The notes beneath the pieces were generated by a model. The model was not told the origin of the DNA. It made no database searches and was given only the letters and a program-made list of their open reading frames with translations. Below, piece by piece: positions 1 to 64,000 of a stretch of 64,000 nucleotides of DNA. Position numbers and translations under genes: made by a program. Origin of the DNA: Erysipelotrichaceae bacterium (GTDB lineage: Bacteria > Bacillota_I > Bacilli_A > Erysipelotrichales > Erysipelotrichaceae); NCBI GenBank assembly GCA_017533785.1, contig JAFWII010000020.1:1-64000 (forward strand), in the 5' to 3' direction. Position 1 is the stretch's first letter. The number at the start of each line of letters is the position of its first letter.

Positions 1-140
1 AGGATCGACCAGGGCTGATCGATCCCTTGAACTACTATCTGAGCAGTTCGTGTTAACAATACAAATGTAGCGCCGTATACGAGACCCGTACGTGCGGTGC
101 AACGGGAGGGGCGGGACTAACAATCCCCCTCTACCCTATT
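1..140 (+). mobile_element. 3' end of a group II intron (domains V and VI), cut by the window edge
   Basis: Positions 70-100 fold as a group II intron domain V. The basal stem pairs 70-76 with 94-100, and 71-73 reads CGC at the place of the catalytic triad (CGC is known from class C introns). Positions 104-136 form a domain VI-like helix in which 106-111 pairs with 126-131. A133, in a small UA bulge, is a plausible branch point, which puts the 3' splice site near 139-141. Positions 2-8 and 19-25 form another 7-bp hairpin. The reverse-transcriptase ORF would lie left of the window and is not seen. Class assignment is uncertain. Confidence 0.75.
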
Positions 141-147
141 ATATCAG

Positions 148-169
148 ACGGTCTTCAGGGACCGTTTTT
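148..169 (+). terminator. Hairpin with T run at the intron/esterase junction
   Basis: A 6-bp stem (148-153 with 160-165) is followed by a T run at 165-169, in plus orientation. It overlaps the stop codon of the convergent esterase gene and lies just 3' of the intron. Confidence 0.5.
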
Positions 170-989
170 AAAATGCGTTTCCTTCGCCGCCTTTTTCCGG
201 AAGGAAGAAGTCGAGCGCTTTCTGGATGCCGAGTTCCCAGAAGCGCCATTCATGGTTGTAACCGGGAACTTCCTCGAATTCTGCCGCGAAACCGACCTTT
301 TCGGCATACGCGCGGAATTTTTTGAAATTTTCATACATGATGAAGTCCTTATCGCCGCAGGAGAAAGCGAAACGCGGCAGATCTTTGCTGCCGGCGGATT
401 CTTTCACCTTGTCCCAGGTGTTGTCGGGAGATGCAAGATACGCTTCCAGACCGCCGGCATTGTCCAGCTGGTTCTGCGTACGGTAAGCCCAGAAAGAGTT
501 CTTATTGAAGTCACGAATGTCACGCGGACAGGAGGACAGGATGTAAGCTGCCTCGAAAAGCTGCGGATGATTGATCGCGTATTTAAAGGCGCCGATGCCG
601 CCCATCGAAAGACCGCAGATGAAGTTGTCTTCCCGTTTGTCGCTTGCCGGCAGCCAGCCATAGATCAGCGGCATCAGCTCTTCGGTCAGATAATCATACA
701 TATTGAAACCCATGCCGAAGCCCTGCCAGTTGGAATAATCGGAGTTCAGCCCGCTGGGCATGACGACGATCAGTTCTCTCTCACAGGCATAGAGTTCGAT
801 ATTGGACCGGCGGATCCAGTCGCTGCTGTCACCGAAAGTGCCATGCAGAAGCCAGAGAACGGGATACTTCTTTCCGCTGCGGTAGAAGTCGGCAGCCTCG
901 CTGCCGCGTTTGAGATCGGGCATGATCACGTTGACGCTGGTATTTCCGAAGAGGCAGCTGCTTTGAAAATTCAGTTGAAATAAAGCCAT
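168..989 (-). CDS. Esterase of the alpha/beta-hydrolase fold (EstA / esterase D-like)
   Basis: This 273-residue cytosolic protein has no signal peptide and fits the putative-esterase family that includes tributyrin esterase EstA and S-formylglutathione hydrolase. An LLHG oxyanion segment lies at about 47-50. The nucleophile elbow GLSMGG puts Ser at 128, an acidic residue sits in CGDKD (213 or 215), and His246 lies in YNHEW, giving a complete triad. The start is supported by an AGGAG site at 998-1002 on the minus strand. The gene is divergent from the sugar ABC operon and may release acyl groups from carbohydrate, which is inferred from position only. The natural substrate cannot be read from sequence. 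Confidence 0.85.
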   Translation of the reverse strand: MALFQLNFQSSCLFGNTSVNVIMPDLKRGSEAADFYRSGKKYPVLWLLHGTFGDSSDWIRRSNIELYACERELIVVMPSGLNSDYSNWQGFGMGFNMYDYLTEELMPLIYGWLPASDKREDNFICGLSMGGIGAFKYAINHPQLFEAAYILSSCPRDIRDFNKNSFWAYRTQNQLDNAGGLEAYLASPDNTWDKVKESAGSKDLPRFAFSCGDKDFIMYENFKKFRAYAEKVGFAAEFEEVPGYNHEWRFWELGIQKALDFFLPEKGGEGNAF

Positions 990-1022
990 GGGTCTATCTC
1001 CTTTTATCTAATCTCTGTCACA

Positions 1023-1051
1023 ACTATAGAGGAAGGAAACGGTACATACAA
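1023..1051 (-). promoter_or_regulatory. Sigma-A promoter of the esterase gene
   Basis: On the minus strand, TTGTAT (1046-1051) and TATAGT (1023-1028) are separated by 17 bp, followed by a short leader and the Shine-Dalgarno at 998-1002. Confidence 0.6.
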
Positions 1052-1102
1052 AGCCGCGGGAGAGAGAAGTCGTAAATCTGAAATGCAAAAGTCGTTTTTT
1101 TA

Positions 1103-1116
1103 TGAAAACGTTTTCA
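1103..1116. promoter_or_regulatory. 14-bp perfect palindrome, cre / LacI-family operator candidate
   Basis: TGAAAACGTTTTCA is fully palindromic and matches the catabolite-responsive element consensus TGWAANCGNTNWCA. It lies about 95 bp upstream of the sugar ABC ATPase start and within the divergent region shared with the esterase. It could be bound by CcpA or by a LacI-family repressor; no such gene is in the window. Confidence 0.65.
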
Positions 1117-1211
1117 GGAGTCGCAAAAGTGATATGAATATTGTCGTTTTCAAGGCGGAAGGCTTTTCTTTTTCCGTGGTAAAACAATGGAGAGAAAGGG
1201 GGACAAGCTTT

Positions 1212-2720
1212 ATGGGAAAAGGCGAAGTATTGGTCGAAGTCCGGGATCTGTGTAAGAATTTCGGTGTCACAGTAGCTCTCGATCACGTAAACATGCAGAT
1301 CAAACGCGGCGAAGTACGCGGTCTGATCGGTGAAAACGGTTCAGGAAAATCCACTGTCACGACCATTATCGCAGGCATTCAACAGGCGACCAGCGGCGAA
1401 ATGTTCTATAAAGGAAAGCCCTGGAAACCGCAAACTTCTCTGGAAGCAGTCAAAGCCGGTATCGGCATCATCGTTCAGGAAATGGGTACCATCCCGACGA
1501 TCTCCGTTGCAGAAAACATTTTCCTCGGCGATTATGACAAATTCCGTACCGGGATCATTATCAACCGCCACAAGATGGTAGCTGCTGCACAGAAGGCTCT
1601 GGACGACATCGGCGTAACCGATATCAAAGCCGGCGACATCACCGCGAAGTACAACATGGAACAGCGCAAACTCATCGAGATTGCGAAAGTCATGGCGCAC
1701 GAACCGGAAATGTTTGTCGTCGACGAAACCACGACCGCTCTTTCTGAAAGCGGAAGAACGATCCTTTACAACTTAATGCATAAGGCGGCAGCCGAAGGGA
1801 AAGCCGTCGTCATGATCAGCCACGACCTGGACGAGATCATGGAACACTCTGACACTCTGACGGTCCTGCGCGATGGTGTCATCATCGACAACATCGAAAA
1901 GAAGGATTTCGAAGCGAATGACATCAAGCAGAAAATGATCGGCCGTGAAGTCGGCGGCAACTACTACCGTGTCGACATGGACGGTTACGAAGAGGACAAA
2001 GTCGTTCTAAAGGCAGACTGTATTACCACGATGAACAACCTGCTCTGCTTCGATCTCGAACTGCACAAAGGCGAGATCCTGGGCATTGGCGGCCTGTCCG
2101 AATGCGGTATGCACGATCTGGGAAGAGCACTCTACGGTCTGGATGAAGTTATCGACGGTGAAGTACGCCTGACGAAAAACAACATCAAGATCACGAGTTC
2201 TGAAATCGCCTTCGCGCACGGCATGGGCTATGTCTCCAAGAACCGCGATACAGAATCCCTTGTCATGAATGCTTCGATCGGCGACAACATCGCTTCTACC
2301 GGCTACAAGGAAAACCGCGGCTTCGGTCCCTTCATCTCCAACAAAAAGGAGAGACAGTACCAGCAGCTGCAGGTCGACAGCCTCGCTATCAAGTGTGTCA
2401 ATGTCTTCCAGCCGGTCAGCGCGCTTTCCGGCGGCAATAAGCAGAAAGTCGTCTTCGGTAAATGGCTGGCTGCGGATTCCGACGTCCTGATCCTCGACTG
2501 CCCGACCCGCGGCGTCGACATCGGCGTCAAGGCAGCGATGTATCAGCTGATCTACGATATGAAAAAAGCGGGTAAATCCATCGTTCTCATCTCGGAAGAA
2601 CTTCCGGAGCTCTGCGGTATGAGCGACCGTCTGCTCATCATGAAAGAAGGAGCTGTCACCGGTGAATTCTTCCGCAAAGAAGGCTTCGACAACAACGCAT
2701 TGATCGACTGCATGATCTAA
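1212..2720 (+). CDS. Sugar ABC transporter ATP-binding protein, two ABC domains (RbsA/MglA-like)
   Basis: This protein energises import of a monosaccharide-like solute with the permeases and binding protein that follow. It has 502 residues in two ABC domains. Domain 1 has Walker A at 40-48 (GENGSGKST), Asp171-Glu172 in Walker B and His204 in the H-loop, but its signature region (about 147-152, YNMEQR) is far from LSGGQ. Domain 2 has no regular Walker A, a good LSGGNKQ signature (405-411), and Cys430 where the catalytic Glu normally follows Asp429. A degenerate second nucleotide site is common in CUT2 ATPases; the Glu-to-Cys change is notable. The start at 1212 follows a GGAGAGAAAGGGGG site; an in-frame ATG at 1083 lacks one. 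Confidence 0.9.
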   Translation: MGKGEVLVEVRDLCKNFGVTVALDHVNMQIKRGEVRGLIGENGSGKSTVTTIIAGIQQATSGEMFYKGKPWKPQTSLEAVKAGIGIIVQEMGTIPTISVAENIFLGDYDKFRTGIIINRHKMVAAAQKALDDIGVTDIKAGDITAKYNMEQRKLIEIAKVMAHEPEMFVVDETTTALSESGRTILYNLMHKAAAEGKAVVMISHDLDEIMEHSDTLTVLRDGVIIDNIEKKDFEANDIKQKMIGREVGGNYYRVDMDGYEEDKVVLKADCITTMNNLLCFDLELHKGEILGIGGLSECGMHDLGRALYGLDEVIDGEVRLTKNNIKITSSEIAFAHGMGYVSKNRDTESLVMNASIGDNIASTGYKENRGFGPFISNKKERQYQQLQVDSLAIKCVNVFQPVSALSGGNKQKVVFGKWLAADSDVLILDCPTRGVDIGVKAAMYQLIYDMKKAGKSIVLISEELPELCGMSDRLLIMKEGAVTGEFFRKEGFDNNALIDCMI

Positions 2721-2735
2721 GGAGGGAGGAACATT

Positions 2736-3740
2736 ATGTCACAGAAAAACGAACTGACACATGATGCACCCAAGCTTACTCTTGTGGATCGCATCGATAT
2801 CATCAAAAACCACAGACTCTTCCCGGTGATCTTCCCGCTGAGCATGCTGGTGGTGATCTTCCTGATCTTCATCGTTCTGACAGGCGGAAGATTCGCAGAC
2901 ACCAGAGTTCTGACAGGTGTCTTCAACCAGAGTCTGATCGTCGCTACGATGGCAACCGCTGTCGCCTTCATCTATTCCACCGGCAATATCGATATTTCCG
3001 TCGGTAACGTTATGGGTCTGGCAGCCTGCCTCGGTGCACTGGCTTACCAGGTTACCCAGAGCATGACGGTCATGATCGTCGTCACAATGGCCGTCGGCAT
3101 CGTTCTGATGATGTTCAACTGCGTCCTCGGTCTGGTCTTCAACGTCAAGAGCGCCATGGTCGCGATCGTTGCCATGTCGGTCTACGGCGCGATCACCTCG
3201 GTACTCGTCGGCGCAGAACCGATCGGTGTCGACTTCAAGGCATGCAAGGTCCTTGAAGGGAATTTCCGTTACATTGCCTTCGTATTATATTTCGTCGTCT
3301 GTCTGCTTGCTTTCAGCCGGACCGCGATCGGACGCAAGCTGCGTTTCATCGGCGGTAACGAGAACTGCGCGGAACAGACGGGCATCAACCGCAAAAAAGC
3401 GATCGCAACATCCTATATCTTCGCTGGCATCGGTGTCGGACTGGCAGGCGTCTTCCAGGTACTGCGTACCGGAAACGTCGCCCAGACGATCGGCTCCGGT
3501 ATGGGCATGGACGTCATGCTGGCGACAGTCTTGGGCGGTATGTCCATCTTCGGCGGTGCGAAATCCAACACCTTCGCCGGCTTCGTCGGCGCGGTCACGG
3601 TCACCGTCCTGAACACAGGTCTGCTGATGATCGGTGTTCCTTCCACTCTTATCCAGGGCTTCCGCGGTGTCTTCTTCCTGATCCTGGTCTTCCTGAACAG
3701 CGAAAGACAGAAAACACTCCCGAGCCGTCAGCAATTCTAA
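2736..3740 (+). CDS. Sugar ABC transporter permease (RbsC/BPD_transp_2 family)
   Basis: A 334-residue integral membrane protein that fits the CUT2 permease family (ribose/galactose/xylose type). Many hydrophobic helices are seen, and a GINRKKAIATSYIF segment in the later cytoplasmic loop resembles the family's EAA-like region. It starts 15 bp after the ATPase with an AGGAGGGAGG site. A second, different permease follows at 5109, so the transporter probably uses a heterodimeric channel. The substrate is not readable, although the downstream sulfatases and GH3 point to a sulfated or glycosylated sugar. Confidence 0.9.
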   Translation: MSQKNELTHDAPKLTLVDRIDIIKNHRLFPVIFPLSMLVVIFLIFIVLTGGRFADTRVLTGVFNQSLIVATMATAVAFIYSTGNIDISVGNVMGLAACLGALAYQVTQSMTVMIVVTMAVGIVLMMFNCVLGLVFNVKSAMVAIVAMSVYGAITSVLVGAEPIGVDFKACKVLEGNFRYIAFVLYFVVCLLAFSRTAIGRKLRFIGGNENCAEQTGINRKKAIATSYIFAGIGVGLAGVFQVLRTGNVAQTIGSGMGMDVMLATVLGGMSIFGGAKSNTFAGFVGAVTVTVLNTGLLMIGVPSTLIQGFRGVFFLILVFLNSERQKTLPSRQQF

Positions 3741-3772
3741 AAGAAAAGATTATTACGAAAGGAAAAAACAAA

Positions 3773-5023
3773 ATGAAAAAGCTCTTAACAATCCTGCTTT
3801 CCCTGATGATTGTCATTGGTCTGGCAGCCTGCAACAACTCCGGCAGCACACCTTCCGGTGAAGGCGATGTATCCGGCAAATCCTACAAGATCGGTGTCGT
3901 TGAAGTAATGCTGAACGATGAATCCGTCATCCGCTCCAAATACTTCAAAGAGTACATCGGCCCGAAATACAACGTTGAATTCATGTTCTCCGAAGCATGC
4001 ACAGACCTCGACTCTGTCATGAAGTTCATCGAAAATGCTGCTGTCTCCGGCTGCGACGCGATCCTGAACTACTATGCTGTCGGTGCCAACTCCGAACAGC
4101 TGGCTCTCCTTTGCCAGGAAAAGGGTATGATCCTCGTTGAAAACGGCGGACGCAACGCTGCAAACGAAGAAGCTTACAAGAACTATACCGATACATACGC
4201 CGGCGGCTTCATGGCTGACCAGCCTGACACAGGCCGTCTGTTCAGGGAATACCTCGAAGCAAACCTCGATCCGACCGTTGAACACAACTTCATCGTCGGT
4301 ACCGGCGGCGCTTATCAGGGCAATGCGCAGCAGACAGAGATCTCTATCAACATGCTGACAGCTCTGCAGGATGTCTACGGTCTGAAATACGACAAGACCA
4401 TCCAGGAACTCATCGAATCCTCTTCCCCGATCGAAGCTACAAACGATAAGGGCATCGCGATCTACTGCTACCCGGGTCACGCAACTGCTGAGGGATGGCT
4501 TCCGGGCCTCTCCGCTGCTCTGCAGACAGGCACCTATGACTACGTTCTGATGTCCGGAAACGTTATCGGCAACATCGGTACCGTTATCTCCGAAGCAGAA
4601 GCAGTTCTGAACAAGGACATCACTGTTGTCGGTTTCGGTTCCTTCGGTGACGCTCTCTCCAACGCTATGCACACATTAGACCAGTTCGGCAATCCGACAG
4701 TTTCCATGTCCACTGTTAAATTCACAACTCTGGTCTCCGCTATGGGCTTTGCCAAGGCTTACAACGCTCTGACAGGTCATAACGAAGTCAACATCGACAC
4801 TGACGGCGCTGCCTTCACACATCTGTTCCGCATGAACGCTGTCACAAGCGCTGCTGAACTCGATGAAATGGGCTCCTGGGACAAGGATAACGACAGCTGG
4901 GTCGCTGACTACAGTGTTGTCGACAGCTTCCTCGCAGAAAAGACCCCGGGCCTGACCGCTCAGCAGTTCCAGGAAAACATCTACGCAGTCAACTACGAAT
5001 CCATCAAGGCCCGCATGCAGTAA
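3773..5023 (+). CDS. Sugar-binding lipoprotein of the ABC transporter
   Basis: This is a 416-residue periplasmic-binding-protein-like lipoprotein. The N-terminus has a Lys-rich start, a hydrophobic core and the lipobox LAAC with Cys20 as the lipidation site. The body resembles type 1 solute-binding proteins (RbsB-like): an early strand at about 38-45, a segment around residues 80-90 describing a pocket loop, and alternating alpha/beta structure. It would sit on the outside of the membrane and deliver sugar to the flanking permeases. It is longer than E. coli RbsB (about 296 residues), which fits a larger ligand. It lies between the two permease genes. Confidence 0.88.
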   Translation: MKKLLTILLSLMIVIGLAACNNSGSTPSGEGDVSGKSYKIGVVEVMLNDESVIRSKYFKEYIGPKYNVEFMFSEACTDLDSVMKFIENAAVSGCDAILNYYAVGANSEQLALLCQEKGMILVENGGRNAANEEAYKNYTDTYAGGFMADQPDTGRLFREYLEANLDPTVEHNFIVGTGGAYQGNAQQTEISINMLTALQDVYGLKYDKTIQELIESSSPIEATNDKGIAIYCYPGHATAEGWLPGLSAALQTGTYDYVLMSGNVIGNIGTVISEAEAVLNKDITVVGFGSFGDALSNAMHTLDQFGNPTVSMSTVKFTTLVSAMGFAKAYNALTGHNEVNIDTDGAAFTHLFRMNAVTSAAELDEMGSWDKDNDSWVADYSVVDSFLAEKTPGLTAQQFQENIYAVNYESIKARMQ

Positions 5024-5108
5024 GCATGCCGGCCTTGAAGGCCAGCCTTATAAAAACGCAAACGTTAACTTAACAGTTTATCAATAGAAAAGGGGGAGTG
5101 AACCAAGT

Positions 5109-6137
5109 ATGGGAAACGTATTAAGCAAAGACAGATTACTCGGCATCGTGAAAACGGTAGCCGTCCCCGCTGTTGTCTGGATCCTGATGGAACTGATCTG
5201 CCGCACTCAGGCAGGTACCAGCGTCGTCGCTAACTCCGCGGATGTCCGCACTTTCTTCCGCAACATGGTCTCGACCGTCGCCTTCGCACTGGCGATCAGC
5301 ACGAACCTGAACTGCGGTCGTATGGACCTTTCTCTTGGCGCGCAGATGTATGTCGGTACGATCTTCGGCGGAAATATCGCTCTCGCTCTCAATCTCGGCG
5401 GCGTTGGCGTTCTCGTCCTCGCAATGCTGATCGGCGGCCTCTGCGGCCTGATCTGCGGTATCGTCTTCGTCAACCTGCGCATCCTGCCGATGGTTCTGGG
5501 TCTCGGTATGACGCTCTTATTTGAGTGCATCTGTTTCTCCATCAATAACCAGCAGGGCGTCATCCTCTACGGCAAGCCGGGTGTTGAGATCCTCTCCAAC
5601 AGCACCTTCATCATCTTCGTCGTCATCGCTCTTGTCGCAGTCGCTGCACTCTTATTCAAGTACAGCCGCTTCGGTTACCGTTACCGCGCCATCCAGGGAA
5701 GCCAGAAACTGGCTTCCGATGCCGGTATCAATATCTTCAGCAACTGTGTCTTCTGCTATCTCTTCGGAGGTATACTGGTCGCCTGCGCCGGTGTCTTTAC
5801 AACGATGTATTCAGGCTCTCTGGCTCCGGTTCTGGGCATGAGCTCCAACGGATACGTATTCCGCAATATGTTCCCGATGGTCTTGGGTGCCTGGATCGGC
5901 AGCTTCAGCCATAATGCCCAGTTCGGCGTCGCAATGGGCGCGATCTGCGTCAACCTGCTGACACTGGCTATGTCCAAACTGGGTCTTCCGCTGAACGTAC
6001 AGAACGTTCTGGTCTACTCGCTGTTCCTGTTGTTCATCATCTACAACACCAACAAGCGCAAGTTTGCATACAACAGAGCAAAACGTGCCCGCATCGCGCT
6101 GGCAAAGCAGACGAAAGCTGCAAGACAGCCTGCATGA
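5109..6137 (+). CDS. Second sugar ABC transporter permease
   Basis: A 342-residue multi-spanning CUT2-type permease with a GINIFSNCVFCYLFGG loop, distinct in sequence from the permease at 2736. It starts after an AAAGGGGGAGTG ribosome binding site. Its TGA overlaps the ATG of the first sulfatase in an ATGA arrangement, so transport and desulfation are translationally coupled. A weak GGCC-stem hairpin lies in the 85-bp gap from the binding-protein gene and may set relative expression. Confidence 0.88.
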   Translation: MGNVLSKDRLLGIVKTVAVPAVVWILMELICRTQAGTSVVANSADVRTFFRNMVSTVAFALAISTNLNCGRMDLSLGAQMYVGTIFGGNIALALNLGGVGVLVLAMLIGGLCGLICGIVFVNLRILPMVLGLGMTLLFECICFSINNQQGVILYGKPGVEILSNSTFIIFVVIALVAVAALLFKYSRFGYRYRAIQGSQKLASDAGINIFSNCVFCYLFGGILVACAGVFTTMYSGSLAPVLGMSSNGYVFRNMFPMVLGAWIGSFSHNAQFGVAMGAICVNLLTLAMSKLGLPLNVQNVLVYSLFLLFIIYNTNKRKFAYNRAKRARIALAKQTKAARQPA

Positions 6138-7639
6138 AAGCTGTAATGGTCATGTACGACTCCCTCCGCCTGGATTGTTTACCAAGCTACGGCGGAAAGG
6201 AGATCGCGCTGCCGAATTTCGAAAGATTGGCAGCTCATTCGGTAGTCTTTGACAAGAGCTATGTATGCTCGCTGCCCTGTATGCCTGCAAGAAGAGAACT
6301 TCATACCGGCCGCCCCAACTTCATTCACCGGAGCTGGGGCCCGCTGGAGCCCTTCGATGACTCCATGCCGGAACTGCTCAAGCAGCACGGTATCTATTCA
6401 CGTCTCGTGACCGATCACAACCATTACGTGGAAGACGGCGGCGGGACTTACTGCCCCCGCTACTCGACCTGGGAATGCAACCGCGGCCAGGAAGGTGATC
6501 CGTGGGCAGGACATGTTAACCACAACGTTCCGAAGAATCCTCATACACTGACCAAACTCGACGCAATGCCGGAACCGGTCGCGAAAGTCATGGGAAAACT
6601 CTACGCCCAGGATGTCTACAACCGTGAAAAATTCACCGCAACGGAAGACTATCCGCAGGCGAGGACATTTGCCCAGGGCCTGGAATTCCTCGAGAACAGT
6701 TTCCAGGAGGATAACTGGTTTATCCAGATCGAAACATTCGACCCGCATGAGCCTTTCGACGCTCCGAACGACTATGTCAGCAAACTCTTTGACCCCGATC
6801 AGGTCTCCGAACTCGACTGGCCGCCGTACGCACGGGTCAACGAGCCGCAGGAGGTCATCGATCAGATCCGCCGCAAATACCTGGCTCTGCTCGCCTTCTG
6901 TGATGACAGCCTTGGAAAGGTGCTCGATGTCTTCGATAAGTATGACTTATGGAAGGATACCCTGCTGATCGTCAACACCGATCACGGTTATCTGCTTGGC
7001 GAACACGGCTGGTGGGCCAAATCCATGATGCCGGATTATCAGGAGATCGCGCATACGCCGCTGTTCATCTGGGATCCGCGTTCCGGAAAGAAGGGCGAAC
7101 GCCGTCAGAGCCTCGTGCAGACGATCGACCTGGCGCCGACCATCCTCGAATACTTTGGTCTCGAGATCCCGAAGGACATGCTGGGCAAACCGCTGCGCGA
7201 AGTCATCGCGAATGACGAAGCTGTTCGTGAATACGGGATCTTCGGTTCCCACGGCGGACCGATCAGCATCACCGACGGGCAGTATGTCTATATGGTTGCA
7301 CCGGTCCCGAACCATCCGGAGCTCTACGATTACACGCTGATGCCGACACACATGCGTGCCCGCTTCAGCGTTGCGGAGATGCAGCAGGCGACACTTGCCG
7401 AGCCGTTCGGCTTTACCAAGAACTGCCCGGTCCTGAAGATCCCCGCGCAGGTCAAGGCAATGACGGTTCCGGAACTGATGGAAGGTCAGACTGTGCTCTT
7501 TGATGTGATCAGCGATCCGCAGCAGACTTCCCCGATCCGGGATGCGGCCGTAGAGGAACGCATGAGAAAAGCGTTAATCGAGATCCTTAAAGAAAACGAA
7601 ACACCCGAAGAATACTACGCTATTTACGGGCTGAACTAA
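6134..7639 (+). CDS. Sulfatase 1, Cys-type, cytosolic
   Basis: This enzyme hydrolyses a sulfate ester, likely on an imported sugar. It has 501 residues and no signal peptide, so it should act in the cytosol. The formylglycine signature C-x-P-x-R is complete: Cys49, Pro51 and Arg53 in CMPAR, followed by the HTGR segment. An N-terminal Asp (residue 9) and a DTDHGYLLGEHG segment (about 278-289) supply the expected metal and substrate residues. Activity needs conversion of Cys49 to formylglycine by an anaerobic sulfatase-maturating enzyme, which is not in the window. The start overlaps the permease stop by 4 bp. Confidence 0.93.
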   Translation: MKAVMVMYDSLRLDCLPSYGGKEIALPNFERLAAHSVVFDKSYVCSLPCMPARRELHTGRPNFIHRSWGPLEPFDDSMPELLKQHGIYSRLVTDHNHYVEDGGGTYCPRYSTWECNRGQEGDPWAGHVNHNVPKNPHTLTKLDAMPEPVAKVMGKLYAQDVYNREKFTATEDYPQARTFAQGLEFLENSFQEDNWFIQIETFDPHEPFDAPNDYVSKLFDPDQVSELDWPPYARVNEPQEVIDQIRRKYLALLAFCDDSLGKVLDVFDKYDLWKDTLLIVNTDHGYLLGEHGWWAKSMMPDYQEIAHTPLFIWDPRSGKKGERRQSLVQTIDLAPTILEYFGLEIPKDMLGKPLREVIANDEAVREYGIFGSHGGPISITDGQYVYMVAPVPNHPELYDYTLMPTHMRARFSVAEMQQATLAEPFGFTKNCPVLKIPAQVKAMTVPELMEGQTVLFDVISDPQQTSPIRDAAVEERMRKALIEILKENETPEEYYAIYGLN

Positions 7640-7643
7640 AAAC

Positions 7644-7678
7644 AAACGGCCCTCCGCTTTTTACGGAAGGCCGTTTTT
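7644..7678 (+). terminator. Terminator-like hairpin between sulfatase 1 and GH3
   Basis: AAACGGCC (7644-7651) pairs with GGCCGTTT (7669-7676), with extra inner CCG/CGG pairing, and is followed by T's to 7678. It sits inside an otherwise continuous operon, so it probably attenuates transcription rather than ending it. Confidence 0.7.
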
Positions 7679-7699
7679 CCCCAGAGAAAGGAAGAATTT

Positions 7700-10045
7700 A
7701 TGAAAGACAAGATCAACAAACTGCTTCAGGAAATGACGCTGGAAGAAAAAGCCGCGATGTGTTCCGGATTCGACTTCTGGCATATTCAGGGCGTCGAACG
7801 TCTTGGCATCCCGAACATCATGATCACCGACGGTCCGCACGGCCTTCGCAAACAGGCAGGTGCAGCTGACCATCTCGGTCTTAACGCGTCTGTACCGGCG
7901 ACCTGTTTCCCGCCGGCAGTCACGACTGCCAGCAGCTGGGACAGAGAGGCGATCCGCCGGCAGGGATCTGCTATCGCCGAAGAATGCATTCAGGAAGAAG
8001 TTGCCGTCGTGCTCGGGCCGGGCACGAACATCAAACGTTCTCCGCTGTGCGGCCGTAATTTCGAATACTTCAGTGAAGATCCGCTGCTTGCCGGCGAAAT
8101 GTCTGCAGCGATCATCGACGGCATACAGGAAAAGGGTGTCGGCACTTCACTTAAGCACTTTGCCGCAAATAACCAGGAAAAGGCGCGCCTCACCTCCAAC
8201 TCGGTGATCGACGAGAGGGCTCTTTGCGAGATCTATCTGAGACCTTTTGAGAAAGCGGTCCGCAAATCCCAGCCCTGGACGCTGATGTGTTCCTATAACC
8301 GCATAAACGACGAATACTCCTGTGAAAACGACTGGCTGCTCAATAAGAAGCTGCGTCAGGAGTGGGGCTTCAAGGGTATCGTCATGACCGACTGGGGCGC
8401 AATGAACGAGCGTGTCAAAGCTCTGAAAGCCGGTCTGGAGCTTGAGATGCCGGGCAAGGACAGCTACAATGACCGGCTGATCGTCGAAGCTGTCAATAAC
8501 GGCGAACTCGATCCGGCCGTCCTCGATGGCGCAGTCGGCAGACTGCTCGAGATCATCTTGCGCTTCGCGGAAGTCAAAAAGGCTCCCTACGATGCAAAGG
8601 CGCATCACGCTCTGGCAAGAGAGATCGCCGGTGGCTCCCTCGTTCTGCTCAAGAACGAGGACGCTCTGCCGCTTGATGCCGGAAAGAAGTACGCAGTCCT
8701 GGGCGCATTCGCGAAAAAACCGCGCTATCAGGGTGCCGGCAGCTCCAAGATCAACTGCCATAAGGTCGATGAACCGTTCGCAGAACTGACCGGACTGGGC
8801 ATCGATGCCGTTTACGCTCCGGGATATTCTCTGGAGAACGATGAAGTCGACGAAGTCCTGTTGCAGGAAGCAGTCGAATGCGCGAAGAATCAGGACGCGG
8901 TCATCGTCTTCGCCGGTCTGCCGGATGCTTACGAGAGCGAAGGCTTTGACCGTACGCATATGAATATGCCGGCGAGCCATAACGCGCTGATCGAAGCGGT
9001 CGCGGAAGTCAATGATAATGTGACTGTTGTTCTGATGTGCGGTTCTGCGGTAACGATGCCGTGGCTCGGCAAAGTCAACGCTGTTCTGCTTGCATACCTT
9101 GGCGGCGAAGCAGCCGGTGGCGCTATTGCTGACGTTCTGACGGGCAGAGTCAATCCATCCGGCAAGCTGGCAGAGACCTTCCCGGTCTGCCTTGAAGACA
9201 ACCCGTCCTACGGTTTCTTCGCGACCGAGGATCCGGATGTCGAGTACCGTGAAAGCATCCTTGTCGGTTACCGTTTCTATGACTGGGCGGACAAAGAAGT
9301 CCTCTTCCCGTTTGGTTACGGCCTGAGCTATACGAAATTTGCTTACGAGGGTCTGGAAGTCTGCTGGGATGACGAAACCGGAAAAGGCGAAGCCAGAGTC
9401 ACTGTCCGCAACTGCGGAGAGCGTGACGGCAAAGAAATCGTCGAACTCTATATCGCCAAGAACGGCTCTGCCGTTCTGCGTCCGGTCCGCGAGCTCAAGG
9501 GTTTTGCCAAGGTCTTCCTTGCTGCCGGCGAGACAAAGACGGTTGCGATCCCGCTCTGCAGATGCGCATTCTCCGCATATGACCGTTTCAGCCACAGCTG
9601 GAAGATCGAGGATGGCAGCTATACCGTCTTCGCCGGTTCGAGCAGCCGCGAACTGCCTTTATGCGCTGAAGTCTGCGTAAAGGGTGAAGCTCTTACGCCG
9701 GACTATATCTATACACAGGAAAAAGCACTCAGGGACGGCCGTCTTTCGGTCAGCTTCGAAGCGTTTGCAAAACTCTTTGAAGGCGAAGTCCCGCTCCATA
9801 AGGATGACGGAAGACCTTCCGTCAACATGTCCGTACGTCAGGCTCTGGAGAACGAAAAGGTACGTCCGCTGGTCGAACCGTTTGCAGAAGCCTACAAGAA
9901 ATCCTACGAAGGCCGCACGGATGATATCGCCGTGATGATGCTGGCGATGTTCTATGATATGCCGCTGCGCTCTTTGTCCCTGTTCACCGGCAGACACGGT
10001 TACTTCCAGGACGCGATCGCTGCGCTGAATAAAGGAGAGGAATAG
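7700..10045 (+). CDS. Glycoside hydrolase family 3 beta-glycosidase
   Basis: A 781-residue GH3 enzyme that should remove terminal beta-linked sugars by a retaining mechanism. The N-terminal barrel carries TDGPHG (43-48) and KHFAANN (152-158), and the nucleophile is Asp231 in VMTDWGAM. The C-terminal half has the family's alpha/beta sandwich (VLLKNED, GAGSSKIN) and a fibronectin III-like end. An extension of about 100 residues follows the usual FnIII end, with no recognised domain. No signal peptide is present, so it works on imported substrate, in line with its sulfatase neighbours. The start follows an AGAAAGGAAG site. Confidence 0.92.
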   Translation: MKDKINKLLQEMTLEEKAAMCSGFDFWHIQGVERLGIPNIMITDGPHGLRKQAGAADHLGLNASVPATCFPPAVTTASSWDREAIRRQGSAIAEECIQEEVAVVLGPGTNIKRSPLCGRNFEYFSEDPLLAGEMSAAIIDGIQEKGVGTSLKHFAANNQEKARLTSNSVIDERALCEIYLRPFEKAVRKSQPWTLMCSYNRINDEYSCENDWLLNKKLRQEWGFKGIVMTDWGAMNERVKALKAGLELEMPGKDSYNDRLIVEAVNNGELDPAVLDGAVGRLLEIILRFAEVKKAPYDAKAHHALAREIAGGSLVLLKNEDALPLDAGKKYAVLGAFAKKPRYQGAGSSKINCHKVDEPFAELTGLGIDAVYAPGYSLENDEVDEVLLQEAVECAKNQDAVIVFAGLPDAYESEGFDRTHMNMPASHNALIEAVAEVNDNVTVVLMCGSAVTMPWLGKVNAVLLAYLGGEAAGGAIADVLTGRVNPSGKLAETFPVCLEDNPSYGFFATEDPDVEYRESILVGYRFYDWADKEVLFPFGYGLSYTKFAYEGLEVCWDDETGKGEARVTVRNCGERDGKEIVELYIAKNGSAVLRPVRELKGFAKVFLAAGETKTVAIPLCRCAFSAYDRFSHSWKIEDGSYTVFAGSSSRELPLCAEVCVKGEALTPDYIYTQEKALRDGRLSVSFEAFAKLFEGEVPLHKDDGRPSVNMSVRQALENEKVRPLVEPFAEAYKKSYEGRTDDIAVMMLAMFYDMPLRSLSLFTGRHGYFQDAIAALNKGEE

Positions 10046-11529
10046 TGGAAAAGCGTCCGGATATCCTGCTTTTCATGTCTGATCAGCATTCCGCCGCCCA
10101 GATGCACTGGGCCGGCGGAATTGCGGAAACACCAAATCTGGACGCGCTTTCCGCCGAGGGAACTTCCTTCACGCAGGCGTATACCAGCTGTCCGCTCTGT
10201 GTGCCTGCACGCATGTCTTTCCTAAGCGGGCTTTTACCGAGCAGAACCGGGGTACTGACCAACAACGATACCCTGGCGGATACGACACCGACCTTCCTTC
10301 ACGCCCTGGTCTCCACAGGGTATGAGACCGTACTGATCGGCCGTATGCATTTTGTGGGCAGAGATCAGCTGCACGGTTTTACCAGACACATCGGCGGCGA
10401 TATGACACCTGTTACCTGGAACCGCCCGGTTGAACGGATCGCAGAAGAACGCGGGATCATGCGCATGGGGTATGCCTATTTCGGAGCGCTGCAGGTCATG
10501 GGTGCCGGAGAAAGCCCGGTGCTCCATTTCGACGAGCACATCATCGCGACCGCAAAAGACTATCTGGCACAGCCGCATGAAAAACCGCAGTTCATCCTTG
10601 TCGGCACCTACGGTCCGCATTTTCCGTATGTCGCCCCGGGAGATCTCTACTTTAAATATAAAGACCGGATCGCGGCTTTGGGCGAGGCCGAACAGTTCAA
10701 CGAGCAGAAAGACTACATCGAGAAGAACATCTTCCTGAAGAGCCGTCAGCTCGGATCTTCCGCTGAAGAGGCGCTGGAGGCAAGAGCTGCCTACTGTTCT
10801 CTGGTCGAAAAGATGGATTCGCAGATCGGAGAGATCCGGGAAGCGTTCAGAAACTATGGGAAAACCAGCGGCAGGGGGCAGATCTTCGGCTATACCAGTG
10901 ACCACGGAGACATGAATGCTGTCTTAGGCATGTATGGCAAGCAGACCTTCTTTGATCCCTCGGTCCGCATTCCGCTGCTGCTGAGCGGGGAGGGCATTCC
11001 ACAGGGAAGAAAGATCGGAAGCCCTGTCAGTATCATGGACATCGGTCCGACGCTCTGCGAACTGGCCGGGACCTCCTTCGAAACGGCGGATTCCTTCTCT
11101 CTGGCTTCGCTTGAAGAGGATACGATCGCCAAAAGAGGTGCGGTCCACAGCCAGGTCTGGGAAGGGCTCAATCCCTTTCAATATCCTGATGACAAGCGTC
11201 ACAGTTTCGGTGCAATGGTCATCAAAGACGGATACAAATTTATCTCCTACGACGGTTTTGATGAGGATATCCTCTTTGATGTCCTTAATGATCCCTTTGA
11301 AAGGGAGAACCTCAATGCAGTCAGAAAGGATGTTGCCGAAGAACTCAGGGAGTTGTCCCTTAAGGAAGCCAAAGCGGCAGATATCATTGCGCAGCAGGCA
11401 CAGAGAGAACGCAACGCCGCCTATTTCGCCGCATACGAAAGAATGACAGGAGAACTTGAAAAACTCGACGATCAGTGGCGCTGGCGCGGCAATCCGCCGA
11501 CCGCCCGTGATCTTCCGAAAGAGAAGTAG
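10045..11529 (+). CDS. Sulfatase 2, Cys-type, cytosolic
   Basis: A 494-residue S1-type sulfatase with Cys52-x-Pro54-x-Arg56 (CVPAR) and SDQH near the N-terminus (12-15) as the metal-binding Asp region. A TSDHGDM segment (about 289-295) supplies the second metal-binding Asp and His. No signal peptide is seen. It starts with GTG, whose first base is the last base of the GH3 stop codon, after AAAGGAGAGG; the two are tightly coupled. It differs clearly from sulfatases 1 and 3, which suggests that each removes a sulfate at a different position or from a different sugar. Confidence 0.93.
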   Translation: MEKRPDILLFMSDQHSAAQMHWAGGIAETPNLDALSAEGTSFTQAYTSCPLCVPARMSFLSGLLPSRTGVLTNNDTLADTTPTFLHALVSTGYETVLIGRMHFVGRDQLHGFTRHIGGDMTPVTWNRPVERIAEERGIMRMGYAYFGALQVMGAGESPVLHFDEHIIATAKDYLAQPHEKPQFILVGTYGPHFPYVAPGDLYFKYKDRIAALGEAEQFNEQKDYIEKNIFLKSRQLGSSAEEALEARAAYCSLVEKMDSQIGEIREAFRNYGKTSGRGQIFGYTSDHGDMNAVLGMYGKQTFFDPSVRIPLLLSGEGIPQGRKIGSPVSIMDIGPTLCELAGTSFETADSFSLASLEEDTIAKRGAVHSQVWEGLNPFQYPDDKRHSFGAMVIKDGYKFISYDGFDEDILFDVLNDPFERENLNAVRKDVAEELRELSLKEAKAADIIAQQAQRERNAAYFAAYERMTGELEKLDDQWRWRGNPPTARDLPKEK

Positions 11530-11541
11530 GAGAGGATACAG

Positions 11542-13140
11542 ATGAAAAAACGTCCGCATATCATTATCTTCAACCCGGATGAAATGCGCTGGGATACGAT
11601 GGGCCATATGGGTAATCCGGCTGCCGTGACACCGTTTCTTGACAGCTTTGCCGAAAAGGAAGCCGTTTCCTTCTCTCAGGCTTTCTGTCAGAATCCGGTC
11701 TGCGTGCCAAGCCGATGTTCTTTCTTCACCGGTCTTTACCCGCATGTCCGCGGGCACCGGACGATGAACCATCTTCTGCATCCGGATGAACCCGATCTGT
11801 TTTCCGAACTGAAGCGCAGCGGCTATCATATCTGGATGAATGACCGCAATGACCTCTATGCCGGGCAGATTCCCGGCTGGTTCGAGGAACATGGTGATGA
11901 AATTTTCTACGGCGGAAAAAAGATAACTACCAACCGCAGTGAGAAGATGGCCGGTTTCCGGAAAGGGAATCCGGACTATTATTCCCACTACGAAGGCAAA
12001 CTGCTTCCTGATAAAGACGGAAGATGCGTAATCTCCGATCAGGAAAGCGTGGATGCAGCGGCGGAATACATTCGCAGCTATGACCGTGAAGAACCGCTGT
12101 GTCTGTTTTTGGGGCTGCTTTATCCGCATGTTCCCTATCAGGTCGAAGAACCTTACTATTCTCAGATCGACCGCAGCAGGCTTTCAAAACGCGTACGCTT
12201 TGAGGACTGCGCGGGGAAATCGAAGATCCTTGCCGACATCCGGCACTATCAGCAGCTTTCCGATATGAGCGAAGCCGAATGGGATGAGATCCGGGCTGTT
12301 TACCTTGGTATGTGCAGCAAGATCGACGCCTTGTTTGAAGAACTCTGTCAGGCGCTGAAAGATGCAGGAATGTATGATGACAGCGCGATCTTCTTCCTCA
12401 GCGATCACGGTGATTTTGCCGGGGATTACGATCTGACCGAAAAAGCTCAGAGCGCCTATGAGGACTGTCTGAGCCGTGTGCCGCTGCTGATCAAGCCCCC
12501 GAAGGGGGAGGGGCTTGATCCCGGCACCACGGATTCGCTCGCAGAACTTGTAGACTTTTACGCGACAGCTGTTGACTATGCCGGCGTCGAACCGCTGTAT
12601 ACACATTTCGGACGCAGTCTGCGCCCGGTCATCGAAAACCGCAGCCGCAGCGTCCGGAACTTTGTCCACTGTGAAGGCGGACGTCTTCCGGAAGAAAAAC
12701 ACTGCGATGAGTATCACAGTTTCGGACCGTCCGGTCCGGATCCCCGTTTCGTCTACTGGCCGAAGATGATGGCCCAGCTCGATGATCAGGCACACGCCAA
12801 GGGGACAATGATCCGTTCGAAGGAGTACAAATATGTCGAACGCATCAGCGGCGAGAATGAATTCTACTGTCTGAAAGATGACCCGCAGGAAAAGCAGAAC
12901 CGGATCTCAGATCCGATGTTCCGGGAAGAGATCAGCCGGATGCGCGGGGAACTTCTGCGCTGGCTGATGAAAACTGCAGATACAGTACCGTATACATATG
13001 ATGCCCGCTTTACCGAGGAAATGGTATGGGCTAGAGTAAAGCGCTTCTGTCCTCCGGAAAAAGAGGAGGAGACGCGCAAAAAGATCCGTGAAGGCGTCAA
13101 CATGTTTACCCTGATCGCGGAACTGCGCAACGCGGAATAA
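11542..13140 (+). CDS. Sulfatase 3, Cys-type, cytosolic
   Basis: A 532-residue sulfatase. The signature CVPSR gives Cys54, Pro56 and Arg58, followed by FFTGLYPH, a classic run for this family. The SDHGDFAGD segment (about 290-298) holds the second metal-site residues. An N-terminal NPDEMRWD takes the place of the more usual D-D-x pair. There is no signal peptide. The gene starts 12 bp after sulfatase 2 with an AGGAGAGGAT site, and a strong 10-bp hairpin follows it. Its substrate is not predictable beyond a sulfated sugar. Confidence 0.93.
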   Translation: MKKRPHIIIFNPDEMRWDTMGHMGNPAAVTPFLDSFAEKEAVSFSQAFCQNPVCVPSRCSFFTGLYPHVRGHRTMNHLLHPDEPDLFSELKRSGYHIWMNDRNDLYAGQIPGWFEEHGDEIFYGGKKITTNRSEKMAGFRKGNPDYYSHYEGKLLPDKDGRCVISDQESVDAAAEYIRSYDREEPLCLFLGLLYPHVPYQVEEPYYSQIDRSRLSKRVRFEDCAGKSKILADIRHYQQLSDMSEAEWDEIRAVYLGMCSKIDALFEELCQALKDAGMYDDSAIFFLSDHGDFAGDYDLTEKAQSAYEDCLSRVPLLIKPPKGEGLDPGTTDSLAELVDFYATAVDYAGVEPLYTHFGRSLRPVIENRSRSVRNFVHCEGGRLPEEKHCDEYHSFGPSGPDPRFVYWPKMMAQLDDQAHAKGTMIRSKEYKYVERISGENEFYCLKDDPQEKQNRISDPMFREEISRMRGELLRWLMKTADTVPYTYDARFTEEMVWARVKRFCPPEKEEETRKKIREGVNMFTLIAELRNAE

Positions 13141-13150
13141 GACGCAAAAG

Positions 13151-13178
13151 AGGACTGCCCGGGGGAAAGGGCAGTCCT
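13151..13178 (+). other. Intercistronic 10-bp hairpin
   Basis: AGGACTGCCC (13151-13160) and GGGCAGTCCT (13169-13178) pair perfectly across an 8-nt loop, but no T run follows. It may stabilise the sulfatase mRNA or act as a processing site. It is not a standard terminator. Confidence 0.6.
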
Positions 13179-13214
13179 GCCATTGCAAACCGTGTCAGCG
13201 AAAGGAGGAACACA

Positions 13215-13793
13215 ATGAGCGAAAAAACAAGATCTGCATTCTATGATCAGCCTCATCCGTACATTTCGCTTTTCATCAAAATGCTGACGATCTCCGCCTT
13301 CACCTTCGGTGGCGGTTTCGTCATCATCAGCATGATGCGGCGTACTTTCGCCCAGAAACTGAAATGGCTGGATGATCAGGAAGTCCTGGATATGACGGCG
13401 ATCGCTCAGTCGGCGCCGGGTGCCCTGGGAGTCAACAGCGCGATCATTTTCGGCTATCGCATTGCCGGGATCCCGGGTGTCGCGATCTCTCTGACGGCAA
13501 CGGTCATTCCACCGCTGGTCATCCTTTCGGTCCTGGCGTTTTTCTATAAACAGTTTATCGGCAACCCGGTCGCCCAGACGGTCATGCAGGTCCTGCGTGC
13601 CGGGGTGGCGGCAGTCATCGTGGATGTGGTGATCGATCTTGCCTCGAATGTGATCAAGTCGAAAGATGTACTGAATCTCGTGCTGATGATCGCGGCCTTC
13701 CTGGCGCTTGCGGTCTTTAAGATCTCTTCTCTGGCTATCATTTTGATCGCGCTTCTGATCGGCATTTTTCCGATGGGAGGGAAAAAGGAATGA
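13215..13793 (+). CDS. Chromate transporter (CHR) family half-protein A
   Basis: This 192-residue membrane protein matches one half of a ChrA-type anion transporter. Features include FTFGGGFVIISMM near the N-terminus (about 29-41), an AIAQSAPGALGVN loop (about 62-74) and several hydrophobic helices. Short CHR proteins work as pairs, and a second half overlaps it by 4 bp. Known family members move chromate, a sulfate analogue. Following three cytosolic sulfatases, sulfate export is an attractive role (inference). The start follows GAAAGGAGGAACACA. Confidence 0.85.
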   Translation: MSEKTRSAFYDQPHPYISLFIKMLTISAFTFGGGFVIISMMRRTFAQKLKWLDDQEVLDMTAIAQSAPGALGVNSAIIFGYRIAGIPGVAISLTATVIPPLVILSVLAFFYKQFIGNPVAQTVMQVLRAGVAAVIVDVVIDLASNVIKSKDVLNLVLMIAAFLALAVFKISSLAIILIALLIGIFPMGGKKE

Positions 13794-14347
13794 TCTATCT
13801 GCAGTTATTTACAACATTCTTTCTGATCGGTCTTTTCTCCTTCGGCGGCGGCTATGCCGCAATGCCCTGGATCCTTTCGCTTGTCGTTGAACAGCGTCAC
13901 TGGCTGACGATGGCAGAGTATGCGGACCTGACGGCGATCGCCGAGATGACACCCGGTCCGATCGGCGTCAACGCCGCGACTTTTGTCGGTACCCGGCTCG
14001 CCGGTCTGTCCGGCGCGGTGATCTGCACTTTAGGGTGCATCACACCCTCTCTGATCATCGTTCTTTTCCTGGCCTTCCTTTACGGAAAGTACCGCGATCT
14101 GTCTCTGATGAAGACGATCCTGCACCGTCTGCGCCCGGTCGTTGTCGCATTGGTCGCTTCAGCCGGTCTGACGATTTTCCGGCTGGCATTATTCGGGGAA
14201 AACGGGGGGCTGGCAGATGTCCGCTATGTCGAACTTGGTCTCTTTCTTCTGGCGCTTCTAATCCTGCGGAATACGAAAATCTCTTCGATTCTTGTGCTGC
14301 TGGGAAGCGCTGCTCTGGGAACGGTCATCTATTTGTTTATTCTGTAA
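13790..14347 (+). CDS. Chromate transporter (CHR) family half-protein B
   Basis: A 185-residue partner of the previous protein with matching landmarks: FSFGGGYAAMPW (about 17-28) and AIAEMTPGPIGVNAATFVG (about 46-64). The PGPIGVN loop is the hallmark of the family. Start and stop overlap as ATGA, so the two halves are made together and likely form one antiparallel transporter. Function as a sulfate or other oxyanion exporter is inferred from the locus. Confidence 0.87.
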   Translation: MIYLQLFTTFFLIGLFSFGGGYAAMPWILSLVVEQRHWLTMAEYADLTAIAEMTPGPIGVNAATFVGTRLAGLSGAVICTLGCITPSLIIVLFLAFLYGKYRDLSLMKTILHRLRPVVVALVASAGLTIFRLALFGENGGLADVRYVELGLFLLALLILRNTKISSILVLLGSAALGTVIYLFIL

Positions 14348-14353
14348 AAACGG

Positions 14354-14368
14354 TATTATCAGATAATA
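14354..14368. promoter_or_regulatory. 15-bp palindrome upstream of the ROK kinase
   Basis: TATTATC-A-GATAATA is a perfect 7+1+7 palindrome in the 50-bp gap before the ROK gene. It could be an operator. There is no T run after it, and its AT-rich stem is too weak for a terminator. Confidence 0.4.
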
Positions 14369-14397
14369 GGCTCCATGCTGTATAGAAAGGATATGTC

Positions 14398-15378
14398 ATG
14401 AACAAACCATACAAGATCTGCCTTGATATCGGAGGCACCAAGATCCTCGGAGTGATCTTCAATGAAAACAACGAGATCATCTACCGTCTGAAAAAACGCA
14501 CCAAAGGAAGCGGTGAAGGGACCGAGAATGTCGAACAGGTCATCATCAGTGTAGTTGCGGAAATGGTCAAGAAATCCGGGATCAGCCTGAAACAGGTCCA
14601 GGGGATCGCTGCCGGCGCACCGGGAGTCATCGATCAGGAAAACGGCATTATCCTGTTCTCACCGAATCTGCCCTGGCGTGACTATGACATTCGTACACCG
14701 CTGGAAAAGAAATTCAAAGTACCTTTCTACATCGGCAACGATGTCAATATCGGTATCCTGGGCGAATACAAACATGGCGCCGGCCGGGGATATACCAACG
14801 TTGTTGGCTTTTTTGTCGGCACCGGCATGGGCGGCGGTCTGATCCTGGACGGCAAGCTGTATACCGGCTCACATTTCAAGGGAGCGGAATACGGTCACAT
14901 GATCCTTGATCCCGAAGGCCCGGTCTGCAACTGCGGACAGAGAGGCTGTCTTGAAGCCTTCTCCAGCAAGCAGGGAATCACCAAATACATCCGCCGTCAG
15001 GCTTCCAGAGGAAGAGAAACGATGATGGCGGAGCATCTTGAAGGCGGTACTTTCCGCAGCAAATATCTCAAACAGGCGCTGCGCAAAAAAGACCCGGTCA
15101 CTGTTGAAGCAGTAAACCGCGCCTGCCACTGGCTGGCGGTTGCGACCGGCAATATGATCAATACCTTCAGTCCGGATGTCGTTATTTACGGCGGCGGCGT
15201 TGTGGAAGCGACCGGAGACATCTTCGTCAATAAGATCCTGAAAGAAGTCGATAACTACTGCATGCCTTCGATCCGCTCGACCGTTGAGCTGAAAAGCGCC
15301 GCGCTGGGCGATGATTCGATCGTCTATGGCGCCCTGTCTCTCATTGAGGATGCGCAGGCAAAAAGGCTGCATAACTGA
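14398..15378 (+). CDS. ROK family sugar kinase (glucokinase-like)
   Basis: A 326-residue ROK protein that phosphorylates a hexose with ATP in the cytosol. It has the N-terminal phosphate-binding DIGGTK (10-15), a GTGMGGG segment (about 141-147), and the ROK zinc motif CNCGQRGCLE (about 178-187), preceded by the EYGHMIL segment whose His is a zinc ligand. There is no N-terminal DNA-binding domain, so it is an enzyme and not a NagC-type regulator. Its place after the sulfatases and GH3 suggests it captures the freed sugar. The start follows an AGAAAGGATATGTC leader. Confidence 0.88.
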   Translation: MNKPYKICLDIGGTKILGVIFNENNEIIYRLKKRTKGSGEGTENVEQVIISVVAEMVKKSGISLKQVQGIAAGAPGVIDQENGIILFSPNLPWRDYDIRTPLEKKFKVPFYIGNDVNIGILGEYKHGAGRGYTNVVGFFVGTGMGGGLILDGKLYTGSHFKGAEYGHMILDPEGPVCNCGQRGCLEAFSSKQGITKYIRRQASRGRETMMAEHLEGGTFRSKYLKQALRKKDPVTVEAVNRACHWLAVATGNMINTFSPDVVIYGGGVVEATGDIFVNKILKEVDNYCMPSIRSTVELKSAALGDDSIVYGALSLIEDAQAKRLHN

Positions 15379-15393
15379 ATACTGATGAAAAGG

Positions 15394-15421
15394 GGAAGCG
15401 GATGAAAACCGCTTCCTTTTT
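15394..15421 (+). terminator. Rho-independent terminator of the sugar operon
   Basis: GGAAGCGG (15394-15401) pairs with CCGCTTCC (15409-15416) and is followed by five T's. Confidence 0.9.
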
Positions 15422-15432
15422 GTGCATTTACC

Positions 15433-15460
15433 TTGTAAAAAAATTCACAAATAGTATAAT
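15433..15460 (+). promoter_or_regulatory. Strong promoter of the fucO-like gene
   Basis: TTGTAA (15433-15438), a 16-bp AT-rich spacer, then TATAAT (15455-15460). An AGAGGAGGA ribosome binding site lies downstream at about 15473-15481. Confidence 0.8.
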
Positions 15461-15492
15461 TATATTGTAAATAGAGGAGGATCTATTCCAAT

Positions 15493-16644
15493 ATGGCAAA
15501 TCGCTTTGTATTAAATGAAACATCCTACCATGGCGCCGGTGCGATCAACGAGATCGTTACCGAATTCAACGCCCGCGGCTTTAAGAAGGCTTTCGTCGCA
15601 ACTGACCCGGATCTTGTGAAATTCGGTGTTTCCGCGAAAGTCACCGACCTGCTCGAAAAAGCAGGCATCGCATACACCCTGTACTCCAACATCCAGCCGA
15701 ACCCGACCATCGAAAACGTTCAGTCCGGTGTCAAGGCGTTCGCGGAAGCGGAAGCTGATGTCATCATCGCGATCGGCGGCGGCTCTTCCATGGATACCGC
15801 GAAGGCGATCGGCATCATCAACACCAACCCGGAATTCGCGGATGTACGTTCCCTGGAAGGCGTAGCCCCGACAAAGAAACCGTGCACTCCGATCTTCGCT
15901 GTTCCGACCACGGCCGGTACTGCTGCGGAAGTCACCATCAACTACGTCATCACCGATGTTGAGAAGAAGCGCAAATTCGTCTGTGTCGATGTTCATGACA
16001 TCCCGGTCGTCGCATTCGTCGATCCGGATATGATGGCTTCGATGCCGGCTTCTCTGGCCGCTGCTACGGGTATGGACGCCCTGACCCATGCGATCGAAGG
16101 CTACATCACCGGCGGTGCCTGGGAGCTTTCCGATATGTTCCACATCCGTGCGATCCAGCTGATCGCCAAGAACCTGCGCGCTGCCGTCAAGGGCGAGCCG
16201 GAAGGCCGTGAGGCAATGGCGCTGGCACAGTACATTGCCGGTATGGGCTTCTCCAACGTCGGTCTGGGTGTCGACCACTCCATGGCGCACACCCTGTCCG
16301 CTTACTACAACATGCCGCACGGCAAGGCATGCGCTACTCTCTTGCCGACGGTCATGGCATACAACGCTCCGGTCACCGGTGAGAAGTACCGCGATATCGC
16401 TGCCGCATTCGGCGTAGAAGGCGCCTACACGCTGCCGCTCGAGGAAGCGAGAGCCGCTGCCGTCGCTGCTGTCAAACAGCTCGGTGAAGACGTCGGTGTC
16501 AAGATGTCCCTGAAGGACGTCGTTCCGATGGAAGACATCGACGCTCTGTCCGCAGACGCTTTAAAGGATGCCTGCACCCCCGGCAACCCGCGCCCGGTCA
16601 CTGTTGAAGACATTAAGGAAATGTTCCTGTCTTTGATGAAGTAA
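15493..16644 (+). CDS. fucO: Iron-dependent alcohol dehydrogenase, lactaldehyde reductase-like
   Basis: This 383-residue group III alcohol dehydrogenase is the same length as E. coli FucO, which reduces lactaldehyde from fucose or rhamnose breakdown to 1,2-propanediol using NADH. The nucleotide-binding GGGSSMD lies at 95-101. The iron ligands are visible as Asp195, His199, His262 and His276. It has its own strong promoter, with a terminator on each side, so it is a single-gene unit, probably highly expressed. It fits the adjacent sugar locus, though it could equally reduce other short aldehydes. Family assignment is firm; the substrate is less so. Confidence 0.88.
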   Translation: MANRFVLNETSYHGAGAINEIVTEFNARGFKKAFVATDPDLVKFGVSAKVTDLLEKAGIAYTLYSNIQPNPTIENVQSGVKAFAEAEADVIIAIGGGSSMDTAKAIGIINTNPEFADVRSLEGVAPTKKPCTPIFAVPTTAGTAAEVTINYVITDVEKKRKFVCVDVHDIPVVAFVDPDMMASMPASLAAATGMDALTHAIEGYITGGAWELSDMFHIRAIQLIAKNLRAAVKGEPEGREAMALAQYIAGMGFSNVGLGVDHSMAHTLSAYYNMPHGKACATLLPTVMAYNAPVTGEKYRDIAAAFGVEGAYTLPLEEARAAAVAAVKQLGEDVGVKMSLKDVVPMEDIDALSADALKDACTPGNPRPVTVEDIKEMFLSLMK

Positions 16645-16670
16645 AGCGGAGATCCATTCAGAAACGATCA

Positions 16671-16701
16671 AAAACCATTGCAGAATATGCGATGGTTTTT
16701 T
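16671..16701. terminator. Bidirectional terminator
   Basis: AAAACCATTGC (16671-16681) pairs with GCGATGGTTTT across a 7-nt loop and is flanked by A's on the left and T's on the right. It can serve both fucO and the convergent DUF4143 ATPase gene. Confidence 0.8.
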
Positions 16702-16721
16702 GTTATGTGCACCCCGTGTTT

Positions 16722-18080
16722 CTAGCGGCCGAAGACTTCCGGCTGCTGTTTTTCCGTCAGCCAGTCTCTCAGGAGAAAGGCACAATAATACGGAAAGGTA
16801 TAGATCCTGTTTTCAAAACCGATGTTGTTTAAAGACAGTTTTATGCCCCACGATATATCCGGATAACGGTCGTTATCGATCAGAGAACGCAGGGATTTGG
16901 ATCTTCCGCCTCTGGCCTTGACCTCCAGCGGGATCAGATTCCGCTGATCACGGATAAAGAAGTCTTCCTCCAGCGTTCCGTCCTCTCGTTTATAGTAATA
17001 AAGCGGGTAACCGTTTTTGTATAATGACTCACTGATGATATTTTCGAATAAAGCCCCTTTATAGACTCCCAGATTTCTGTTCGCCCGCAAGTCCTCTGCG
17101 GCTTCTTCATCCAGCATTGCGACCAGAAGTCCGGAATCGGCCATGTATAACTTGAATTTCGTGTCATCATAATTTCCTTTCAGCGGAAGTTCCGGATAGT
17201 TCAGACAGTAGCACTTTTTGACGATCCCGGCATCGGACAGCCACTCCACGCAGCCTCCGTAATCATGGAATCTTGCGCCTGCGGCAACTTTGGAGATCTG
17301 GAACTTCTTGTTTTCCTTTGCCAGCTGTGCGGGAACGGCGTCAAAGACTCTCGTTATTCTCGTCTGGTCAGCTCCGGTAACGTATTTGCGGATATCCTCT
17401 TTATATGCGGAAATGATCTGTTTCTGAAGTTCCAGCGTTCCCGAAAAGCTGCCGGACTGCAGATATCTGCCCAGGACTTCCGGCATACCTCCGAGAACGG
17501 CGTAATCCATAAACAGCGAATAAAGGACGTCTTTCAGCGTTTCGCTCAGCGGAGCGCTGTTTTTCATATGATCAAGAAGATCTCCCTTCAATGAATCGTC
17601 ATATCCTTTTGCCCATAAGAATTCTTCAAAATCCAGAGAATACATCTCGTAATCCGTTTTGTAGCCGACGCTGACGCTCTCGATCTGTTTGTAGTTTACG
17701 CCGAGCAGTGATCCGCTGCAGATCACGTCGTACCGGCCGTCAAGGGAAAAGAATTTCAATGATGTCATGATGTCAGGGCAGGACTGGACCTCGTCAAAAA
17801 AGAGAAGGGTCCTGCCGGGCACAAACGAGATCCCCGGATCGATCCTGGTGATATTCCGGACGATAAGATCGGTCTCGTAGCCGTCAGAAAGTATCGTTTT
17901 AAACTTCGGGCTTTCAATGAAATTGATCTCGACAAAATTGTCATAGTGTTCTTTCGCGAACTGCCTGACTGATCTGGTCTTTCCGATCTGCCTTGCTCCT
18001 TTGATAACGAGAGGCTTTCGGTCCGAGCTGCTGCACCAGTCGGATAAAAACCGGTCGACTTTTCTTTTCAGATAACGCAT
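16722..18080 (-). CDS. AAA-family ATPase with DUF4143 domain
   Basis: A 452-residue P-loop ATPase of the AAA_14/DUF4143 type, a family widespread in anaerobes with no settled function. Walker A is at 28-35 (GARQIGKT) and Walker B lies in LLFFDEVQSCPD (about 110-121). The C-terminal part has the DUF4143 nuclease-like look, with ExK-type residues in IPLEVKARGG. I place the start at 18080, where GGAGG stands 5 bp upstream; the longer in-frame ATG at 18140 has none. It is divergent from the NACHT gene and shares the repeat-bearing intergenic region. Confidence 0.85.
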   Translation of the reverse strand: MRYLKRKVDRFLSDWCSSSDRKPLVIKGARQIGKTRSVRQFAKEHYDNFVEINFIESPKFKTILSDGYETDLIVRNITRIDPGISFVPGRTLLFFDEVQSCPDIMTSLKFFSLDGRYDVICSGSLLGVNYKQIESVSVGYKTDYEMYSLDFEEFLWAKGYDDSLKGDLLDHMKNSAPLSETLKDVLYSLFMDYAVLGGMPEVLGRYLQSGSFSGTLELQKQIISAYKEDIRKYVTGADQTRITRVFDAVPAQLAKENKKFQISKVAAGARFHDYGGCVEWLSDAGIVKKCYCLNYPELPLKGNYDDTKFKLYMADSGLLVAMLDEEAAEDLRANRNLGVYKGALFENIISESLYKNGYPLYYYKREDGTLEEDFFIRDQRNLIPLEVKARGGRSKSLRSLIDNDRYPDISWGIKLSLNNIGFENRIYTFPYYCAFLLRDWLTEKQQPEVFGR

Positions 18081-18140
18081 ATTTGCCTCCAAACGACGCA
18101 GCGGCCGCATTGAGAAAACGATCCGCAGGTCATCTTTCAT

Positions 18141-18161
18141 TCTGATTATAACAAAATCAGA
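18141..18161. promoter_or_regulatory. Inverted repeat over the -10 box of the DUF4143 gene
   Basis: TCTGATT (18141-18147) and AATCAGA (18155-18161) form a perfect 7-bp inverted repeat. The minus-strand TATAAT (18145-18150), extended by an upstream TG, lies inside it, and so does repeat copy 1. This is the geometry of a repressor operator. Confidence 0.6.
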
Positions 18162-18227
18162 GCCAAAATTATGATTAAACTAACAAAATTAGAGCGAAAA
18201 AATCAATATAATCTAACAAAATCAGAT
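18149..18227 (+). repeat. Three-copy 14-bp direct repeat (iterated operator candidate)
   Basis: TAACAAAATCAGAG (18149-18162), TAACAAAATTAGAG (18181-18194) and TAACAAAATCAGAT (18214-18227) are spaced 32 and 33 bp, about three helical turns. Copy 2 contains the small dyad CTAA-caaaa-TTAG, and copies 1 and 3 are near-versions of it. The repeats lie between the DUF4143 start and the NACHT start. A shared regulator of both transcription units is the likely reader (inference). Confidence 0.75.
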
Positions 18228-18281
18228 TATTCAAGGGAACGCGTCGTCGCAGACATCGGGAAAATGTTCCTTTCCCTGATG

Positions 18282-18307
18282 TATAATGAAAAGGACAAAG
18301 TCAGGAG
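18282..18307 (+). promoter_or_regulatory. -10 box and ribosome binding site of the NACHT gene
   Basis: TATAAT at 18282-18287 has no clear -35 box, so activation or a different upstream element is possible. AGGAG at 18303-18307 stands 7 bp before the ATG at 18315 and fixes that start against the earlier in-frame ATGs (18171, 18264, 18279). Confidence 0.5.
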
Positions 18308-18314
18308 TATTCAT

Positions 18315-19955
18315 ATGCTGAACGAAGAGATAAAACAATGGTTCCGCGAAGCAGCATCCCGCAATTACGACATGGGGTGTTTTGAAAAGGCCTTTGAGGC
18401 GTTTGACATGTTCCTTGAATCGAATGAGACCTATTACGATTTCGGCAAGGCGATCGAGGACATGTACAATGCCGGCCGCAGCAACAAAGTCTATTATCTG
18501 CAGAAATTCTCGAACATCGAGATCTATATGAAGGCGCTCTACAACTGCATCGCCGGTTCGCAGGTCTATACCCTGGATCCGGAAGACAACGATACGCTGA
18601 TGCTGGCGAAGCAGTACCGTGATACCTTCCATGTGATGCCTTCCGACTGGCATCCGAAACCGGAGAAGACGGAAGCGTTCCGGATCACGGATACCGAATA
18701 TGACGGGATCCCGCTGACCGGCTATATGCGCTATTACCTCGATATCTACCAGCTGCGCAACCGGATGACGCATGAATCGCTGCTGGATCTCGACAACATG
18801 GGCGCGGACGAAAGGGCGAACTCGATGATCGTCTGCTACCTCGATCTGGCGTACCGGCACCGCGAGGCGATCTCCGGAAAGTTCCGCGTGCGTTCCCTGG
18901 ACCTGAACGGCTATGCAGACAAAGTGATCCGCCGCTACGAGCGTTTCCTTGCCGGCTACAAATACCTTGACGTCAAATGGATGGACAGCCAGGAACACGG
19001 ACTGACCGTCGACGGACTGATCGGAGAAGAAGAGAGCTGCCTGAAGCTTGCCGGAGATGCCGGCACCGGCAAGACGACCGCATTGATGCGTCTTGCCTAT
19101 CTGATGGCGCAGCGTATCAGGAATAAACTGAGCCAGACGCTTCCGGTCTATATCCCGCTGTCTCAGCTGACAGCCGGCGACCGCATGCTGTACAGCGCCG
19201 TTGCCAAGGAGCTCGGCGCGAATTTCAGCGAGGCGGAACGTCTGATCCAGAACGGTCAGGTCTGCCTGCTGCTCGACGGTCTCAATGAGATCCTGAATCT
19301 TGAAGTGCGTTCGAAACTCGCCTTTGAGGCGGACGGCATCGCCGCGATGTACCCGGACGTGAAGATCGTCTTTACGGACCGGGCGGTGATCCGGCCTTCG
19401 GTCATGATGCTGTCGAACGCCAGAACGCTGCATCTCATGCCGCTGACAGTGGAAGACAAGATGACCTATTTTGAGGAGAACTGCAGCGATCCGGAGATCC
19501 TGCAGATCATCCGCGACCGGGTCGCGACCAACTCCGGGATCCTCAACGATCTCGTCAAGCCGATTCAGCTGCGCCAGTTCCTGGAAGTGGTCTCCGAGAA
19601 GAAAGAGATCCCGTTCGAAATGACCGGGGATTATCTCGAGATGCTGATGGAGCGCGAACGCAGCGAAAAGAAAGACACCAACATCGATTACCTTCCGTAT
19701 TATCTGGAAGCGCTGGCGGTCGATATGAAAAAGAAACAGGTCCGCGAAGTCGGGCAGGACCGCTTCCTGCAGATCATGGCGGAAGTCAACTTCAGCTACG
19801 GCTTTACCGTGCCGGATACGATGAACTGCCAGAAACTGCTGGTCGACATGGGCATCCTGCAGCTGGAGCGCAACCGCAAGATCTCCTTCACCAACGACAA
19901 GTTCCGGATCTACTACGAGATGACCGCCGCGGAGAAACAGAATGAATTATCTTGA
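18315..19955 (+). CDS. NACHT NTPase with N-terminal HEPN-like motif
   Basis: A 546-residue STAND-type NTPase. The NACHT core has Walker A at 247-254 (GDAGTGKT) and Walker B in LLLDGLNE (318-325), the classic hhhhDGLxE form. It also has a sensor-like strand ending in FTDR and, at 525-536, the winged-helix closing motif FTNDKFRIYYEM, close to the F(S/T)H-x3-EYF signature of the family. The N-terminal 200 residues are helical and carry R148-N149-x3-H153, the HEPN ribonuclease motif. The protein ends just after the winged-helix part and lacks the usual C-terminal sensor repeats. The next gene overlaps by 14 bp and may supply them. A role in defence by regulated RNA cleavage is inference. Confidence 0.8.
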   Translation: MLNEEIKQWFREAASRNYDMGCFEKAFEAFDMFLESNETYYDFGKAIEDMYNAGRSNKVYYLQKFSNIEIYMKALYNCIAGSQVYTLDPEDNDTLMLAKQYRDTFHVMPSDWHPKPEKTEAFRITDTEYDGIPLTGYMRYYLDIYQLRNRMTHESLLDLDNMGADERANSMIVCYLDLAYRHREAISGKFRVRSLDLNGYADKVIRRYERFLAGYKYLDVKWMDSQEHGLTVDGLIGEEESCLKLAGDAGTGKTTALMRLAYLMAQRIRNKLSQTLPVYIPLSQLTAGDRMLYSAVAKELGANFSEAERLIQNGQVCLLLDGLNEILNLEVRSKLAFEADGIAAMYPDVKIVFTDRAVIRPSVMMLSNARTLHLMPLTVEDKMTYFEENCSDPEILQIIRDRVATNSGILNDLVKPIQLRQFLEVVSEKKEIPFEMTGDYLEMLMERERSEKKDTNIDYLPYYLEALAVDMKKKQVREVGQDRFLQIMAEVNFSYGFTVPDTMNCQKLLVDMGILQLERNRKISFTNDKFRIYYEMTAAEKQNELS

Positions 19956-21594
19956 TCTGCTGGATACCCGCGAGGAATATCAGGCCCTGTACGACCGCAG
20001 CCAGATGTACTGCGCCAGGATCTGGTCGGAGCAGGGGAAGGAAGGCGTACTGAAGTTTCTGGAAGGCCTGCTCGTCCGCCTGCCGCTGATCGCCCGGGCT
20101 CTGAAGAAGAATTACCGTATTTACATGACCGCTGAGGAAAGCGCTGCTTTGAACGCGGTCTATGAGGGAGTGCTGGAATCGGGAAGGGAAGAGAATGACC
20201 CTGCCCGCCTGGCGGAACTGACGCTGGCTGCGCTATACACCTTCGAAAAACAGGCTCCCCGGATCGTCCGCCGTTCGGCCGGTCTTGCCCGCCGGGACAG
20301 TGAATTTCTGGAAGCCTATGACCGGCGGATCGCCCAGCTGGTAAAACTGCCGTTCTATCCGAGATCCAATGTCGTCCAGCTTCTGCGCTTCAAATACCAC
20401 AGCTATGATCCGGTGCAGCGCTATGACGATATCTATCTGCTGGCGAAACAGCTGCCGCTTCTGACGGATATCCGCCGTCCGGAACCGCTGGTCAAGCTGT
20501 TCCATGAAGTGCTGGCGAACCGCGATTTCAAGTATCTCTGGGTCCTGAGCCGGATGTTTCCGACCGTGACTCTGGAAAAACTGCAGATCAGTCAGGAAGA
20601 ACTGGCTGCCGCCGGCAGGGAGCTCTCCGAACCGTTCACCCACTATGTCTGTTTCTGCGACGGGATGATCAAGCGCTCGCGCCGCGAGGAAACGGAACAG
20701 ATGAAGGAGCTGGAGGATTTCTATCCGAAACTGAAGGAATCGCTGCTGGTCAGCCACCCTGAGACTGTCGCCCTGGTGGATGTCCTGCGTCTGACCAACG
20801 GTATCTGCCTGCAGCCGGAAAAGCGCGGAGAACTGCTTTCCGGAACGGCGCCGGGGAAAGTCAATGCGTATGAACTGCAGGACGGCTACGTCATGAAGCA
20901 GCAGGAAAAAGCTTTCCGTTCGCTGATCACGTCTTCGCCCGAGCTCGTTCTCGCTTTCATCCGCATGCTTGGCGAAAACAATCTCTACGCGTTCTCCGAG
21001 AAGCGTGACTACCGTTATGCCGAGAGCGTTTCCTATATCACCGCCGCCCACTGGACGCTGGCTCTGAAGCAGCATTACAGCGAGGAGGAATGCGTTGAGA
21101 TCTATATGAACTCGATCCTGCGCAGCATCTATCCGCTGACCTCGTTCCTGCGGGAACTGCTTCTTGAAAGAAGAACGCCGGAACATCCGGCAGATGAGAA
21201 CAGCGATCCGGTCTTCTACACCAAGGTGATCAAAAAACTGTTCCGTCCCTATGTCTGCTTCGGCAAATTCGTCTACAACACCGAGCAGAATTCCACAGAG
21301 ATCGTTTCCTACAGTTTCCGCAACGACCAGACCCGCACGCTGTACAACGGCAAAGACATTGCCGGCAGCGAGCTCGGCAGGGAAGTGAGGGAACTCGTCC
21401 GCACCAAGAAGTCCACTAAAAAAGGCGCCAGAACGATCGCATTCCGGCTGGAGAAGATCGATTTCATGAACGATCTTTACGATCATAACGTCCTGCGGGC
21501 AAAGGTTCTACCGGAGTATCCGGACACGGGCTCGTTCCGCACGACCCGCCGCTATTTCGGCTACGGCGAATTGCCTTCAAGGGACGATGACTGA
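19942..21594 (+). CDS. Orphan helical protein coupled to the NACHT gene
   Basis: I do not recognise this 550-residue protein. It has no signal peptide or membrane segment, appears almost wholly alpha-helical in its first 400 residues with many charged amphipathic stretches, and ends with a basic, more beta-like segment (about 455-550). Its start lies inside the NACHT gene (14-bp overlap, different frame), so it is made by coupled translation. The placement directly after a NACHT protein that lacks C-terminal repeats suggests it is the detached sensor or scaffold half of a STAND system. This is inferred from gene order, not from homology. Confidence 0.7.
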   Translation: MNYLDLLDTREEYQALYDRSQMYCARIWSEQGKEGVLKFLEGLLVRLPLIARALKKNYRIYMTAEESAALNAVYEGVLESGREENDPARLAELTLAALYTFEKQAPRIVRRSAGLARRDSEFLEAYDRRIAQLVKLPFYPRSNVVQLLRFKYHSYDPVQRYDDIYLLAKQLPLLTDIRRPEPLVKLFHEVLANRDFKYLWVLSRMFPTVTLEKLQISQEELAAAGRELSEPFTHYVCFCDGMIKRSRREETEQMKELEDFYPKLKESLLVSHPETVALVDVLRLTNGICLQPEKRGELLSGTAPGKVNAYELQDGYVMKQQEKAFRSLITSSPELVLAFIRMLGENNLYAFSEKRDYRYAESVSYITAAHWTLALKQHYSEEECVEIYMNSILRSIYPLTSFLRELLLERRTPEHPADENSDPVFYTKVIKKLFRPYVCFGKFVYNTEQNSTEIVSYSFRNDQTRTLYNGKDIAGSELGREVRELVRTKKSTKKGARTIAFRLEKIDFMNDLYDHNVLRAKVLPEYPDTGSFRTTRRYFGYGELPSRDDD

Positions 21595-21638
21595 AAATAC
21601 GCTATAATAAACAAGTGACTGAAAAGGAGTATACACCT

Positions 21639-24542
21639 ATGCAGATAAATGACCGCCTGCACGGCTTCAGAGTGGCAAACATCCGTCATGCCGAAGAGAT
21701 CAAGGGCGACATGATCGAGATGGTCCATGAAAAGACCGGCGCCAGAACGATCTGGCTGAAACGAAACGACGAAAACAAGACATTTTCGATCGCTTTCAAG
21801 ACCACACCGGTCGATGACACCGGCGTCTTCCACATCCTTGAGCATTCCGTGCTCAACGGTTCCACCCGTTATCCGGTAAGAGAACCCTTCGTCGATCTTC
21901 TGAAGGGATCGCTGCAGACTTTCCTGAACGCGATGACCTACCCGGACAAGACCGTCTACCCGGTCAGTTCGCGAAACGACAAGGACTTCATCAACCTGAT
22001 GCGCGTCTATCTCGACGCGGTCTTCCATCCGCTGGTCCTGCAGAACCCGAACATCTTCTATCAGGAAGGCTGGCACTACGAACTTAACGACGTCAATGAA
22101 CCGGCGATCTACAAGGGTGTCGTCTTCAACGAGATGAAGGGCGCCTTCTCCTCGGCAGACGGCGTCCGCAGCCGGGTGATGATGCATTCCCTGTTCCCGG
22201 ACACCTGCTACGGCAACGAATCCGGCGGCGACCCGGATTACATCACTTCGCTTACCTATAAGCAGTTCTGCGATACCCACCGCAGACACTACAACCCCAG
22301 CAATTCCTACATCTTCTTAGACGGCGACATGGACATCGACCAGGTGCTCGGCATCATCGACGACGAGTATCTGTCCCATTACACCGACGCCGGTGAAAAG
22401 ATCCTGATCGGCAGACAGGAAGCGCATAAAGCCGACACTGTCACGATCGACTACGAGATCTCCCCGGAAGCCGATCCGAAGGGCAAGGCGCAGCTCTCCT
22501 ACGGTTACGTCATCGGTGATTTCGACGACTATGAAAAGACCGTCGCCTTCTCGCTGATCGCGGGCGTTCTCTGCGGCAGCAACGAATCCCCGCTGAAAAA
22601 AGCGATCCTGTCCAAGGGACTGGGCGAAGACATCTCCTTCGACGTTCAGGACGGCATCCTGCAGCCCTTTGTCGAGATCGACGTCATCAACAGCGACCTC
22701 GAAAAGGAAGCGGAAGTCGACGCGGCGATCCGCGGCGAACTTGAACGCATCGTAAAGGAAGGTCTCGACCGCGAGGAGCTTGAAGCGACATTGAACCGCA
22801 AGGAATTCAAAGCCAAGGAACGCGACTTCGGCGGCGCGCCGAAAGGTCTCGTCTTTGCCCTGACCGCGCTCGACAGCTGGCTCTATGACGGCGATCCGCT
22901 CGACAGCATCTGCTTCGGCGATATGTTCGACCGCTTAAGAGAGAAGATCCCGACAGGCTACTATGAAAACCTGATCAAAGAATACATCCTTGAAGGAAAG
23001 CACTGCGCGAAAGTCCTGCTGCGTCCTTCCAACACTCTCGGCGCCGAAAAGGCGGAGAAGGAAAAGGAAAAGCTGGCCGCGATCATGGCAGAGATGAGCG
23101 GTGAAGAGAAAGAAGCGCTCGTCAGGCTCAATCAGGAACTGCAGGTCTGGCAGGTAGCCGAGGATACCCCGGAACAGAAAGCGACGCTGCCGGCACTGCA
23201 TCTAGAAGACCTCAAGCAGACCCCGACCGAGTATCCGCTGGAAGTCTGCGTCCACGGCGGAAAGAACACCGTCTTAAAGCATAACGACGATACCGAAGGC
23301 ATCACCTATGTCACGCTGATGTCCGAAGTCAACGACCTCGAACTCGAGGAACATACCGTTCTGATGCAGATGCTGGCGCTTCTGGGCAAGATGCGCACGG
23401 CTCGTCACGACGTTCTGAGCCTGAACCGCGAGATCCGCTCGCTGCTCGGCGATTTCTCTGCGAGCTTCTCCCCGCTGAAGGGCTATCACGACCGCAGGCT
23501 TCGCAGCCTGGTCACCGTTTCCTGGTCTTCGCTGCACCGCAACGACGAAGCCGGCGTTTCCCTGGTCAAAGAGATCCTCTATGAAACACAGTTCGACGAC
23601 AAGCAGGCGATCCGCGACATCCTCAAGCAGAACCTGTTCATGCTGGAACAGCTGTTCATCAACGCCGGCCATTCGCTGGCGGTCCAGCGTGCCCTGTCCT
23701 ATACTTCACCGCTGGGAGCCGTTACGGAATACGGTTCCGGCTACGAAGCCTACAAGGCGCTGAAGAAACTCGATGACAACTGGGACGAGCTTGCGGACGG
23801 CTTCCTTAAGAAACTGCAGGATCTGCAGAAGAAGGTCTTCATCCGCGAACGCTATACCGTTTCCGTCGCATCTGACGATAAGCCGGCGATCGTGAAAGCG
23901 CTGCTGGACGACGCTCCGGAAGGGGAAGTCGGCGCAGCCGTTGAAAAGAAAGCCCTCGGTCATAGACGCGAAGGCATCTGCGTCCCGGCCAATGTTTCCT
24001 TTGCGGCGAAGAGCTCGCAGCTCGAGGAACAGGAAATGGAGCAGGGCATCATGTATGTCATTGCCAATATCCTGACCTATGACTATCTCTGGAACAATAT
24101 CCGGGTGAAGGGCGGCGCCTACGGCTGCGGCTTCCGCTGCGGCTCCAGCAAGGCAGCTTCCTTCTATTCCTACCGCGATCCATCTCCGTCCAACTCCCTG
24201 CGCATCTATCGTGAGGTCACGGATTATCTGCAGGAGTTCTGCAGCCGCGAAGGCGATATCGAGAACTATATCGTCGGCACGACCGGGGATTACGATCCGC
24301 TGCTGTCAACGCGTACCGCGATCCGCTCTGCCGATCTCGAATATCTGATGGGCATCCGCTATGAGGACAAGGCAGAGATCCTGAAACAGATCCTCAGCGC
24401 TGACAGAGAAAAGATCCGCAAGACCCTGCCTCTGTTCGAAAAAATCAATGCGGATGACAATGTATGCGTTGTCGGCAACCGCGGCGCGATCGAGGCTTGC
24501 GGTGACAGTCTCGACGAGATCTTCGATCTGAACCGGAAATAA
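21639..24542 (+). CDS. M16C metalloprotease (insulinase / presequence protease-like)
   Basis: A 967-residue cytosolic zinc peptidase of the PreP/falcilysin group, which degrades unfolded peptides inside a two-half chamber. The inverted zinc motif HxxEH is seen as H65-I-L-E68-H69 in HILEHSVLNGS. A distal Glu lies in the FNEMKGAFSS segment (about 160-170), the expected third zinc ligand area. Length fits the family (about 970). AAGGAG 11 bp upstream supports the ATG at 21639 over an earlier GTG (21615). A TATAAT at 21603-21608 gives it its own promoter, so it need not belong to the NACHT operon. Confidence 0.92.
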   Translation: MQINDRLHGFRVANIRHAEEIKGDMIEMVHEKTGARTIWLKRNDENKTFSIAFKTTPVDDTGVFHILEHSVLNGSTRYPVREPFVDLLKGSLQTFLNAMTYPDKTVYPVSSRNDKDFINLMRVYLDAVFHPLVLQNPNIFYQEGWHYELNDVNEPAIYKGVVFNEMKGAFSSADGVRSRVMMHSLFPDTCYGNESGGDPDYITSLTYKQFCDTHRRHYNPSNSYIFLDGDMDIDQVLGIIDDEYLSHYTDAGEKILIGRQEAHKADTVTIDYEISPEADPKGKAQLSYGYVIGDFDDYEKTVAFSLIAGVLCGSNESPLKKAILSKGLGEDISFDVQDGILQPFVEIDVINSDLEKEAEVDAAIRGELERIVKEGLDREELEATLNRKEFKAKERDFGGAPKGLVFALTALDSWLYDGDPLDSICFGDMFDRLREKIPTGYYENLIKEYILEGKHCAKVLLRPSNTLGAEKAEKEKEKLAAIMAEMSGEEKEALVRLNQELQVWQVAEDTPEQKATLPALHLEDLKQTPTEYPLEVCVHGGKNTVLKHNDDTEGITYVTLMSEVNDLELEEHTVLMQMLALLGKMRTARHDVLSLNREIRSLLGDFSASFSPLKGYHDRRLRSLVTVSWSSLHRNDEAGVSLVKEILYETQFDDKQAIRDILKQNLFMLEQLFINAGHSLAVQRALSYTSPLGAVTEYGSGYEAYKALKKLDDNWDELADGFLKKLQDLQKKVFIRERYTVSVASDDKPAIVKALLDDAPEGEVGAAVEKKALGHRREGICVPANVSFAAKSSQLEEQEMEQGIMYVIANILTYDYLWNNIRVKGGAYGCGFRCGSSKAASFYSYRDPSPSNSLRIYREVTDYLQEFCSREGDIENYIVGTTGDYDPLLSTRTAIRSADLEYLMGIRYEDKAEILKQILSADREKIRKTLPLFEKINADDNVCVVGNRGAIEACGDSLDEIFDLNRK

Positions 24543-24558
24543 TCATTCATTTGAAAAG

Positions 24559-24581
24559 CAGGCCGAAAGGCCTGTTTTTTT
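24559..24581 (+). terminator. Terminator of the M16 protease gene
   Basis: CAGGCC-gaaa-GGCCTG stem-loop (24559-24574) followed by seven T's. Confidence 0.9.
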
Positions 24582-24605
24582 CTTCTTTCGGATACCAAAA
24601 ATACC

Positions 24606-24634
24606 TTGACTCAGCAAACGAGCAGTGCAATAAT
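24606..24634 (+). promoter_or_regulatory. Promoter of abiE pair 1
   Basis: TTGACT (24606-24611), 17-bp spacer, AATAAT (24629-24634) with an extended TGC in front. Transcription should begin near 24641, directly before the operator. Confidence 0.75.
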
Positions 24635-24644
24635 TTAATTGAAA

Positions 24645-24669
24645 TTCGGCAAAATAGAGATTTGCCGAA
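24645..24669. promoter_or_regulatory. Inverted-repeat operator of abiE pair 1
   Basis: TTCGGCAAA (24645-24653) and TTTGCCGAA (24661-24669) form a perfect 9-bp inverted repeat with a 7-bp spacer, just after the promoter. AbiEi antitoxins are known to repress their own operon by binding inverted repeats, so this is the expected site. Confidence 0.75.
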
Positions 24670-24692
24670 AATTATAGAAATGAGGTGACGAT

Positions 24693-25280
24693 ATGTCGAC
24701 AGAGGAAATTCTTTCTTCAGAGCGGAAGATCTATTCGATGGAAGATCTCAAAAGAAAAGGCCTCTCGCAATACAAGGTCAAAAAGCTGGTCGATGAGGGG
24801 AAACTGGTCAAACTAAATAAAAGTCATTATGAAAATGCGGAATACAGCGGGGAAGAATCCGATCTGTATTATGCGGAAGCCTTCGCTCCGAAAGGGGTGG
24901 TCTGCCTTCTCAGCGCTGCTGCTTATTATAATCTGACAACATTCGTTCCGGATGCGGTAGATGTTGCGATCGCCCGGAAAGACAACGTCGCAACTCTTCC
25001 GGACTGGCCGGCTATGCATATTCATCATTTCACGGATGACAGACACGAACTCGGTGTATCGACCGTTAAGGAAGGCGAGAACGAGTTCAAGATCTATGAC
25101 GTTGAAAAAACAGTCACGGATGTTGTGTATTATCGCGAGAAGATCGGGATCGAAGAAACCAAAGAAGTGCTGGTGACTTATCTGCGCAGAAAGGACCGTG
25201 ATATAAACCGGCTTCTGAGTTATGCGGAACAGATGAAGTGCGGAAAAGTGATGAAACAGTATCTGGAGATGCTTCTATGA
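24693..25280 (+). CDS. AbiEi-type antitoxin of a type IV toxin-antitoxin pair (pair 1)
   Basis: This 195-residue protein fits the AbiEi family: an N-terminal winged-helix DNA-binding part (about 10-60) and a C-terminal antitoxin domain containing the family's YDVEKTVTDVVYYR segment (about 136-149). It should neutralise the following AbiEii protein without a tight complex and repress the operon through the repeat at 24645-24669. GAGGTGA at 24682-24688 supports the start. The stop overlaps the toxin start as ATGA. Confidence 0.85.
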   Translation: MSTEEILSSERKIYSMEDLKRKGLSQYKVKKLVDEGKLVKLNKSHYENAEYSGEESDLYYAEAFAPKGVVCLLSAAAYYNLTTFVPDAVDVAIARKDNVATLPDWPAMHIHHFTDDRHELGVSTVKEGENEFKIYDVEKTVTDVVYYREKIGIEETKEVLVTYLRRKDRDINRLLSYAEQMKCGKVMKQYLEMLL

Positions 25281-26176
25281 CGACTGCCGCTTCTGTAAAG
25301 GACAGACTGCGAAACCGCGCCGCAGCCACCGGAAAGACTCTGCAGGAGGTCCTGATCGCCTACGGTCTCGAAAGAACCATTTACCGGCTGTCAGTGTCCG
25401 GATACAGTGAAAGATTCACTTTGAAAGGTGGGATCCTGCTGTATGCTTTATTTGACGGCGAGTTTGCCAGAGCGACCAGAGACATCGATCTGCTGGGGAA
25501 AAACATATCGAATGAAGCAGAAGATATGAGAGCCGTCTTCACGGAAATATTCTCGATCGAATGCGATGATGCGCTGCGGTTTGATCTGGGTACTCTTGAA
25601 GTAAGAAATATCACTGAATTCAAGGAATACCACGGCGTGAACGTTTCGATCATGAGTTACCTGGACCGGACCAGAGTTCCTGTAGCGATCGATATCGGTT
25701 TTGGAGACGTGATCTATCCGGAAAGAGTTGAACTGGAATTCCCGGTGCTGCTCGATATGGAGATTCCGAAGATCCATGCGTATCCGGTCTGTTCGGTGAT
25801 CGCGGAAAAGTTCGAAGCGATCGTATCTCTTGGAAATGCCAACAGCCGTTACAAAGACTTCTATGATATCTATGTTCTCGCATGCAGATTTCCTCTGGAT
25901 GGGAAAGAACTGAAAGAAGCGATCGTTGAAACGTTCTCGCACCGGGGCACGGAGCTAAGAAACATAGTTGCTTTCGAAAATGATTTCCTGAACAACGTGA
26001 TACATCAAAGCAGGTGGAGATCATTTCTCAAAAAGAAAAAGGCAATGCTCGACATTGGGCTGACCGATGTCATGAAGGTCCTGCAAACCCTCCTTATGCC
26101 GGTTGTTTCGAGCATTGGCGAAAACACTGAGTTTGCCGAAAGCTGGGATCCGAAAGCAGGTAAATGGAGCGAATGA
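25277..26176 (+). CDS. AbiEii nucleotidyltransferase toxin (pair 1)
   Basis: A 299-residue AbiEii/AbiGii-type nucleotidyltransferase-fold toxin. The pol-beta-like core is visible as KGG at 50-52 and RATRDIDLL at 65-73 (Asp69 and Asp71), and the family segment RYKDFYDIY lies at about 195-203. AbiEii proteins halt growth; related enzymes such as MenT3 transfer nucleotides to tRNA. The start at 25277 (ATGA overlap with abiEi) is preferred over the longer ORF start at 25238. Confidence 0.88.
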   Translation: MTTAASVKDRLRNRAAATGKTLQEVLIAYGLERTIYRLSVSGYSERFTLKGGILLYALFDGEFARATRDIDLLGKNISNEAEDMRAVFTEIFSIECDDALRFDLGTLEVRNITEFKEYHGVNVSIMSYLDRTRVPVAIDIGFGDVIYPERVELEFPVLLDMEIPKIHAYPVCSVIAEKFEAIVSLGNANSRYKDFYDIYVLACRFPLDGKELKEAIVETFSHRGTELRNIVAFENDFLNNVIHQSRWRSFLKKKKAMLDIGLTDVMKVLQTLLMPVVSSIGENTEFAESWDPKAGKWSE

Positions 26177-26326
26177 TAAAGGGCTTGTTTTTTCTTCGCA
26201 GTCCCGCGTAGAAACAACGCAACCAAACATAACAACAAACATGTAGATCTGCCGTTTTTGGTTGGTAGACTGCAGCGCAACCATTTATTACAATTTTCAT
26301 AGAAATCATACAAATGGAGGGTTTCT
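26177..26326 (+). other. 150-bp leader region of the ABC-2 exporter operon
   Basis: No gene is seen here. An 8-bp inverted repeat (CAACCAAA at 26220-26227 and TTTGGTTG at 26257-26264), plus another CAACCA at 26278-26283, may be regulatory. A possible -10 TACAAT lies at 26289-26294. A good GGAGG precedes the ATPase start. Confidence 0.35.
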
Positions 26327-27046
26327 ATGAACATTGTCGAATTGAAAAACGTAAATAAGAACTATCCTGCATTCCGTCTGCAGGATGTTTCTTTTGCGCT
26401 GGAAGAAGGAAGGATCACCGGTTTCATCGGCCGCAACGGCGCCGGCAAGACCACGACGATCAAATCCATGCTGAACCTGATCCATACGGACAGCGGTGAA
26501 GTCTCCTATTTCGGTCTGCCTCTGCTTCAAAACGAGAGCGAGATCAAAAAACGGATCGGGTATTCGACCGGGACGGTCAGCTGGTACCCGCGCAAGACGA
26601 TCCGGGAGATCACAGAAGTCACGAAGAGCTTTTATCCGGGCTGGGATGAGGAAGCCTACCGGAAGTATCTGGCATTGTTCGGTCTGGAGGAATCCAAAAA
26701 GCCGATCGAGCTGTCAGAGGGAATGAAGGTGAAATTCAATCTCCTTCTGGCTCTGTCCCACCGGGCGGAAGTCCTGATCCTCGACGAGCCGACCAGCGGC
26801 CTCGATCCGTTTTCCCGGGATGAGCTTCTCGGTCTTTTCACGACCCTGAAATCGCATGGCGTCACGATCTTTTTCTCCACTCACATCACTTCGGATCTTG
26901 AACGCTGCGCGGACGATATCGTCTACATCAGCCATGGCAGGATCAAAGCCGCCTGTTCCAAGGCGGATTTCCTGCGGGACTGCGGCAAAGAAGGGGAGAC
27001 TTTGGAAGAAGTCTTTTTACGGCTGGAAAGGGAGGCAGCAGAATGA
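26327..27046 (+). CDS. ABC transporter ATP-binding protein (ABC-2 exporter)
   Basis: A 239-residue single ABC ATPase of the drug/peptide exporter type (CcmA/YtrB-like). Walker A is at 35-43 (GRNGAGKTT), the signature region is LSEGMKVKF (about 126-134) and Walker B is in LILDEPTSGLDP, with FFSTHIT as the H-loop. Its ATGA overlap with the next gene pairs it with that permease. With the XRE-AbrB regulator downstream, export of an antimicrobial or a stress compound is possible but not shown. Confidence 0.9.
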   Translation: MNIVELKNVNKNYPAFRLQDVSFALEEGRITGFIGRNGAGKTTTIKSMLNLIHTDSGEVSYFGLPLLQNESEIKKRIGYSTGTVSWYPRKTIREITEVTKSFYPGWDEEAYRKYLALFGLEESKKPIELSEGMKVKFNLLLALSHRAEVLILDEPTSGLDPFSRDELLGLFTTLKSHGVTIFFSTHITSDLERCADDIVYISHGRIKAACSKADFLRDCGKEGETLEEVFLRLEREAAE

Positions 27047-27696
27047 AAGCACTGATCAAAAAAGAACTGCGCTTAAGCGCATCGGTCCTCGCGTATATCT
27101 TTATTGCCTTCGGTCTCATGGCGCTGATCCCGGGCTATCCGATCCTGTGCAGCGTGTTCTTTATCACCCTGGGTCTTTTTCAGAGCTTCCAGTATGCGCG
27201 GGAGGCGAATGATACCGTCTTTACCGCTCTGCTTCCGGTAGCGAAACATGATGTGGTCAAAGGAAGATTCCTTTTCACGGTCTTCATCGAACTGTGCGGT
27301 TTTCTGCTGATGGCGGCGATGACGCTCATCCGGATGACGCTTCTGGCGGATTCCGTGATCTACCGTCATAACGCTCTGATGAATGCCAATCCCTTTTTCC
27401 TCGGGATGGCGCTCCTGCTTTTCGGACTGTTCAACCTGATCTTTGTCGGCGGCTTCTTCAAGACTGCCTACAATTTCGCGAAGCCGTTCGTTACCCACAT
27501 CATCGTTTGCTTCCTTCTGATCGGCGTCGCCGAAACGCTTCATCATATTCCCGGACTGCAAGCGCTCAATGCTTTCGGGTTCGAGCATCCCGTCCTGCAG
27601 TTCTCGCTGTTCCTTGCCGGTCTGCTGGCCTATGTCCTGCTGACGCTGCTGTCGTATAATAAGGCATGTAAGGACTTCGAAAAGATCGACCTGTAA
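27043..27696 (+). CDS. ABC-2 type permease
   Basis: A 217-residue membrane protein of about six hydrophobic helices, starting MKALIKKELRL as ABC-2 permeases of this group often do. It overlaps the ATPase by 4 bp and should form the channel of that exporter. The AREANDTVFTALLPVAK segment after the second helix is typical of the family's cytoplasmic loop. The substrate is unknown. Confidence 0.83.
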   Translation: MKALIKKELRLSASVLAYIFIAFGLMALIPGYPILCSVFFITLGLFQSFQYAREANDTVFTALLPVAKHDVVKGRFLFTVFIELCGFLLMAAMTLIRMTLLADSVIYRHNALMNANPFFLGMALLLFGLFNLIFVGGFFKTAYNFAKPFVTHIIVCFLLIGVAETLHHIPGLQALNAFGFEHPVLQFSLFLAGLLAYVLLTLLSYNKACKDFEKIDL

Positions 27697-27708
27697 GGAG
27701 GAAGGGAA

Positions 27709-28146
27709 ATGCTGAAGGATAATCTGGTCATGCTGCGGAAACTGAAAGGCTATTCGCAGGAACAAGTCGCTGAAAAGGTCGACATCTCCCGTCAGGCCTA
27801 CGCCAAATGGGAGAGCGGCGCGACCGTCCCGGATATCGAAAAAGCGGCGCTGCTTGCAGAGGTATACGGGATCACCCTGGACAGCCTGATGAAAACGGAG
27901 ACGGAAGAGAGGCTCGGCATGATCCCGCCTGCCCCGAGAGGAAAGAACATCTGGGGGACCGTTGCGGTCGGAGAACGCGGTCAGATCGTGATCCCCAAAG
28001 CTGCGCGCGACTGTTTTAAGCTGAAAGCCGGCGACCGTCTGATCGTTTTAAGCGACGAGTCCGGCATCGCGCTGCTTCCGGACCGGATCTTCGAGAAAAA
28101 CATGCAGAAAGTCATGGAAAGCATCTCCCGGGGATCGGAAGAATGA
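27709..28146 (+). CDS. XRE helix-turn-helix regulator fused to an AbrB/SpoVT domain
   Basis: A 145-residue transcription factor with an XRE helix-turn-helix at 5-60 (SQEQVAEKVDISRQAYAKWE) and a SpoVT-AbrB swapped-hairpin domain at about 83-130 (GERGQIVIPKAARD, then GDRLIVLSDE). Each half alone is common. The fusion gives a dimer that could read two different DNA sites. It lies in the exporter operon, with a strong AAGGAGGAAGG site, so it likely controls that operon. Its stop overlaps the hydrolase start (ATGA). Confidence 0.88.
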   Translation: MLKDNLVMLRKLKGYSQEQVAEKVDISRQAYAKWESGATVPDIEKAALLAEVYGITLDSLMKTETEERLGMIPPAPRGKNIWGTVAVGERGQIVIPKAARDCFKLKAGDRLIVLSDESGIALLPDRIFEKNMQKVMESISRGSEE

Positions 28147-28754
28147 GCGCAAAAGACCTGGTGCTGTATATCCACGGCAAAGGCGGAAGCGCTGCGGAAT
28201 GCGAACATTATAAGCCGCTGTTCCCCGGCTGCGAAGTCTGCGGTCTTGACTATCAAACCTGCACCCCCTGGGAAACGGGAGCAGAGATCCGCGACGCGGT
28301 GATCCGTCTGAAGGAACAGTACGAAAGCATCGTTCTGATCGCGAACAGCATCGGTGCGTATTTCTGCCTGCATGCCGGGATCGGTCCGCTGATCCGCAAA
28401 GCGTATTTCATCTCTCCGGTCGTGGATATGGAACGCATGATCTCCGGGCTGATGTCCATGGCCGGAGTTACCGAAGAACAGCTGAAGGAAGCCGGCGTGA
28501 TCCCGACCTCGTTCGGGGAAGACCTGTCCTGGGAATATTTATGTTATGTGCGCGAATATCCAATTCGCTGGGAAGCGCCGACCGAGATCCTTTACGGAAG
28601 CGCCGATGCGCTGGTCCCGAAAGAGACAGTCGCAGCTTTTGCGGAAGAACACCATGCCGGGCTGACCGTAATGGAGAACGGCGAACACTGGTTCCACACA
28701 GAGGAGCAGATGCGTTTCCTGGACGCGTGGATCCGCAGCTGTGAAGACCGCTGA
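28143..28754 (+). CDS. Small alpha/beta hydrolase
   Basis: A 203-residue alpha/beta-hydrolase-fold protein without a signal peptide. YIHGKGGS (about 9-16) forms the oxyanion region, the nucleophile Ser lies in ANSIGAY (about Ser69), an Asp in GSADALV (about Asp158), and His in NGEHWFH near the end. The NSIGA elbow differs from GxSxG in its first position. It is translationally coupled to the XRE-AbrB gene and ends the operon. The substrate is unknown. Confidence 0.8.
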   Translation: MSAKDLVLYIHGKGGSAAECEHYKPLFPGCEVCGLDYQTCTPWETGAEIRDAVIRLKEQYESIVLIANSIGAYFCLHAGIGPLIRKAYFISPVVDMERMISGLMSMAGVTEEQLKEAGVIPTSFGEDLSWEYLCYVREYPIRWEAPTEILYGSADALVPKETVAAFAEEHHAGLTVMENGEHWFHTEEQMRFLDAWIRSCEDR

Positions 28755-28763
28755 ACAAACAAA

Positions 28764-28795
28764 CGAAAAGCCGGCCTGCAAAGGGCGGTTTTTTG
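28764..28795 (+). terminator. Terminator after the hydrolase gene
   Basis: A GCCGGCC / GGGCGGT stem with one internal mismatch, a 6-nt loop and six T's. Confidence 0.65.
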
Positions 28796-28860
28796 ATGCG
28801 TAAAGAGCGAAATGAACAGGAATACGCTACAATGAAGTCTGTAAAGAGAGGGGCAGAAAA

Positions 28861-29553
28861 ATGAAAACGATAGGACTGATCGGTGGCATGAGCTGGGAAA
28901 GCACCGTCACATATTATGAGGAGATCAATCGTCTCATTCAGAAAAAACTCGGCGGTCTGCACTCGGCGAAGATCCTGATGTTCAGCATCGATTTTGCGGA
29001 ACTGGCTGCATATCAGGAAAACGATGAATGGGAGAAAGCCGCGGAAATGATGAATGAAGCGGCGCAAAGGCTGGAAAAAGGCGGAGCGGAGATCCTGCTG
29101 ATCTGTGCCAATACGATGCATAAAGCACTGCCCTATATGACGGAAGTCAGACTCCCGGTCCTGCATATCGCTGAGGCGACCGCCGCGAAGCTCATTGCTG
29201 ACAATGTAACGAAGGTCGGCCTGCTGGGCACGAAATACACGATGCTGCAGGATTTCTATAAGGAAAAGATCGAGAATGCCGGGATCGAAGTGCTGATCCC
29301 GGAAAGCGAAGCGGTCGAAGAAGTCAACCGCATCATCTATGACGAGCTTTGCTGCGGGATCCGGAAGGAAAGCTCAAAGGAAACGCTGTTAAACGAGATC
29401 GGAAAGTTCAAAGAGCGCGGAGCCCGGGGCGTGATCCTGGGCTGCACGGAGCTCGATCTGCTGGTCGAACAGAAGGACAGCTGTATACCTGTCTATGACA
29501 CAACACTGATCCATGCGCAGGCCGCTGCCGAAGAGGCCCTGAAGGAGGATTAG
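28861..29553 (+). CDS. Aspartate/glutamate racemase family protein
   Basis: A 230-residue PLP-independent amino-acid racemase. The N-terminal GLIGGMSWEST is the aspartate racemase signature. The two catalytic cysteines are visible as Cys82 (CANTMHK) and Cys195 (GCTELDLL). It interconverts L- and D-amino acids, most likely aspartate, for cell-wall or nutrient use. A TACAAT -10 lies at about 28828-28833 and an AGAGAGGGG site precedes the start. The nucleoside hydrolase gene begins directly after its stop. Confidence 0.88.
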   Translation: MKTIGLIGGMSWESTVTYYEEINRLIQKKLGGLHSAKILMFSIDFAELAAYQENDEWEKAAEMMNEAAQRLEKGGAEILLICANTMHKALPYMTEVRLPVLHIAEATAAKLIADNVTKVGLLGTKYTMLQDFYKEKIENAGIEVLIPESEAVEEVNRIIYDELCCGIRKESSKETLLNEIGKFKERGARGVILGCTELDLLVEQKDSCIPVYDTTLIHAQAAAEEALKED

Positions 29554-30588
29554 ATGAAAGAAAAGGAAAAGATCATTCTCGATGTCGATACCGGATCGGA
29601 TGATGCGGTCGCCATCGTCTGCGCCTTATTATCCGATGAGCTCGAAGTCCTCGGGATCACCACTGTCGGCGGGAATGTCGAGCTGAAAAATACGACGGAC
29701 AACACCCTGCGGGTCGTGGAATGCTGCGGAAAGGGCGGGGAAGTCGGCGTCTATATGGGCAGCGAACTGCCGCTCGTTTCGACGCTCGTTCCCTGGGGTA
29801 TCCAGGGCATGACTCTGCCCCGGAAAGAAGAACGCTTCAACCAGAAAGTGCGGGTCCACCCCCAGCATCTGCCGCTGCCGGAGACCTCTCTCAGGCCGGA
29901 AGAAAAACGGGCCGCGCACTGGCTCGTCGAAAAGCTGATATCGATGCCCGATCATTCAGTGACCCTCGTTCCGGTGGGGCCTCAGACCAATATTTCCCTG
30001 GCAATAAGAACGGACGACCGTATCCTCAAAAAGATCAAACGGGTCGTCATGATGGGCGGCAGCCACGATCATTACGCTCCCACCCAGGGCGCGGAGTTCA
30101 ATGTCTGGTGCGATCCGGAGGCAGTCGAGATCCTTCTGACCAGCGGGCTTGATGTGACGATGGTCTCGCTCGACGCGACCAGTCACGCGGTCCTGAACCG
30201 GGAACAGGCGCAGGCGATCCGGGCGATCGGCACAGCGCCTGCAAAACTCGTCGCGGATATGATCGAACAGAGGCTGGACGCTTCGGAAAAGGTGCTGAAA
30301 GGGGCGGAAGGACAGGTCGTCGGAGCCGCACTGCACGACCCGCTGGCGGTCTGCGCGGTCACCCATCCGGAAGTCCTGAAAGATGTCCGCTATACAAGCT
30401 GTCATGTCGATCTCGGCAGAGGCTATGCCTACGGCGAAACGGTCCTGGGAAGAAATTATTACGGCAGGGAAGACGAAAACGGTGTCGTCGTCAGTCTTCC
30501 GCCAAACTGCCACTATGCCGCGTCTGCGGATCCGGAGCTCTTCTACGACTGGCTCTATAGGATCCTGAAAAACGCAGCCGGAGAATAA
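29554..30588 (+). CDS. Nucleoside hydrolase (inosine/uridine-preferring family)
   Basis: A 344-residue enzyme that splits the N-glycosidic bond of ribonucleosides to give ribose and base. The calcium-binding signature DVDTGSDDA begins at Asp10. VVMMGG (about 163-168) and a C-terminal active-site histidine in the HDPLAV segment (about 258) complete the pocket. It starts immediately after the racemase stop, using the GGAGG inside that gene. The salvage genes xpt and guaD lie convergent to it, so freed purine bases can be reused. Confidence 0.9.
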   Translation: MKEKEKIILDVDTGSDDAVAIVCALLSDELEVLGITTVGGNVELKNTTDNTLRVVECCGKGGEVGVYMGSELPLVSTLVPWGIQGMTLPRKEERFNQKVRVHPQHLPLPETSLRPEEKRAAHWLVEKLISMPDHSVTLVPVGPQTNISLAIRTDDRILKKIKRVVMMGGSHDHYAPTQGAEFNVWCDPEAVEILLTSGLDVTMVSLDATSHAVLNREQAQAIRAIGTAPAKLVADMIEQRLDASEKVLKGAEGQVVGAALHDPLAVCAVTHPEVLKDVRYTSCHVDLGRGYAYGETVLGRNYYGREDENGVVVSLPPNCHYAASADPELFYDWLYRILKNAAGE

Positions 30589-30596
30589 GACAAAAG

Positions 30597-30624
30597 AAAA
30601 CTCTGAAGTGACTCAGAGTTTTTT
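30597..30624. terminator. Bidirectional terminator
   Basis: AAAACTCTGA (30597-30606) and TCAGAGTTTT (30613-30622) form a 10-bp stem with a 6-nt loop. T runs on both strands serve the convergent nucleoside hydrolase and xpt genes. Confidence 0.9.
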
Positions 30625-30625
30625 A

Positions 30626-31204
30626 CTATTCACGGAAACGAATCGTTCCCTGATCGTCCATCTCGTCGATGATCGCCAGGCTTTCCAGATGATAACCGGC
30701 TTCACGCAGCTGCTCTCCGCCCGGCTGGAAACCTTTTTCGATGCAGATGCCGATCCCGGCGATCTCGGCGCCGGCTTGCCGGCAGATCTCGACCATGCCT
30801 CTGCTGGCTTCTCCTTTCGCCAGGAAGTCATCGATGATCAGGACTTTATCCTCAGGAGACAGATAGCGTTTTGCCACAGTAACAGTGAACGAATTGCCGT
30901 AGGTATAGGATTTCACGAGCGCGCGGTAAAGATCCTGGGTGCCCAGATTGCCGCTCTTTGCCTTTTTGGCGAAGACCAGCGGAACGTTGTATTTGTAGGC
31001 GGTCAGGACAGCCGGCGGGATACCGGATGCTTCGAGCGTCAGCACCTTGGTGATGCCGCAGTCGCCGAAGCGGCGTTTGAATTCGCCTCCGATCCAGTCC
31101 ATCAGTTCCATATCGACCTGATGATTCAGAAAGTTATCGACTTTGAGGATCTCACCCGGCAGGATTCTGCCGTCGGCGAGGATCTTTTCTTCCAGCTTGT
31201 TCAT
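30626..31204 (-). CDS. xpt: Xanthine phosphoribosyltransferase
   Basis: A 192-residue purine salvage enzyme converting xanthine and PRPP to XMP. The PRPP-binding signature VLIIDDFLAKGEA lies at 121-133. The length and the N-terminal MNKLEEKIL are typical of Bacillota Xpt. It follows guaD by 9 bp, so guanine deamination and xanthine capture are made together. No purine riboswitch was found upstream of the pair, because the leader is too short. Confidence 0.93.
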   Translation of the reverse strand: MNKLEEKILADGRILPGEILKVDNFLNHQVDMELMDWIGGEFKRRFGDCGITKVLTLEASGIPPAVLTAYKYNVPLVFAKKAKSGNLGTQDLYRALVKSYTYGNSFTVTVAKRYLSPEDKVLIIDDFLAKGEASRGMVEICRQAGAEIAGIGICIEKGFQPGGEQLREAGYHLESLAIIDEMDDQGTIRFRE

Positions 31205-31213
31205 GCGTTTCTC

Positions 31214-32515
31214 CTAGAGTCTTTTCAGACGTTCGTATACTTCTTCCGGATCGATCTGCTTTCCGTTAAGATAGCGTGCTTTTATGTTGCGGTCGTCGCC
31301 GCAGTAGCAGAAGCGCTCGAGGCGTTCCTCCGGAGTCATCTCCCGGCCTTTATCCTGCATGCCGTCGAGCACCAGAGCGTTGAAACGGAAACCTTCTTCG
31401 AGTTTTCCGATGTTCTCCGCGAAGACATTTCCGCCGGCTGCGGTCGCCAGATAGAAGGCGTTGGCGAGAGACAGACGGGAATCATCCTCAAGATAGAAGG
31501 CGCGCAGTTTGGAGGACTGGACGGCACTGCTGATGACGTCGTAGATGCCGGTGCGGTGGCCGCCGCCGATATCCGAGCCGAGCGCGATCGTATAGCCGCT
31601 CTCGTGCATTTTCTTTACCGCCATGACGCCGGCGGTGATGTTGTTGGTGGAGATAGGACAGTGGACCGAGATGCAGCTGTACTTTTTGATGACGCGTTCA
31701 TCGTCTTCCGTCGGGAAGATGACGTGGGCGAAGATCTTGGGACCCTTGCCCTGCAGAAGGCCGGTCTGTTCATAGATATCTGCATCGGAAGCATACTGCG
31801 GGAAGAGCTCCCTCGACCAGGCGGCTTCCGCTTTGGATTCGACGACGTGGGTATGGACGCCGGTATCGTATTTTCGGGCAAGCTCGCCGAGGCCTTTCAG
31901 CAGTTTTTCCGAACAGGTCGGCGCGAAGCGGGGGATGATGAGGGACTGTACCCGCCCATCGTAAAGATCTTTGTGTTCAAAGAGGAAACGCTCGGTATCC
32001 GCGATGGATTTCTCCGTTTCCTCAACGTAGTAGTCCGGAGAATTGCTGTCCATGTTGATCTTGCCGGTATAGGCATACATGCCGCTTTCCCCGAGCATCC
32101 TGAAGAACAGGTCGCAGGCATCGTAATGGATGGTGGTGAAGAAAGCCGCGTGGAAGGTGCCATGTTTCAGAAGGTCGCGGATCAGCTGCAGGTAGATCGC
32201 CCGCGCATAGGCGAGGTCGCGGAAACCGGCTTCCTGCGGGAAGGTATAGTCGTTCAGCCAGTCGAACAGCAGCTTGTCCATGCCGACGCCGCGCTGCACA
32301 TACTGCGGGGCATGCAGATGCAGGTCGGAAAAGGCCGGGATCAGCAGTGCGCTGCCGTAGTCATGGACCGGGATGTCACGGTATTCTTCCGGGATCCGGT
32401 CGGCGATCTTTTCGATCATGCCGTCCCGAACGATGATATAGCTGTCTTTGCGGATGCTCAGTTCCTCAAAGGAAACGGAACTGATCAAAGTGGCTTTGCA
32501 GGCAAATAGCGTCAT
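31214..32515 (-). CDS. guaD: Guanine deaminase (amidohydrolase family)
   Basis: A 433-residue zinc amidohydrolase that turns guanine into xanthine and ammonia. Metal ligands are visible as His66 and His68 in SDLHLHAP, a later His in GVHTHVVES, and an Asp in LGSDIGGG. VHCPISTNN is typical of the GuaD group. It heads the minus-strand guaD-xpt operon, which is a coherent guanine-to-XMP route. A minus-strand TATAAT lies about 30 bp upstream. Confidence 0.88.
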   Translation of the reverse strand: MTLFACKATLISSVSFEELSIRKDSYIIVRDGMIEKIADRIPEEYRDIPVHDYGSALLIPAFSDLHLHAPQYVQRGVGMDKLLFDWLNDYTFPQEAGFRDLAYARAIYLQLIRDLLKHGTFHAAFFTTIHYDACDLFFRMLGESGMYAYTGKINMDSNSPDYYVEETEKSIADTERFLFEHKDLYDGRVQSLIIPRFAPTCSEKLLKGLGELARKYDTGVHTHVVESKAEAAWSRELFPQYASDADIYEQTGLLQGKGPKIFAHVIFPTEDDERVIKKYSCISVHCPISTNNITAGVMAVKKMHESGYTIALGSDIGGGHRTGIYDVISSAVQSSKLRAFYLEDDSRLSLANAFYLATAAGGNVFAENIGKLEEGFRFNALVLDGMQDKGREMTPEERLERFCYCGDDRNIKARYLNGKQIDPEEVYERLKRL

Positions 32516-32584
32516 AACAGAATCCTCATGATTGAATACTCAAATTATATACTTTCGTAACAGAAAACCGCCAGCGAATAATGG

Positions 32585-32590
32585 TACAAT
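32585..32590 (+). promoter_or_regulatory. Extended -10 box of the fsa-like gene
   Basis: TGG-TACAAT is an extended -10 element without a clear -35 box. AGGAGGT follows at about 32605-32611. The guaD promoter faces the other way in the same 104-bp gap. Confidence 0.45.
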
Positions 32591-32619
32591 GAAGGCGTAA
32601 AACAGGAGGTACTTTTGAA

Positions 32620-33273
32620 ATGCGTTTATTTATTGATACAGCAAACGTTGATGAGATCCGCGAAGCTGCCGAAATGGGCATCATCTGCGGCGTTACGACC
32701 AATCCGTCCCTGATCGCCAAGGAAGGCCGCGATTTCAACGAAGTCATAAAAGAGATCACTTCGATCGTTGACGGCCCGATCTCCGGCGAAGTCAAGGCGA
32801 CCACGACCGACGCCAAAGGCATGATCGCCGAAGGCAGAGCGATCGCCAAGATCCACCCGAACATGATCGTCAAGATCCCGATGACGACCGAAGGCCTGAA
32901 GGCTGTCAAGGTCCTTTCCGCGGAAGGCGTCAAGACCAATGTTACCCTGGTCTTCTCCGCCAACCAGGCTTTACTGGCTGCCAGAGCCGGCGCTACCTAT
33001 GTCTCCCCGTTCCTGGGCAGACTCGACGACATCAACGAGAGAGGCATCGATCTGATCGACCAGATCGTCACTATCTTCCGCAACGCGGATATCGAGACCC
33101 AGATCATCGCCGCTTCGATCCGCACCCCGATCCATGTCACTGACTGTGCGCTGGCCGGTGCCGATATCGCCACCGTTCCGTACAAGGTCCTGATGACGAT
33201 GTTCAAGCATCCGCTCACCGATGCCGGCATCAAGAAGTTCCAGGACGACTACCGCAAGGTCTTCGGCGACTAA
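32620..33273 (+). CDS. Fructose-6-phosphate aldolase / transaldolase-like (FSA/TalC)
   Basis: A 217-residue class I aldolase of the small transaldolase group. The Schiff-base lysine is Lys85 in MIVKIPMT, the same number as in E. coli [13 protein letters not shown] at the N-terminus and TTNPSL (26-31) are family hallmarks. It may act as a transaldolase in the pentose phosphate pathway or cleave fructose-6-phosphate; the sequence alone does not decide. It sits alone or with the following zinc-ribbon gene (32-bp gap). Confidence 0.88.
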
Positions 33274-33305
33274 TCTGATCCATATCGATCCCAGGAGGTC
33301 TCAGG

Positions 33306-34112
33306 ATGGGTTTATTTGAAAAGAAATACTGCTCGATCTGCGGAGAACAGATCGGTTTCCTCGGCAACCGCAAGCTGGAAGACGGCAACATGTGCAAGAA
33401 CTGTTCCGCCAAGCTTTCCCCGTGGTTCACCGGCCGCCGCAAAACGACCGTGGAAGATATCCGCAGACAGCTGAGCTACCGTGAATCGAACGCTTCCGCG
33501 CTCGTCAATTTCACCCCGACCGAAGTGATCGAGGGAAAGATGAAAGTCTTCCTCGATGACGTCAACAGGCGTTTCGCCGTTACCCGCTCCAAAGATCTCA
33601 AAAACAATCCGGACCTTGTCAAATACTCTCAGGTAAAGGATGTGACCTGCGAGATCAAGGAAGACAAGGAAGAGATCTTCCAGACCGTCGACGGCAAGAA
33701 GACCAGCTATGTCCCGCCGAAGTATGAATACGAATACACGTTCCGGGTCACGATCGACGTCGACTCCCCGTGGTTCGACGAGATCAGCTTCGATGTCGAC
33801 GAGGGCGACAAGATCGACATCCTGAACGGCGAAGCCTATCAGAGAGCGGTCTATATCGTCCGTTATCTCCAGCATAAGCTGCTGCCGGAGAAATATCCGG
33901 ATCCGGGAACCTTTACTGTTCAGCCGGGAGGCGGTGACGATATCGTGATCCCGGAGGACGTCTGGGTCTGCGAATGCGGTTCCGTCAACCGTTCGCCTTT
34001 CTGTCCGGAATGCGGCAGGCCGCGTCCGGCAGCCGTCTGGTACTGCCCGGAATGCGGAACGGAGAATCACTCGAAGTTCTGTGTGAAGTGCGGAACGAAG
34101 AGACCGGAATAG
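33306..34112 (+). CDS. DUF4428-like protein with three zinc-binding modules
   Basis: A 268-residue protein of unknown role. An N-terminal treble-clef-like module has CSIC and CKNC (about 9-34), as in DUF4428 proteins. A central beta-rich domain (about 65-205) resembles the short C-terminal/PH-like parts seen with that family. The C-terminus has two rubredoxin-type zinc ribbons (CECG...CPECG and CPECG...CVKCG). No membrane segment is seen. It may bind protein partners or lipids through the central domain. An AGGAGG site supports the start. Confidence 0.75.
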   Translation: MGLFEKKYCSICGEQIGFLGNRKLEDGNMCKNCSAKLSPWFTGRRKTTVEDIRRQLSYRESNASALVNFTPTEVIEGKMKVFLDDVNRRFAVTRSKDLKNNPDLVKYSQVKDVTCEIKEDKEEIFQTVDGKKTSYVPPKYEYEYTFRVTIDVDSPWFDEISFDVDEGDKIDILNGEAYQRAVYIVRYLQHKLLPEKYPDPGTFTVQPGGGDDIVIPEDVWVCECGSVNRSPFCPECGRPRPAAVWYCPECGTENHSKFCVKCGTKRPE

Positions 34113-34131
34113 ACCCGTTATAAGGTAAAAG

Positions 34132-34162
34132 AAAAGGATATCCGTGCGGATATCCTTTTTTC
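34132..34162. terminator. Terminator between convergent genes
   Basis: AAGGATATCC-gtgc-GGATATCCTT, with A's before and T's after, forms a bidirectional terminator for the DUF4428 and DUF4003 genes. Confidence 0.9.
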
Positions 34163-34181
34163 ATGTCTGTTTTTTTTCAGA

Positions 34182-35150
34182 TCACATGGAAGCGGCGACC
34201 ATCATCATCGTGATCTGGAAGATGATCGTCAGCTGGACCGAAGTCGTGACCATGGCGGAGCGCTGTGCGGATTCCGCGTCGATCCCGGCGCAGAGCACGC
34301 AGATCGTCGCGAACACCCGGCGGTCTTCGCCGGTGATCCCGAAAATCCCCTTGAACGGCTTGAAATTGGAGAGATAGTCATCCGCGTCGATGATATCCTC
34401 CGCGATCTCATAGGCCGAATACGGCGTGTCGGCCAGCGGTCCCAGGATGCCGAGCCGGACCCCGGTGCCGAGCTTATGCTTCTGACGGTAGAGGATATCG
34501 GCGATGTCGATGAGCTTTTCGCACATCTCCTCGATATTTCCGTAATAGAGGGATACGATCTGGCTCAGCAGCTGGATCGTGTTCTTGTCTGCTTTCAGAT
34601 CACGGCGGAAGACCTCGTAGGCTTCCTCGGCTCTTTCATAGGTGGTCTGCCCGTCGTTCTCGCTGACTGCCATCAGGGCTGCCAGCGGCAGGTCTTCCCC
34701 GCCTGTCAGCATACGGTGCGTATTCTTCATGCGGCGGTAGATCCGTTTGGTCTTGGCGACCAGGTAGTCGATCCCGCGGTCGATGGAATTGTCATCCAGG
34801 ATCATGGCGGCCAGTACCGTGCGGTTCACGTCCAGGACCCCGGTCTTGAACTGATCGGAGATATCGGAGATGCGCAGGAGGTATTCCTCCGGCTCATGCG
34901 CCATGGACATCTTGCAGGCAACGATGAAAGCCTCGTTTTCGCGGAATTTGGAAAAGAGGCCGAAGCGCCGTCTCATGATGCTCCGGCAGTGCGCGACTTC
35001 CATGGGATGGTATTCGGCGCCTACCGAAAGATACATACAGGCGGCGGCAAGCAGGATCCGCATACTGTCAAAAGCGGAGGCATCGCCCTTCATCTGGTTG
35101 TAGAGATCGATCAGGTCGTCGCATTTATTGCGCAGATCAATACGCAGCAT
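34182..35150 (-). CDS. DUF4003-like helical protein
   Basis: A 322-residue, largely helical protein that I match to the DUF4003 type by its length and its ADDYLSNFKPFKG-like segment near the C-terminus. The function is unknown. The C-terminus ends in a hydrophobic, Met-rich stretch (about 300-322) that may be a membrane anchor. AAAGGA lies upstream of the start. It is the last gene of the alaX-like / ADP-ribosyltransferase-like / DUF4003 operon, 18 bp after the second gene, so a linked role is possible. Confidence 0.65.
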   Translation of the reverse strand: MLRIDLRNKCDDLIDLYNQMKGDASAFDSMRILLAAACMYLSVGAEYHPMEVAHCRSIMRRRFGLFSKFRENEAFIVACKMSMAHEPEEYLLRISDISDQFKTGVLDVNRTVLAAMILDDNSIDRGIDYLVAKTKRIYRRMKNTHRMLTGGEDLPLAALMAVSENDGQTTYERAEEAYEVFRRDLKADKNTIQLLSQIVSLYYGNIEEMCEKLIDIADILYRQKHKLGTGVRLGILGPLADTPYSAYEIAEDIIDADDYLSNFKPFKGIFGITGEDRRVFATICVLCAGIDAESAQRSAMVTTSVQLTIIFQITMMMVAASM

Positions 35151-35168
35151 AGACTCATTCCTTTCTGT

Positions 35169-35951
35169 TCAGCAGCCGGTCTCCCGGTCAAAGAGACCGC
35201 GCAGCCGCTGCTGCAGCGCCTCCTTGAAGCGGAGATAGGCACATATATCTTCTTCCAGCGGTTCTCTGCCGCTGTTGAGAGCATCATAGACCCGTATTCC
35301 GGCGCCATGGTCCGGAAGAGGGATATCGTTCTGAATGACTGCACTGCTGTCCGGAAGACCGGCACGGCAGAGGCAGGAGACCAGCGGACTGTTTTTCTCC
35401 GCGTCCAGGATCCTGCATTCCTCTTCACTCAGCGGGATCTCGGCAAAGGTGAGCGGGATCCACGGCGGAAGCAGGATCTCATGCTCCTCCGCTTTCGCAT
35501 ATTCCGGCAGGGCTTCGCTGAAATCGAGCGCCGGCACTCCTGCCGGGATCTCGATCCGCATCAGGGCGATGCCGATGCGGTCAGCGTAAGCATTAAGGAA
35601 TCCGGCTGTGGAAGTCGAGGTGAAGGACAGCGTCTTTCCGGCTTCCTTCTGGGCCAGATAATCGGAATAGCGCTCGACCCGGCAGACGTGGCGTTCTTTT
35701 TCCGACACGCCTTTACGCAGGGCGGCAAAGAGATCACTGTATACCTCGAGCAGAGGATAGCGGTCGTGCATCAGGATCGCGGGGTTGAGTTTCTTTCCTT
35801 CCGCGGTCCGCGCGCGTTCGTTGCGCAGGCCCGGATAGAGCAGCGAGTTCAGGGTCAGATAGGCTTTGGGATCGCCCCAGAACGGATCATTTCCGGAAAC
35901 GTCGCCTTCATAATAGCGCAGCGCCCGCAGTTCTTTCTCAGTCAGCTGCAT
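35169..35951 (-). CDS. ADP-ribosyltransferase-fold protein (R-S-E class candidate)
   Basis: A 260-residue protein without signal peptide. It shows the landmarks of NAD-dependent mono-ADP-ribosyltransferases of the R-S-E group in order: a strand with Arg91 (VCRVERY), the STS motif at Ser112-Thr113-Ser114 (SFTSTS), and the ExE loop Glu156-x-Glu158 followed by ILLPP, the usual strand after the catalytic Glu. ExE usually goes with arginine as target. It overlaps the upstream alanyl-tRNA editing gene by 14 bp and precedes the DUF4003 gene. An intracellular target is likely. Assignment rests on motifs only. Confidence 0.72.
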   Translation of the reverse strand: MQLTEKELRALRYYEGDVSGNDPFWGDPKAYLTLNSLLYPGLRNERARTAEGKKLNPAILMHDRYPLLEVYSDLFAALRKGVSEKERHVCRVERYSDYLAQKEAGKTLSFTSTSTAGFLNAYADRIGIALMRIEIPAGVPALDFSEALPEYAKAEEHEILLPPWIPLTFAEIPLSEEECRILDAEKNSPLVSCLCRAGLPDSSAVIQNDIPLPDHGAGIRVYDALNSGREPLEEDICAYLRFKEALQQRLRGLFDRETGC

Positions 35952-37107
35952 CCAGCACTTCCTTCAGGGCGGCTTCGATCTCTTCGCGCGCAGCTTTGAA
36001 GCTGCCGCTGACCATCTCTTTCGAACCGCCGCCGCGGCCGTTCAGCTTCTGGTTCAGCTGTTTGCACAGGGGACGCAGATCAGGTTCGTTCGACAGGATC
36101 AGATAGTTATAGCCGTCATTGCCTTCGCTGAAAAGAGCACAGATCACGGCTTTTTTCTCATCGAGGATGCGGTTGCCCAGAAGCCGCAGCTCGTTGACGG
36201 TCTTCTCCTCTTCATAGAGAATATGCAGTTTCTGTTCCGGAAGGTCACCGACGATGAACCCGACATATTCCTTCATCAGTTTGGAGCGGCGGATGTCTTT
36301 CTGTAGGCTCTCGTTCAGCACCCGCTGGGTCTCGTTCCCGGTCTCCGCCTCCTTGCAGCGGAGCAGACGGGCGACTTCCCGGTTGTTGGACCAGATATTG
36401 CGGAGATACTCGTAGGCGCGCTCGCCGGCCAGGATGTCGACCCGGGTCCCGCCTTTATGGGGACTGCAGGTCAGCGCCTTGATGATCCCGATCTGCCCGA
36501 GATCGGTGACGTGGGTGCCGCAGCAGGCGCAGATATCGGATTCGGGGATCGTGACGATCCGCACTTTTCCGCTCAGTTCCTTCTTGGAACGGTAGGGGAT
36601 GTTCGCGAGTTCTTCCTCACTTGGGAAGGTGATGAATACCGGCAGGTCCGCCCAGATCCGCTCGTTGGCGGTCCTTTCGATCTCCAGCGCTTCTTCGAAA
36701 CTGAAAGGTCCGTCGAAGTCCAGGGTGATCATTTCCCTGCCCATATGGAAGCCGACGTTCTCATAGCCGAAACGGCGGTGAACGAGTCCCGAGAAAACGT
36801 GTTCGCCGGTATGCGACTGCATGTTATCGAAGCGGTATTTCCAGTCGAGCTTTCCTTCGGCCTCAGTGCCCGGTTCAAGCGGTCCGGCGCAGATATGAAG
36901 GATCTTTCCCTCTCTGCGGCAGGTGTCGAATACCTCGATGCCGTTCAGCGTGCCCCGGTCACCCGGCTGGCCTCCGCCTTCGGGATAAAAGGCGGTGTCT
37001 TCCAGCACGACCGCATAGTGTCCCTTATAGGGAAAACACTCTGTGACCGCCGCGGTGAATTCACGGCAGTAGCTGTCTCGGTAAAACAGTTCGCTCATCT
37101 CTTCCAT
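35938..37107 (-). CDS. Alanyl-tRNA editing protein (AlaX-like, with DHHA1 domain)
   Basis: A 389-residue trans-editing enzyme that hydrolyses mischarged Ser- or Gly-tRNA(Ala). The N-terminal part resembles the AlaRS beta-barrel (DTAFYPEGGGQPGD, 37-50). The zinc site has His99-x3-His103 (HTGEH) and a later Cys-x3-His (CGTHV). The C-terminus is a DHHA1 domain (GRGGGSKEMVSGSF). The ATG at 37107 follows an AGAGG site and a TATAAT at 37129-37134; the much longer in-frame ORF reaching 37572 runs antisense through the MATE gene and is not used. It heads an operon with the ART-like gene. Confidence 0.88.
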   Translation of the reverse strand: MEEMSELFYRDSYCREFTAAVTECFPYKGHYAVVLEDTAFYPEGGGQPGDRGTLNGIEVFDTCRREGKILHICAGPLEPGTEAEGKLDWKYRFDNMQSHTGEHVFSGLVHRRFGYENVGFHMGREMITLDFDGPFSFEEALEIERTANERIWADLPVFITFPSEEELANIPYRSKKELSGKVRIVTIPESDICACCGTHVTDLGQIGIIKALTCSPHKGGTRVDILAGERAYEYLRNIWSNNREVARLLRCKEAETGNETQRVLNESLQKDIRRSKLMKEYVGFIVGDLPEQKLHILYEEEKTVNELRLLGNRILDEKKAVICALFSEGNDGYNYLILSNEPDLRPLCKQLNQKLNGRGGGSKEMVSGSFKAAREEIEAALKEVLDAAD

Positions 37108-37128
37108 AACGAAAAACCTCTTCTTTCT

Positions 37129-37134
37129 ATTATA
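37129..37134 (-). promoter_or_regulatory. -10 box of the alaX-ART-DUF4003 operon
   Basis: TATAAT on the minus strand, 22 bp before the ATG at 37107. The -35 region is not clear. Confidence 0.5.
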
Positions 37135-37191
37135 GTGGAAAAGCGGTCGAAATGATGGAAACAGCGCGTAATATCCTATAAAATGAATTCC

Positions 37192-38553
37192 ATGAGCAGA
37201 TACATCGGAGACAGGGAGTTTTATAAAAAGACCGCGCGCATCGCGGTCCCGTTCGCGCTGATGAATATGCTGATGAGCGGACAGGCGATGATCGATACGA
37301 TGATGGTCACCCGCATCGGCATGGTCTCCGCTGTCGGCACCGCTGCCCAGATCGACACCCTCTGCAGTCTGATCTCCTACGGCTGCAACGGCGGTATCTC
37401 GATGTTCGCCTCCCAGTTCTACGGAGCCGGGGACAAGCGCAACCTGAAGCGCTGTCTCGGCTTTTCGCTGGTGCTCGTCGTCAGCAACGCCCTGTTCTGG
37501 ATCCTGCTGGCGACCTTTTTCGGGGAACAGATCCTGCGCTTCTATCTCAATGATGACGAAGTGATCGTGCATTCCCTGCAGTATCTGCAGATCGCCAAAT
37601 TTTCGCTGCTTTTAGGCGCGTTCAACTATTCTTTCAGCAATCTGCTGCGTTCGACCCAGCAGGCCAGGATCTCGCTTACCGCCTCGATCTGCGCGACCGT
37701 GACCAATGTCACGATGAACGCGCTGCTGATCTTCGGCCTCGGTCCGTTCCCGCGTCTGGGGATACGCGGTGCCGCTCTGGGAACAATCATTGCCCAGTGC
37801 GTCTCGGTCATCATTCTCGTTTCCTATTCCGTCTTGACGAAGCAGGCGTTTTTGGGTTCTTTCCGTGAAGTCTTCGGTCTGGACCGGGAATTCGTCCGTC
37901 CGATCCTGGCGAAGATCGGACCGCTGATCCTCAACGAATCGACGTTCGGCTTCGGCCAGACCATGTTTATCAAGGCGTTCGGTGCCCTCGGCAAGCAGCC
38001 GATGGATGCCTACTATGTCGGCAATCAGATCTTCAATCTTTTGACATTCATCATCTACGGATACGGCAATGCCGTGCAGATCCTGCTCGGCGCCGATCTC
38101 GGCAGGGGAAAACTCGATACTGCCCGGAAGGAATGCGACTATCATATCGGCCTTGCCGGCTTCCTTTCGACGGTGCTGGTCATTTTCCTGCTGGTCTTTG
38201 CCCGTCCGCTGGTCACTCTGTTCGGACTGAGCGACCCGGCAACTTCTTCGCTGGCAGTGCTGGTCGTTTACGCGTTCGCGGTCAAAGCCTCGATGCGTCT
38301 TTATAACTATATGATCTTCTGTATCCTGCGTTCCGGCGGAGACGCCGGGGTCATTCCGTTCCTGGATTCCGGTCTGCAGTGGGCTGTCGGTATTCCGCTG
38401 GCCTTTGCCTCTGTGCACCTGTTCGGCATAAAGAATATCGCACTGGTGCTTCTGATCACGCAGACAGAACAGCTGATCCGCTTCCTGCTCGGCATGCGCC
38501 GGGTGAAACAGTACCGCTGGGTAAACGACCTGACCAAGACAGTCGCTGCATAA
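37192..38553 (+). CDS. MATE family multidrug/metabolite exporter
   Basis: A 453-residue twelve-helix MATE transporter with two related halves, cation-driven. QFYGAGDKRNLKR (about 79-91) and the matching GADLGRGKLDTARK (about 300-313) are the loop motifs of each half. The start is uncertain: ATG 37183 and ATG 37192 are both in frame, and neither has a Shine-Dalgarno. A TATAAA lies directly before 37183, so a leaderless or nearly leaderless mRNA starting at 37192 is the best fit. Divergent from the alaX operon. Confidence 0.88.
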   Translation: MSRYIGDREFYKKTARIAVPFALMNMLMSGQAMIDTMMVTRIGMVSAVGTAAQIDTLCSLISYGCNGGISMFASQFYGAGDKRNLKRCLGFSLVLVVSNALFWILLATFFGEQILRFYLNDDEVIVHSLQYLQIAKFSLLLGAFNYSFSNLLRSTQQARISLTASICATVTNVTMNALLIFGLGPFPRLGIRGAALGTIIAQCVSVIILVSYSVLTKQAFLGSFREVFGLDREFVRPILAKIGPLILNESTFGFGQTMFIKAFGALGKQPMDAYYVGNQIFNLLTFIIYGYGNAVQILLGADLGRGKLDTARKECDYHIGLAGFLSTVLVIFLLVFARPLVTLFGLSDPATSSLAVLVVYAFAVKASMRLYNYMIFCILRSGGDAGVIPFLDSGLQWAVGIPLAFASVHLFGIKNIALVLLITQTEQLIRFLLGMRRVKQYRWVNDLTKTVAA

Positions 38554-38568
38554 GCTGTACAAACACAT

Positions 38569-38587
38569 AGATCCCGAGGGATCTTTT
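38569..38587 (+). terminator. Terminator of the MATE gene
   Basis: AGATCC-cgag-GGATCT stem-loop followed by four T's. Confidence 0.75.
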
Positions 38588-38602
38588 CTTATGATAAAAA
38601 AG

Positions 38603-38631
38603 TTGACAAACGAACGGAATAAAGATATAGT
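38603..38631 (+). promoter_or_regulatory. Promoter of abiE pair 2
   Basis: TTGACA (38603-38608), 17-bp spacer and TATAGT (38626-38631) give a near-consensus sigma-A promoter. CAAACGAA occurs twice as a direct repeat (38607-38614 and 38634-38641) around the -10 box and may be an AbiEi binding site. Confidence 0.85.
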
Positions 38632-38666
38632 ATCAAACGAAAGTAAACCAAAAGGAGGTGGTTATC

Positions 38667-39263
38667 CTGAACAAGATCAATCCCGAAATCCTGAAGTTTA
38701 TCTATGATCATAATGGCATCATCACCACGCAGCAGGTCACGGATCTCGGCTTTACCCGTCAGCTCCTGATGAAGTATATCCAGGCAGGGCTGCTTGAACG
38801 TGTGCGTCAGGGCGTCTATACGCTGCCGGATCACATCCACGATGACATGTATACGATGTGTATGCGTTCGGATCATATCGTCTTCTCTCACGAAAGCGCG
38901 CTTTATCTGAACGGTCTTTCCGACCGGACTCCGTTCATTCATACGATCACCATGCCCAGCAACAAATCCGTCCCCGGCTCGATCAAAAATGAGTGCACCT
39001 GTTTCTATGTCCGCCCGGATCTCCATCCGATCGGCGTTATCGAGAAGAGAACGGTCTTCGGAAATCCCGTCCGCTGTTATGACGCGGAGCGCACTGTATG
39101 CGATTTCCTGCGCAGCCGCGAGCGGTGCGACGAAGAAACGTTCGTATCCTCGATCAAGAATTATGCCGCATTCAAAAACAAGAATCTGAACCGGCTCGCG
39201 ACTTACGCATCCGCCTTCAAAGTCGAAGAGGATGTGCGCAGATACATGGAGGTGCTGCTTTGA
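38667..39263 (+). CDS. AbiEi-type antitoxin (pair 2)
   Basis: A 198-residue protein with the AbiEi layout: an N-terminal winged helix (TQQVTDLGFTRQLLMKYI, about 21-38) and the antitoxin domain with HESALYLNGL and CYDAERTVCDFLR. AGGAGG at 38653-38658 stands 8 bp before CTG 38667, the best-spaced start. The only standard alternative, GTG 38658, overlaps the Shine-Dalgarno itself. A CTG start would be rare. It is coupled to the toxin gene by a 4-bp overlap. Confidence 0.8.
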   Translation: MNKINPEILKFIYDHNGIITTQQVTDLGFTRQLLMKYIQAGLLERVRQGVYTLPDHIHDDMYTMCMRSDHIVFSHESALYLNGLSDRTPFIHTITMPSNKSVPGSIKNECTCFYVRPDLHPIGVIEKRTVFGNPVRCYDAERTVCDFLRSRERCDEETFVSSIKNYAAFKNKNLNRLATYASAFKVEEDVRRYMEVLL

Positions 39264-40111
39264 GTTCCAGAGCCATGAGCCTGAAAGCGCGCATCCGCAA
39301 TTACGCAAAGCAGAACAGCCTTACGGCACAGGTCGTCCAGCAGAACTACATGTTCGAAAGATTCCTGGCCAGACTGTCCGTATCCGACTACCGAGACCGC
39401 TTCGTGATCAAGGGCGGCATCCTGATCGCATCCATCGTCGGTCTTGATACCCGCTCAACGATGGATCTGGATGCGACTTTGCAGGATCTTCCGCTGACAG
39501 AGGAAAGTGTCCTGACAGCAGTAAAGGAGATCGGTGACATCGATCTCGATGACGGAGTGTCCTTTGAGGAGAGATCGATCGCTCCGATACGAAAAGACGA
39601 TGTTTACGGCGGTTTCTGTGTCCGTATCGACGCTGTGTACGATACGATCATCACCCCGCTTTCGATCGACATCTCGACCGGAGATATCATAACTCCCGGA
39701 GCGGAACTCTACGACTTCACCGGGATCTTTGATGAAGATCTCCGGATCCGTCTCTGGGGATACAACATCGAAACGATCCTCGCGGAGAAAGCGGAGTCGG
39801 TCCTGAACCGCGGAATATACAATACCCGGATACGTGATTACTATGATATTTATGTGCTGACGATGACGCGGAAATTTGACAGACCGGTCTTTGAGGAAGC
39901 GCTCGCCGCGACCGCGAAACACAGAGGAAGCAGCGAAAACATCCGGGACCGCGCATCCATCCTCGACAGCATCGCCGCAAGCAGTGACCTGCGGAAGATG
40001 TGGGAGAAATACCGTCAGCGCTTTGCTTATGCGAAGGATATCGAATTCGATGAGATCCTGAAAGCACTGGATGATCTGTTTTTGGAAAGCAGCAGAAAAA
40101 AACCGGAGTGA
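39260..40111 (+). CDS. AbiEii nucleotidyltransferase toxin (pair 2)
   Basis: A 283-residue AbiEii-type protein. The nucleotidyltransferase core shows KGG at 51-53 and TMDLDATL at 67-74 (Asp69 and Asp71), and a later RDYYDIYVL segment matches the family. I place the start at TTG 39260, which overlaps the antitoxin stop (TTGA) and has GGAGG 7 bp upstream, exactly as in pair 1; ATG 39275 is the alternative. It is clearly diverged from the pair 1 toxin, so the two loci are not a recent duplication. Confidence 0.85.
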   Translation: MSSRAMSLKARIRNYAKQNSLTAQVVQQNYMFERFLARLSVSDYRDRFVIKGGILIASIVGLDTRSTMDLDATLQDLPLTEESVLTAVKEIGDIDLDDGVSFEERSIAPIRKDDVYGGFCVRIDAVYDTIITPLSIDISTGDIITPGAELYDFTGIFDEDLRIRLWGYNIETILAEKAESVLNRGIYNTRIRDYYDIYVLTMTRKFDRPVFEEALAATAKHRGSSENIRDRASILDSIAASSDLRKMWEKYRQRFAYAKDIEFDEILKALDDLFLESSRKKPE

Positions 40112-40123
40112 TCCGGATTTTTT
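40096..40123. terminator. Bidirectional terminator at the abiE2 / udp junction
   Basis: CCGGA (40103-40107), loop GTGA, TCCGG (40112-40116), flanked by seven A's and six T's. It overlaps the last codons of the toxin gene. Confidence 0.8.
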
Positions 40124-40132
40124 CGTTTTGAA

Positions 40133-40930
40133 CTATTTCTTTTTCTGATCCATTTCGTACAGCAGGCGGACGGCCTCGCATCCGGCGTGGGTCATATCGG
40201 CGATCCATTTATCGGAATGACCGAGTCCTTCCTGCGGATCGAACTGGCCGCTTTCGCCGCTGACTTTCAGCACATTGTCGAGACAGACCGCGATGCCGCC
40301 GGCACGCAGTCCCCACAGTTTTGCGAGAACGAAGATCACACTGGCTTCCATCTCCGCCGCAACGACGTTCATCGCTTTCAGATCTTCAAAGTGATGCCTC
40401 CATTCCGAGATCCAGTAGTTATTGAAGGAGGAACCCGGTCTTGGATGACGGGCGTAAAAGGTATCCGCCGAACGGGTAATGCCCAGATGGTAGGGAAGCT
40501 CCAGTGTCTTGCAGGCTTCCAGACATGCCGTGACGACATCATGGTCCGCGACAGCCGGGTATTCGATCGGGGCATAGGAGGCAGACGTTCCGTCGAGACG
40601 TACAGCGGAGTCAAAGACGCAGATATCGCCGTTGTTGACGTAGTCCTGAAAAGTGCCGCAGGTACCGATCCGGATAAAGGTATGAACACCCAGACGGGCA
40701 AGCTCCTCCATGCCGATCGCGACGGAAGGGCAGCCCATGCCGGTGCTCATACAGGAGATCGGAACACCTTTATAGACACCGGTCCAGGTGCAGTATTCAC
40801 GGTTATTCATCACTTCGTGGGCTTCGTCCCAGAACGAGGCGACGACCGGGACCCGGCCGGGATCGCCCGGAAGCAGCACGTACGGCGCGACATCGCCGTC
40901 ATTGAGCTGAACATGATATTGCAGAGCCAT
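40133..40930 (-). CDS. Uridine phosphorylase-like nucleoside phosphorylase
   Basis: A 265-residue phosphorylase that splits nucleosides with phosphate to ribose-1-phosphate and base. LLPGDPGR (about 19-26) binds phosphate, RIGTCGTFQ (about 86-94) is the family glycine loop, and AAEMEASV (about 192-199) holds the ribose-binding Met-Glu pair. It resembles the uridine phosphorylase group, but purine nucleoside use cannot be excluded. The start at 40930 follows an AAGGAG site; the upstream in-frame ATG at 40957 does not. A single-gene unit on the minus strand. Confidence 0.85.
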   Translation of the reverse strand: MALQYHVQLNDGDVAPYVLLPGDPGRVPVVASFWDEAHEVMNNREYCTWTGVYKGVPISCMSTGMGCPSVAIGMEELARLGVHTFIRIGTCGTFQDYVNNGDICVFDSAVRLDGTSASYAPIEYPAVADHDVVTACLEACKTLELPYHLGITRSADTFYARHPRPGSSFNNYWISEWRHHFEDLKAMNVVAAEMEASVIFVLAKLWGLRAGGIAVCLDNVLKVSGESGQFDPQEGLGHSDKWIADMTHAGCEAVRLLYEMDQKKK

Positions 40931-41070
40931 AGTATTCTCCTTTTGCTGAAGCAGCATTCTTCCTCTTTATTGTAGCCTAAACAGGCGTCCGAAAGAGATG
41001 GAGACGGCTTTCTTCCTGCGCGGGAAAGATTTACAATTATTTTGTTGATCCGAGCTTCAGGAGGAGAAAC

Positions 41071-41253
41071 ATGATCCGCAATAAGTATATTCAATTCACC
41101 CTGTTCGTTGTTTTTTACGTTACGTTCTGGAACCTGATGATGTGGGTATTCAACCGGCAGACATACAGTTTCACTGTGAATAGCGGCTTTACTATGCCGT
41201 TCACGATCGCGGTCATTCTGGGATATGTCTTTTTCCTGCATAAGAAACAGTAA
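41071..41253 (+). CDS. Small membrane protein, 60 residues
   Basis: This short ORF has an excellent AGGAGGAG site 6 bp before its ATG. It encodes two hydrophobic segments (about 8-26 and 40-55) separated by a polar loop, and ends in basic residues (HKKQ). The basic N-terminus suggests that both ends face the cytosol. I recognise no family. It lies 12 bp before the lipoprotein gene and is probably co-transcribed with it. Confidence 0.65.
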   Translation: MIRNKYIQFTLFVVFYVTFWNLMMWVFNRQTYSFTVNSGFTMPFTIAVILGYVFFLHKKQ

Positions 41254-41265
41254 GCAAAGAAAAAA

Positions 41266-43059
41266 ATGAAAAAAACACTATGGATCCTGCTTGTCCTTTG
41301 CCTGCTGCTGTCCGGCTGCACCGCGAAGGAAACGAAGACATCCGAGGCAGCTCCGGAAACGGTCCCGCAGAACGAAACAACCGGGGATGCGCTTCCGGAT
41401 ACAGAAGAATTCAGTTACGCTTTCTCTCCGCACGTGATGGCGGAGGAGTATAAGAAGATCTACGGACCCGGCATCGAGGATGTCTTTTATACATTCTGCG
41501 ATACAGTCCTGGAAGCCGGGGACAGCTTTGCCTGTGCGGACCGGGAGGAACTGTTTCATCTTCTGACGATCGCCAAAAGCTGTTTTCCGCTTGCTGACGG
41601 GCTGGTCGACAGGGAACAGAGCTATGTCGAAAACGGAACTGCCCATCTCGTCTACAAAAACGATCCGCAGGAAGTCCGTGAACTGGCAGAGCGGTTCATT
41701 TCCAAGGTAGAAAGCGTGATCCGCAGCGCGATCCCCTGCGAGACCGCTGACTGGATCAAAGCTGTCGAACTGATGACCGCGGTCGCCCGCAAGACCGTCC
41801 CGGACGAGGAATACACGCTGGAAGACAGTCTTTCGCTCTCGCCGTACCGCGCGATCACCGAAGATACCGGTATCTGTCAGGAGATCGCCGGGGAATATAT
41901 CTATTATCTGCTGCAGGTCGGGATCGATGCGATCCCCTGCGGCGGGCTGAGTTCCGACCAGAGCTTTGCCCATGAGTGGGTACTGGTGAAGCTCGACGGA
42001 AAATGGTACCATGTCGATCCGATGTTTGCCGCTAGCTATCCTGACAGTCTCTTCTTTTTCGGAATGACGGACAGGCAGCGGGAACATTACGGAGATCTGC
42101 CGCCGGAAGGCTATGATTACGCGTATTCCGACATGCTGAAAAGAGAAGACTTTGAAGCAACGGACACACGCTTCCTGGATCTGTGGCTGGCAGAAAGCTA
42201 TACCATCGACCAGGAGAGGCAGACGATCCATATGACAGAAACGAGGGAGGATGATTCCATGCCGAAGATCGAAAAACTCTATAACGATGAATTCTCAATG
42301 CGCTATTTCCGTTTCGGAAACGGCGGGAAGACTTTCGTCATGCTGCCGGGTCTCAGCATCACCAGCGTGATGGATTCGGCCGCGGCTGTTGCGGATGCCT
42401 ATCAGGTGTTCGGCGGGGATTATACAGTCTATCTCTTTGACCGCCGCAGCGACCTGCCGGAAAACTATACGATCGCCGATATGGCGGGAGATACAGCGAA
42501 AGCCTTTGAATTGCTGGATCTGAACGACATCTGTCTGTTCGGCGCTTCCCAGGGCGGCATGATCGCGATGACGATCGCCGCGGAATATCCGGACCGCATC
42601 CGGAAGCTCGTTTTAGGCTCGACTGCCTGCCGCGTCAGCGAAGAAGCGGAAAAAGGAGTCGGCGAATGGGCGAAGCTGGCGGAAGAAGGAAAAGCCGAAG
42701 AGCTTGTCTTCGGTTTCGCGAAGCTGGTCTATCCGGAAGCGGTCTATAAGCAGTCGGAACCTCTGCTGAAGGCGATGGCGCAGACCGTGACCGCAGAAGA
42801 TCTTGCCCGTTTTGTCATCCTTTCTTCGGCGACGAAAGGTTTCGATGTATCGGATAAGCTGCAGCAGATCCGCTGTCCGGTGCTCGTTCTCGGCGCGAAA
42901 GACGACGCGGTCCTGGGACCGGAGGCAGTGGAGGAACTGATCGGCAAACTGGAAGGCAATCCCGGGCTGCAGTCCTATATTTACGACGGATTCGGCCATG
43001 CCGCCTACGATCTGGCACCAGACTACAAAGACCGCATGCTGGCGTTCTTCAAAGACTGA
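41266..43059 (+). CDS. Lipoprotein fusing a transglutaminase-like domain to an alpha/beta hydrolase
   Basis: A 597-residue protein with a lipobox LSGC (Cys18), so it is anchored outside the cell. The first half has a transglutaminase-like triad: Cys204 (GICQE), His236 (AHEW) and Asp251 (HVDPMF). The second half is a complete alpha/beta hydrolase with Ser428 in GASQGG, an Asp at 546-547 (GAKDD) and His578 (FGHAAYD). In-frame ATG 42259 (residue 332) has GGGAGG 8 bp upstream, so the hydrolase may also be made alone in the cytosol. The two families are seldom fused, and the function is unknown. Confidence 0.8.
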   Translation: MKKTLWILLVLCLLLSGCTAKETKTSEAAPETVPQNETTGDALPDTEEFSYAFSPHVMAEEYKKIYGPGIEDVFYTFCDTVLEAGDSFACADREELFHLLTIAKSCFPLADGLVDREQSYVENGTAHLVYKNDPQEVRELAERFISKVESVIRSAIPCETADWIKAVELMTAVARKTVPDEEYTLEDSLSLSPYRAITEDTGICQEIAGEYIYYLLQVGIDAIPCGGLSSDQSFAHEWVLVKLDGKWYHVDPMFAASYPDSLFFFGMTDRQREHYGDLPPEGYDYAYSDMLKREDFEATDTRFLDLWLAESYTIDQERQTIHMTETREDDSMPKIEKLYNDEFSMRYFRFGNGGKTFVMLPGLSITSVMDSAAAVADAYQVFGGDYTVYLFDRRSDLPENYTIADMAGDTAKAFELLDLNDICLFGASQGGMIAMTIAAEYPDRIRKLVLGSTACRVSEEAEKGVGEWAKLAEEGKAEELVFGFAKLVYPEAVYKQSEPLLKAMAQTVTAEDLARFVILSSATKGFDVSDKLQQIRCPVLVLGAKDDAVLGPEAVEELIGKLEGNPGLQSYIYDGFGHAAYDLAPDYKDRMLAFFKD

Positions 43060-43085
43060 GAGCCTTCCGCAGATATGCATTGCGA

Positions 43086-43108
43086 AGCAGACGGAACGTC
43101 TGCTTTTT
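43086..43108 (+). terminator. Terminator of the lipoprotein gene
   Basis: AGCAGACG (43086-43093), loop GAA, CGTCTGCT (43097-43104), then T's. Confidence 0.9.
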
Positions 43109-43253
43109 CTTTTCTGCCGGCTGCGATCCTGTTGCGAAACAGTGGACAAATAGCGCTTGAAGCACCTTTGTCAGGCTGATAAACTTATGTTGTATGCTGG
43201 TCATTTACATGACCGATTTTCGGCAGGCATAGCCTGTCAGGGAGGAACCATCT

Positions 43254-43817
43254 ATGGTATCAAAAGACATCTCTAAAGGCCTGACGCTGATCGCCTTTGG
43301 TTTTCTGTTCGTACTGCTCAACATCACTATCAACGACCTCAGCATCACCCCGAGTTTCATCGGCTGGCTGCTGTTTTATATCGCGATCCCGTATCTCGGA
43401 GAATACACCGAGGGCAAAGACTATCTGAAGTGGGCTGCCCTGATCCTGACGATCGTGACCGCTGTCCAGTGGGTCCTGGAGATCACGCATGCGGCAGCGA
43501 ACATCGAATCCATCAAAACGATCGTCGGTCTGGTCAATGCTGTCTTCATGTTTATCCTGCTCGGCGTCCTTGAGAATATCGCCAGAGACAACAAATGCGA
43601 GGCACTCGAAGGCAGACTGGGCGCCCTGAAGATCGTCAATATCGTCTCGTATCTCGGCACGCTGGCTTTCGGCATGCTGTACTCGGTCTCGCGGACTGAT
43701 CTTTTTGCGCTTCTCGCGTTCGCCTGCGGCGTCGTTGCGATCATTGCTGCGATCGTTACCTGCTTTACCCTGTTCAAACTGAAGAAGGAGATCGCCGAAG
43801 GCACAGCTGTTGCCTGA
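43254..43817 (+). CDS. Membrane protein of unknown function, 187 residues
   Basis: This protein has about five to six hydrophobic helices and short loops, with a charged C-terminal tail (LKKEIAEGTAVA). I do not recognise the family. GGGAGGAACC lies 8 bp before the ATG. It begins the run of genes leading into the partner-switching locus: the DUF218 gene follows after 18 bp and the STAS gene 38 bp later, so it may be co-transcribed with them. Confidence 0.7.
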   Translation: MVSKDISKGLTLIAFGFLFVLLNITINDLSITPSFIGWLLFYIAIPYLGEYTEGKDYLKWAALILTIVTAVQWVLEITHAAANIESIKTIVGLVNAVFMFILLGVLENIARDNKCEALEGRLGALKIVNIVSYLGTLAFGMLYSVSRTDLFALLAFACGVVAIIAAIVTCFTLFKLKKEIAEGTAVA

Positions 43818-43835
43818 TCTGACCGCTGAATCCCG

Positions 43836-45044
43836 ATGAAGATCCGTTTCGACACCCTGGACAAAAAACCGAAGGTCTGGAACATCGCCATCCTTTCCGC
43901 TGTGACGGCGGTTTTGCTGGCGTATCTGTCGGGACGGAACGATAAGATAGTGGCCGCTGTGGTGCCGGTCTATCTGCTGATCACGGTCGTCCTGCTGCTG
44001 CGGGCGCTGGTCCTGCAGATCCGCTACAATCCCTATTCCTACAACACGGTCTATTACACCGGCTTCGCGATCTACTGCACCCTGCTGTTTTTCGTGCATC
44101 TGTTCATCCTGTACCAGACGCTGAAGTACCCGCTGGAATATGACGGACGTCAGGTCGTGAATTATCTTTCCACGTCGGGAACGACCTATATGCTGCTGTC
44201 CTTCCCGTTCCTGTTCGTCTTCTCAGCCGCTCTGTGCGTTTCCAATATCGTACTGATCCGCAAGGAGGGTCTGCGCTTCACCAATCTTCTGGGCGTCATC
44301 CTTGCCTTTCTGCTCGTCGGCGGCGTCGTCCTGCTCTACAAGTATGACTTCTATGCCTCCGGCAGCCTGGAAGAGATCCGCCGGCACGCGCTGATCGTCA
44401 GCTTCTTCTCGACGGTCTATCTCTACTATGAATGCATGCTTCTGGGAACGATCTTTGCAGACGCTTTGACAGCACGCTATGAACCGGATCACGACCGTGA
44501 CTATATGATCGTTCTGGGCTGCGGACTGCGTAAGGACGGCACTCCGACCCCGCTCCTGAAGGGACGGATCGACCGGGCGATCGAATTTGACAGGAAACAG
44601 CAGGAACTGACCGGAAAGAAACTGACTTACGTTACTTCCGGCGGCCGGGGAGAGGATGAATTGATCTCTGAAGGCGCCGCGATGAAACGCTATCTGCTCG
44701 AGCAGGGGATCCCGGAAGAAAGGGTCATCAGCGAGGAGAATTCGAAAAACACCTTTGAAAACATGAAGTTCTCCAAGGAGAAGATCCTGGAGGACGATAC
44801 CGAAGGAAAGGGGAAGATCGCCTTTTCCACCACGAATTACCACGTTTTCCGCAGCGGACTGTTCGCCCGCCGCAACAAGATGCGCGCCCAGGGCGTGGGC
44901 GCGCCGACCAAGTGGTATTTCTGGCCGAATGCCGCTGTGCGCGAATTCGTCGGTCTGCTGACGGAACACCGTCTGAAACAGGCTCTGATCTTCGGCGGCA
45001 TGGTCGCGCTGTACATTATACTCACCCTGATCGTTTACCGTTAA
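43836..45044 (+). CDS. DUF218 (YdcF/SanA-like) membrane protein
   Basis: A 402-residue protein. The first 220 residues form about seven membrane helices. The C-terminal domain (about 225-370) is of the DUF218 type, with IVLGCGLRKDGTPTPLLKGR at its start and the family's EENSKNTFENM segment, facing the cytosol or the wall side depending on helix count. DUF218 proteins are tied to cell-envelope functions such as ElyC and SanA; the reaction is unknown. It directly precedes the STAS gene, and no clear terminator lies between. Confidence 0.82.
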   Translation: MKIRFDTLDKKPKVWNIAILSAVTAVLLAYLSGRNDKIVAAVVPVYLLITVVLLLRALVLQIRYNPYSYNTVYYTGFAIYCTLLFFVHLFILYQTLKYPLEYDGRQVVNYLSTSGTTYMLLSFPFLFVFSAALCVSNIVLIRKEGLRFTNLLGVILAFLLVGGVVLLYKYDFYASGSLEEIRRHALIVSFFSTVYLYYECMLLGTIFADALTARYEPDHDRDYMIVLGCGLRKDGTPTPLLKGRIDRAIEFDRKQQELTGKKLTYVTSGGRGEDELISEGAAMKRYLLEQGIPEERVISEENSKNTFENMKFSKEKILEDDTEGKGKIAFSTTNYHVFRSGLFARRNKMRAQGVGAPTKWYFWPNAAVREFVGLLTEHRLKQALIFGGMVALYIILTLIVYR

Positions 45045-45082
45045 GGGCGGGGTCTCAATAAACAACCAGAAGGAGTCGAATT

Positions 45083-45385
45083 ATGCTTAACATCACCAAC
45101 AAGACAGAGAACGGAACAGCTGTCTGCTGCCTGGAAGGCCGTCTGGATACGACGACCGCTCCGGATCTCGACAAGGAACTGAAGGCTCTGCCGGAAGACG
45201 TCAAGGATCTGACACTGGATTTCAAGGATCTTGAGTACATCTCTTCCGCGGGACTGCGCGTTCTGCTGGCGACCCAGAAGATGATGACCGAAAGAGAAGG
45301 CACGATGAAGGTCTGCAACGTCAACGAGATGGTCAACGAGATCTTCGAAGTCACAGGATTCACCGATATCCTGATGATCGCGTAA
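45083..45385 (+). CDS. STAS-domain anti-anti-sigma-type protein 1
   Basis: A 100-residue single STAS domain (SpoIIAA/RsbV-like). The phosphorylatable serine pair lies at 54-55 in YISSAGLRVL. Such proteins bind a partner when unphosphorylated and release it when phosphorylated by an RsbW-type kinase. An AGAAGGAG site precedes the ATG. A close relative lies at 47751 with the same SSAGLR position, so the locus has at least two switch proteins that may share the kinase/phosphatase at 48056. Confidence 0.9.
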   Translation: MLNITNKTENGTAVCCLEGRLDTTTAPDLDKELKALPEDVKDLTLDFKDLEYISSAGLRVLLATQKMMTEREGTMKVCNVNEMVNEIFEVTGFTDILMIA

Positions 45386-45392
45386 GCAGCGG

Positions 45393-46004
45393 GTGGACGA
45401 TTTGAAAACAGAACAGATCAAAGTTACGAGCGCCGGCGCCGGTATGGAGGAAGCGCTGCAGCTGACTGAGAAGTTCGGTCTCGAAAGCGGACTGGAAAGA
45501 AAAGAGAATCTGCGTCTCCGTCTGCTGGCGGAAGAACTCTTCGGCATGATGCGCAGCATCGTCGGCGAAGTGGAAGCTTTATACTGGATCGAAGGCGAAG
45601 ACCAGAAATTCGACGTCCACATGGAAGGCGAAGTCGTCCTGAACCAGGATGTCCGCAAGAAAATGATCGAAGTCTCGACCAGACATGAGAACGCTGCCGC
45701 ACAGGGTTTTATGGGCAAGCTCCGCGATATGATCGGCACAGCGATGCTGCCGGAAGGCGAAGGTCCGTCCATGCTGTCGCTGGGTCTGATGACCATGGGC
45801 AGCCCGAGCGGCTATATGGCCAACTCCGGTTCCTACAGCTGGTCACTGAACAAGTACCGTGAGGAACTGCAGGCAGCCGAGGATAAAGAAGCCAGGGAAG
45901 CTGCGGATGAACTCGAAAAATCGATCGTCGCAAGCCTGGCGGACGAAGTCGCTGTCCGTATCGAAGGCTCACAGGTCGAGATCGTCGTCACGATCGCTTT
46001 CTGA
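45393..46004 (+). CDS. Possible degenerate RsbW-like regulator
   Basis: A 203-residue protein of uncertain family, beginning 8 bp after the STAS stop. The segment RLRLLAEELFGMM (about 37-49) resembles the helix that carries the N-box of RsbW/HATPase proteins, and the C-terminal EIVVTIAF resembles a closing strand, but the ATP-binding DxGxG motif is not seen. It may bind STAS proteins without kinase activity. The start is GTG 45393 or, better spaced from a GGTGGA, TTG 45402. Low certainty on function. Confidence 0.5.
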   Translation: MDDLKTEQIKVTSAGAGMEEALQLTEKFGLESGLERKENLRLRLLAEELFGMMRSIVGEVEALYWIEGEDQKFDVHMEGEVVLNQDVRKKMIEVSTRHENAAAQGFMGKLRDMIGTAMLPEGEGPSMLSLGLMTMGSPSGYMANSGSYSWSLNKYREELQAAEDKEAREAADELEKSIVASLADEVAVRIEGSQVEIVVTIAF

Positions 46005-46034
46005 GCTTTTAAGTTTCAGTTATCGGAGAAAACA

Positions 46035-46508
46035 ATGAAAGAAGTCCTGCTGAATGAGGAACTGGCGCTGACGTATCCGGAAGGATTCGCTGTGCCGGGT
46101 GAAGAGGAGATGCAGAAACTGCAGTTCCTTAACAAAGGTCCGGGCGAAGTCCTGTTCGATCCGGAACGGCATATGTATGCAACTGCCGCTTATCAGACGA
46201 TCGGCGGTTTTCAGGCGATGCTGCTGAACATTCAGGATATCGGCGTAAACGATGCGAAAGCCGTCGCCAAAGCGATGGAACCGTACGACTGCCGTATGGG
46301 CGAAGTCACAACGAAGGAAGTTGCGGGTGAAAAAGCCGTTTCCTATTCCTACCACTACACCGCACAGGGGAAAGAGATGTTCGGCGAAAGCACCGAGATC
46401 AAAAAGGGCAAGAACATCTATTATCTGCACTTCTACGGCCGCGCGGAGGAAGAAGACAGCTGCCGCGCAGTGACCGCCTCTGTTCTCGGATCGGCTGTCT
46501 TCAAGTGA
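46035..46508 (+). CDS. Hypothetical protein, 157 residues
   Basis: I do not recognise this protein. It is soluble and mixed alpha/beta, with an HYTAQGKEMFGESTEI segment alternating as a beta hairpin and a C-terminal helix rich in Ala and Val. The length and layout recall DcrB/PsbP-like folds, which is only a shape impression. It sits between the RsbW-like candidate and MscS in one operon, spaced by 30 and 10 bp, with a GGAG site before the start. Confidence 0.65.
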   Translation: MKEVLLNEELALTYPEGFAVPGEEEMQKLQFLNKGPGEVLFDPERHMYATAAYQTIGGFQAMLLNIQDIGVNDAKAVAKAMEPYDCRMGEVTTKEVAGEKAVSYSYHYTAQGKEMFGESTEIKKGKNIYYLHFYGRAEEEDSCRAVTASVLGSAVFK

Positions 46509-46518
46509 GGTTTATAGT

Positions 46519-47349
46519 ATGGATGGCAAACCGTTGCCGGAAAGCATATTGGATTTTATAACCAGCAGAGGTTTCTACGGAAGCCTGATCGTGATCGTGA
46601 TCACGGCGCTGATCCTGCGCGTGATCAAACAGTATCTGATCAAAAAAGTCGCATATTCCGGGAAAGACGATCAGCATAAAAACACCTTTTTCGGTGTGGT
46701 CTTTTCAGTTCTGCAGTATGCGGTGATCCTGACGGCGACCGTTCTGGTCCTGCATTTCAACGGCATCAACGTCGTCAGCATCCTGGCCGGTCTCGGCATC
46801 GCAGCCACGATCGTCGGTCTTGCCCTGCAGGATACCCTGAAGGACATCATTTCCGGCATCAACATCTACAGCAACAATTTCTATAAAGTCGGCGATATGG
46901 TCAGCTATAACGGAGAGTCCTGCGACGTCACCTATTTCTCGGCGCGGGTCACCAAGTTCCGTTCGATCACGACCAATTCGACCTATACGGTCTGCAACTC
47001 CTCGATCAAGTCGATCGAGAAGATCAAGGACCAGAAGGTCATGACGTTCGTCCTGCCCTGGTCTTACGAAAAGGAAAAGGTCGACGAAGTCATGCACGCG
47101 ATCATGGACCGGGCAAACGAATGCATCATCGATCTGCGCAAGATCACCTATCCCGGCATCGTCAATCACGGGCGTGAGGGCATCACCTATTCCGTGATCT
47201 ACAACTGCCCGGCGCATAAGGCGTTCACCGTCAAGTGCCAGCTTGAGACCCTGGTCTACGAGGAATTCCGGAAGGCCGGTCTCCAGCCGTACTCCAACCT
47301 TACGCACCTCGATGGCAAGATCTTATGGAACACGACTTCCGATACGTAA
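46519..47349 (+). CDS. Small-conductance mechanosensitive channel (MscS family)
   Basis: A 276-residue MscS-type channel with three N-terminal membrane helices. The pore-lining helix and following loop read GLGIAATIVGLALQDTLKD (about 93-111), the family hallmark, and the beta domain begins NNFYKVGDMVSYNGESC. It opens under membrane tension to release solutes. It lies within the STAS/phosphatase operon and overlaps the next gene by 25 bp. This suggests coupling of osmotic or envelope stress to the partner switch (inference). Confidence 0.93.
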   Translation: MDGKPLPESILDFITSRGFYGSLIVIVITALILRVIKQYLIKKVAYSGKDDQHKNTFFGVVFSVLQYAVILTATVLVLHFNGINVVSILAGLGIAATIVGLALQDTLKDIISGINIYSNNFYKVGDMVSYNGESCDVTYFSARVTKFRSITTNSTYTVCNSSIKSIEKIKDQKVMTFVLPWSYEKEKVDEVMHAIMDRANECIIDLRKITYPGIVNHGREGITYSVIYNCPAHKAFTVKCQLETLVYEEFRKAGLQPYSNLTHLDGKILWNTTSDT

Positions 47350-47738
47350 GATTCCAGGGGAGAGAGCTGGCGGAGAATACCCTTTTTCCCAAGGGCATCT
47401 TCAGCATCTGCCACCAGCTCGCCAACGAGAAGATGGACGAGGAAGACGCAGCGCTGTTCTTCGAGATCGACAAATGGTTCTCCGAAGAGCTGCCCTGGCC
47501 GGGTCCCTGCAAACGGCAGGAGCGGGTCGTCTGTTTCTTCAAGACGGAAAACACCGAAGAAATGATCAAAATGGTGCGGCCGATGATGTGGCTGCTCGAA
47601 AAATACAACCATCCCTATTACGTCGTATTCACCAACACCCCCGGCGAGATCGTCTACGAGGACCGCTGGCAGGTGTGCTGCAAAGTAGAGGATCCGGAGA
47701 TCGTGGCGGTCCAGCCGTCCTGGTCACCGAAGGATTAA
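47325..47738 (+). CDS. Hypothetical protein, 137 residues
   Basis: This protein is not recognised. It is soluble, with conserved-looking aromatic and cysteine residues (CHQLANEKM, WPGPCKRQERVVCFF) and a hydrophobic strand YYVVFTNTPGEIVYED. It starts inside the mscS gene in another frame (25-bp overlap) and ends 12 bp before STAS 2. The long overlap makes the start somewhat doubtful, but codon pattern and position support a real gene. Confidence 0.65.
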   Translation: MEHDFRYVRFQGRELAENTLFPKGIFSICHQLANEKMDEEDAALFFEIDKWFSEELPWPGPCKRQERVVCFFKTENTEEMIKMVRPMMWLLEKYNHPYYVVFTNTPGEIVYEDRWQVCCKVEDPEIVAVQPSWSPKD

Positions 47739-47750
47739 GGAGGATCTGCA

Positions 47751-48050
47751 ATGTTAAAGATCGAAAAACAGCTTACAGAAAAGGATCTGTGCATTCTGCT
47801 GCAGGGGAGACTGGACTCCCAGACCTCACCGCAGCTGGAAAAGGAGATCCTTGACTCGATCCCGGGCGTTGAAAAGCTGACGCTCGACATGAAAGAACTG
47901 GAGTATATTTCCTCCGCCGGACTGCGGGTCCTACTGGTCGCGATGAAAGCGATGAAGAATCAGGGAGAGATGAAACTCGTCTCCGTCGGTGAAACGGTGC
48001 GCGATATCCTCGAAGTGACCGGATTTGCCGATATCCTGACGATCGAGTAA
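47751..48050 (+). CDS. STAS-domain anti-anti-sigma-type protein 2
   Basis: A 99-residue STAS domain with the serine pair at 54-55 (YISSAGLRVLL), strongly similar to STAS 1 over the central region and the C-terminal EVTGFADILTIE. An AAGGAGG site supports the start. It ends 5 bp before the SpoIIE-type receptor, so it is the likeliest direct substrate of that protein's phosphatase and kinase domains. Confidence 0.92.
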   Translation: MLKIEKQLTEKDLCILLQGRLDSQTSPQLEKEILDSIPGVEKLTLDMKELEYISSAGLRVLLVAMKAMKNQGEMKLVSVGETVRDILEVTGFADILTIE

Positions 48051-48055
48051 CGTTT

Positions 48056-50242
48056 ATGGCCAAGGGAAGGAAGCGGTTCAGTCTGCTTTTGCAGATCATG
48101 ATCATATTCTTTATCGTCGCCCTGACTGCCGGGGTGGCGACTTATGCGTTTCAGAACCGCCGTTCAGATGAACTCGTGCGGGAACAGGTCGAAGCGCATG
48201 CGGAAAGCGTTGCCGCGGAAGTCACGACTGCGGTGACTGAGTATCCGGCGCACGAATGGCTGCTGCGCTACTGGTGTTCGCATTTTGCGGAGCTGTCGAT
48301 CGAATACGACGCCGTCTATGAAGCAAGCACCAAGACCGCGCAGAAAGCCGCGATCTTCAGTCAGCGCCATCCGGATCTGCCGCTGCGCTATATGACGGAA
48401 GAACAGCTGGAGGCGCTGCCGCCGGAAGATCAGAAGCTCTATGCGGAGATCGCCTATTCCTGGTTGATCACCCGGATGGATCAGATCAAAAAATCCTATG
48501 ATGTCGACTATCTCTTCTGTGTGCTGACAGAAGAACCGTATTACAGACAGTTCTTCCTCTTCAGCGCCGGTGAACCGGGATGCATCCGGGGCACCAAATA
48601 CGAAGAGGTCTATACTCTCGGCACAACTGTCAACGTCAGCCCGGAACAGGCGGAAGCGATGCGTGCCGCTGAAGAGAATTCCAATCATCTGGTATCAGCC
48701 GGAAACTACATGGATTACTATACCCACCTGATGTCCTTTGACGGACACGTGATCCTGACCGGTCTGACCTTCAATATCGCCGGGCTCAACAGGAATATCC
48801 TTTCCGCGACCTGGAAAAGCGTCGGTTTCAGCATCGGTCTTCTGGCTGCTGTCGCCATGATCTTCCTGCTTGCGACCTGGACACAGGTCCTGCGTCCGTT
48901 GAAAGAAGTGCAGGAATCGATCCGCCAGTACAAGATCAGCAAGAACAGCACCGAGATCGCGGAGCGGCTCGATAAGGTCAACGCCGACAACGAGATCGGC
49001 GATCTGGCGGAAGACGTGGTCGACCTGACAGATGATATCAACGACTATCTCAACGAGATCCGCACGATCACTTCTGAGAAGGAAAGGATCGGTGTCGAAC
49101 TCGATCTTGCCAATAAGATCCAGCAGTCTATGCTGCCGTCATCCTTCCCGGCATTCCCGGGCAGAACGGAATTCGAGCTCTATGCCTCGATGGATCCGGC
49201 CAAGGAAGTCGGAGGCGACTTCTATGATTTCTACCTTATCGATGATGACCATCTGTGTCTCGTGATCTCCGATGTATCCGGCAAGGGCATTCCGGCATCC
49301 CTCTTCATGATGGTCTCCAAGATCATCCTGCAAAGCTGCGCGATGCTGGGAAGCAGCGCGGAAGAGATCCTGCAGAAGACCAACGAAGCGATCTGCAGCA
49401 AGAACGCGGAAATGATGTTCGTCAGTGTCTGGATCGGTATCGTCGAGCTGTCGACCGGAAAAATGACCGCTGCCAACGCAGGCCACGAATATCCTTGCCT
49501 GCGCCGCAAAGACGGTCAGTACGAGATGCTGAAGGACCGTCACGGACTGGTCATCGGCGCTATGAACGACAGCACCTACCACAGCTACGAGATCCAGCTG
49601 GAACCCGGTGATTCGCTCTTCGTCTACACCGACGGTGTTCCGGAAGCGACCGATAAGGATAACCAGCTGTTCGGAAACGACCGCCTCCTGCAGGCTTTGA
49701 ACAACGACCCGCAGGCGGATACACGAACGCTAATTGACAACATGACAGAGGCTGTCAGCGCCTTCGTCGGCGATGCCGATCAGTTCGACGACATCACGAT
49801 GCTGGCATTCAGATATAACGGAGCTGTAACAGATATGAAAGAAATGACAGCGGAAGCGAAGATCGAAAATGTCGGACCAGTGACCGAGTTCATCGACAGA
49901 CATCTAGACGCGATGGACTGCCCGTTCAAGGCAAAGACCCAGATCGATATCGCGATCGACGAGATCTTCAGCAACATCGCAAAATACGCCTATCCCGACG
50001 GGACCGGAAATGCCACTGTGCGTTTTGAGACGCAGCAGGAGCCCCGGGCAGCCGTCATCACGTTCATCGACGAGGGCAAGCCCTACGATCCGCTGAGCGC
50101 CGAGGAGCCGGACGTTACGTTGTCGGCGGAAGAGCGCGGGGTCGGCGGTCTCGGCATCTTCCTCGTCCGCAAGACGATGGACGATGTCAGCTATAAATAC
50201 GAGGACGGAAAGAACATTCTTTCCATCAGGAAGGAATTCTGA
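48056..50242 (+). CDS. Membrane receptor with SpoIIE-type phosphatase and RsbW-like kinase domains
   Basis: A 728-residue protein. One N-terminal helix (about 10-28), an extracytoplasmic sensor region to about 255, a second helix (about 258-281) and a HAMP-like linker lead to a SpoIIE/RsbU PP2C domain. Its metal motifs are KEVGGDFYDF, VSGKGIPASLFM, YTDGVPEA and DDITML. The last 130 residues form a Bergerat ATPase with DEIFSNIAKYAY (N-box), DEGKPYDP and GGLGIFL. One protein can therefore both phosphorylate and dephosphorylate STAS partners in response to an outside signal. Confidence 0.92.
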   Translation: MAKGRKRFSLLLQIMIIFFIVALTAGVATYAFQNRRSDELVREQVEAHAESVAAEVTTAVTEYPAHEWLLRYWCSHFAELSIEYDAVYEASTKTAQKAAIFSQRHPDLPLRYMTEEQLEALPPEDQKLYAEIAYSWLITRMDQIKKSYDVDYLFCVLTEEPYYRQFFLFSAGEPGCIRGTKYEEVYTLGTTVNVSPEQAEAMRAAEENSNHLVSAGNYMDYYTHLMSFDGHVILTGLTFNIAGLNRNILSATWKSVGFSIGLLAAVAMIFLLATWTQVLRPLKEVQESIRQYKISKNSTEIAERLDKVNADNEIGDLAEDVVDLTDDINDYLNEIRTITSEKERIGVELDLANKIQQSMLPSSFPAFPGRTEFELYASMDPAKEVGGDFYDFYLIDDDHLCLVISDVSGKGIPASLFMMVSKIILQSCAMLGSSAEEILQKTNEAICSKNAEMMFVSVWIGIVELSTGKMTAANAGHEYPCLRRKDGQYEMLKDRHGLVIGAMNDSTYHSYEIQLEPGDSLFVYTDGVPEATDKDNQLFGNDRLLQALNNDPQADTRTLIDNMTEAVSAFVGDADQFDDITMLAFRYNGAVTDMKEMTAEAKIENVGPVTEFIDRHLDAMDCPFKAKTQIDIAIDEIFSNIAKYAYPDGTGNATVRFETQQEPRAAVITFIDEGKPYDPLSAEEPDVTLSAEERGVGGLGIFLVRKTMDDVSYKYEDGKNILSIRKEF

Positions 50243-50270
50243 ACAGGAAAGACTTTGAAGAGGTAAAAAC

Positions 50271-51452
50271 ATGAAACTGATCAAAAGCGAACTGAATAAT
50301 GAGATCCTGACGGTCGGTCTGCAGGGCCATATCGATTCGAACAACGCTGCCGATGTCGAAGCGGAGATCACCGAAGCACGCGGCAGCGGAGACATCAAGA
50401 ATGTCGTCATCGATATGCAGGATCTGCAGTATATCTCCAGTGCCGGTCTTCGTATCCTGCTCCGTCTGAAAAAGATCTACCCGGAGCTGAGAGTGGTCAA
50501 CGTCAATTCTGAAGTCTATGAGATCCTGAACATCACCGGTTTCAGCGAGATGATGAACGTCCAGAAAGCCTACCGCGAACTGACGGTCGAAGGCTGTGAA
50601 GTCATCGGTCAGGGCGCCAACGGCAAGGTCTACCGCATCGATCCCGATACGATCGTCAAGGTCTACTACAAACCGGATGCGCTGCCGGATATCGAACGTG
50701 AGCGCGAACTTGCCCGCACGGCGCTGATCCTGGGGATCCCGACCGCGATCCCGTACGATATCGTCAAGGTAGGGGAGGGCTACGGCTCCATCTTCGAACT
50801 GCTGAACGCGAAATCCTTCGCCAAGCTGATTCAGGACGATCCCGGAAAAACCGATGAGGTCATCACGATGTCAGTCGACCTGCTGAAAAAGATCCACGGC
50901 ACGCTGGTCAATCCGGATAAGATGCCGGATATGAAAAAAGTCGCCCAGAACTGGGCCGCCTTCCTGAAAGACTACCTGCCGGAGGAGAACTTCAACAAGC
51001 TCGTCTCGCTGGTCGACGGTGTTCCGGAAGACCTGCATATGCTGCACGGCGACTACCACCTCAAAAACATCATGCTGCAGGATAACGAAGTTCTGCTGAT
51101 CGATATGGATACGCTCTGCACCGGCCACCCGGTCTTCGAATTCGCCTCGATCTTCAACGCCTACCAGGGATACAGCGAGCTCGATCACGACAATATGCTG
51201 CAGTTCCTGGGAATACCGTACGAGACCGGTTCCCATATCTGGGAAAAGACGCTGGAGCTGTACTTCGACGGCCGCAGCAAGGAAGAGATCGAAGCGATCG
51301 CCGACAAGGCGAAGATCATCGGCTATACCCGCAACATGCGCCGTCTGATCCGCCGCGACGCGCTTGAGAACGAGAAGGGCAGAGCCGAGGTCGAGAACTG
51401 CAAAAAGCATATCCTCGAACTCACCGAAAAGCTCGATACTCTGACTTTCTGA
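50271..51452 (+). CDS. STAS domain fused to an APH-type kinase
   Basis: A 393-residue fusion. Residues 1-100 are a STAS domain with serines at 56-57 (YISSAGLRIL). Residues 112-393 are an aminoglycoside-phosphotransferase/choline-kinase-like domain: glycine loop GQGANGKVYR, VKVYY lysine strand, catalytic HGDYHLKNIM and metal-binding LLIDMD. The kinase type resembles the TIGR02172 group, substrate unknown. Being last in the partner-switching operon, its STAS part may tie kinase activity to the phosphorylation state set by the receptor at 48056 (inference). Confidence 0.88.
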   Translation: MKLIKSELNNEILTVGLQGHIDSNNAADVEAEITEARGSGDIKNVVIDMQDLQYISSAGLRILLRLKKIYPELRVVNVNSEVYEILNITGFSEMMNVQKAYRELTVEGCEVIGQGANGKVYRIDPDTIVKVYYKPDALPDIERERELARTALILGIPTAIPYDIVKVGEGYGSIFELLNAKSFAKLIQDDPGKTDEVITMSVDLLKKIHGTLVNPDKMPDMKKVAQNWAAFLKDYLPEENFNKLVSLVDGVPEDLHMLHGDYHLKNIMLQDNEVLLIDMDTLCTGHPVFEFASIFNAYQGYSELDHDNMLQFLGIPYETGSHIWEKTLELYFDGRSKEEIEAIADKAKIIGYTRNMRRLIRRDALENEKGRAEVENCKKHILELTEKLDTLTF

Positions 51453-51491
51453 TGATCTGACTGCTTTCGGCAGTTAAATAATGAACAACTG

Positions 51492-51520
51492 TTTACTATA
51501 ATACGAACCTCCGTTATAAT
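51492..51520 (+). promoter_or_regulatory. Promoter of the TetR-exporter operon
   Basis: TTTACT (51492-51497), 17-bp spacer and TATAAT (51515-51520). Confidence 0.8.
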
Positions 51521-51534
51521 AATGAACGGAGGTT
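51506..51534. promoter_or_regulatory. 10-bp inverted repeat over the -10 box and ribosome binding site
   Basis: AACCTCCGTT (51506-51515) and AACGGAGGTT (51525-51534) pair perfectly across 9 nt. The right arm contains the GGAGG of the TetR gene. As DNA it is a likely TetR operator. As RNA it would hide the ribosome binding site only if transcription starts upstream of 51506. Confidence 0.7.
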
Positions 51535-51539
51535 TATTT

Positions 51540-52178
51540 ATGGCCCAGTTTTTAAAAGAAGAATCCCGCGAGCGCATCGTCGATTCCGCGCGCAACGAAT
51601 TCCTGCAGCATGGCTACCGGAACTCCTCCATGCGGCGCATCGCGCTCCGCAGCAATATGACCGTCGGTAATCTTTACCGCTATTTCAAAAACAAGGAAGA
51701 ACTGATCCTCGCAGCCGTTTTCCCGGCCTACAGGGAGCTCAGCGAACTGATCCGCAGTCTGACCGGCGGAAGGATCAGTCTGGAAAGCCGGGAATTCCCG
51801 CAAGGCGGACTGAGCGTCGAGGAGATCAAGCAGATGATCTCCGGTCTCTGCACCGGTTTTATCGGCATCTACCAGCGTCACCAGACAGCGATGCGCATCC
51901 TGATGATGCGTTCCGACGTCAATGACCGCATCACCGACTGGTTCAGTGAACTGATCCGCAGCGTGATCGTCCGCAACTACGCGCTGCCGGAGGAAGATAC
52001 AAATGTCCGTCTTCTGGCGGAAGGCTATGCCGCCGCGATCTTCAGCGGCGTGAAAGAGATTATGAACCGGGCGCCTGCAGACAGTCCGGAACTGCCGAAA
52101 CTGGCGGAGGTCTTCCTGAATTCCTTCGTCGGTCTGCTCGACAATGACCTGCAGCATTTTCTGGGAGGGAGCGTATGA
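51540..52178 (+). CDS. TetR/AcrR-family regulator (exporter operon)
   Basis: A 212-residue repressor with an N-terminal helix-turn-helix (SMRRIALRSNMTVGNLYRYF, about 31-50) and a ligand-binding C-terminal domain without a clear family. The ATG at 51540 stands 6 bp after GGAGGT and is preferred to ATG 51522, which lies within the repeat arm. It probably represses its own promoter through the inverted repeat at 51506-51534. Its stop overlaps the ATPase start by 4 bp. Confidence 0.9.
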   Translation: MAQFLKEESRERIVDSARNEFLQHGYRNSSMRRIALRSNMTVGNLYRYFKNKEELILAAVFPAYRELSELIRSLTGGRISLESREFPQGGLSVEEIKQMISGLCTGFIGIYQRHQTAMRILMMRSDVNDRITDWFSELIRSVIVRNYALPEEDTNVRLLAEGYAAAIFSGVKEIMNRAPADSPELPKLAEVFLNSFVGLLDNDLQHFLGGSV

Positions 52179-52876
52179 GTTTTATCGAATTCCGCAATGT
52201 TTCCAAGATCTACCAGATGGGCGAGGTGGAGATCAAAGCCCTGGATGATATTTCCTTTTCGATCGAGAAAGGCGAGTTCGTCGTCGTTTTAGGCAACAGC
52301 GGCGCCGGCAAGACCACGATCCTGAACATCCTGGGAGGGATGGACACCGCCACCAAGGGAAACGTCATCGTCGACGGCAACGATATCTCCAATGCCAACG
52401 ACCGCGAGCTCTGCGATTACCGCCGCTATGACATCGGCTTCGTTTTCCAGTTCTACAATCTGGTGCAGAACCTGACTGCCCGGGAGAACGTTGAACTGGC
52501 GCTGCAGATCTCCAAGGATCCGCTCGACGCCCATTTCGTCATGAAACTCGTCGGTCTCGAAGACCGTATGAACAACTTCCCGTCCCAGCTCTCCGGCGGC
52601 GAACAGCAGCGTGTGGCGATCGCCCGCGCCGTCGCCAAGAATCCCAAACTTCTGCTGTGCGACGAGCCGACCGGCGCGCTGGACTACAAGACCGGCAAAC
52701 AGGTCCTCAAAGTCCTCCAGGACATGTGCACCCAGTAGAAGATGACTGTCGTCATGATCACCCATAACAGCGCTCTGGCGGATATGGGGCAGAAGATCAT
52801 CCGGGTCAAGAGCGGTCAGATCGAATCCGTCAAGCTCAACGAGCACCCGAAGAATATCGAGGATATTGAATACTGA
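52175..52876 (+). pseudogene. ABC exporter ATPase (LolD/MacB-like) interrupted by an amber codon
   Basis: The first 187 codons give a normal ABC ATPase: Walker A at 40-48 (GNSGAGKTT), [14 protein letters not shown] and [16 protein letters not shown] at 52736-52738 then stops the frame. Directly after it the same frame continues with MTVVMITHNSALADMG, which holds the H-loop histidine, and runs to TGA at 52874-52876, one base overlapping the permease ATG. Read through, the protein would be 233 residues, the normal length. As it stands the short product lacks the H-loop. Options are a nonsense mutation, readthrough or a sequencing error. Confidence 0.8.
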
Positions 52877-55800
52877 TGTTCCATAAGGATACCCTGCGTC
52901 TCATCAAAAGCACATTCAACCGTTTCCTGTCACTGCTGCTGATCGTTCTGATCGGTGTCGCTTTCATGATGGGTCTTTTGAGTACGCGCAGGATCATGGA
53001 ATACAATGTGGACCGCTATGCCGACGAAGAGACGCTGCAGGACATCCAGCTGTTTTCCTCTTATGGTTTTGATGACAAGGATGTCCGGGCTCTGCAGAAG
53101 CTCGATTATGTCGAAAGCGTATTCCCCAGCCGTCTCGTTGACTGCTACAGCGAGAGCAAATACGGCATCACCGTCGCCAGAGCCGAGGAGATCGACCGCA
53201 CGGTCAACCTCTTCGAGCTGAGCGAGGGGCGCATGCCGGAGAACGCAAAAGAGATCCTGATCCTCGACAACGGATCGATGAGCACCTCCTATGCGATCGG
53301 CGAAAAACTGCGTCTTTATCTTGAAGACGAGGATATCGGCGAAAAACTGAAGAATACCGAATTCACGATCGTCGGCAAGGTCCGCACGCCTGCCTACATG
53401 GCCAAAACGCTGGGCACAGGCACGATGAAGAACCTCGACCTTTCGATCGTGATCTATCTCCCGAACGAGAATTTCATTTCCGAATACTATACGACTGTCT
53501 ATCTGACTTTTGCCGGCGCGAAAGGCTATGAATCCTTTGAACAGGAATACAGGGACTTTATCGATGAGCAGAAAGCAGAGCTCGAAGTCTTCACCAAGGA
53601 CCAGCAGGAAGTGCTGAAGACTTCCATCCTGAAGGAATACGAGGATAAGATCGCCGACGGCGAAAAGGAACTCGCAGAGAAAAAGGAGGAAGCGGAAGCC
53701 GAACTGGCCAAAGCCAAGGAAGACCTCGACAACGCAAATGTCCAGATCATTGCCGGCGAGACCCAGCTGACTACGATGCAGTCCGCCGTCCAGCAGGCGC
53801 AGGAACAGCAGAAGGAACTCAGCAAACGCTATTCGGAGAACGGCCAGCCGGTCTATCAGCGCATCGCCGAGATCGAAAGCAGGGACAGTGCTCACCGCAG
53901 CTTCGATACGATCTATACCGAGCTGCTGGCGGACTATGGTTCCTACCGGACACTTACAACGATGAGCAGCCCGGATTCCCAGGCGGCTTTTGACCAGCGG
54001 ATCAGTGAACTGCAGACAGAGATCAGTGATCTGAACGGTCAGATCGCAGCCCTGGAAAGCGAAAAGAGTGAACTGCAGGCAAAGATCGACGATCCGGAGA
54101 CGGGCGACGCGGAGCGCGCCGCGGCCGAGAGCCGGATCCTGGCGATCGACCCCGAGATCGACGCTCTGCGTTCCCGTGTGAACGTTGACCAGCAGGTCCT
54201 CGATTCCCTGAATGATGCGCGCACTCTCAGCGCGAGCGAAGCTAAGGCGGCGAAGGAAGCGCTGGATAAGAAATACAGCGGTTCGATCGAAAAGACCTAC
54301 AGCGAGTATTCCAGGCTGCAGCGCGACAAGCTGATCTACGACGCCCTGAAGCAGGAGATGGAACTGGCCGATGAAGCGGTCACCCGTCTGAATCAGGAGA
54401 TCGCCTCCGCCCAGTGGACCCTGCAGGATGCCCGCCGGCAGTATGAGGACGGGAAAAAGAAATACGAGGAAGGTCTGCTCGAATACCAGGAGGAAGTTGA
54501 GAAAGCCGAAGCGGAGATCCGCAAGGCGAAACAGGACCTGGAGGAACTGCCGGCAGCGGAATGGATGCTGCTGGACCGCGACAGCCATTATTCGACCCTG
54601 ATGTTTTCAGCCAATGCAAAGCAGATGGGCGCGATCGGCATCGCGCTGCCGTTCCTGTTCTATCTTGTCGCGGCGCTTGTCTGCATGACCACGATGACCC
54701 GTCTCGTGGATGAGCAGCGCGGCCAGATCGGTATCTTCCGCGCTCTCGGTTTCTCAAAGGGCAAGATCATCATGAAGTACGTTCTCTATGCCCTGCTGGC
54801 GACCCTGATCGGCAGCGTGCTCGGGATCGGTCTTGGCATGGCGCTTTTCCCGACTGTCATCTATGAGACCTGGCGGCTGATGTATATGCTGCCGCCGCGG
54901 GAGATGCTGTTCCCGGTGCAGAACATCGCGATCTGTTTCGTTCTCTTTGCGGGACTGATGTCTTTTGTCACCTATCTCGTCGTCAACGGCACCCTGAAGG
55001 AGATGCCGAGCCAGCTGATGCGCCCGAAGGCGCCGAAGAGCTCCAAGAAAGTGTTCCTGGAGTATATTCCCTTCCTCTGGCGCAGACTGTCCTTCACTTC
55101 CAAGATCACAGCCCGGAACCTGATCCGCTACAAGGCGCGCTTTATCATGACCGTCGTCGGTATCGCCGGCTGTACGGCGCTGCTCGTTGTCGGCTGGGGC
55201 ATCAAGGACTCGATCGCCGATGTCGTCGATCTGCAGTTCGGCAGCATCTTCAATTACGATTACGTTGTCAACCTGGAGGATGACCGCAACCTGACCCGGA
55301 TCGTCGATGAACTGAAGAAGGATCTGGACAACGAATATGTCGTTCCGTATGCCGCGTATTCCTCCAAGGTCTACCTGCCGGGCGAGGAAAAGACGATCAA
55401 CGTCGAAGTGCTGGACGCCCGGGAAGCCCAGGATGTGCTGAATCTGCGTCTGGCAGCCGATCATAAGACCCCGCTGAAAATGAAGAACAGCGGTGTGATC
55501 ATCTCCCAGAAATTCGCCCAGAATCAAGGTCTGGAAGCAGGGGATAAGATCACGATCGAAAGCGCCAACGGCATCAAGCGGGAAGTCCGCATCACCGAAG
55601 TCTGCGAGATGTACTTCCAGCATTATCTTTATATTTCCGAAGAATATTACGCGACTCTGTTCGATGAGCCGCTGCACTATACTAATATCGCGGTCAAGAA
55701 CGCGACCGGCGGGAACTTCGACTCTGTCAAGAAGATCGAAGGATTCGAAAGCGTCGTTGACTTCTCGAATATGGTCACCCAGTTCACGACGATGATCGAA

Positions 55801-56205
55801 GCGCTCGACATCATCATCCTGGTCATTATCCTGACCGCCGGATCGCTGGCCTTCGTCGTGCTGATGAACCTGACCCAGGTCAATATCTCAGAGCGTATCC
55901 GCGAGATCGCGACACTGAAAGTCCTCGGTTTCCGCGACTACGAGGTCAATTCCTATATCTTCAAGGAGATCTTCCTGCTGACGCTGATCGGCGCGGCCTT
56001 CGGTCTGCCGCTGGGCGTCGTTGAGCATCATTTCATCATGGGCGTCATCAACATGGAAATGATCATGTTCGGAAGCAACATCAAGTTCCTGAGCTTCCTG
56101 TATGCGTTCCTGGTGACCATCGTCTTCACGGTCATCGTCCTCTTCTTCACCCGCAAGCCGCTGAAGAAGATCGATATGATCGAGTCACTGAAATCGGTCG
56201 AATAA
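52876..56205 (+). CDS. FtsX-family ABC permease with long coiled coil
   Basis: A 1109-residue exporter-type permease of the MacB/FtsX superfamily. A first helix (17-36) is followed by an outer domain, then a coiled coil at about 230-560 rich in Glu, Lys, Gln and Ala. Three helices follow (about 585-605, 628-651, 676-701), then a basic linker and a second unit with helices at about 751-775, 975-998, 1028-1051 and 1071-1091. It fits the large firmicute permeases that work with a LolD-like ATPase, here the interrupted gene just upstream. The substrate is unknown. Confidence 0.88.
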   Translation: MFHKDTLRLIKSTFNRFLSLLLIVLIGVAFMMGLLSTRRIMEYNVDRYADEETLQDIQLFSSYGFDDKDVRALQKLDYVESVFPSRLVDCYSESKYGITVARAEEIDRTVNLFELSEGRMPENAKEILILDNGSMSTSYAIGEKLRLYLEDEDIGEKLKNTEFTIVGKVRTPAYMAKTLGTGTMKNLDLSIVIYLPNENFISEYYTTVYLTFAGAKGYESFEQEYRDFIDEQKAELEVFTKDQQEVLKTSILKEYEDKIADGEKELAEKKEEAEAELAKAKEDLDNANVQIIAGETQLTTMQSAVQQAQEQQKELSKRYSENGQPVYQRIAEIESRDSAHRSFDTIYTELLADYGSYRTLTTMSSPDSQAAFDQRISELQTEISDLNGQIAALESEKSELQAKIDDPETGDAERAAAESRILAIDPEIDALRSRVNVDQQVLDSLNDARTLSASEAKAAKEALDKKYSGSIEKTYSEYSRLQRDKLIYDALKQEMELADEAVTRLNQEIASAQWTLQDARRQYEDGKKKYEEGLLEYQEEVEKAEAEIRKAKQDLEELPAAEWMLLDRDSHYSTLMFSANAKQMGAIGIALPFLFYLVAALVCMTTMTRLVDEQRGQIGIFRALGFSKGKIIMKYVLYALLATLIGSVLGIGLGMALFPTVIYETWRLMYMLPPREMLFPVQNIAICFVLFAGLMSFVTYLVVNGTLKEMPSQLMRPKAPKSSKKVFLEYIPFLWRRLSFTSKITARNLIRYKARFIMTVVGIAGCTALLVVGWGIKDSIADVVDLQFGSIFNYDYVVNLEDDRNLTRIVDELKKDLDNEYVVPYAAYSSKVYLPGEEKTINVEVLDAREAQDVLNLRLAADHKTPLKMKNSGVIISQKFAQNQGLEAGDKITIESANGIKREVRITEVCEMYFQHYLYISEEYYATLFDEPLHYTNIAVKNATGGNFDSVKKIEGFESVVDFSNMVTQFTTMIEALDIIILVIILTAGSLAFVVLMNLTQVNISERIREIATLKVLGFRDYEVNSYIFKEIFLLTLIGAAFGLPLGVVEHHFIMGVINMEMIMFGSNIKFLSFLYAFLVTIVFTVIVLFFTRKPLKKIDMIESLKSVE

Positions 56206-56242
56206 GAGTTTTGCGGTATAATACCAGCGGAGGACTAAGAAT

Positions 56243-57457
56243 ATGAATGTTACCGAAAGACTGACGCGCTACGCGAAAGTCGACACCCAGTCGGATGAGT
56301 TCAGCACTGCGACGCCGAGCACGCAGAAGCAGTTCGTGCTGGCGGAGATGCTGAAGGAAGAACTCACCGGACTCGGTCTCGTCAATGTTGAACTGACGGA
56401 CAGCTGCATCGTTTACGGCACGCTGGAAGCGAATACGGAAGGACAGCCCTGCATCGGCTTTCTTGCCCATATGGACACTTCCCCGGCTGCTTCGGGTGAA
56501 AACATCAAACCGCGGGTCATTGAGAATTATGATGGCGGCAATATCGTGCTGAACGAAGAGCTTGGGATCGTCATGACCCCGGAGCAGTTCCCGCAGCTTT
56601 TAAAGGATAAGGGTTGTGACCTGCTGGTCACCGACGGCACCACACTGCTCGGCGGCGACGACAAAGCCGGCATCACCGCGATCATGGGCATGCTGGAATA
56701 CTGTCAGGAACATCCGGAATTCAAACACGGCCGGATCGCCGTTGCCTTTACCCCGGACGAAGAGGTCGGCAGAGGCGTCGAGAACTTCTCGATCGAACGC
56801 TTCGGCGCCGATTTTGCCTACACGGTCGACGGTTTCAATGCCGATGAGCTCTGTTACGACTGCTTCTTTGCGAACAGCGCCGAAGTGAAAGTCCACGGGC
56901 TTTCGATCCATCCCGGCAGCGCAAAGGGAAAGATGAAGAATTCGCTTCTGATCGCGATGGAATTCCAGAGCCTGCTGCCGACATTCGACAATCCGATGTA
57001 CACCGAAGACAGGGAAGGATTCAACCATCTCTGCGATATGCAGGGCGACTGCGAGGATACGGTGATGCACTACATCATCCGCAACCACGATCTCGCGAAG
57101 CTCAACAAGCAGGTCGGAGACTTCAAGGCGGCAGCCGCTTTCCTGAACTATAAATACGGAAAAGACACGATCACGCTCGATATCCGCGAGACTTACCGCA
57201 ATATGCGCGAAAGGATCGAACAGTGTCCGGAAGTGCTGGAGAAAGCATCCGCTGCGATCCGCTCGCTCGGTTATGAACCGGTCTCCTACGCCGTAAGAGG
57301 CGGTACCGACGGAGCCGGCCTGACCGCGATGGGTCTGCCGACACCGAACCTCGGTACCGGCGACCGCAACTGCCACGGCAAATTCGAATACGTCAACCTG
57401 AACGAGCTTGAAAAAGTCGTTGAGGTCCTCAAGGAGATCGTCCGCGTTCCGGAATAA
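56243..57457 (+). CDS. pepT: Peptidase T (tripeptide aminopeptidase)
   Basis: A 404-residue zinc aminopeptidase of family M20B that trims tripeptides in the cytosol. Metal and catalytic residues are visible in AHMDTSP (about 75-81), LLGGDDKAG (about 135-143) and TPDEEVGRG (about 172-180), and a C-terminal RGGTDGAG and CHGKFEYV holds the last His. Length fits PepT (about 408). A TATAAT lies at about 56218-56223 and a GCGGAGG site stands before the ATG, so it is a unit of its own. Confidence 0.94.
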   Translation: MNVTERLTRYAKVDTQSDEFSTATPSTQKQFVLAEMLKEELTGLGLVNVELTDSCIVYGTLEANTEGQPCIGFLAHMDTSPAASGENIKPRVIENYDGGNIVLNEELGIVMTPEQFPQLLKDKGCDLLVTDGTTLLGGDDKAGITAIMGMLEYCQEHPEFKHGRIAVAFTPDEEVGRGVENFSIERFGADFAYTVDGFNADELCYDCFFANSAEVKVHGLSIHPGSAKGKMKNSLLIAMEFQSLLPTFDNPMYTEDREGFNHLCDMQGDCEDTVMHYIIRNHDLAKLNKQVGDFKAAAAFLNYKYGKDTITLDIRETYRNMRERIEQCPEVLEKASAAIRSLGYEPVSYAVRGGTDGAGLTAMGLPTPNLGTGDRNCHGKFEYVNLNELEKVVEVLKEIVRVPE

Positions 57458-57527
57458 AGCGGAACAGATCAGACCGTTCGTCTCAGAACAGACAGGGACT
57501 GTCACAGGACTGCCCTTTTCTTTTAAG

Positions 57528-57544
57528 TCTGTATCTGATACAGA
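57528..57544. promoter_or_regulatory. 17-bp palindrome upstream of the second TetR gene
   Basis: TCTGTATC-T-GATACAGA is an exact 8+1+8 palindrome in the 176-bp gap between pepT and the TetR gene. Size and place fit a TetR-family operator. Confidence 0.6.
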
Positions 57545-57633
57545 AAGCCTGTTTATGTCACTGCAGCGTTGCGCGGAAACTGCCGGAGGCGGATCGGAAT
57601 GGTAAGATGAAGCTGGAAAGGGGATACAGGACC

Positions 57634-58173
57634 ATGAGCAAATGGACAAGGAAACGGATCGACGAAGCGTTCACCGCACTGGTCGCAGAACACGGTTATG
57701 AGAACGTGACTGTTGCGATGATCATGGAGAGAGCGGACGTCAGCAAGACGACCTTTTACCGTTACTTCCGCAACAAGTCCGATGTCATGGACGGGCACTA
57801 CCGGCGGCTCTACGATGCTGCCTTCGAGGATGAGAACTGCCGGACCCTGGAGGATCTTTTTACCGGTCTCTTCCGGATCACCCGCGAACATCCGGAGGAA
57901 CTCTCCATGTTCGACACGGTCGGCTACGATTCTTACCGGGATTTCATCTACAACTACACCTACCAGCGGGGAAAGCAGATCATGGAAAAGGGATGGGGCC
58001 GTCCTCTGACCGAAAAGGAAGACTTCAATATCGCCTTCTTCTGCGGCGGGGGAGCGAGGATCCTGGAGGAATGGGTCTGTGGACGCTACCGCAGCATGAC
58101 CCCGGAAGAAGCCGGCAGGGCGGTGGCCAAGATCATCGACCAGCGCTACCGGGTGCCGATCTATAAAAAGTAA
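57634..58173 (+). CDS. TetR-family regulator (second)
   Basis: A 179-residue regulator with a clear TetR helix-turn-helix (NVTVAMIMERADVSKTTFYRYF, split here as residues about 26-47) and a C-terminal domain of the TetR_C type common in firmicutes (YTYQRGKQIMEKG, then FCGGGARILEEWV). I choose ATG 57634, with GGAAAGGGG upstream; ATG 57607 is possible. It likely binds the palindrome at 57528-57544. The regulated gene may be itself or the dehydrogenase that follows behind a terminator. Confidence 0.87.
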   Translation: MSKWTRKRIDEAFTALVAEHGYENVTVAMIMERADVSKTTFYRYFRNKSDVMDGHYRRLYDAAFEDENCRTLEDLFTGLFRITREHPEELSMFDTVGYDSYRDFIYNYTYQRGKQIMEKGWGRPLTEKEDFNIAFFCGGGARILEEWVCGRYRSMTPEEAGRAVAKIIDQRYRVPIYKK

Positions 58174-58205
58174 AAAGGAACGAATTCTGAGATCCGTTCC
58201 TTTTT
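58172..58205 (+). terminator. Terminator of the TetR gene
   Basis: AAAAAGGAACG pairs with CGTTCCTTTTT, closing a 12-nt loop and ending in T's. Confidence 0.9.
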
Positions 58206-58284
58206 ATTACGGTTCTCCTTCTTCGTTCCGGAAAGAAAAATGCCTTCATGTTACGTTGAAGTCAAAGAAAAGGAGACTTGAACG

Positions 58285-59349
58285 ATGAAACCACTGAAAA
58301 ACGAATACAAAGTCATCATCTGGGGACTGGGAAGCGTCGGCAGAAGCGCTCTGCAGATCATCAATGCCAGAAAATCCCTGAAACTCGTCGCAGTCTACGA
58401 TATCGATCCGAAAAAGATCGGCAGAGATGCCGGTGAAGTCTGCGGTTTTGAGAATGCCGGCGTCCTCGTCAGCAACGACAGGGAAGCGGTCCTGAATACC
58501 GAGGCGGATATCTGTCTTTATTACGCGTCTTCCGTATGGGATGCGGGGAAACTCCCGGCACCCGAGACCTGCCAGGCCAATGTCGACGACATCAAGGATC
58601 TGCTGAGACACGGCAAGAACGTCACCACGACCGTCAACATCTATTTTGCGGCAAAGAACCAGCCGCGCTATTTCGCGGAGATCGACGAAGCGGCAAAGGA
58701 AGGCGGCGTGACCTTCACCCAGCAGGGCATCTTCCCCGGCTTCTTCACCCCGTATCTTCCGACGGTCTTCGGCTGCCTGTCCAGAAAGATCGATAAGGTC
58801 ATCGTCTACGGCGGCCAGGACGATTCCGCCAACACCGCGCCGTGGGTCAACTTCCTTTGTTACGGCAAGACCGTCGAGGATATCCCGGCTGCCCAGTTCG
58901 CTTTCCTGAAGAGCCTGTTCTTCACTTATTACGGTCCGACTGTCATCGAGATCACGGAACGTCTCGGTCTGGAATACGACGAGTACAGATGTGATGTCAC
59001 CCAGATCATGGCCGATAAAGAGATCACGACGCCCAACGCCCACATCCTGCCGGGCACGATCGGCACCCACTTCTTTGTCATGGCGACCTATCTCAACGGC
59101 AAGGAAGTCGTCGGCTTCCATTTCAACCACAAGGGTTCCAACGAGATCCTGGATGACTACAAAGTCGACAAGGCGATCGAGATCTTCGGCGAGCCGCATG
59201 TCCGCGTCGATATCGAAGGCATCATCGATCACTTCGATCCCTTCCTGACCTCCGCTGCTCCGAACGTCAACCTGATCCCGACGATCGTCGCTGCGGAACC
59301 GGGCTATCATGATGCTCTGGATCTCCCGCTGATCCGTCTTCCGAAATAA
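58285..59349 (+). CDS. DapB-like NAD(P)H dehydrogenase, 2,4-diaminopentanoate dehydrogenase-like
   Basis: A 354-residue oxidoreductase whose N-terminal Rossmann fold (IIWGLGSVGRSA, about 11-22) belongs to the DapB group. The overall length and the QQGIFPGFFTPYLP segment (about 146-159) resemble 2,4-diaminopentanoate dehydrogenase of ornithine fermentation. The partner genes of that pathway (ornithine racemase, OraS/OraE aminomutase, OrtAB thiolase) are not in the window, so another amino-acid-derived substrate is possible. AAAAGGAG lies before the ATG, and a strong terminator follows. Confidence 0.78.
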   Translation: MKPLKNEYKVIIWGLGSVGRSALQIINARKSLKLVAVYDIDPKKIGRDAGEVCGFENAGVLVSNDREAVLNTEADICLYYASSVWDAGKLPAPETCQANVDDIKDLLRHGKNVTTTVNIYFAAKNQPRYFAEIDEAAKEGGVTFTQQGIFPGFFTPYLPTVFGCLSRKIDKVIVYGGQDDSANTAPWVNFLCYGKTVEDIPAAQFAFLKSLFFTYYGPTVIEITERLGLEYDEYRCDVTQIMADKEITTPNAHILPGTIGTHFFVMATYLNGKEVVGFHFNHKGSNEILDDYKVDKAIEIFGEPHVRVDIEGIIDHFDPFLTSAAPNVNLIPTIVAAEPGYHDALDLPLIRLPK

Positions 59350-59385
59350 CTGGGATCCTTCGCTTTCAAAGCGGAGCCATCAGTC

Positions 59386-59418
59386 AAAGCTCCTCTCCTC
59401 CTCCGGAAGGAGCTTTTT
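59386..59418 (+). terminator. Terminator of the dehydrogenase gene
   Basis: AAAGCTCCT (59386-59394) and AGGAGCTTT (59408-59416) with a 13-nt loop and following T's. Confidence 0.85.
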
Positions 59419-59492
59419 GTTTTCAGACAGAAAAGTGCAGCCGATGCATGAATGTACAGCGTATACCGATCCGCGGTACAATGGTCTCGTAT

Positions 59493-60371
59493 ATGAACAA
59501 CAGAACAAACGACCGCAGGTCGGTCCTGATGATCGTCGCCTCGATGCTGATCTTCGGCACGATCGGGATCTTCCGCAGACATATTCCGCTCCCTTCCGCG
59601 TTTCTGGCGTTTTCGCGCGGGATCCTCGGCGGACTTTTTCTTCTGGTCTTCCGCACGGTGAAGAAGAATGCTTCCGGCAGACTTCCGCTCCGTCAGCTGG
59701 CCATGTTTTCGCTGACCGGCGCATTGATCGGCATCAACTGGATCCTGCTTTTTGAAGCTTATAACTATACGACAGTGGCCGTGGCCACGCTCTGTTACTA
59801 CATGCAGCCGACGATTGTCGTCCTGCTTTCGCCGTTCGTCTTCGGAGAAAAACTGACCTTTAAGAAGGCAGTCTGCGCCGCCGTCGCGATCCTGGGCATG
59901 GTGCTCGTATCCGGTGTGCTCGGCGGAGCCGGACAGAACAACGGTGATCTCCGCGGCGTTCTGCTCGGACTCGGTGCTGCGCTGCTTTACGCCACAGTCG
60001 TCATCCTGAACAAAAAGACCGGCGGGGCGGATCCGTACCAGAGAACGACTGTGCAACTTCTTGCGGCAGGACTCGTCATGGTGCCGTATCTGCTGCTGAC
60101 GAATGGTTTCCATGTGGATGCCTTTGATATGAAAGCGTTCGTGCTGCTGCTCGTCGTCGGGATCGTCCATACGGGGATCGCGTACCTTTTGTATTTTGCC
60201 AGCATCGAGGGACTGAAGGCACAGTCCATCGCGATGCTGAGTTATGTCGACCCGGTATCGGCGCTGCTGTTCTCGGCGCTGCTGCTGCATGAGCCGCTGG
60301 GTCTGGTCAGCGCGCTCGGCGCGGTGATGATCATCGGTTCCGCTTTCATAAGCGAGACCGGATCCGATTAA
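59493..60371 (+). CDS. EamA/DMT-family transporter
   Basis: A 292-residue membrane protein with ten predicted helices in two EamA repeats, a likely metabolite exporter. FGTIGIFRR and SFALAL-type packing residues recur, and EPLGLVSALGAVMIIGSAF near the end is the conserved last repeat segment. The start is unclear. ATG 59493 has no Shine-Dalgarno, and a TACAAT -10 box lies only about 15 bp upstream, so the mRNA may be leaderless or nearly so. ATG 59448 and 59481 are in frame but lie before or at the -10 box. Confidence 0.85.
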   Translation: MNNRTNDRRSVLMIVASMLIFGTIGIFRRHIPLPSAFLAFSRGILGGLFLLVFRTVKKNASGRLPLRQLAMFSLTGALIGINWILLFEAYNYTTVAVATLCYYMQPTIVVLLSPFVFGEKLTFKKAVCAAVAILGMVLVSGVLGGAGQNNGDLRGVLLGLGAALLYATVVILNKKTGGADPYQRTTVQLLAAGLVMVPYLLLTNGFHVDAFDMKAFVLLLVVGIVHTGIAYLLYFASIEGLKAQSIAMLSYVDPVSALLFSALLLHEPLGLVSALGAVMIIGSAFISETGSD

Positions 60372-60381
60372 GGAAAATACG

Positions 60382-60402
60382 GACGCCGAAATGGCGTCTT
60401 TT
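60382..60402 (+). terminator. Terminator of the EamA gene
   Basis: GACGCC-gaaat-GGCGTC followed by four T's. Confidence 0.8.
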
Positions 60403-60406
60403 CAAT

Positions 60407-60435
60407 TCAAAAAGCCTTCAGAGCATGAAGGCTTT
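60407..60435 (-). terminator. Terminator of the kinase-HD / small-protein operon
   Basis: On the minus strand, AAAGCCTTC pairs with GAAGGCTTT across 7 nt and is followed by five T's, ending the operon that contains the 55-residue gene. Confidence 0.85.
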
Positions 60436-60474
60436 GAAATGATTTCTGAACCGAACAATGCAGAGAGGCTGTTC

Positions 60475-60642
60475 TCAGCGGATATGATTCTTTTCCGCTT
60501 CTTCGAGGACTTCCTCGTCATCCATCCGTTCGACTCTGGCCAGATCGACGACCGCCATCGGCATGCCGGAGGTCATCGCCGTTCCGTAATAGTCACGGAG
60601 CTTCTGCCGGAGTTCCTCGATCTTTTCTTCATCCGGATACAT
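60475..60642 (-). CDS. Small protein of 55 residues
   Basis: This short gene has a clear GAGGGAGA site 8 bp before its ATG and begins 12 bp after the stop of the kinase-HD gene. The product starts MYPDEEKIEEL, is acidic and helical (RQKLRDYYGTAM, then RMDDEEVLEEAEKN), and has no hydrophobic segment. It is followed by a good terminator, so the two-gene operon is well bounded. The family is not recognised; it could be a small partner of the kinase-HD protein. Confidence 0.75.
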   Translation of the reverse strand: MYPDEEKIEELRQKLRDYYGTAMTSGMPMAVVDLARVERMDDEEVLEEAEKNHIR

Positions 60643-60654
60643 GGTCTTTCTCCC

Positions 60655-61587
60655 TCAGCCGGTCTTAATACTGCTGATCTTGCTGGCATCATCTGCTTCA
60701 GCGAGCAGCTGGATCTCGTGCCAGAGATCTTCGCCCCAGCGTTTTCTGGCTTTTTCCGCGCCTGCTTTCGAACCGCTGCGGCGCCACTCGAGCGGTTTCA
60801 TATGCTGGCTGATCAGCCAGGCGATACGCAGCTTGTCCAGATCTCCCATATCGAAGAACAGGGATTCATAGGCGCCGATCCCGGCGTGGCCGAAATAGTG
60901 CGCGGCTTCTGTCTTTCTTCCCTTGGCATCGGCATAGGTCCTGGAGAACGGCTTGCCGATATCGTGCAGATAGCCGGCGGTGATCAGTTCCGGGTCGTTG
61001 GTCGGCAGCAGGTGGTCACCGGTCATCTTCATGTGTTCGCCGAGTGTTTCCTGATGATACGGCGTATCCTGATCGTAATTCATGAAACGTTCGTAGTAGC
61101 CTTCCGGGCTTCCTTTCGAAGTTGCGTCGTCATCCGGGTAGACGACGAAAATGTCGTCCCAGCCCTCGCAATAGTAGGGAGCTTCAAAGGAACGGTAAAA
61201 CCCGTCCTGCAGAGTCAGGGAGATGTTCGATCCCCGCTCTTCCAGATCACGCATGCAGGCAGCGTAGCTGCGCAGGGTCAGATAACAGGTCTTCTTATGA
61301 CGGAAGCTGCTGATCCCGCGGAGCAGAAAGCGCCGCCTCTTTTCGGTCAGACAGGATGCCTGCACGATCACCGGCGTCTCTTTTTCCAGAAGCTCCACGG
61401 CGTCGTCTTTCATGCGTTCGTAGTCCGTGATCCGCACTTCTTTTCCGTCGGCATCCGTTTCGATGTGTTTGTAATCGTCGCTGGCTAAAACTACTGCCTC
61501 ATATTTTTCCTTCAGCTGCTGTGCAAGACGTGTCTTCCCGGAACCGGGAAGTCCTGCAACGATGATATAGTCTGCCAAGTTGCTCAC
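60655..61587 (-). CDS. P-loop kinase fused to an HD domain
   Basis: A 310-residue protein. The N-terminal part is a small P-loop kinase (AAA_33/polynucleotide-kinase-like) with Walker A at 12-19 (GLPGSGKT) and later arginines in EKRRRFLLRG. The C-terminal part is an HD phosphohydrolase with His185, His208-Asp209 (LHDIGKP) and His230/His234. HD-Pnk enzymes that heal RNA ends carry the same two activities in the opposite order, so nucleic-acid end repair is one option. The start is GTG 61587, or TTG 61578, which is better spaced from AGAGGTGA. Confidence 0.8.
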   Translation of the reverse strand: MSNLADYIIVAGLPGSGKTRLAQQLKEKYEAVVLASDDYKHIETDADGKEVRITDYERMKDDAVELLEKETPVIVQASCLTEKRRRFLLRGISSFRHKKTCYLTLRSYAACMRDLEERGSNISLTLQDGFYRSFEAPYYCEGWDDIFVVYPDDDATSKGSPEGYYERFMNYDQDTPYHQETLGEHMKMTGDHLLPTNDPELITAGYLHDIGKPFSRTYADAKGRKTEAAHYFGHAGIGAYESLFFDMGDLDKLRIAWLISQHMKPLEWRRSGSKAGAEKARKRWGEDLWHEIQLLAEADDASKISSIKTG

Positions 61588-61596
61588 CTCTATTTC

Positions 61597-61602
61597 ATTA
61601 TA
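61597..61602 (-). promoter_or_regulatory. -10 box of the kinase-HD operon
   Basis: TATAAT on the minus strand, 10 bp before GTG 61587. If it is used, the leader is very short and TTG 61578 becomes the likelier start. Confidence 0.5.
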
Positions 61603-61666
61603 AAGGATTTGAAACTTTTCGTCTTTGTGAAAAACATTGGTCTTTTTTCGCGGCTTTTACCTGCGT

Positions 61667-61672
61667 TATAAT
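61667..61672 (+). promoter_or_regulatory. -10 box of glmS
   Basis: TATAAT 27 bp before the ATG, followed by a TTGGAGG site. The leader is too short for a glmS ribozyme. Confidence 0.6.
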
Positions 61673-61698
61673 AAAAAAGTATTTTTGGAGGTATCTTT

Positions 61699-63537
61699 AT
61701 GTGCGGAATCGTTGCATATAACGGACAGAAACAGGCTGCCCCGATCCTGCTTGAAGGACTTGAAAAACTGGAATACCGCGGATATGACTCTGCCGGGCTT
61801 GCCGTACGTGACGGCGAAGGCGACATCGAAGTCGTCCGTGCAAAAGGACGACTGAAGGTGCTGGCGGAAAAGACCAATGACGGCAAGAGCCTGAAAGGCA
61901 ACTGCGGTATCGGCCATACCCGCTGGGCAACGCACGGAGAACCGTCGGAAAACAATGCCCATCCGCACGAATCCCTGAACGGGGAAGTGGTCGCGGTGCA
62001 TAACGGCATCATCGAGAACTATCAGGAGATCCGCACGAAGCTCGAACGTCATGACTACACGTTCTATTCCCAGACCGATACTGAGATCGCGGTCAACCTG
62101 ATCGAATACTACCGTCACAAATACGATGAGACACCGATCGGCGCGCTGCGCCGGGCGATGATGCGCATCCGCGGATCCTATGCTCTGGCTGTTCTTTTCA
62201 AGGACCGTCCGGAGGAAGTCTATCTTGCCCGCAAGGATTCCCCGATGATCATCGGCGTGACCGAAGGCGAATCTTTTGCCGCCAGCGATGCGCCGGCGAT
62301 CCTCAAACATACCCGTCACGTTTACTACATCGACAACATGGAACTCGCCTGCATCACCAAGGGCGGCGTGACCTTCTACAATATTGATGGCGAACAGATC
62401 GAAAAAGAGATCACCGAGATCACCTGGGATGCTGAAGCGGCAGAGAAGGGCGGCTACGAGCACTTCATGATGAAGGAGATCTTCGAACAGCCCAAAGCCG
62501 TGGAAGATACCCTGCATTCTGTCTGCGACGGACAGGAGATCGACCTCAAGGACATCCATCTGGACGAAGAGGAGATCCGCTCGATCTCCCATATCACGAT
62601 CGTTGCCTGCGGCAGCGCCTACCATGTCGGCGTGGCTGCCCAGTATGTCATTGAAGACCTTTCCCGGATCCCGGTCCGTGTGGATCTGGCTTCGGAATTC
62701 CGTTACCGCAATCCGATCCTCGACGAACATGAGCTCGTGATCGTCATTTCCCAGTCCGGCGAGACCGCCGATTCCCTGGCGGCGCTCCGTGAGGCAAAAA
62801 GACAGGGCGTCAAGACCCTCGGCATCGTCAATGTCGTCGGTTCCTCGATCGCCCGTGAGGCGGACAATGTCTTCTATACTCTTGCCGGTCCGGAGATCGC
62901 TGTGGCGACGACCAAGGCCTACAGCGCCCAGCTGATGGCGGTGTACTGCCTGGCAGTCCGTTTCGCTTTCGTTCGCGGCAAGATCAGCAGAGAAGAATAT
63001 GACAAATACATCGCAGAGCTTTCCGCTCTGCCGGAGAAGATCTCCAAGAGCCTGGAAGACAAGGAAAGATTGCAGTGGTTCGCCGCCAAGTTCGGCAACA
63101 ACCGCGATATCTTCTACATCGGCCGCGGCATGGACTATGCGACCTGTCTCGAAGGTTCCCTGAAGATGAAGGAGATCTCCTACGTGCATTCGGAGGCTTA
63201 TGCGGCCGGCGAACTGAAACACGGCACGATCTCGCTCGTCGAAAAGGGCACGCTCGTGATCGGTGTCTCCACCCAGAACGAACTGTACGAAAAGACCCTC
63301 AGCAACATGATCGAAGTCAAGAGCCGCGGCGGTTACCTTGTCGGGATCACGAGTTACGGCCATTACTCGATCGAGGATACGGTCGACTTCACGATCTACA
63401 TTCCCAGAACAGACTCCCATTTCACTACGCTGCTGACTGTTCCCTCGCTGCAGCTTCTGGGCTACTACATGTCCGTCAATAAGGGTCTCAACCCGGATAA
63501 ACCGCGCAACCTCGCGAAGTCGGTGACCGTCGAATGA
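61699..63537 (+). CDS. glmS: Glutamine-fructose-6-phosphate aminotransferase
   Basis: A 612-residue enzyme making glucosamine-6-phosphate for peptidoglycan. The N-terminal glutaminase has the Cys2 nucleophile (MCGIVAY), RGYDSAG and HTRWATHG. Two SIS sugar-isomerase domains follow (GSAYHVG, SQSGETADS), and the C-terminus ends KSVTVE as in the family. Length is normal (about 600-610). Its stop overlaps the aldo/keto reductase start (ATGA). No ribozyme is present upstream, unlike in many Bacillota. Confidence 0.96.
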   Translation: MCGIVAYNGQKQAAPILLEGLEKLEYRGYDSAGLAVRDGEGDIEVVRAKGRLKVLAEKTNDGKSLKGNCGIGHTRWATHGEPSENNAHPHESLNGEVVAVHNGIIENYQEIRTKLERHDYTFYSQTDTEIAVNLIEYYRHKYDETPIGALRRAMMRIRGSYALAVLFKDRPEEVYLARKDSPMIIGVTEGESFAASDAPAILKHTRHVYYIDNMELACITKGGVTFYNIDGEQIEKEITEITWDAEAAEKGGYEHFMMKEIFEQPKAVEDTLHSVCDGQEIDLKDIHLDEEEIRSISHITIVACGSAYHVGVAAQYVIEDLSRIPVRVDLASEFRYRNPILDEHELVIVISQSGETADSLAALREAKRQGVKTLGIVNVVGSSIAREADNVFYTLAGPEIAVATTKAYSAQLMAVYCLAVRFAFVRGKISREEYDKYIAELSALPEKISKSLEDKERLQWFAAKFGNNRDIFYIGRGMDYATCLEGSLKMKEISYVHSEAYAAGELKHGTISLVEKGTLVIGVSTQNELYEKTLSNMIEVKSRGGYLVGITSYGHYSIEDTVDFTIYIPRTDSHFTTLLTVPSLQLLGYYMSVNKGLNPDKPRNLAKSVTVE

Positions 63538-64000
63538 TCCGCTCTCCGGAAGACAGTTTTGTCCTGCACAACCGCGTAAAGATGCCCTGCGTCGGCTACG
63601 GGACGTATCTTGAAGAGGGGGAAGAAGCCTACCGCAGTGTCGCGACGGCGCTGAGATCAGGCTACCGTCTGATCGATACCGCCAGTCTGTATAAGAATGA
63701 AAAGGAAGTCGGGGAAGCCGTAAGCAATTTCCTGCGCGCAGGCGCTGCTGAACGCTCCGACCTCTTCATCACCAGCAAGCTATGGAACGCGGACCGCGGC
63801 TACGATAAAACGATCGCCGCCTTCAACAAAAGTCTTGAAACGCTCGGTCTCGATTATCTTGATCTTTACCTGATCCACTGGCCGGCAAATACCCGCCAGT
63901 TCAGCCCCGCGGAGGCAAAAACACTCAATCAGGAGACCTGGAGAGCACTGGAAGACATTTATCTCAGCGGAAGAGTCCGCGCGATCGGCGTCAGCAATTT
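63534..64000 (+). CDS. Aldo/keto reductase, cut by the window end
   Basis: The first 155 residues of an NADPH-dependent aldo/keto reductase. The catalytic tetrad is visible: Asp in LIDTASLY, the Tyr of the same segment, Lys in ITSKLW, and His in LIHWP. The closing GVSNF is the usual segment where the NADPH pocket begins. It starts at an ATGA overlap with glmS, so it is co-expressed. The C-terminal half lies outside the window. Confidence 0.9.
   Translation, partial: MIRSPEDSFVLHNRVKMPCVGYGTYLEEGEEAYRSVATALRSGYRLIDTASLYKNEKEVGEAVSNFLRAGAAERSDLFITSKLWNADRGYDKTIAAFNKSLETLGLDYLDLYLIHWPANTRQFSPAEAKTLNQETWRALEDIYLSGRVRAIGVSN

Follow-up and report, generated by a model that had tools for sequence, protein, structure and literature searches.

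The window, i.e. the whole stretch of 64,000 nucleotides analyzed here (contig JAFWII010000020.1 of assembly GCA_017533785.1), is the left part of contig C7 in a genome of 1.8 Mb that is 88% complete. The closest named relatives of this genome are ruminant-gut MAGs labelled Erysipelotrichaceae. The first 17 kb contain the following features:

68..139, + strand: group II intron domain V, from the 3' part of the intron (Rfam RF00029, 34.7 bits, E 1.4e-5, below the gathering score of 40)
168..989, - strand: putative esterase (PF00756, E 2e-18)
1083..6137, + strand: sugar ABC importer of four genes, namely
1083..2720, + strand: importer ATPase
2736..3740, + strand: importer permease
3773..5023, + strand: importer binding lipoprotein
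5109..6137, + strand: importer second permease
6134..7639, + strand: cytosolic S1 sulfatase 1, CMPAR (PF00884, E 3e-36)
7700..10045, + strand: GH3 glycosidase (PF01915/PF00933), between sulfatases 1 and 2
10045..11529, + strand: cytosolic S1 sulfatase 2, CVPAR (PF00884, E 5e-39)
11542..13140, + strand: cytosolic S1 sulfatase 3, CVPSR (PF00884, E 1.5e-33)
13151..13178, + strand: 10-bp GC-rich hairpin in the gap between sulfatase 3 and CHR1 (fold z -4.2, no T-run on the + strand)
13215..13793, + strand: CHR1, short-chain CHR protein of 192 aa (PF02417, 139.6 bits)
13790..14347, + strand: CHR2, short-chain CHR protein of 185 aa (PF02417, 156.4 bits)
14398..15378, + strand: ROK family protein (PF00480), in the same order in loci L015 and L007
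15493..16644, + strand: lactaldehyde reductase (PRK10624, over cut-off), the next conserved right-hand neighbor in L015

The three sulfatases belong to the S1 family, combining the PF00884 domain with an intact C-x-P-x-R motif in all three and the metal-binding Asp/His residues, of which D9, D283 and H284 are invariant. Their Pfam matches begin at residues 4, 5 and 5, leaving no room for a signal peptide, so we regard them as cytosolic, in agreement with the first-pass annotation. The Cys form of the motif is matured in anaerobes by anSME. The only anSME of this genome lies on another contig (G000:C9:18800-19867; TIGR03942, 377.6 bits with a cut-off of 349.45), and the three enzymes are predicted to be Cys-type sulfatases matured by an anSME. 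Thus equipped with an importer, Cys-type cytosolic sulfatases, an anSME in the genome, a glycosidase and a two-component regulator (see below), the locus resembles known anaerobic sulfated-sugar loci, which combine a sulfatase and anSME with an ABC or PTS importer; it differs from them in that its exporter slot is occupied by a CHR pair.

This pair was also placed correctly by the first-pass annotation, which described ChrA-like genes directly after the sulfatases: it occupies 13215-14347, with CHR1 starting 74 bp after sulfatase 3. Co-transcription with sulfatase 3 is plausible but not certain, since the hairpin separates the two genes. Both scores far exceed the PF02417 gathering score of 28.6, and the genes, which lie next to each other, overlap by 4 bp and each encode a single domain in about 190 aa, form a short-chain pair; all sampled CHR relatives are pairs as well. 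The NCBIfam equivalogs for chromate efflux ChrA/ChrB, with a cut-off of 250, give only 61.5 and 56.9 for CHR1 and 63.7 and 84.2 for CHR2. No match to TauE/SafE (PF01925) accompanies PF02417 in either protein, and a search by sequence for a CHR relative of solved structure found none. Two further CHR pairs are present in the genome, away from sulfatases. The same gene arrangement, two adjacent PF02417 genes of about 190 aa, is known from YwrB/YwrA (Chr3N/Chr3C) of Bacillus subtilis, a chromate efflux system (PMC8940164). There, however, the pair is tied to chromate tolerance with the regulator ChrS, whereas the pair in the window is flanked by sulfatases; the regulation of YwrBA has been proposed to prevent the co-extrusion of sulfate with chromate (PMC8940164).

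The comparison with sister genomes places the CHR pair in a conserved neighborhood. In two congeneric genomes (G001 and G003), an orthologous pair, whose second protein is 92% identical, has the same ROK gene downstream; in G001 the same reductase and more shared genes come next. Upstream of the pair, both genomes have a DUF2500 gene instead of sulfatases, together with a nitroreductase in G001, and neither S1 sulfatases of the window's kind nor an anSME were found in them. In a further genome (G002), the CHR pair is beside suf genes. On contig C9 of the window's own genome, DUF2500 lies directly upstream of the anSME, and genes for a histidine kinase and an AraC-type response regulator come after the anSME. 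As the end of C9 weakly matches group II intron sequence from the 5' part (E 0.047) and C7 opens with domain V (68-139), the two contigs are likely joined across a repeated intron. The natural reading of the joined order is nitroreductase, DUF2500, anSME, kinase, regulator, intron, esterase, importer, sulfatases, CHR pair and ROK, and it is backed by locus L071, where a regulator of the same type, together with a YdjC gene, likewise precedes the importer and sulfatases. The entire sulfated-sugar cassette would therefore fill the exact point between DUF2500 and the CHR pair. No foreign base composition was seen in the cassette. Either a gain in the window's genome or a loss in its sisters would produce this arrangement; in both cases, the CHR pair also occurs in genomes that lack sulfatases. 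Since the sisters keep the pair and its right-hand neighbors without sulfatase, anSME or cassette, it was probably a general oxyanion transporter which the cassette came to abut and may have recruited.

We surveyed two families of one class for CHR genes beside sulfatases. Regions of at most 20 kb were picked by sulfatase score only, 80 in all from 47 Erysipelotrichaceae genomes, giving 77 after merging of overlaps and 1.34 Mb in total. CHR genes occur in 218 of 244 family genomes, with or without sulfatases, and the density of CHR pairs in sulfatase-bearing genomes is 0.87 per Mb. In agreement with the enrichment expected from the first reading of the locus, 8 CHR pairs were found in 7 of the 80 regions against 1.18 expected (Poisson P ~3e-5, or 1e-3 with the 6 clearest only, both values being optimistic because the surveyed genomes are related and their independence is overstated). 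The remaining 73 regions have no CHR in view. Direct contact was counted for 213 sulfatase and anSME genes, including those of the window; where regions overlap, a few genes enter the count twice. Five of them have a CHR gene as same-strand neighbor (window, L077, L098, L205 and L206), against about 0.2 expected, and two as opposite-strand neighbor (L072 and L102), the expectation for both strands together being about 0.4; these figures assume 950 genes per Mb. L206 has the order sulfatase-anSME-CHR-CHR, in which the first two gaps measure 12 and 4 bases and the last two genes overlap; L205 has sulfatase-CHR-CHR, and both loci come from another family of the order. As a control, 30 CHR pairs were picked by Pfam score alone: one adjoins an anSME (the G201 locus, the same as L098), and the other 29 have miscellaneous neighbors that are neither sulfatase nor anSME. 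A further 46 anSME loci from the same family, most of which show no sulfatase within the stretch examined, contained no CHR. Two candidates, L102 and L209, are weakened as sulfatase-linked cases, because their CHR pairs have gamma-glutamyltranspeptidase as a neighbor and branch separately in the tree. The pairs without sulfatases in G001 and G003 had at first suggested plain coincidence to us, a view that was revised after the family-wide CHR excess.

In the CHR tree, sulfatase-linked pairs are scattered across the family, although a single subclade of 24 rows contains 9 of the 11. The same subclade holds 15 unlinked pairs, many of them collected by similarity to the window, and we reject a dedicated sulfatase-linked CHR clade. 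The linkage was repeatedly gained or lost, since the sulfatase-linked label changes at least 6 times on well-supported branches. This pattern fits a general oxyanion exporter recruited on several occasions better than a dedicated lineage.

An unrelated transporter was found in the equivalent place of other loci. TauE/SafE directly adjoins a sulfatase or anSME in 10 other loci, with PF01925 confirmed for five of them. The homologous cassettes themselves vary: L072 combines the importer, sulfatases 1 and 3 and the esterase with a LysR regulator, a CHR pair and anSME; L090 has the importer, two sulfatases and esterase, then TauE/SafE; and in L070, L071 and L074 both CHR and TauE/SafE are absent within view. 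TauE/SafE proteins are known for sulfite and sulfonates. Like them, the CHR pair of the window is a membrane anion transporter set directly beside anSME/sulfatase genes in a sulfated-sugar locus; it is a member of a different family and may work alike. That an anion exporter from an unrelated family takes the equivalent place is the best available hint that both might do a common job. A published case is the sulfatase/PTS/ROK island of Streptococcus pneumoniae, where TauE lies beside the sulfatase-modifying factor (PMC3283741).

When sugars are desulfated in the cytosol, the bacterium must dispose of the sulfate. A sulfate-assimilation pathway would remove the need for export, as the first-pass annotation had pointed out, and none was found: ATP sulfurylase (PF01747) has no match over cut-off in the 244 genomes, PF01507 proteins are absent from the window's genome at its 88% completeness, and hence neither PAPS/APS reductase nor ATP sulfurylase was found there. 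The released sulfate is thus without evident use. In the open-access literature, we found no dedicated exporter for sulfate from cytosolic desulfation and no paper on the topic joining CHR or chromate transporters with sulfatases.

We suggest that the ABC importer would bring sulfated sugars into the cell, where the three anSME-matured sulfatases would free sulfate in the cytosol, and that the CHR pair would act as a two-subunit inner-membrane oxyanion exporter disposing of it. Judging from the family, the two short proteins would make up one carrier, energized by the proton motive force or by exchange, and the efflux would relieve the build-up of product in the cytosol. Sulfate is the classical analogue of chromate. 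Nies et al. (1998, cited in PMC8940164) reportedly described CHR proteins as driven by the proton motive force and as probable chromate/sulfate antiporters. We give a probability of about 0.55 to the export, by the CHR pair in this genome, of the sulfate freed through the importer and the three sulfatases; the substrate, the outward direction, the energy source and the coupling to the cassette in this strain are what we infer here. The first-pass proposal is therefore kept in part. The role in sulfate export is favored by the enrichment, the missing assimilation genes and the TauE/SafE in the same slot, and the idea of a pair dedicated to the cassette is disfavored by the orthologous pairs with the same downstream neighbors in sulfatase-free sisters. 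The pair is probably not a purpose-built part but a resident general oxyanion transporter with the cassette set exactly beside it. Similar juxtapositions appear to have arisen several times independently in related bacteria, with either a CHR pair or TauE/SafE in place.

The same sister genomes are also explained if the CHR genes encode an ancestral housekeeping transporter of chromate or another oxyanion, and if the cassette, whether it was inserted upstream or has disappeared from the sisters, does not cooperate with them. Three observations agree with this: G001 and G003 carry the orthologous pair between the same flanks but lack the cassette; CHR pairs are present in 218 of the 244 genomes regardless of sulfatases; and same-clade pairs lie in unrelated places, such as the one among housekeeping genes in L061. 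However, it leaves unexplained why CHR is in excess next to sulfatases and anSME in other genera, as well as in a second family, and why TauE/SafE takes the equivalent place, and we consider it rather unlikely, although it is the strongest competitor of sulfate export.

The cargo could also be another anion than free sulfate, such as sulfite, an organic sulfate or sulfonate, thiosulfate or an organic acid. The substrates of TauE/SafE, the apparent equivalents, point in this direction, as do the CHR pair beside suf genes in G002 and those beside gamma-glutamyltranspeptidase (L102 and L209). Yet sulfate is the sole sulfur product expected from three hydrolytic sulfatases, besides its classical likeness to chromate, which makes a different cargo improbable. 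Still less probable, and in our view very much so, is that sulfate leaves through another carrier encoded elsewhere in the genome, for example TauE/SafE or SulP, the adjacency being due to chance: most sulfatase regions indeed have no CHR in view, but direct CHR adjacency is recurrent.

Short CHR pairs are found in about nine in ten genomes of the family, and chromate is unlikely to be a daily threat in the ruminant guts of the named relatives, which raises the question of their physiological substrate. More tentatively, and with odds that we place somewhat short of even, short-chain CHR pairs could recur as an exchangeable module for sulfate export in the sulfated-glycan loci of those Gram-positive anaerobes whose sulfatases are cytosolic, in a role like that of TauE/SafE. 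If true, this would give a widespread transporter family a physiological role that is not detoxification. The link between CHR and sulfatases, with TauE/SafE as the alternative, makes both the CHR substrate and the disposal of sulfate directly testable.

Some other genes of the cassette deserve mention. The GH3 gene (7700-10045), left out of the title of the first-pass annotation, has an alpha-L-arabinopyranosidase as its top NCBIfam model, below cut-off, and the nearest solved relatives of sulfatase 2 are choline sulfatases. The importer gene order is identical in L072, L071, L074 and L090. The esterase (168-989) travels with the cassette, its homologues being found by HMM matches beside sulfatases in L070, L072, L082 and L090.

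The sulfated-sugar cassette appears to be interrupted internally by a group II intron, the putative ends of which lie on two contigs of the same genome, and the contig break at the window start appears to be caused by this intron. Between sulfatase 3 and CHR1 there is a perfect hairpin, with a T-rich tail on the minus strand only.

window:68-139, putative group II intron end
L210:13746-13842 (end of contig C9), putative group II intron end
window:13151-13178, perfect 10-bp GC-rich hairpin

Many of the family's anSME genes (e.g., L155, L158, L173) are located away from any sulfatase detected by the sulfatase model used, and an S1 sulfatase match is absent in some anSME-bearing genomes.

In four sulfatase-linked loci of related genomes, the CHR pair has a divergent LysR regulator:

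L072:7865-8737, LysR regulator
L098:3396-4274, LysR regulator
L099:10527-11399, LysR regulator
L149:14849-15757, LysR regulator

Such regulators may sense the transported anion, since similar ones also adjoin CHR pairs with no sulfatases in sight (L063, L067).

A gamma-glutamyltranspeptidase gene adjoins or lies close to the CHR pair in four loci, which may point to a separate link between such pairs and the metabolism of thiols or glutathione:

L102:768-3580, gamma-glutamyltranspeptidase/CHR neighbourhood
L209:4467-7217, the same
L072:121-4680, the same
L037, the same

In the congeneric genome G002, the orthologous CHR pair (L016) is adjoined by an iron-sulfur (suf) assembly operon.

Follow-up and report, generated by a model that had tools for sequence, protein, structure and literature searches.

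A conserved two-gene NACHT system of Erysipelotrichaceae with a candidate sensor on a separate chain

The window, a stretch of 64,000 nucleotides from an Erysipelotrichaceae bacterium, carries a conserved, uncharacterised two-gene NACHT system, which in one relative (locus L013) consists of three genes. A NACHT ATPase with HEPN-type motifs in its N-terminus ends shortly after its winged helix, and a separate helical-repeat protein is encoded directly downstream in an overlapping reading frame. We give about even odds (roughly 0.5) to the reading that the pair is a split NLR-like device of abortive defence, with the sensor supplied in trans and a likely HEPN RNase as the effector; this function is one that we infer. 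The pair was undescribed in the literature searched, which comprised open-licence papers.

The gene pair, its distribution and its neighbourhood

The features of the locus are as follows.

18315..19955, + strand: gene of the HEPN-like and NACHT STAND ATPase (546 aa), with its conserved start at 18315 in a frame open from 18171
18280..18287, + strand: TGTATAAT, a -10-like box 27 bp upstream of the 18315 start, conserved in two close relatives
18315..18980, + strand: N-terminal helical domain of the NACHT protein, with invariant E69-x3-K73 and R148-N149-x2-T152-H153; likely RNase effector, judged from sequence
18981..19952, + strand: NACHT NBD and winged helix; Walker A at residues 247-255, Walker B at 318-325, TDR sensor-1-like motif at 354-356, winged helix ending at ~537
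19942..19955, + strand: overlap of the two reading frames, 14 bp (4-23 bp across relatives); translational coupling
19942..21594, + strand: partner gene, 550 aa; alpha-solenoid at ~1-433, small beta domain at ~439-523; candidate sensor in trans
16722-18140, - strand: AAA_14/DUF4143 ATPase, matching the PADLOC candidate PDC-S01
24693-26176: AbiEi/AbiEii pair adjoining the system; in the close relative L012 it has either diverged strongly or been replaced

Reading of the open reading frames bore out the predicted coordinates of both genes and their 14-bp overlap. The first in-frame ATG of the NACHT gene lies at 18171, and this start was rejected because the relatives begin at the position equivalent to 18315. 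All six relatives (6/6) start at an ML matching 18315, with three extra residues in one close pair. Since these starts match and the TGTATAAT box is conserved just upstream, 18315 is the likely start. Compared with two close relatives, both genes show a dN/dS of ~0.1, indicating purifying selection. An Rfam search found no RNA near the pair.

A profile census of the order, covering 316 genomes for NACHT and 311 for the partner, found full-length NACHT homologues and partner homologues in seven genomes each, and these seven were the same. An eighth genome gave partial ATPase matches only, and weak profile matches in four genomes of other genera (G385, G406, G441 and G478) were discarded, as the surrounding reading frames look like Clp-type and other P-loop ATPases. 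In all seven Erysipelotrichaceae genomes, the NACHT and partner genes are adjacent and in the same order, with overlaps of 4, 14, 14, 14, 17, 17 and 23 bp according to the ORF coordinates; in one of them (L016), the end of the contig truncates the partner. The original prediction was to be abandoned if homologues usually lacked the second gene; both genes are present in 7/7 genomes, an obligate two-gene layout. Moreover, the relative frame of the partner differs between genomes, which would fit termination-reinitiation rather than programmed frameshifting, and the trees of the two genes agree in topology. The other six carriers of the pair are MAGs of Erysipelotrichaceae, and goat or sheep gut is the source of at least four.

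The pair is present in 4/4 genomes examined of the genus and absent from most of the family. No relative of it was found in the viral, phage or plasmid contigs searched, and on plasmids the NACHT protein of a relative, used as the query, matched only other NACHT families. The profile census covered the order, and the wider contig scan relied on two peptide patterns of close range; the limits of the search may thus account for part of the narrow distribution. Additionally, synteny was compared on genome stretches. In another genome of the same genus (G018), the pair lies at another site and is 36% (NACHT) and 28% (partner) identical to that of the window, while DnaK, HrcA and DnaJ are 69-88% identical between the two genomes. 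Given this different site and the far greater divergence, the pair is either mobile or fast-evolving.

The window pair sits between alcohol dehydrogenase and ABC transporter ATPase genes, with the AAA_14/DUF4143 gene on one side and an M16 peptidase gene and AbiEi/AbiEii on the other. The AAA_14/DUF4143 gene was not seen between the dehydrogenase and NACHT genes in two close relatives. Compared with the window, the dehydrogenase and ABC genes of L012 are 95-97% identical, but AbiE is only 46-56% identical. Neither gene of the pair matched PADLOC-DB 2.0 below E=0.02. Around the other copies whose neighbours were read, the genes are largely housekeeping genes. Evidence for a location in defence islands, for which a neighbourhood search had been proposed, is thus modest: the window copy has AbiE and a PADLOC candidate gene beside it, but some other copies lie mostly among housekeeping genes. 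Upstream of the divergent AAA_14/DUF4143 gene, the operator-like element TAACAAAATYAGA occurs in three copies ~32-33 bp apart (18149-18226).

The narrow distribution, the frequent housekeeping neighbours and the lack of the pair in the phage, plasmid and viral contigs searched count against a defence device, and the presence of the pair in every examined genome of the genus is also compatible with a cellular role. On that reading, the pair would be a STAND switch for RNA turnover or the stress response in these gut bacteria, a regulator outside defence. Its restriction to Erysipelotrichaceae MAGs and purifying selection similar to that of its neighbours agree with such a regulator. Against it, the pair is missing from most of the family, occupies unrelated sites and is far more divergent than the housekeeping genes of the same genomes, and the window copy lies beside AbiE, itself diverged or replaced in a close relative, and the PADLOC candidate gene. 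We regard a cellular regulator as improbable, the least likely of the explanations weighed here.

The NACHT ATPase and its N-terminal domain

NACHT is the only Pfam domain above the curated cut-off in the window protein (34 bits versus a cut-off of 26.7), and it is matched in 7/7 homologues at E<=0.1. As predicted, the protein contains Walker A (GDAGTGKTT, with K253) and Walker B (LLLDGLNE, with D321), and the Walker A, Walker B and sensor 1 motifs that mark a STAND/NACHT ATPase are conserved across the homologues. In the DGxDE box of NACHT, N takes the place of the second D in the window protein, and likewise in a NACHT protein of S. meliloti. In a profile search, the NACHT family profile reached NLRC4/NAIP at 1e-6 to 1e-4. 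The AlphaFold2 model has a mean pLDDT of 65, with the NACHT core mostly at 70-93, and Foldseek aligned it over ~390 columns to NLRC4, NLRP3 and NOD2, including a winged helix after the ATPase core. Collectively, these results support the window protein as a genuine NACHT/STAND ATPase.

The chain ends ~10 residues past the winged helix (up to ~20 residues in relatives), and none of the seven homologues carries the same-chain C-terminal sensor of bNACHT and Avs proteins. The closing motif of the winged helix had been placed at residues 525-536; the position is correct, but the motif is degenerate, and the histidine of F-x-H is replaced by N, S or T in 7/7 homologues, whereas two NACHT proteins used for comparison, from S. 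meliloti and E. coli, retain it. In the resting form of animal NLRs, ADP is contacted by this histidine, so its loss here would fit restraint by another chain. The genome of the window also encodes a second NACHT-type protein of 702 aa (L017 9104-11212, G000:C21), whose gene lies a few kb from helicase-like and other large reading frames.

The HEPN signature consists of R-x4-6-H with a polar residue after R, mostly N, D or H, and an upstream acidic residue that is often within E-x3-[KR] (PMC3710099). Both parts are found in the window protein, as R148, N149 and H153 and as E69 and K73. The original prediction had pointed to R148-N149-x3-H153; this motif (R148-N149-x2-T152-H153) is present and invariant in 7/7 homologues, at a NACHT identity of 32-44%, and so is the upstream E69-x3-K73. 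When the 21 invariant N-terminal residues (M1 and L2 excluded) were permuted over their positions, both motifs occurred in this order at a frequency of 8e-5. The AlphaFold2 model places the R-x4-H close to where a predicted helix (137-156) ends and E69 within a helix at 66-79, but residues 75-159 have a pLDDT below 50.

At the level of significance, searches of Pfam, PADLOC and the PDB returned no HEPN family match for the N-terminus. Two weaker leads were dropped: a HEPN_Apea match (E=0.18) came from one member only, and follow-up searches failed to recover the NACHT locus, while a YcjX match (E=0.0075) is confined to residues 2-64. The predicted HEPN ribonuclease effector thus gains from the strict conservation of the motif pair, but not from a significant family match or from the model, whose pLDDT is below 50 over residues 75-159. 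We consider the N-terminus a likely HEPN RNase effector, on the basis of the motifs and their order rather than the fold. The same lack of family and fold support would also fit a helical adaptor or oligomerisation domain without nuclease activity; its HEPN-like motifs would then be structural and the effector would lie elsewhere, for example in the beta domain of the partner. This is unlikely in our estimate, because neither motif varies among the homologues and their order is the expected one, N follows R, and the R-x4-H sits close to a predicted helix end, in line with the published definition (PMC3710099).

The partner protein and known systems

Searches with the partner gave nothing in Pfam, NCBIfam or PADLOC and no more than noise in PHROGs, and it contains no recognisable ATPase. 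Its model is confident (pLDDT 83, pTM 0.80) and shows helical repeats up to residue 433, followed by a small beta-beta-beta-alpha-beta-beta domain. A structure search found no solved or viral structure at E<0.001, and the Foldseek matches are generic helical-repeat proteins. Among relatives, the partner ranges from 514 to 780 aa. In L014 and L015, it has 759-780 aa, and the C-terminal extension of these long partners corresponds to a separate downstream gene of 220 aa in L013 (8159-8821; E ~1e-10), a region that the window partner lacks. The helix-plus-beta module may be repeated in the long partners, where the profile match is weak. Furthermore, partner identity among distant members is 20-30%, versus 32-44% for NACHT, so the partner diverges faster, as expected of a sensor.

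An alpha-solenoid at the usual place of the sensor, with faster divergence and a variable C-terminus, would fit a recognition module in trans. The helical orphan had been proposed as a split sensor; it does begin where other bNACHT proteins continue into their C-terminal region, and coupling holds in 7/7 genomes, so that it is a candidate sensor. Alternatively, the pair may resemble a toxin-antitoxin module, in which an RNase, the HEPN-NACHT protein, is toxic under certain conditions and the partner serves mainly to inhibit it until degradation or stress, and not recognition of a phage ligand, lifts the block. Tight coupling and obligate co-occurrence agree with this, HEPN proteins are common as toxins (PMC3710099), and the missing winged-helix histidine could mean weak self-inhibition and hence the need for an inhibitor in trans. 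However, an antitoxin does not typically match its toxin in size, as the partner would here, and a fast-evolving solenoid with a variable C-terminal extension is more like a recognition surface. This explanation, to which we give a low probability, also overlaps with the split defence device, where the partner restrains the switch as well.

Like bNACHT proteins (PMC12169576), the window protein has a NACHT STAND ATPase in its centre and an effector region at its N-terminus. In those proteins, a C-terminal region (SNaCT, NCH1 and others) follows in the same chain, whereas the window protein ends after its winged helix and is followed by a separate protein. The earlier generalisation that bacterial NACHT and other STAND proteins normally have a large C-terminal sensor applies in part, but clade-14 bNACHT proteins have short C-terminal domains (PMC12169576). 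The bNACHT effectors that this paper describes are PD-(D/E)XK nucleases or undefined, not HEPN domains (PMC12169576), and the window protein has HEPN-type motifs. With the HEPN superfamily RNases (PMC3710099), it shares the R-x4-H with N after R and the upstream E-x3-K, but it lacks a match to a Pfam HEPN family. In the text of that survey, NACHT fusions are to the animal HEPN families CXorf38 and DZIP3 (PMC3710099).

In AVAST (Avs) systems, a STAND ATPase is likewise the switch between sensing and effector, and Avs4 (8dgf) is among the Foldseek matches; no PADLOC Avs model matches either gene. Avs sensors lie in the same polypeptide as the ATPase, in contrast to the window pair. The S. meliloti NACHT protein (plasmid pSmeAK21a, P0001), found by tblastn with the NACHT protein of a relative (2e-6), matches in NACHT and winged helix. 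However, its N-terminus looks HNH-like rather than HEPN-like, its winged-helix histidine is retained, and its C-terminal half is fused, running ~560 residues past the winged helix, exactly where the window NACHT protein stops. This plasmid gene overlaps a 395-aa gene by 8 bp (L050 5539-10003) and lies near an ATP-dependent endonuclease and helicase pair. A conceptual parallel is NAIP-NLRC4, in which sensor and signalling switch are on separate chains, but NAIP is itself a NACHT protein.

Proposed mechanism and its meaning

In the split defence device, the two chains, NACHT protein and partner, would together form a single NLR-like immune device. The 546-aa protein, with its NACHT ATPase and N-terminal HEPN-type domain, would act as both switch and effector. 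The translationally coupled partner of 514-780 aa would be the sensor, in place of the C-terminal one that other bacterial NACHT proteins carry in the same chain. In the resting state, the partner would keep the ATPase inactive. Once the partner binds a phage or stress ligand, the NACHT protein would exchange nucleotide and oligomerise, and the HEPN domains brought together in this way would cut RNA and stop growth or infection. For the pair itself, we infer complex formation, RNase activity, the ligand and the defence outcome. The missing HEPN family match, the poor N-terminal model and the lack of a partner structure match speak against the mechanism. A more specific form of it, which we advance tentatively and rate clearly below an even chance, is that a minimal HEPN-NACHT chain without the winged-helix histidine depends for its autoinhibition as well as for ligand recognition on a separate, fast-evolving and further splittable solenoid.

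The usual picture of NLRs, bacterial and animal, is of one chain that unites sensor, switch and effector. If the split defence device is correct, the modules of NLRs would prove separable, since the sensor would have a polypeptide to itself, and the pair would offer a small two-part system for testing sensing, restraint and effector output one by one. HEPN RNases would then join the effectors that are driven by bacterial NACHT switches.

Follow-up and report, generated by a model that had tools for sequence, protein, structure and literature searches.

We find that eight genes at positions 45083–51452 of the window, the 64,000-nucleotide stretch of an Erysipelotrichaceae contig analyzed here, have the sequence features expected of partner-switching systems generally. 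We favor, with a confidence somewhat better than even, a reading in which they encode a partner switch that works without a sigma factor: its STAS proteins would dock on W203, a dead-kinase adaptor carried by an MscS channel, and a STAS-APH protein would be a second output. Partner switching is known chiefly as a means of sigma-factor control, with few other outputs, and the mechanosensitive channel MscS is usually regarded as a passive tension valve. If this reading is true, phosphorylation signaling could tune a mechanosensitive channel through a conserved RsbW-fold domain borne on the cytoplasmic tail of MscS, and a function would be assigned to the widespread W203 family, for which there is no Pfam model.

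The eight genes all lie on the + strand, are separated by intergenic gaps of −25 to +30 nt and are arranged in the order STAS1, W203, a 157-aa protein, MscS, a 137-aa protein, STAS2, a PP2C+HATPase receptor and STAS3-APH. The initial annotation had described one operon holding three STAS proteins, a kinase/phosphatase receptor and an MscS channel, and this description holds: all the named parts are present, on one strand and closely spaced, with the domain scores given below. The genes, preceded by a possible further member of the operon, are as follows.

43836–45044, + strand: DUF218 membrane protein of 402 aa, possible first gene of the operon (Pfam DUF218, 1e-25)
45083–45385, + strand: STAS1, 100 aa, candidate W203 partner (Pfam STAS, 5.4e-15)
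45393–46004, + strand: W203, 203 aa, putative RsbW/SpoIIAB-fold adaptor without ATP motifs (from predicted fold and motif counts)
46035–46508, + strand: 157-aa protein of unknown family (no Pfam match)
46519–47349, + strand: MscS-type channel of 276 aa, proposed output (Pfam MS_channel_2nd, PF00924)
47325–47738, + strand: 137-aa protein of unknown family, its gene overlapping the MscS gene by 25 nt
47751–48050, + strand: STAS2, 99 aa (Pfam STAS, 4.2e-18)
48056–50242, + strand: membrane receptor of 728 aa with PP2C (residues 396–587) and HATPase (residues 600–726) in one chain
50271–51452, + strand: STAS3 fused to an APH-type kinase, 393 aa, proposed second output (Pfam STAS, 4.8e-17; Pfam APH, 4.3e-16, 59.8 bits against a cut-off of 23.2)

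The DUF218 gene stops 38 nt short of STAS1 (the spacing is 34 nt in two genus-mates), and the MscS-W203 fusion of locus L012, described below, is likewise preceded by a DUF218 gene; downstream of STAS3-APH lie TetR and ABC-transporter genes. A Pfam search with the 157-aa and 137-aa open reading frames gave no credible match. Among the loci examined, the 157-aa protein is present only in the window and two genus-mates, and relatives of the 137-aa protein are found near W203 in L012, L049 and L050; an AF2 model of the 137-aa protein (pLDDT 52.5) was not interpretable and was dropped. The gene order is kept in the genus-mates G001 and G003, with 65–87% identity for most proteins. The exception is in G001, which lacks MscS as well as residues 1–72 of the 137-aa protein. 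The G001 junction (L006, about 9930–9965) joins two places having ACGGAAAA in common, so the loss is a small deletion or else an error of assembly. Scans for promoters (4 promoter-like sites against a shuffle mean of 5.0) and terminators (15 terminator-like sites against a shuffle mean of 7.6, scattered inside genes on both strands) were not used.

The three STAS domains, which Pfam recovers at 5e-15, 4e-18 and 5e-17 in round figures, all contain an ISSAGLR motif, corresponding in STAS1 to S54/S55. Of 57 STAS rows taken from related loci, 56 retain the serine pair and one, a truncated remnant, does not. These are all the STAS domains found in the window assembly (G000), and the three found in each of G001 and G003 likewise sit within their versions of the operon. 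In the receptor, a SpoIIE-type PP2C domain (1.6e-51) is joined to a HATPase_c_2 domain (2.6e-22), and the motifs of both are intact. The PP2C acidic residues D388 and D406 are kept in 28 of 28 rows, D526 in 27 of 28, and D578 and D579 in 26 of 28 each, the remainder being gaps. Within the receptor HATPase family the N-box Glu and Asn, the D-x-G and the GGLG are invariant in 17 of 17 rows. The HATPase profile picks up RsbW and SpoIIAB in the PDB. As judged from the motifs, the kinase of the operon is probably the receptor's intact HATPase and not W203. The STAS3-APH sequence carries HGDYHLKN and LIDMDT motifs, and against NCBIfam TIGR02172 it scores 108.8 bits, under the cut-off of 228.2.

W203 itself has no match in Pfam or NCBIfam. 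Its AF2 model, built from 7 sequences and of middling confidence (pLDDT 70.6, pTM 0.66), predicts an RsbW/SpoIIAB-like fold. Foldseek returned UsfX as the best match (E 5.2e-4, probability 1.00) along with SpoIIAB and RsbW, VIA-align gave Z scores of 9.5–11.0 to UsfX, RsbW and SpoIIAB entries, and SiaB (6kko) was matched with a Z of 9.3 over 133 aligned residues. Sequence comparisons were not significant: Pfam HATPase_c_2 was recovered in 1 of 35 family members (E 0.14), hhalign against HATPase gave a probability of 0.7%, and BLASTP of W203 against the receptor HATPase found no match. A proof from sequence was therefore dropped, and the kinship of W203 with HATPases is one of predicted fold only. 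In the 35-row family alignment, every row has M, L, I or F at the position that a weak HATPase alignment equates with the N-box Asn, and just one row shows a D-x-G within the stretch where it would be expected, while E47, E48, N100, E175 and S177 are invariant throughout. W203 thus resembles a domain of anti-sigma type in which ATP binding has been lost, and without the ATP-binding motifs it is unlikely to be the kinase; another nucleotide site may be located around the invariant N100. The earlier description of this protein as RsbW-like stands for the predicted fold but probably not for the function, the ATP motifs being gone and the receptor HATPase intact.

The channel of the operon scores 30.5 bits against PF00924 (cut-off 20.2), and an MscS beta-domain is thus present. 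The window assembly encodes six MscS-family proteins, the others on contigs C4, C13, C19, C24 and C36, and the window channel is divergent, with the lowest score of the six (33.7 bits). The C13 protein, a 1146-aa frame, resembles the L012 channel but is without W203. In six other loci W203 is found covalently attached, at the C-terminus of MscS.

L012, Oscillospiraceae MAG: MscS-W203 fusion of 1321 aa
L013, Eubacteriales MAG: MscS-W203 fusion of 488 aa
L014, Sarcina sp. DSM 11001: MscS-W203 fusion of 494 aa
L110, L111 and L112, from wider profile searches: MscS-W203 fusions of 465, 470 and 470 aa

The N-terminal part of the L112 protein shows 35% identity to the window MscS over 161 aa (6e-25) and its C-terminal part 25% to the window W203 over 194 columns (1e-12). 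A free W203 gene comes next after the L112 fusion gene, 39 nt on, and then, after another 10 nt, a STAS gene. For the other five fusions there is no STAS gene within two genes; the L012 contig does carry STAS, PP2C and STAS-APH-HATPase genes some 22 kb from the fusion, and L110 has a STAS gene at a distance of about 4 kb. The Sarcina sp. DSM 11001 fusion comes from a strain with a culture-collection number, which makes the reading testable in vitro.

Sequence relationships indicate that the MscS-W203 fusion arose more than once, because the fused channels are rejected as one clade. In an MscS tree of 32 rows, the six fused channels included, these fall in three places, a constraint to a single group is rejected (AU p = 1.9e-7) and at least 4 changes of fused state are required. 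The L012 channel groups with large MscS proteins of G000, G001, G002 and G546, whose sites are not W203 matches. The channels of the window and G003 are sister to the channel part of L112 (support 100/99), the L112 branch being long. A W203 tree of 67 rows, in which 16 of 64 inner branches are unresolved, also scatters the fused domains.

In samples of the window's class and phylum, W203 occurs in 1 of 395 and 1 of 392 genomes, the window's own each time; a separate search matched 3 of 41, namely the window's own, G001 and G003. The genus-mate G002, listed as 100% complete, gave no W203 match. A genome-contig scan with W203 yielded 6 loci: the two genus-mates, the stand-alone locus L011 and three MscS fusions. 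Profile searches around Sarcina sp. DSM 11001 found W203 in 31 of 391 genomes of its class and 20 of 250 of its family, each count including the centre genome and a few genomes falling in both. In total 62 W203 loci were compared, several genomes contributing more than one; two are those of the window's genus-mates, the remnant L114 is included, and a weak match in G575 (E 0.004) was left out of all locus counts.

In 37 of the 62 loci, W203 has a STAS gene no more than two genes away. PP2C and HATPase genes are each present within six genes in 22 of 62 and APH in 8 of 62, and at least one of STAS, PP2C or HATPase is nearby in 43; MscS is fused to W203 or within six genes of it in 8. The 19 loci without these genes nearby include the fusions L012, L013, L014, L110 and L111. 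Since the 11 genomes in which STAS domains were counted carry just 1–7 of them each, the STAS-W203 adjacency appears, by informal comparison, far above the level of scattered genes. W203 is also fused to Abhydrolase_3, an alpha/beta-hydrolase, in two loci (L109:7404-8975 and L113:4064-5611), and given these fusions and the presence of MscS in only 8 of 62 loci, W203 is not channel-specific. We consider it about an even chance that W203 is a portable STAS-docking domain, an anti-sigma-type kinase in origin that no longer binds ATP, which Firmicutes put on MscS, on an alpha/beta-hydrolase, or leave free; partner switching would then be a general layer of post-translational control that includes phospho-controlled channel gating.

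Tandem double W203 proteins of 399–415 aa are encoded directly upstream of a STAS gene in L057, L062, L067 and L075. In L011 (positions 5258–10600; Lachnospiraceae MAG RUG12922) a stand-alone W203 gene directly follows genes for a MoxR-type ATPase, a DUF58 protein and a transglutaminase. A STAS+W203 chain in G1089 (L114:7218-7997) was rejected as a fusion: both halves are truncated and the serine motif is lost, leaving an in-frame remnant.

W203 probably connects STAS switching to MscS, given the fusions, the gene adjacency and the predicted fold taken together, and from these we infer the following sequence of events. The receptor would sense an external signal, and its PP2C and HATPase domains would determine whether the serine in the ISSAGLR motif of the STAS proteins is phosphorylated. 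When unphosphorylated, STAS1, and perhaps STAS2, would bind W203, which would sit on the cytoplasmic side of MscS, non-covalently in the window and covalently in the fusions. Binding of STAS to W203, or its release, would shift MscS gating. Through phosphorylation of its own STAS domain, the kinase STAS3-APH would be controlled as a second branch of the switch.

The initial annotation had suggested that the output may be non-transcriptional, through the channel or the fused APH kinase. The channel part of this suggestion is strengthened by the six MscS-W203 fusions and the conserved STAS-W203 neighborhood; weighing against it are the middling confidence of the W203 model, the five fusions with no STAS gene within two genes, and G001, which keeps W203 and the rest of the operon while its MscS gene is missing. 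The APH part gains from STAS-APH genes that adjoin or are fused to HATPase in L051, L076, L161, L162 and L168, and from G002, whose one STAS domain is in a STAS-APH gene adjoining a 189-aa HATPase gene, in a genome where W203 is absent. These STAS-APH loci, together with G002 and the loss of the channel gene in G001, can also be read to mean that STAS-APH is the true output of the receptor and that MscS with W203 makes up a distinct unit, osmotic or housekeeping, which happens to be in the operon. We regard that reading as doubtful: the W203 loci with a neighboring STAS gene are mostly without APH, and W203 therefore counts as a component of the STAS system independently of APH.

A distant sigma factor would offer a transcriptional target instead. 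W203 would then be an anti-sigma factor for a housekeeping, ECF or unassembled sigma factor, STAS would relieve it, and MscS would be a mere member of the operon. The predicted fold of W203 is that of anti-sigma factors, a Chlamydia partner switch acting on the housekeeping sigma factor is described in passages of PMC8256260, and the window assembly is just 88% complete. Set against this, fusions of W203 to MscS and hydrolases would be senseless for an anti-sigma factor, and no sigma factor lies nearby, as had been noted before: the sigma70 region-2 model has no match on the window's contig (C7), and its two matches in the assembly are a 484-aa frame on C45, apparently a sigma factor of housekeeping size, and a 186-aa ECF-like ORF on C27. 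G001 and G003 gave two and three matches, all in short frames, and the absence of a housekeeping sigma factor among them indicates that those assemblies are incomplete. We judge control of a distant sigma factor quite improbable. W203 might also be an atypical active STAS kinase like SiaB, with MscS as a mechanical input to the switch. The predicted structural match to SiaB would fit such a role, as would the five invariant residues, which place some site under strong constraint, and loci such as L048, L115 and L116, where STAS and W203 are the sole such genes nearby. With the N-box Asn position never Asn, D-x-G nearly always missing and an intact HATPase already carried by the receptor, we hold an active W203 kinase to be very improbable. 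The reading that we favor remains docking of STAS on a W203 adaptor that has lost ATP binding.

By its working, the closest known system is SiaABCD of Pseudomonas aeruginosa (PMC7647112, PMC8457831), a partner switch with the diguanylate cyclase SiaD as output and SiaB as an active kinase; by parts, the closest are Rsb (RsbU/RsbV/RsbW-SigB) and SpoIIA (SpoIIE/SpoIIAA/SpoIIAB-SigF). The likeness to SiaABCD comprises a membrane PP2C, a kinase of GHKL-like fold, a STAS-like target and a non-sigma output, as those papers describe them, as well as the SiaB fold that the W203 model resembles. Unlike SiaABCD, the window has kinase and phosphatase in one receptor, a GHKL-like protein (W203) without ATP motifs, and an MscS channel and an APH kinase as linked target genes; the Pfam search of the operon proteins found no diguanylate cyclase domain. 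Rsb and SpoIIA share with the window a PP2C, a conserved-serine STAS and a HATPase kinase (in passages of PMC8256260), and W203 has their RsbW/SpoIIAB fold in the prediction. They differ in that the window contig is without a sigma gene, three STAS domains are present, one of them fused to APH, and the RsbW-fold protein is without ATP motifs and is fused to MscS in other genomes. Since the locus has no sigma gene and the operon no diguanylate cyclase, we file the window system under neither Rsb/SpoIIA nor SiaABCD. The window channel resembles the MscS family in its beta-domain, which scores above the Pfam cut-off, and departs from typical MscS in being divergent and encoded with an RsbW-fold domain, to which MscS channels in other loci are fused. 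The literature searched, mostly titles and the opening lines of abstracts, yielded no partner switching on MscS and no RsbW-fold domain on MscS; one co-mention, in PMC8775919, is confined to its reference list.

Several further arrangements were seen around STAS-APH genes. Triple fusions of STAS, APH and HATPase, of 517–529 aa, occur at L051:12451-14040, at L076:5343-6914 and in L161 from 5113. A gene for a PHP-like phosphoesterase of 286–289 aa follows STAS-APH at L161:4228-5094, L168:1703-2563, L173:8166-9026 and L051:14048-14917; the Pfam PHP score, obtained for the L161 copy only, is 26.3 bits against a cut-off of 26.4. HD_4-type proteins adjoin STAS-APH in L076 and probably in L059. At L161:2364-4133 (G544, an Oscillospiraceae MAG) a MATE-family transporter is fused to HATPase_c_2 in a 590-aa protein, whose gene shares a cluster with STAS, PP2C and STAS-APH-HATPase genes, another hint that a transporter may be a partner-switching target.
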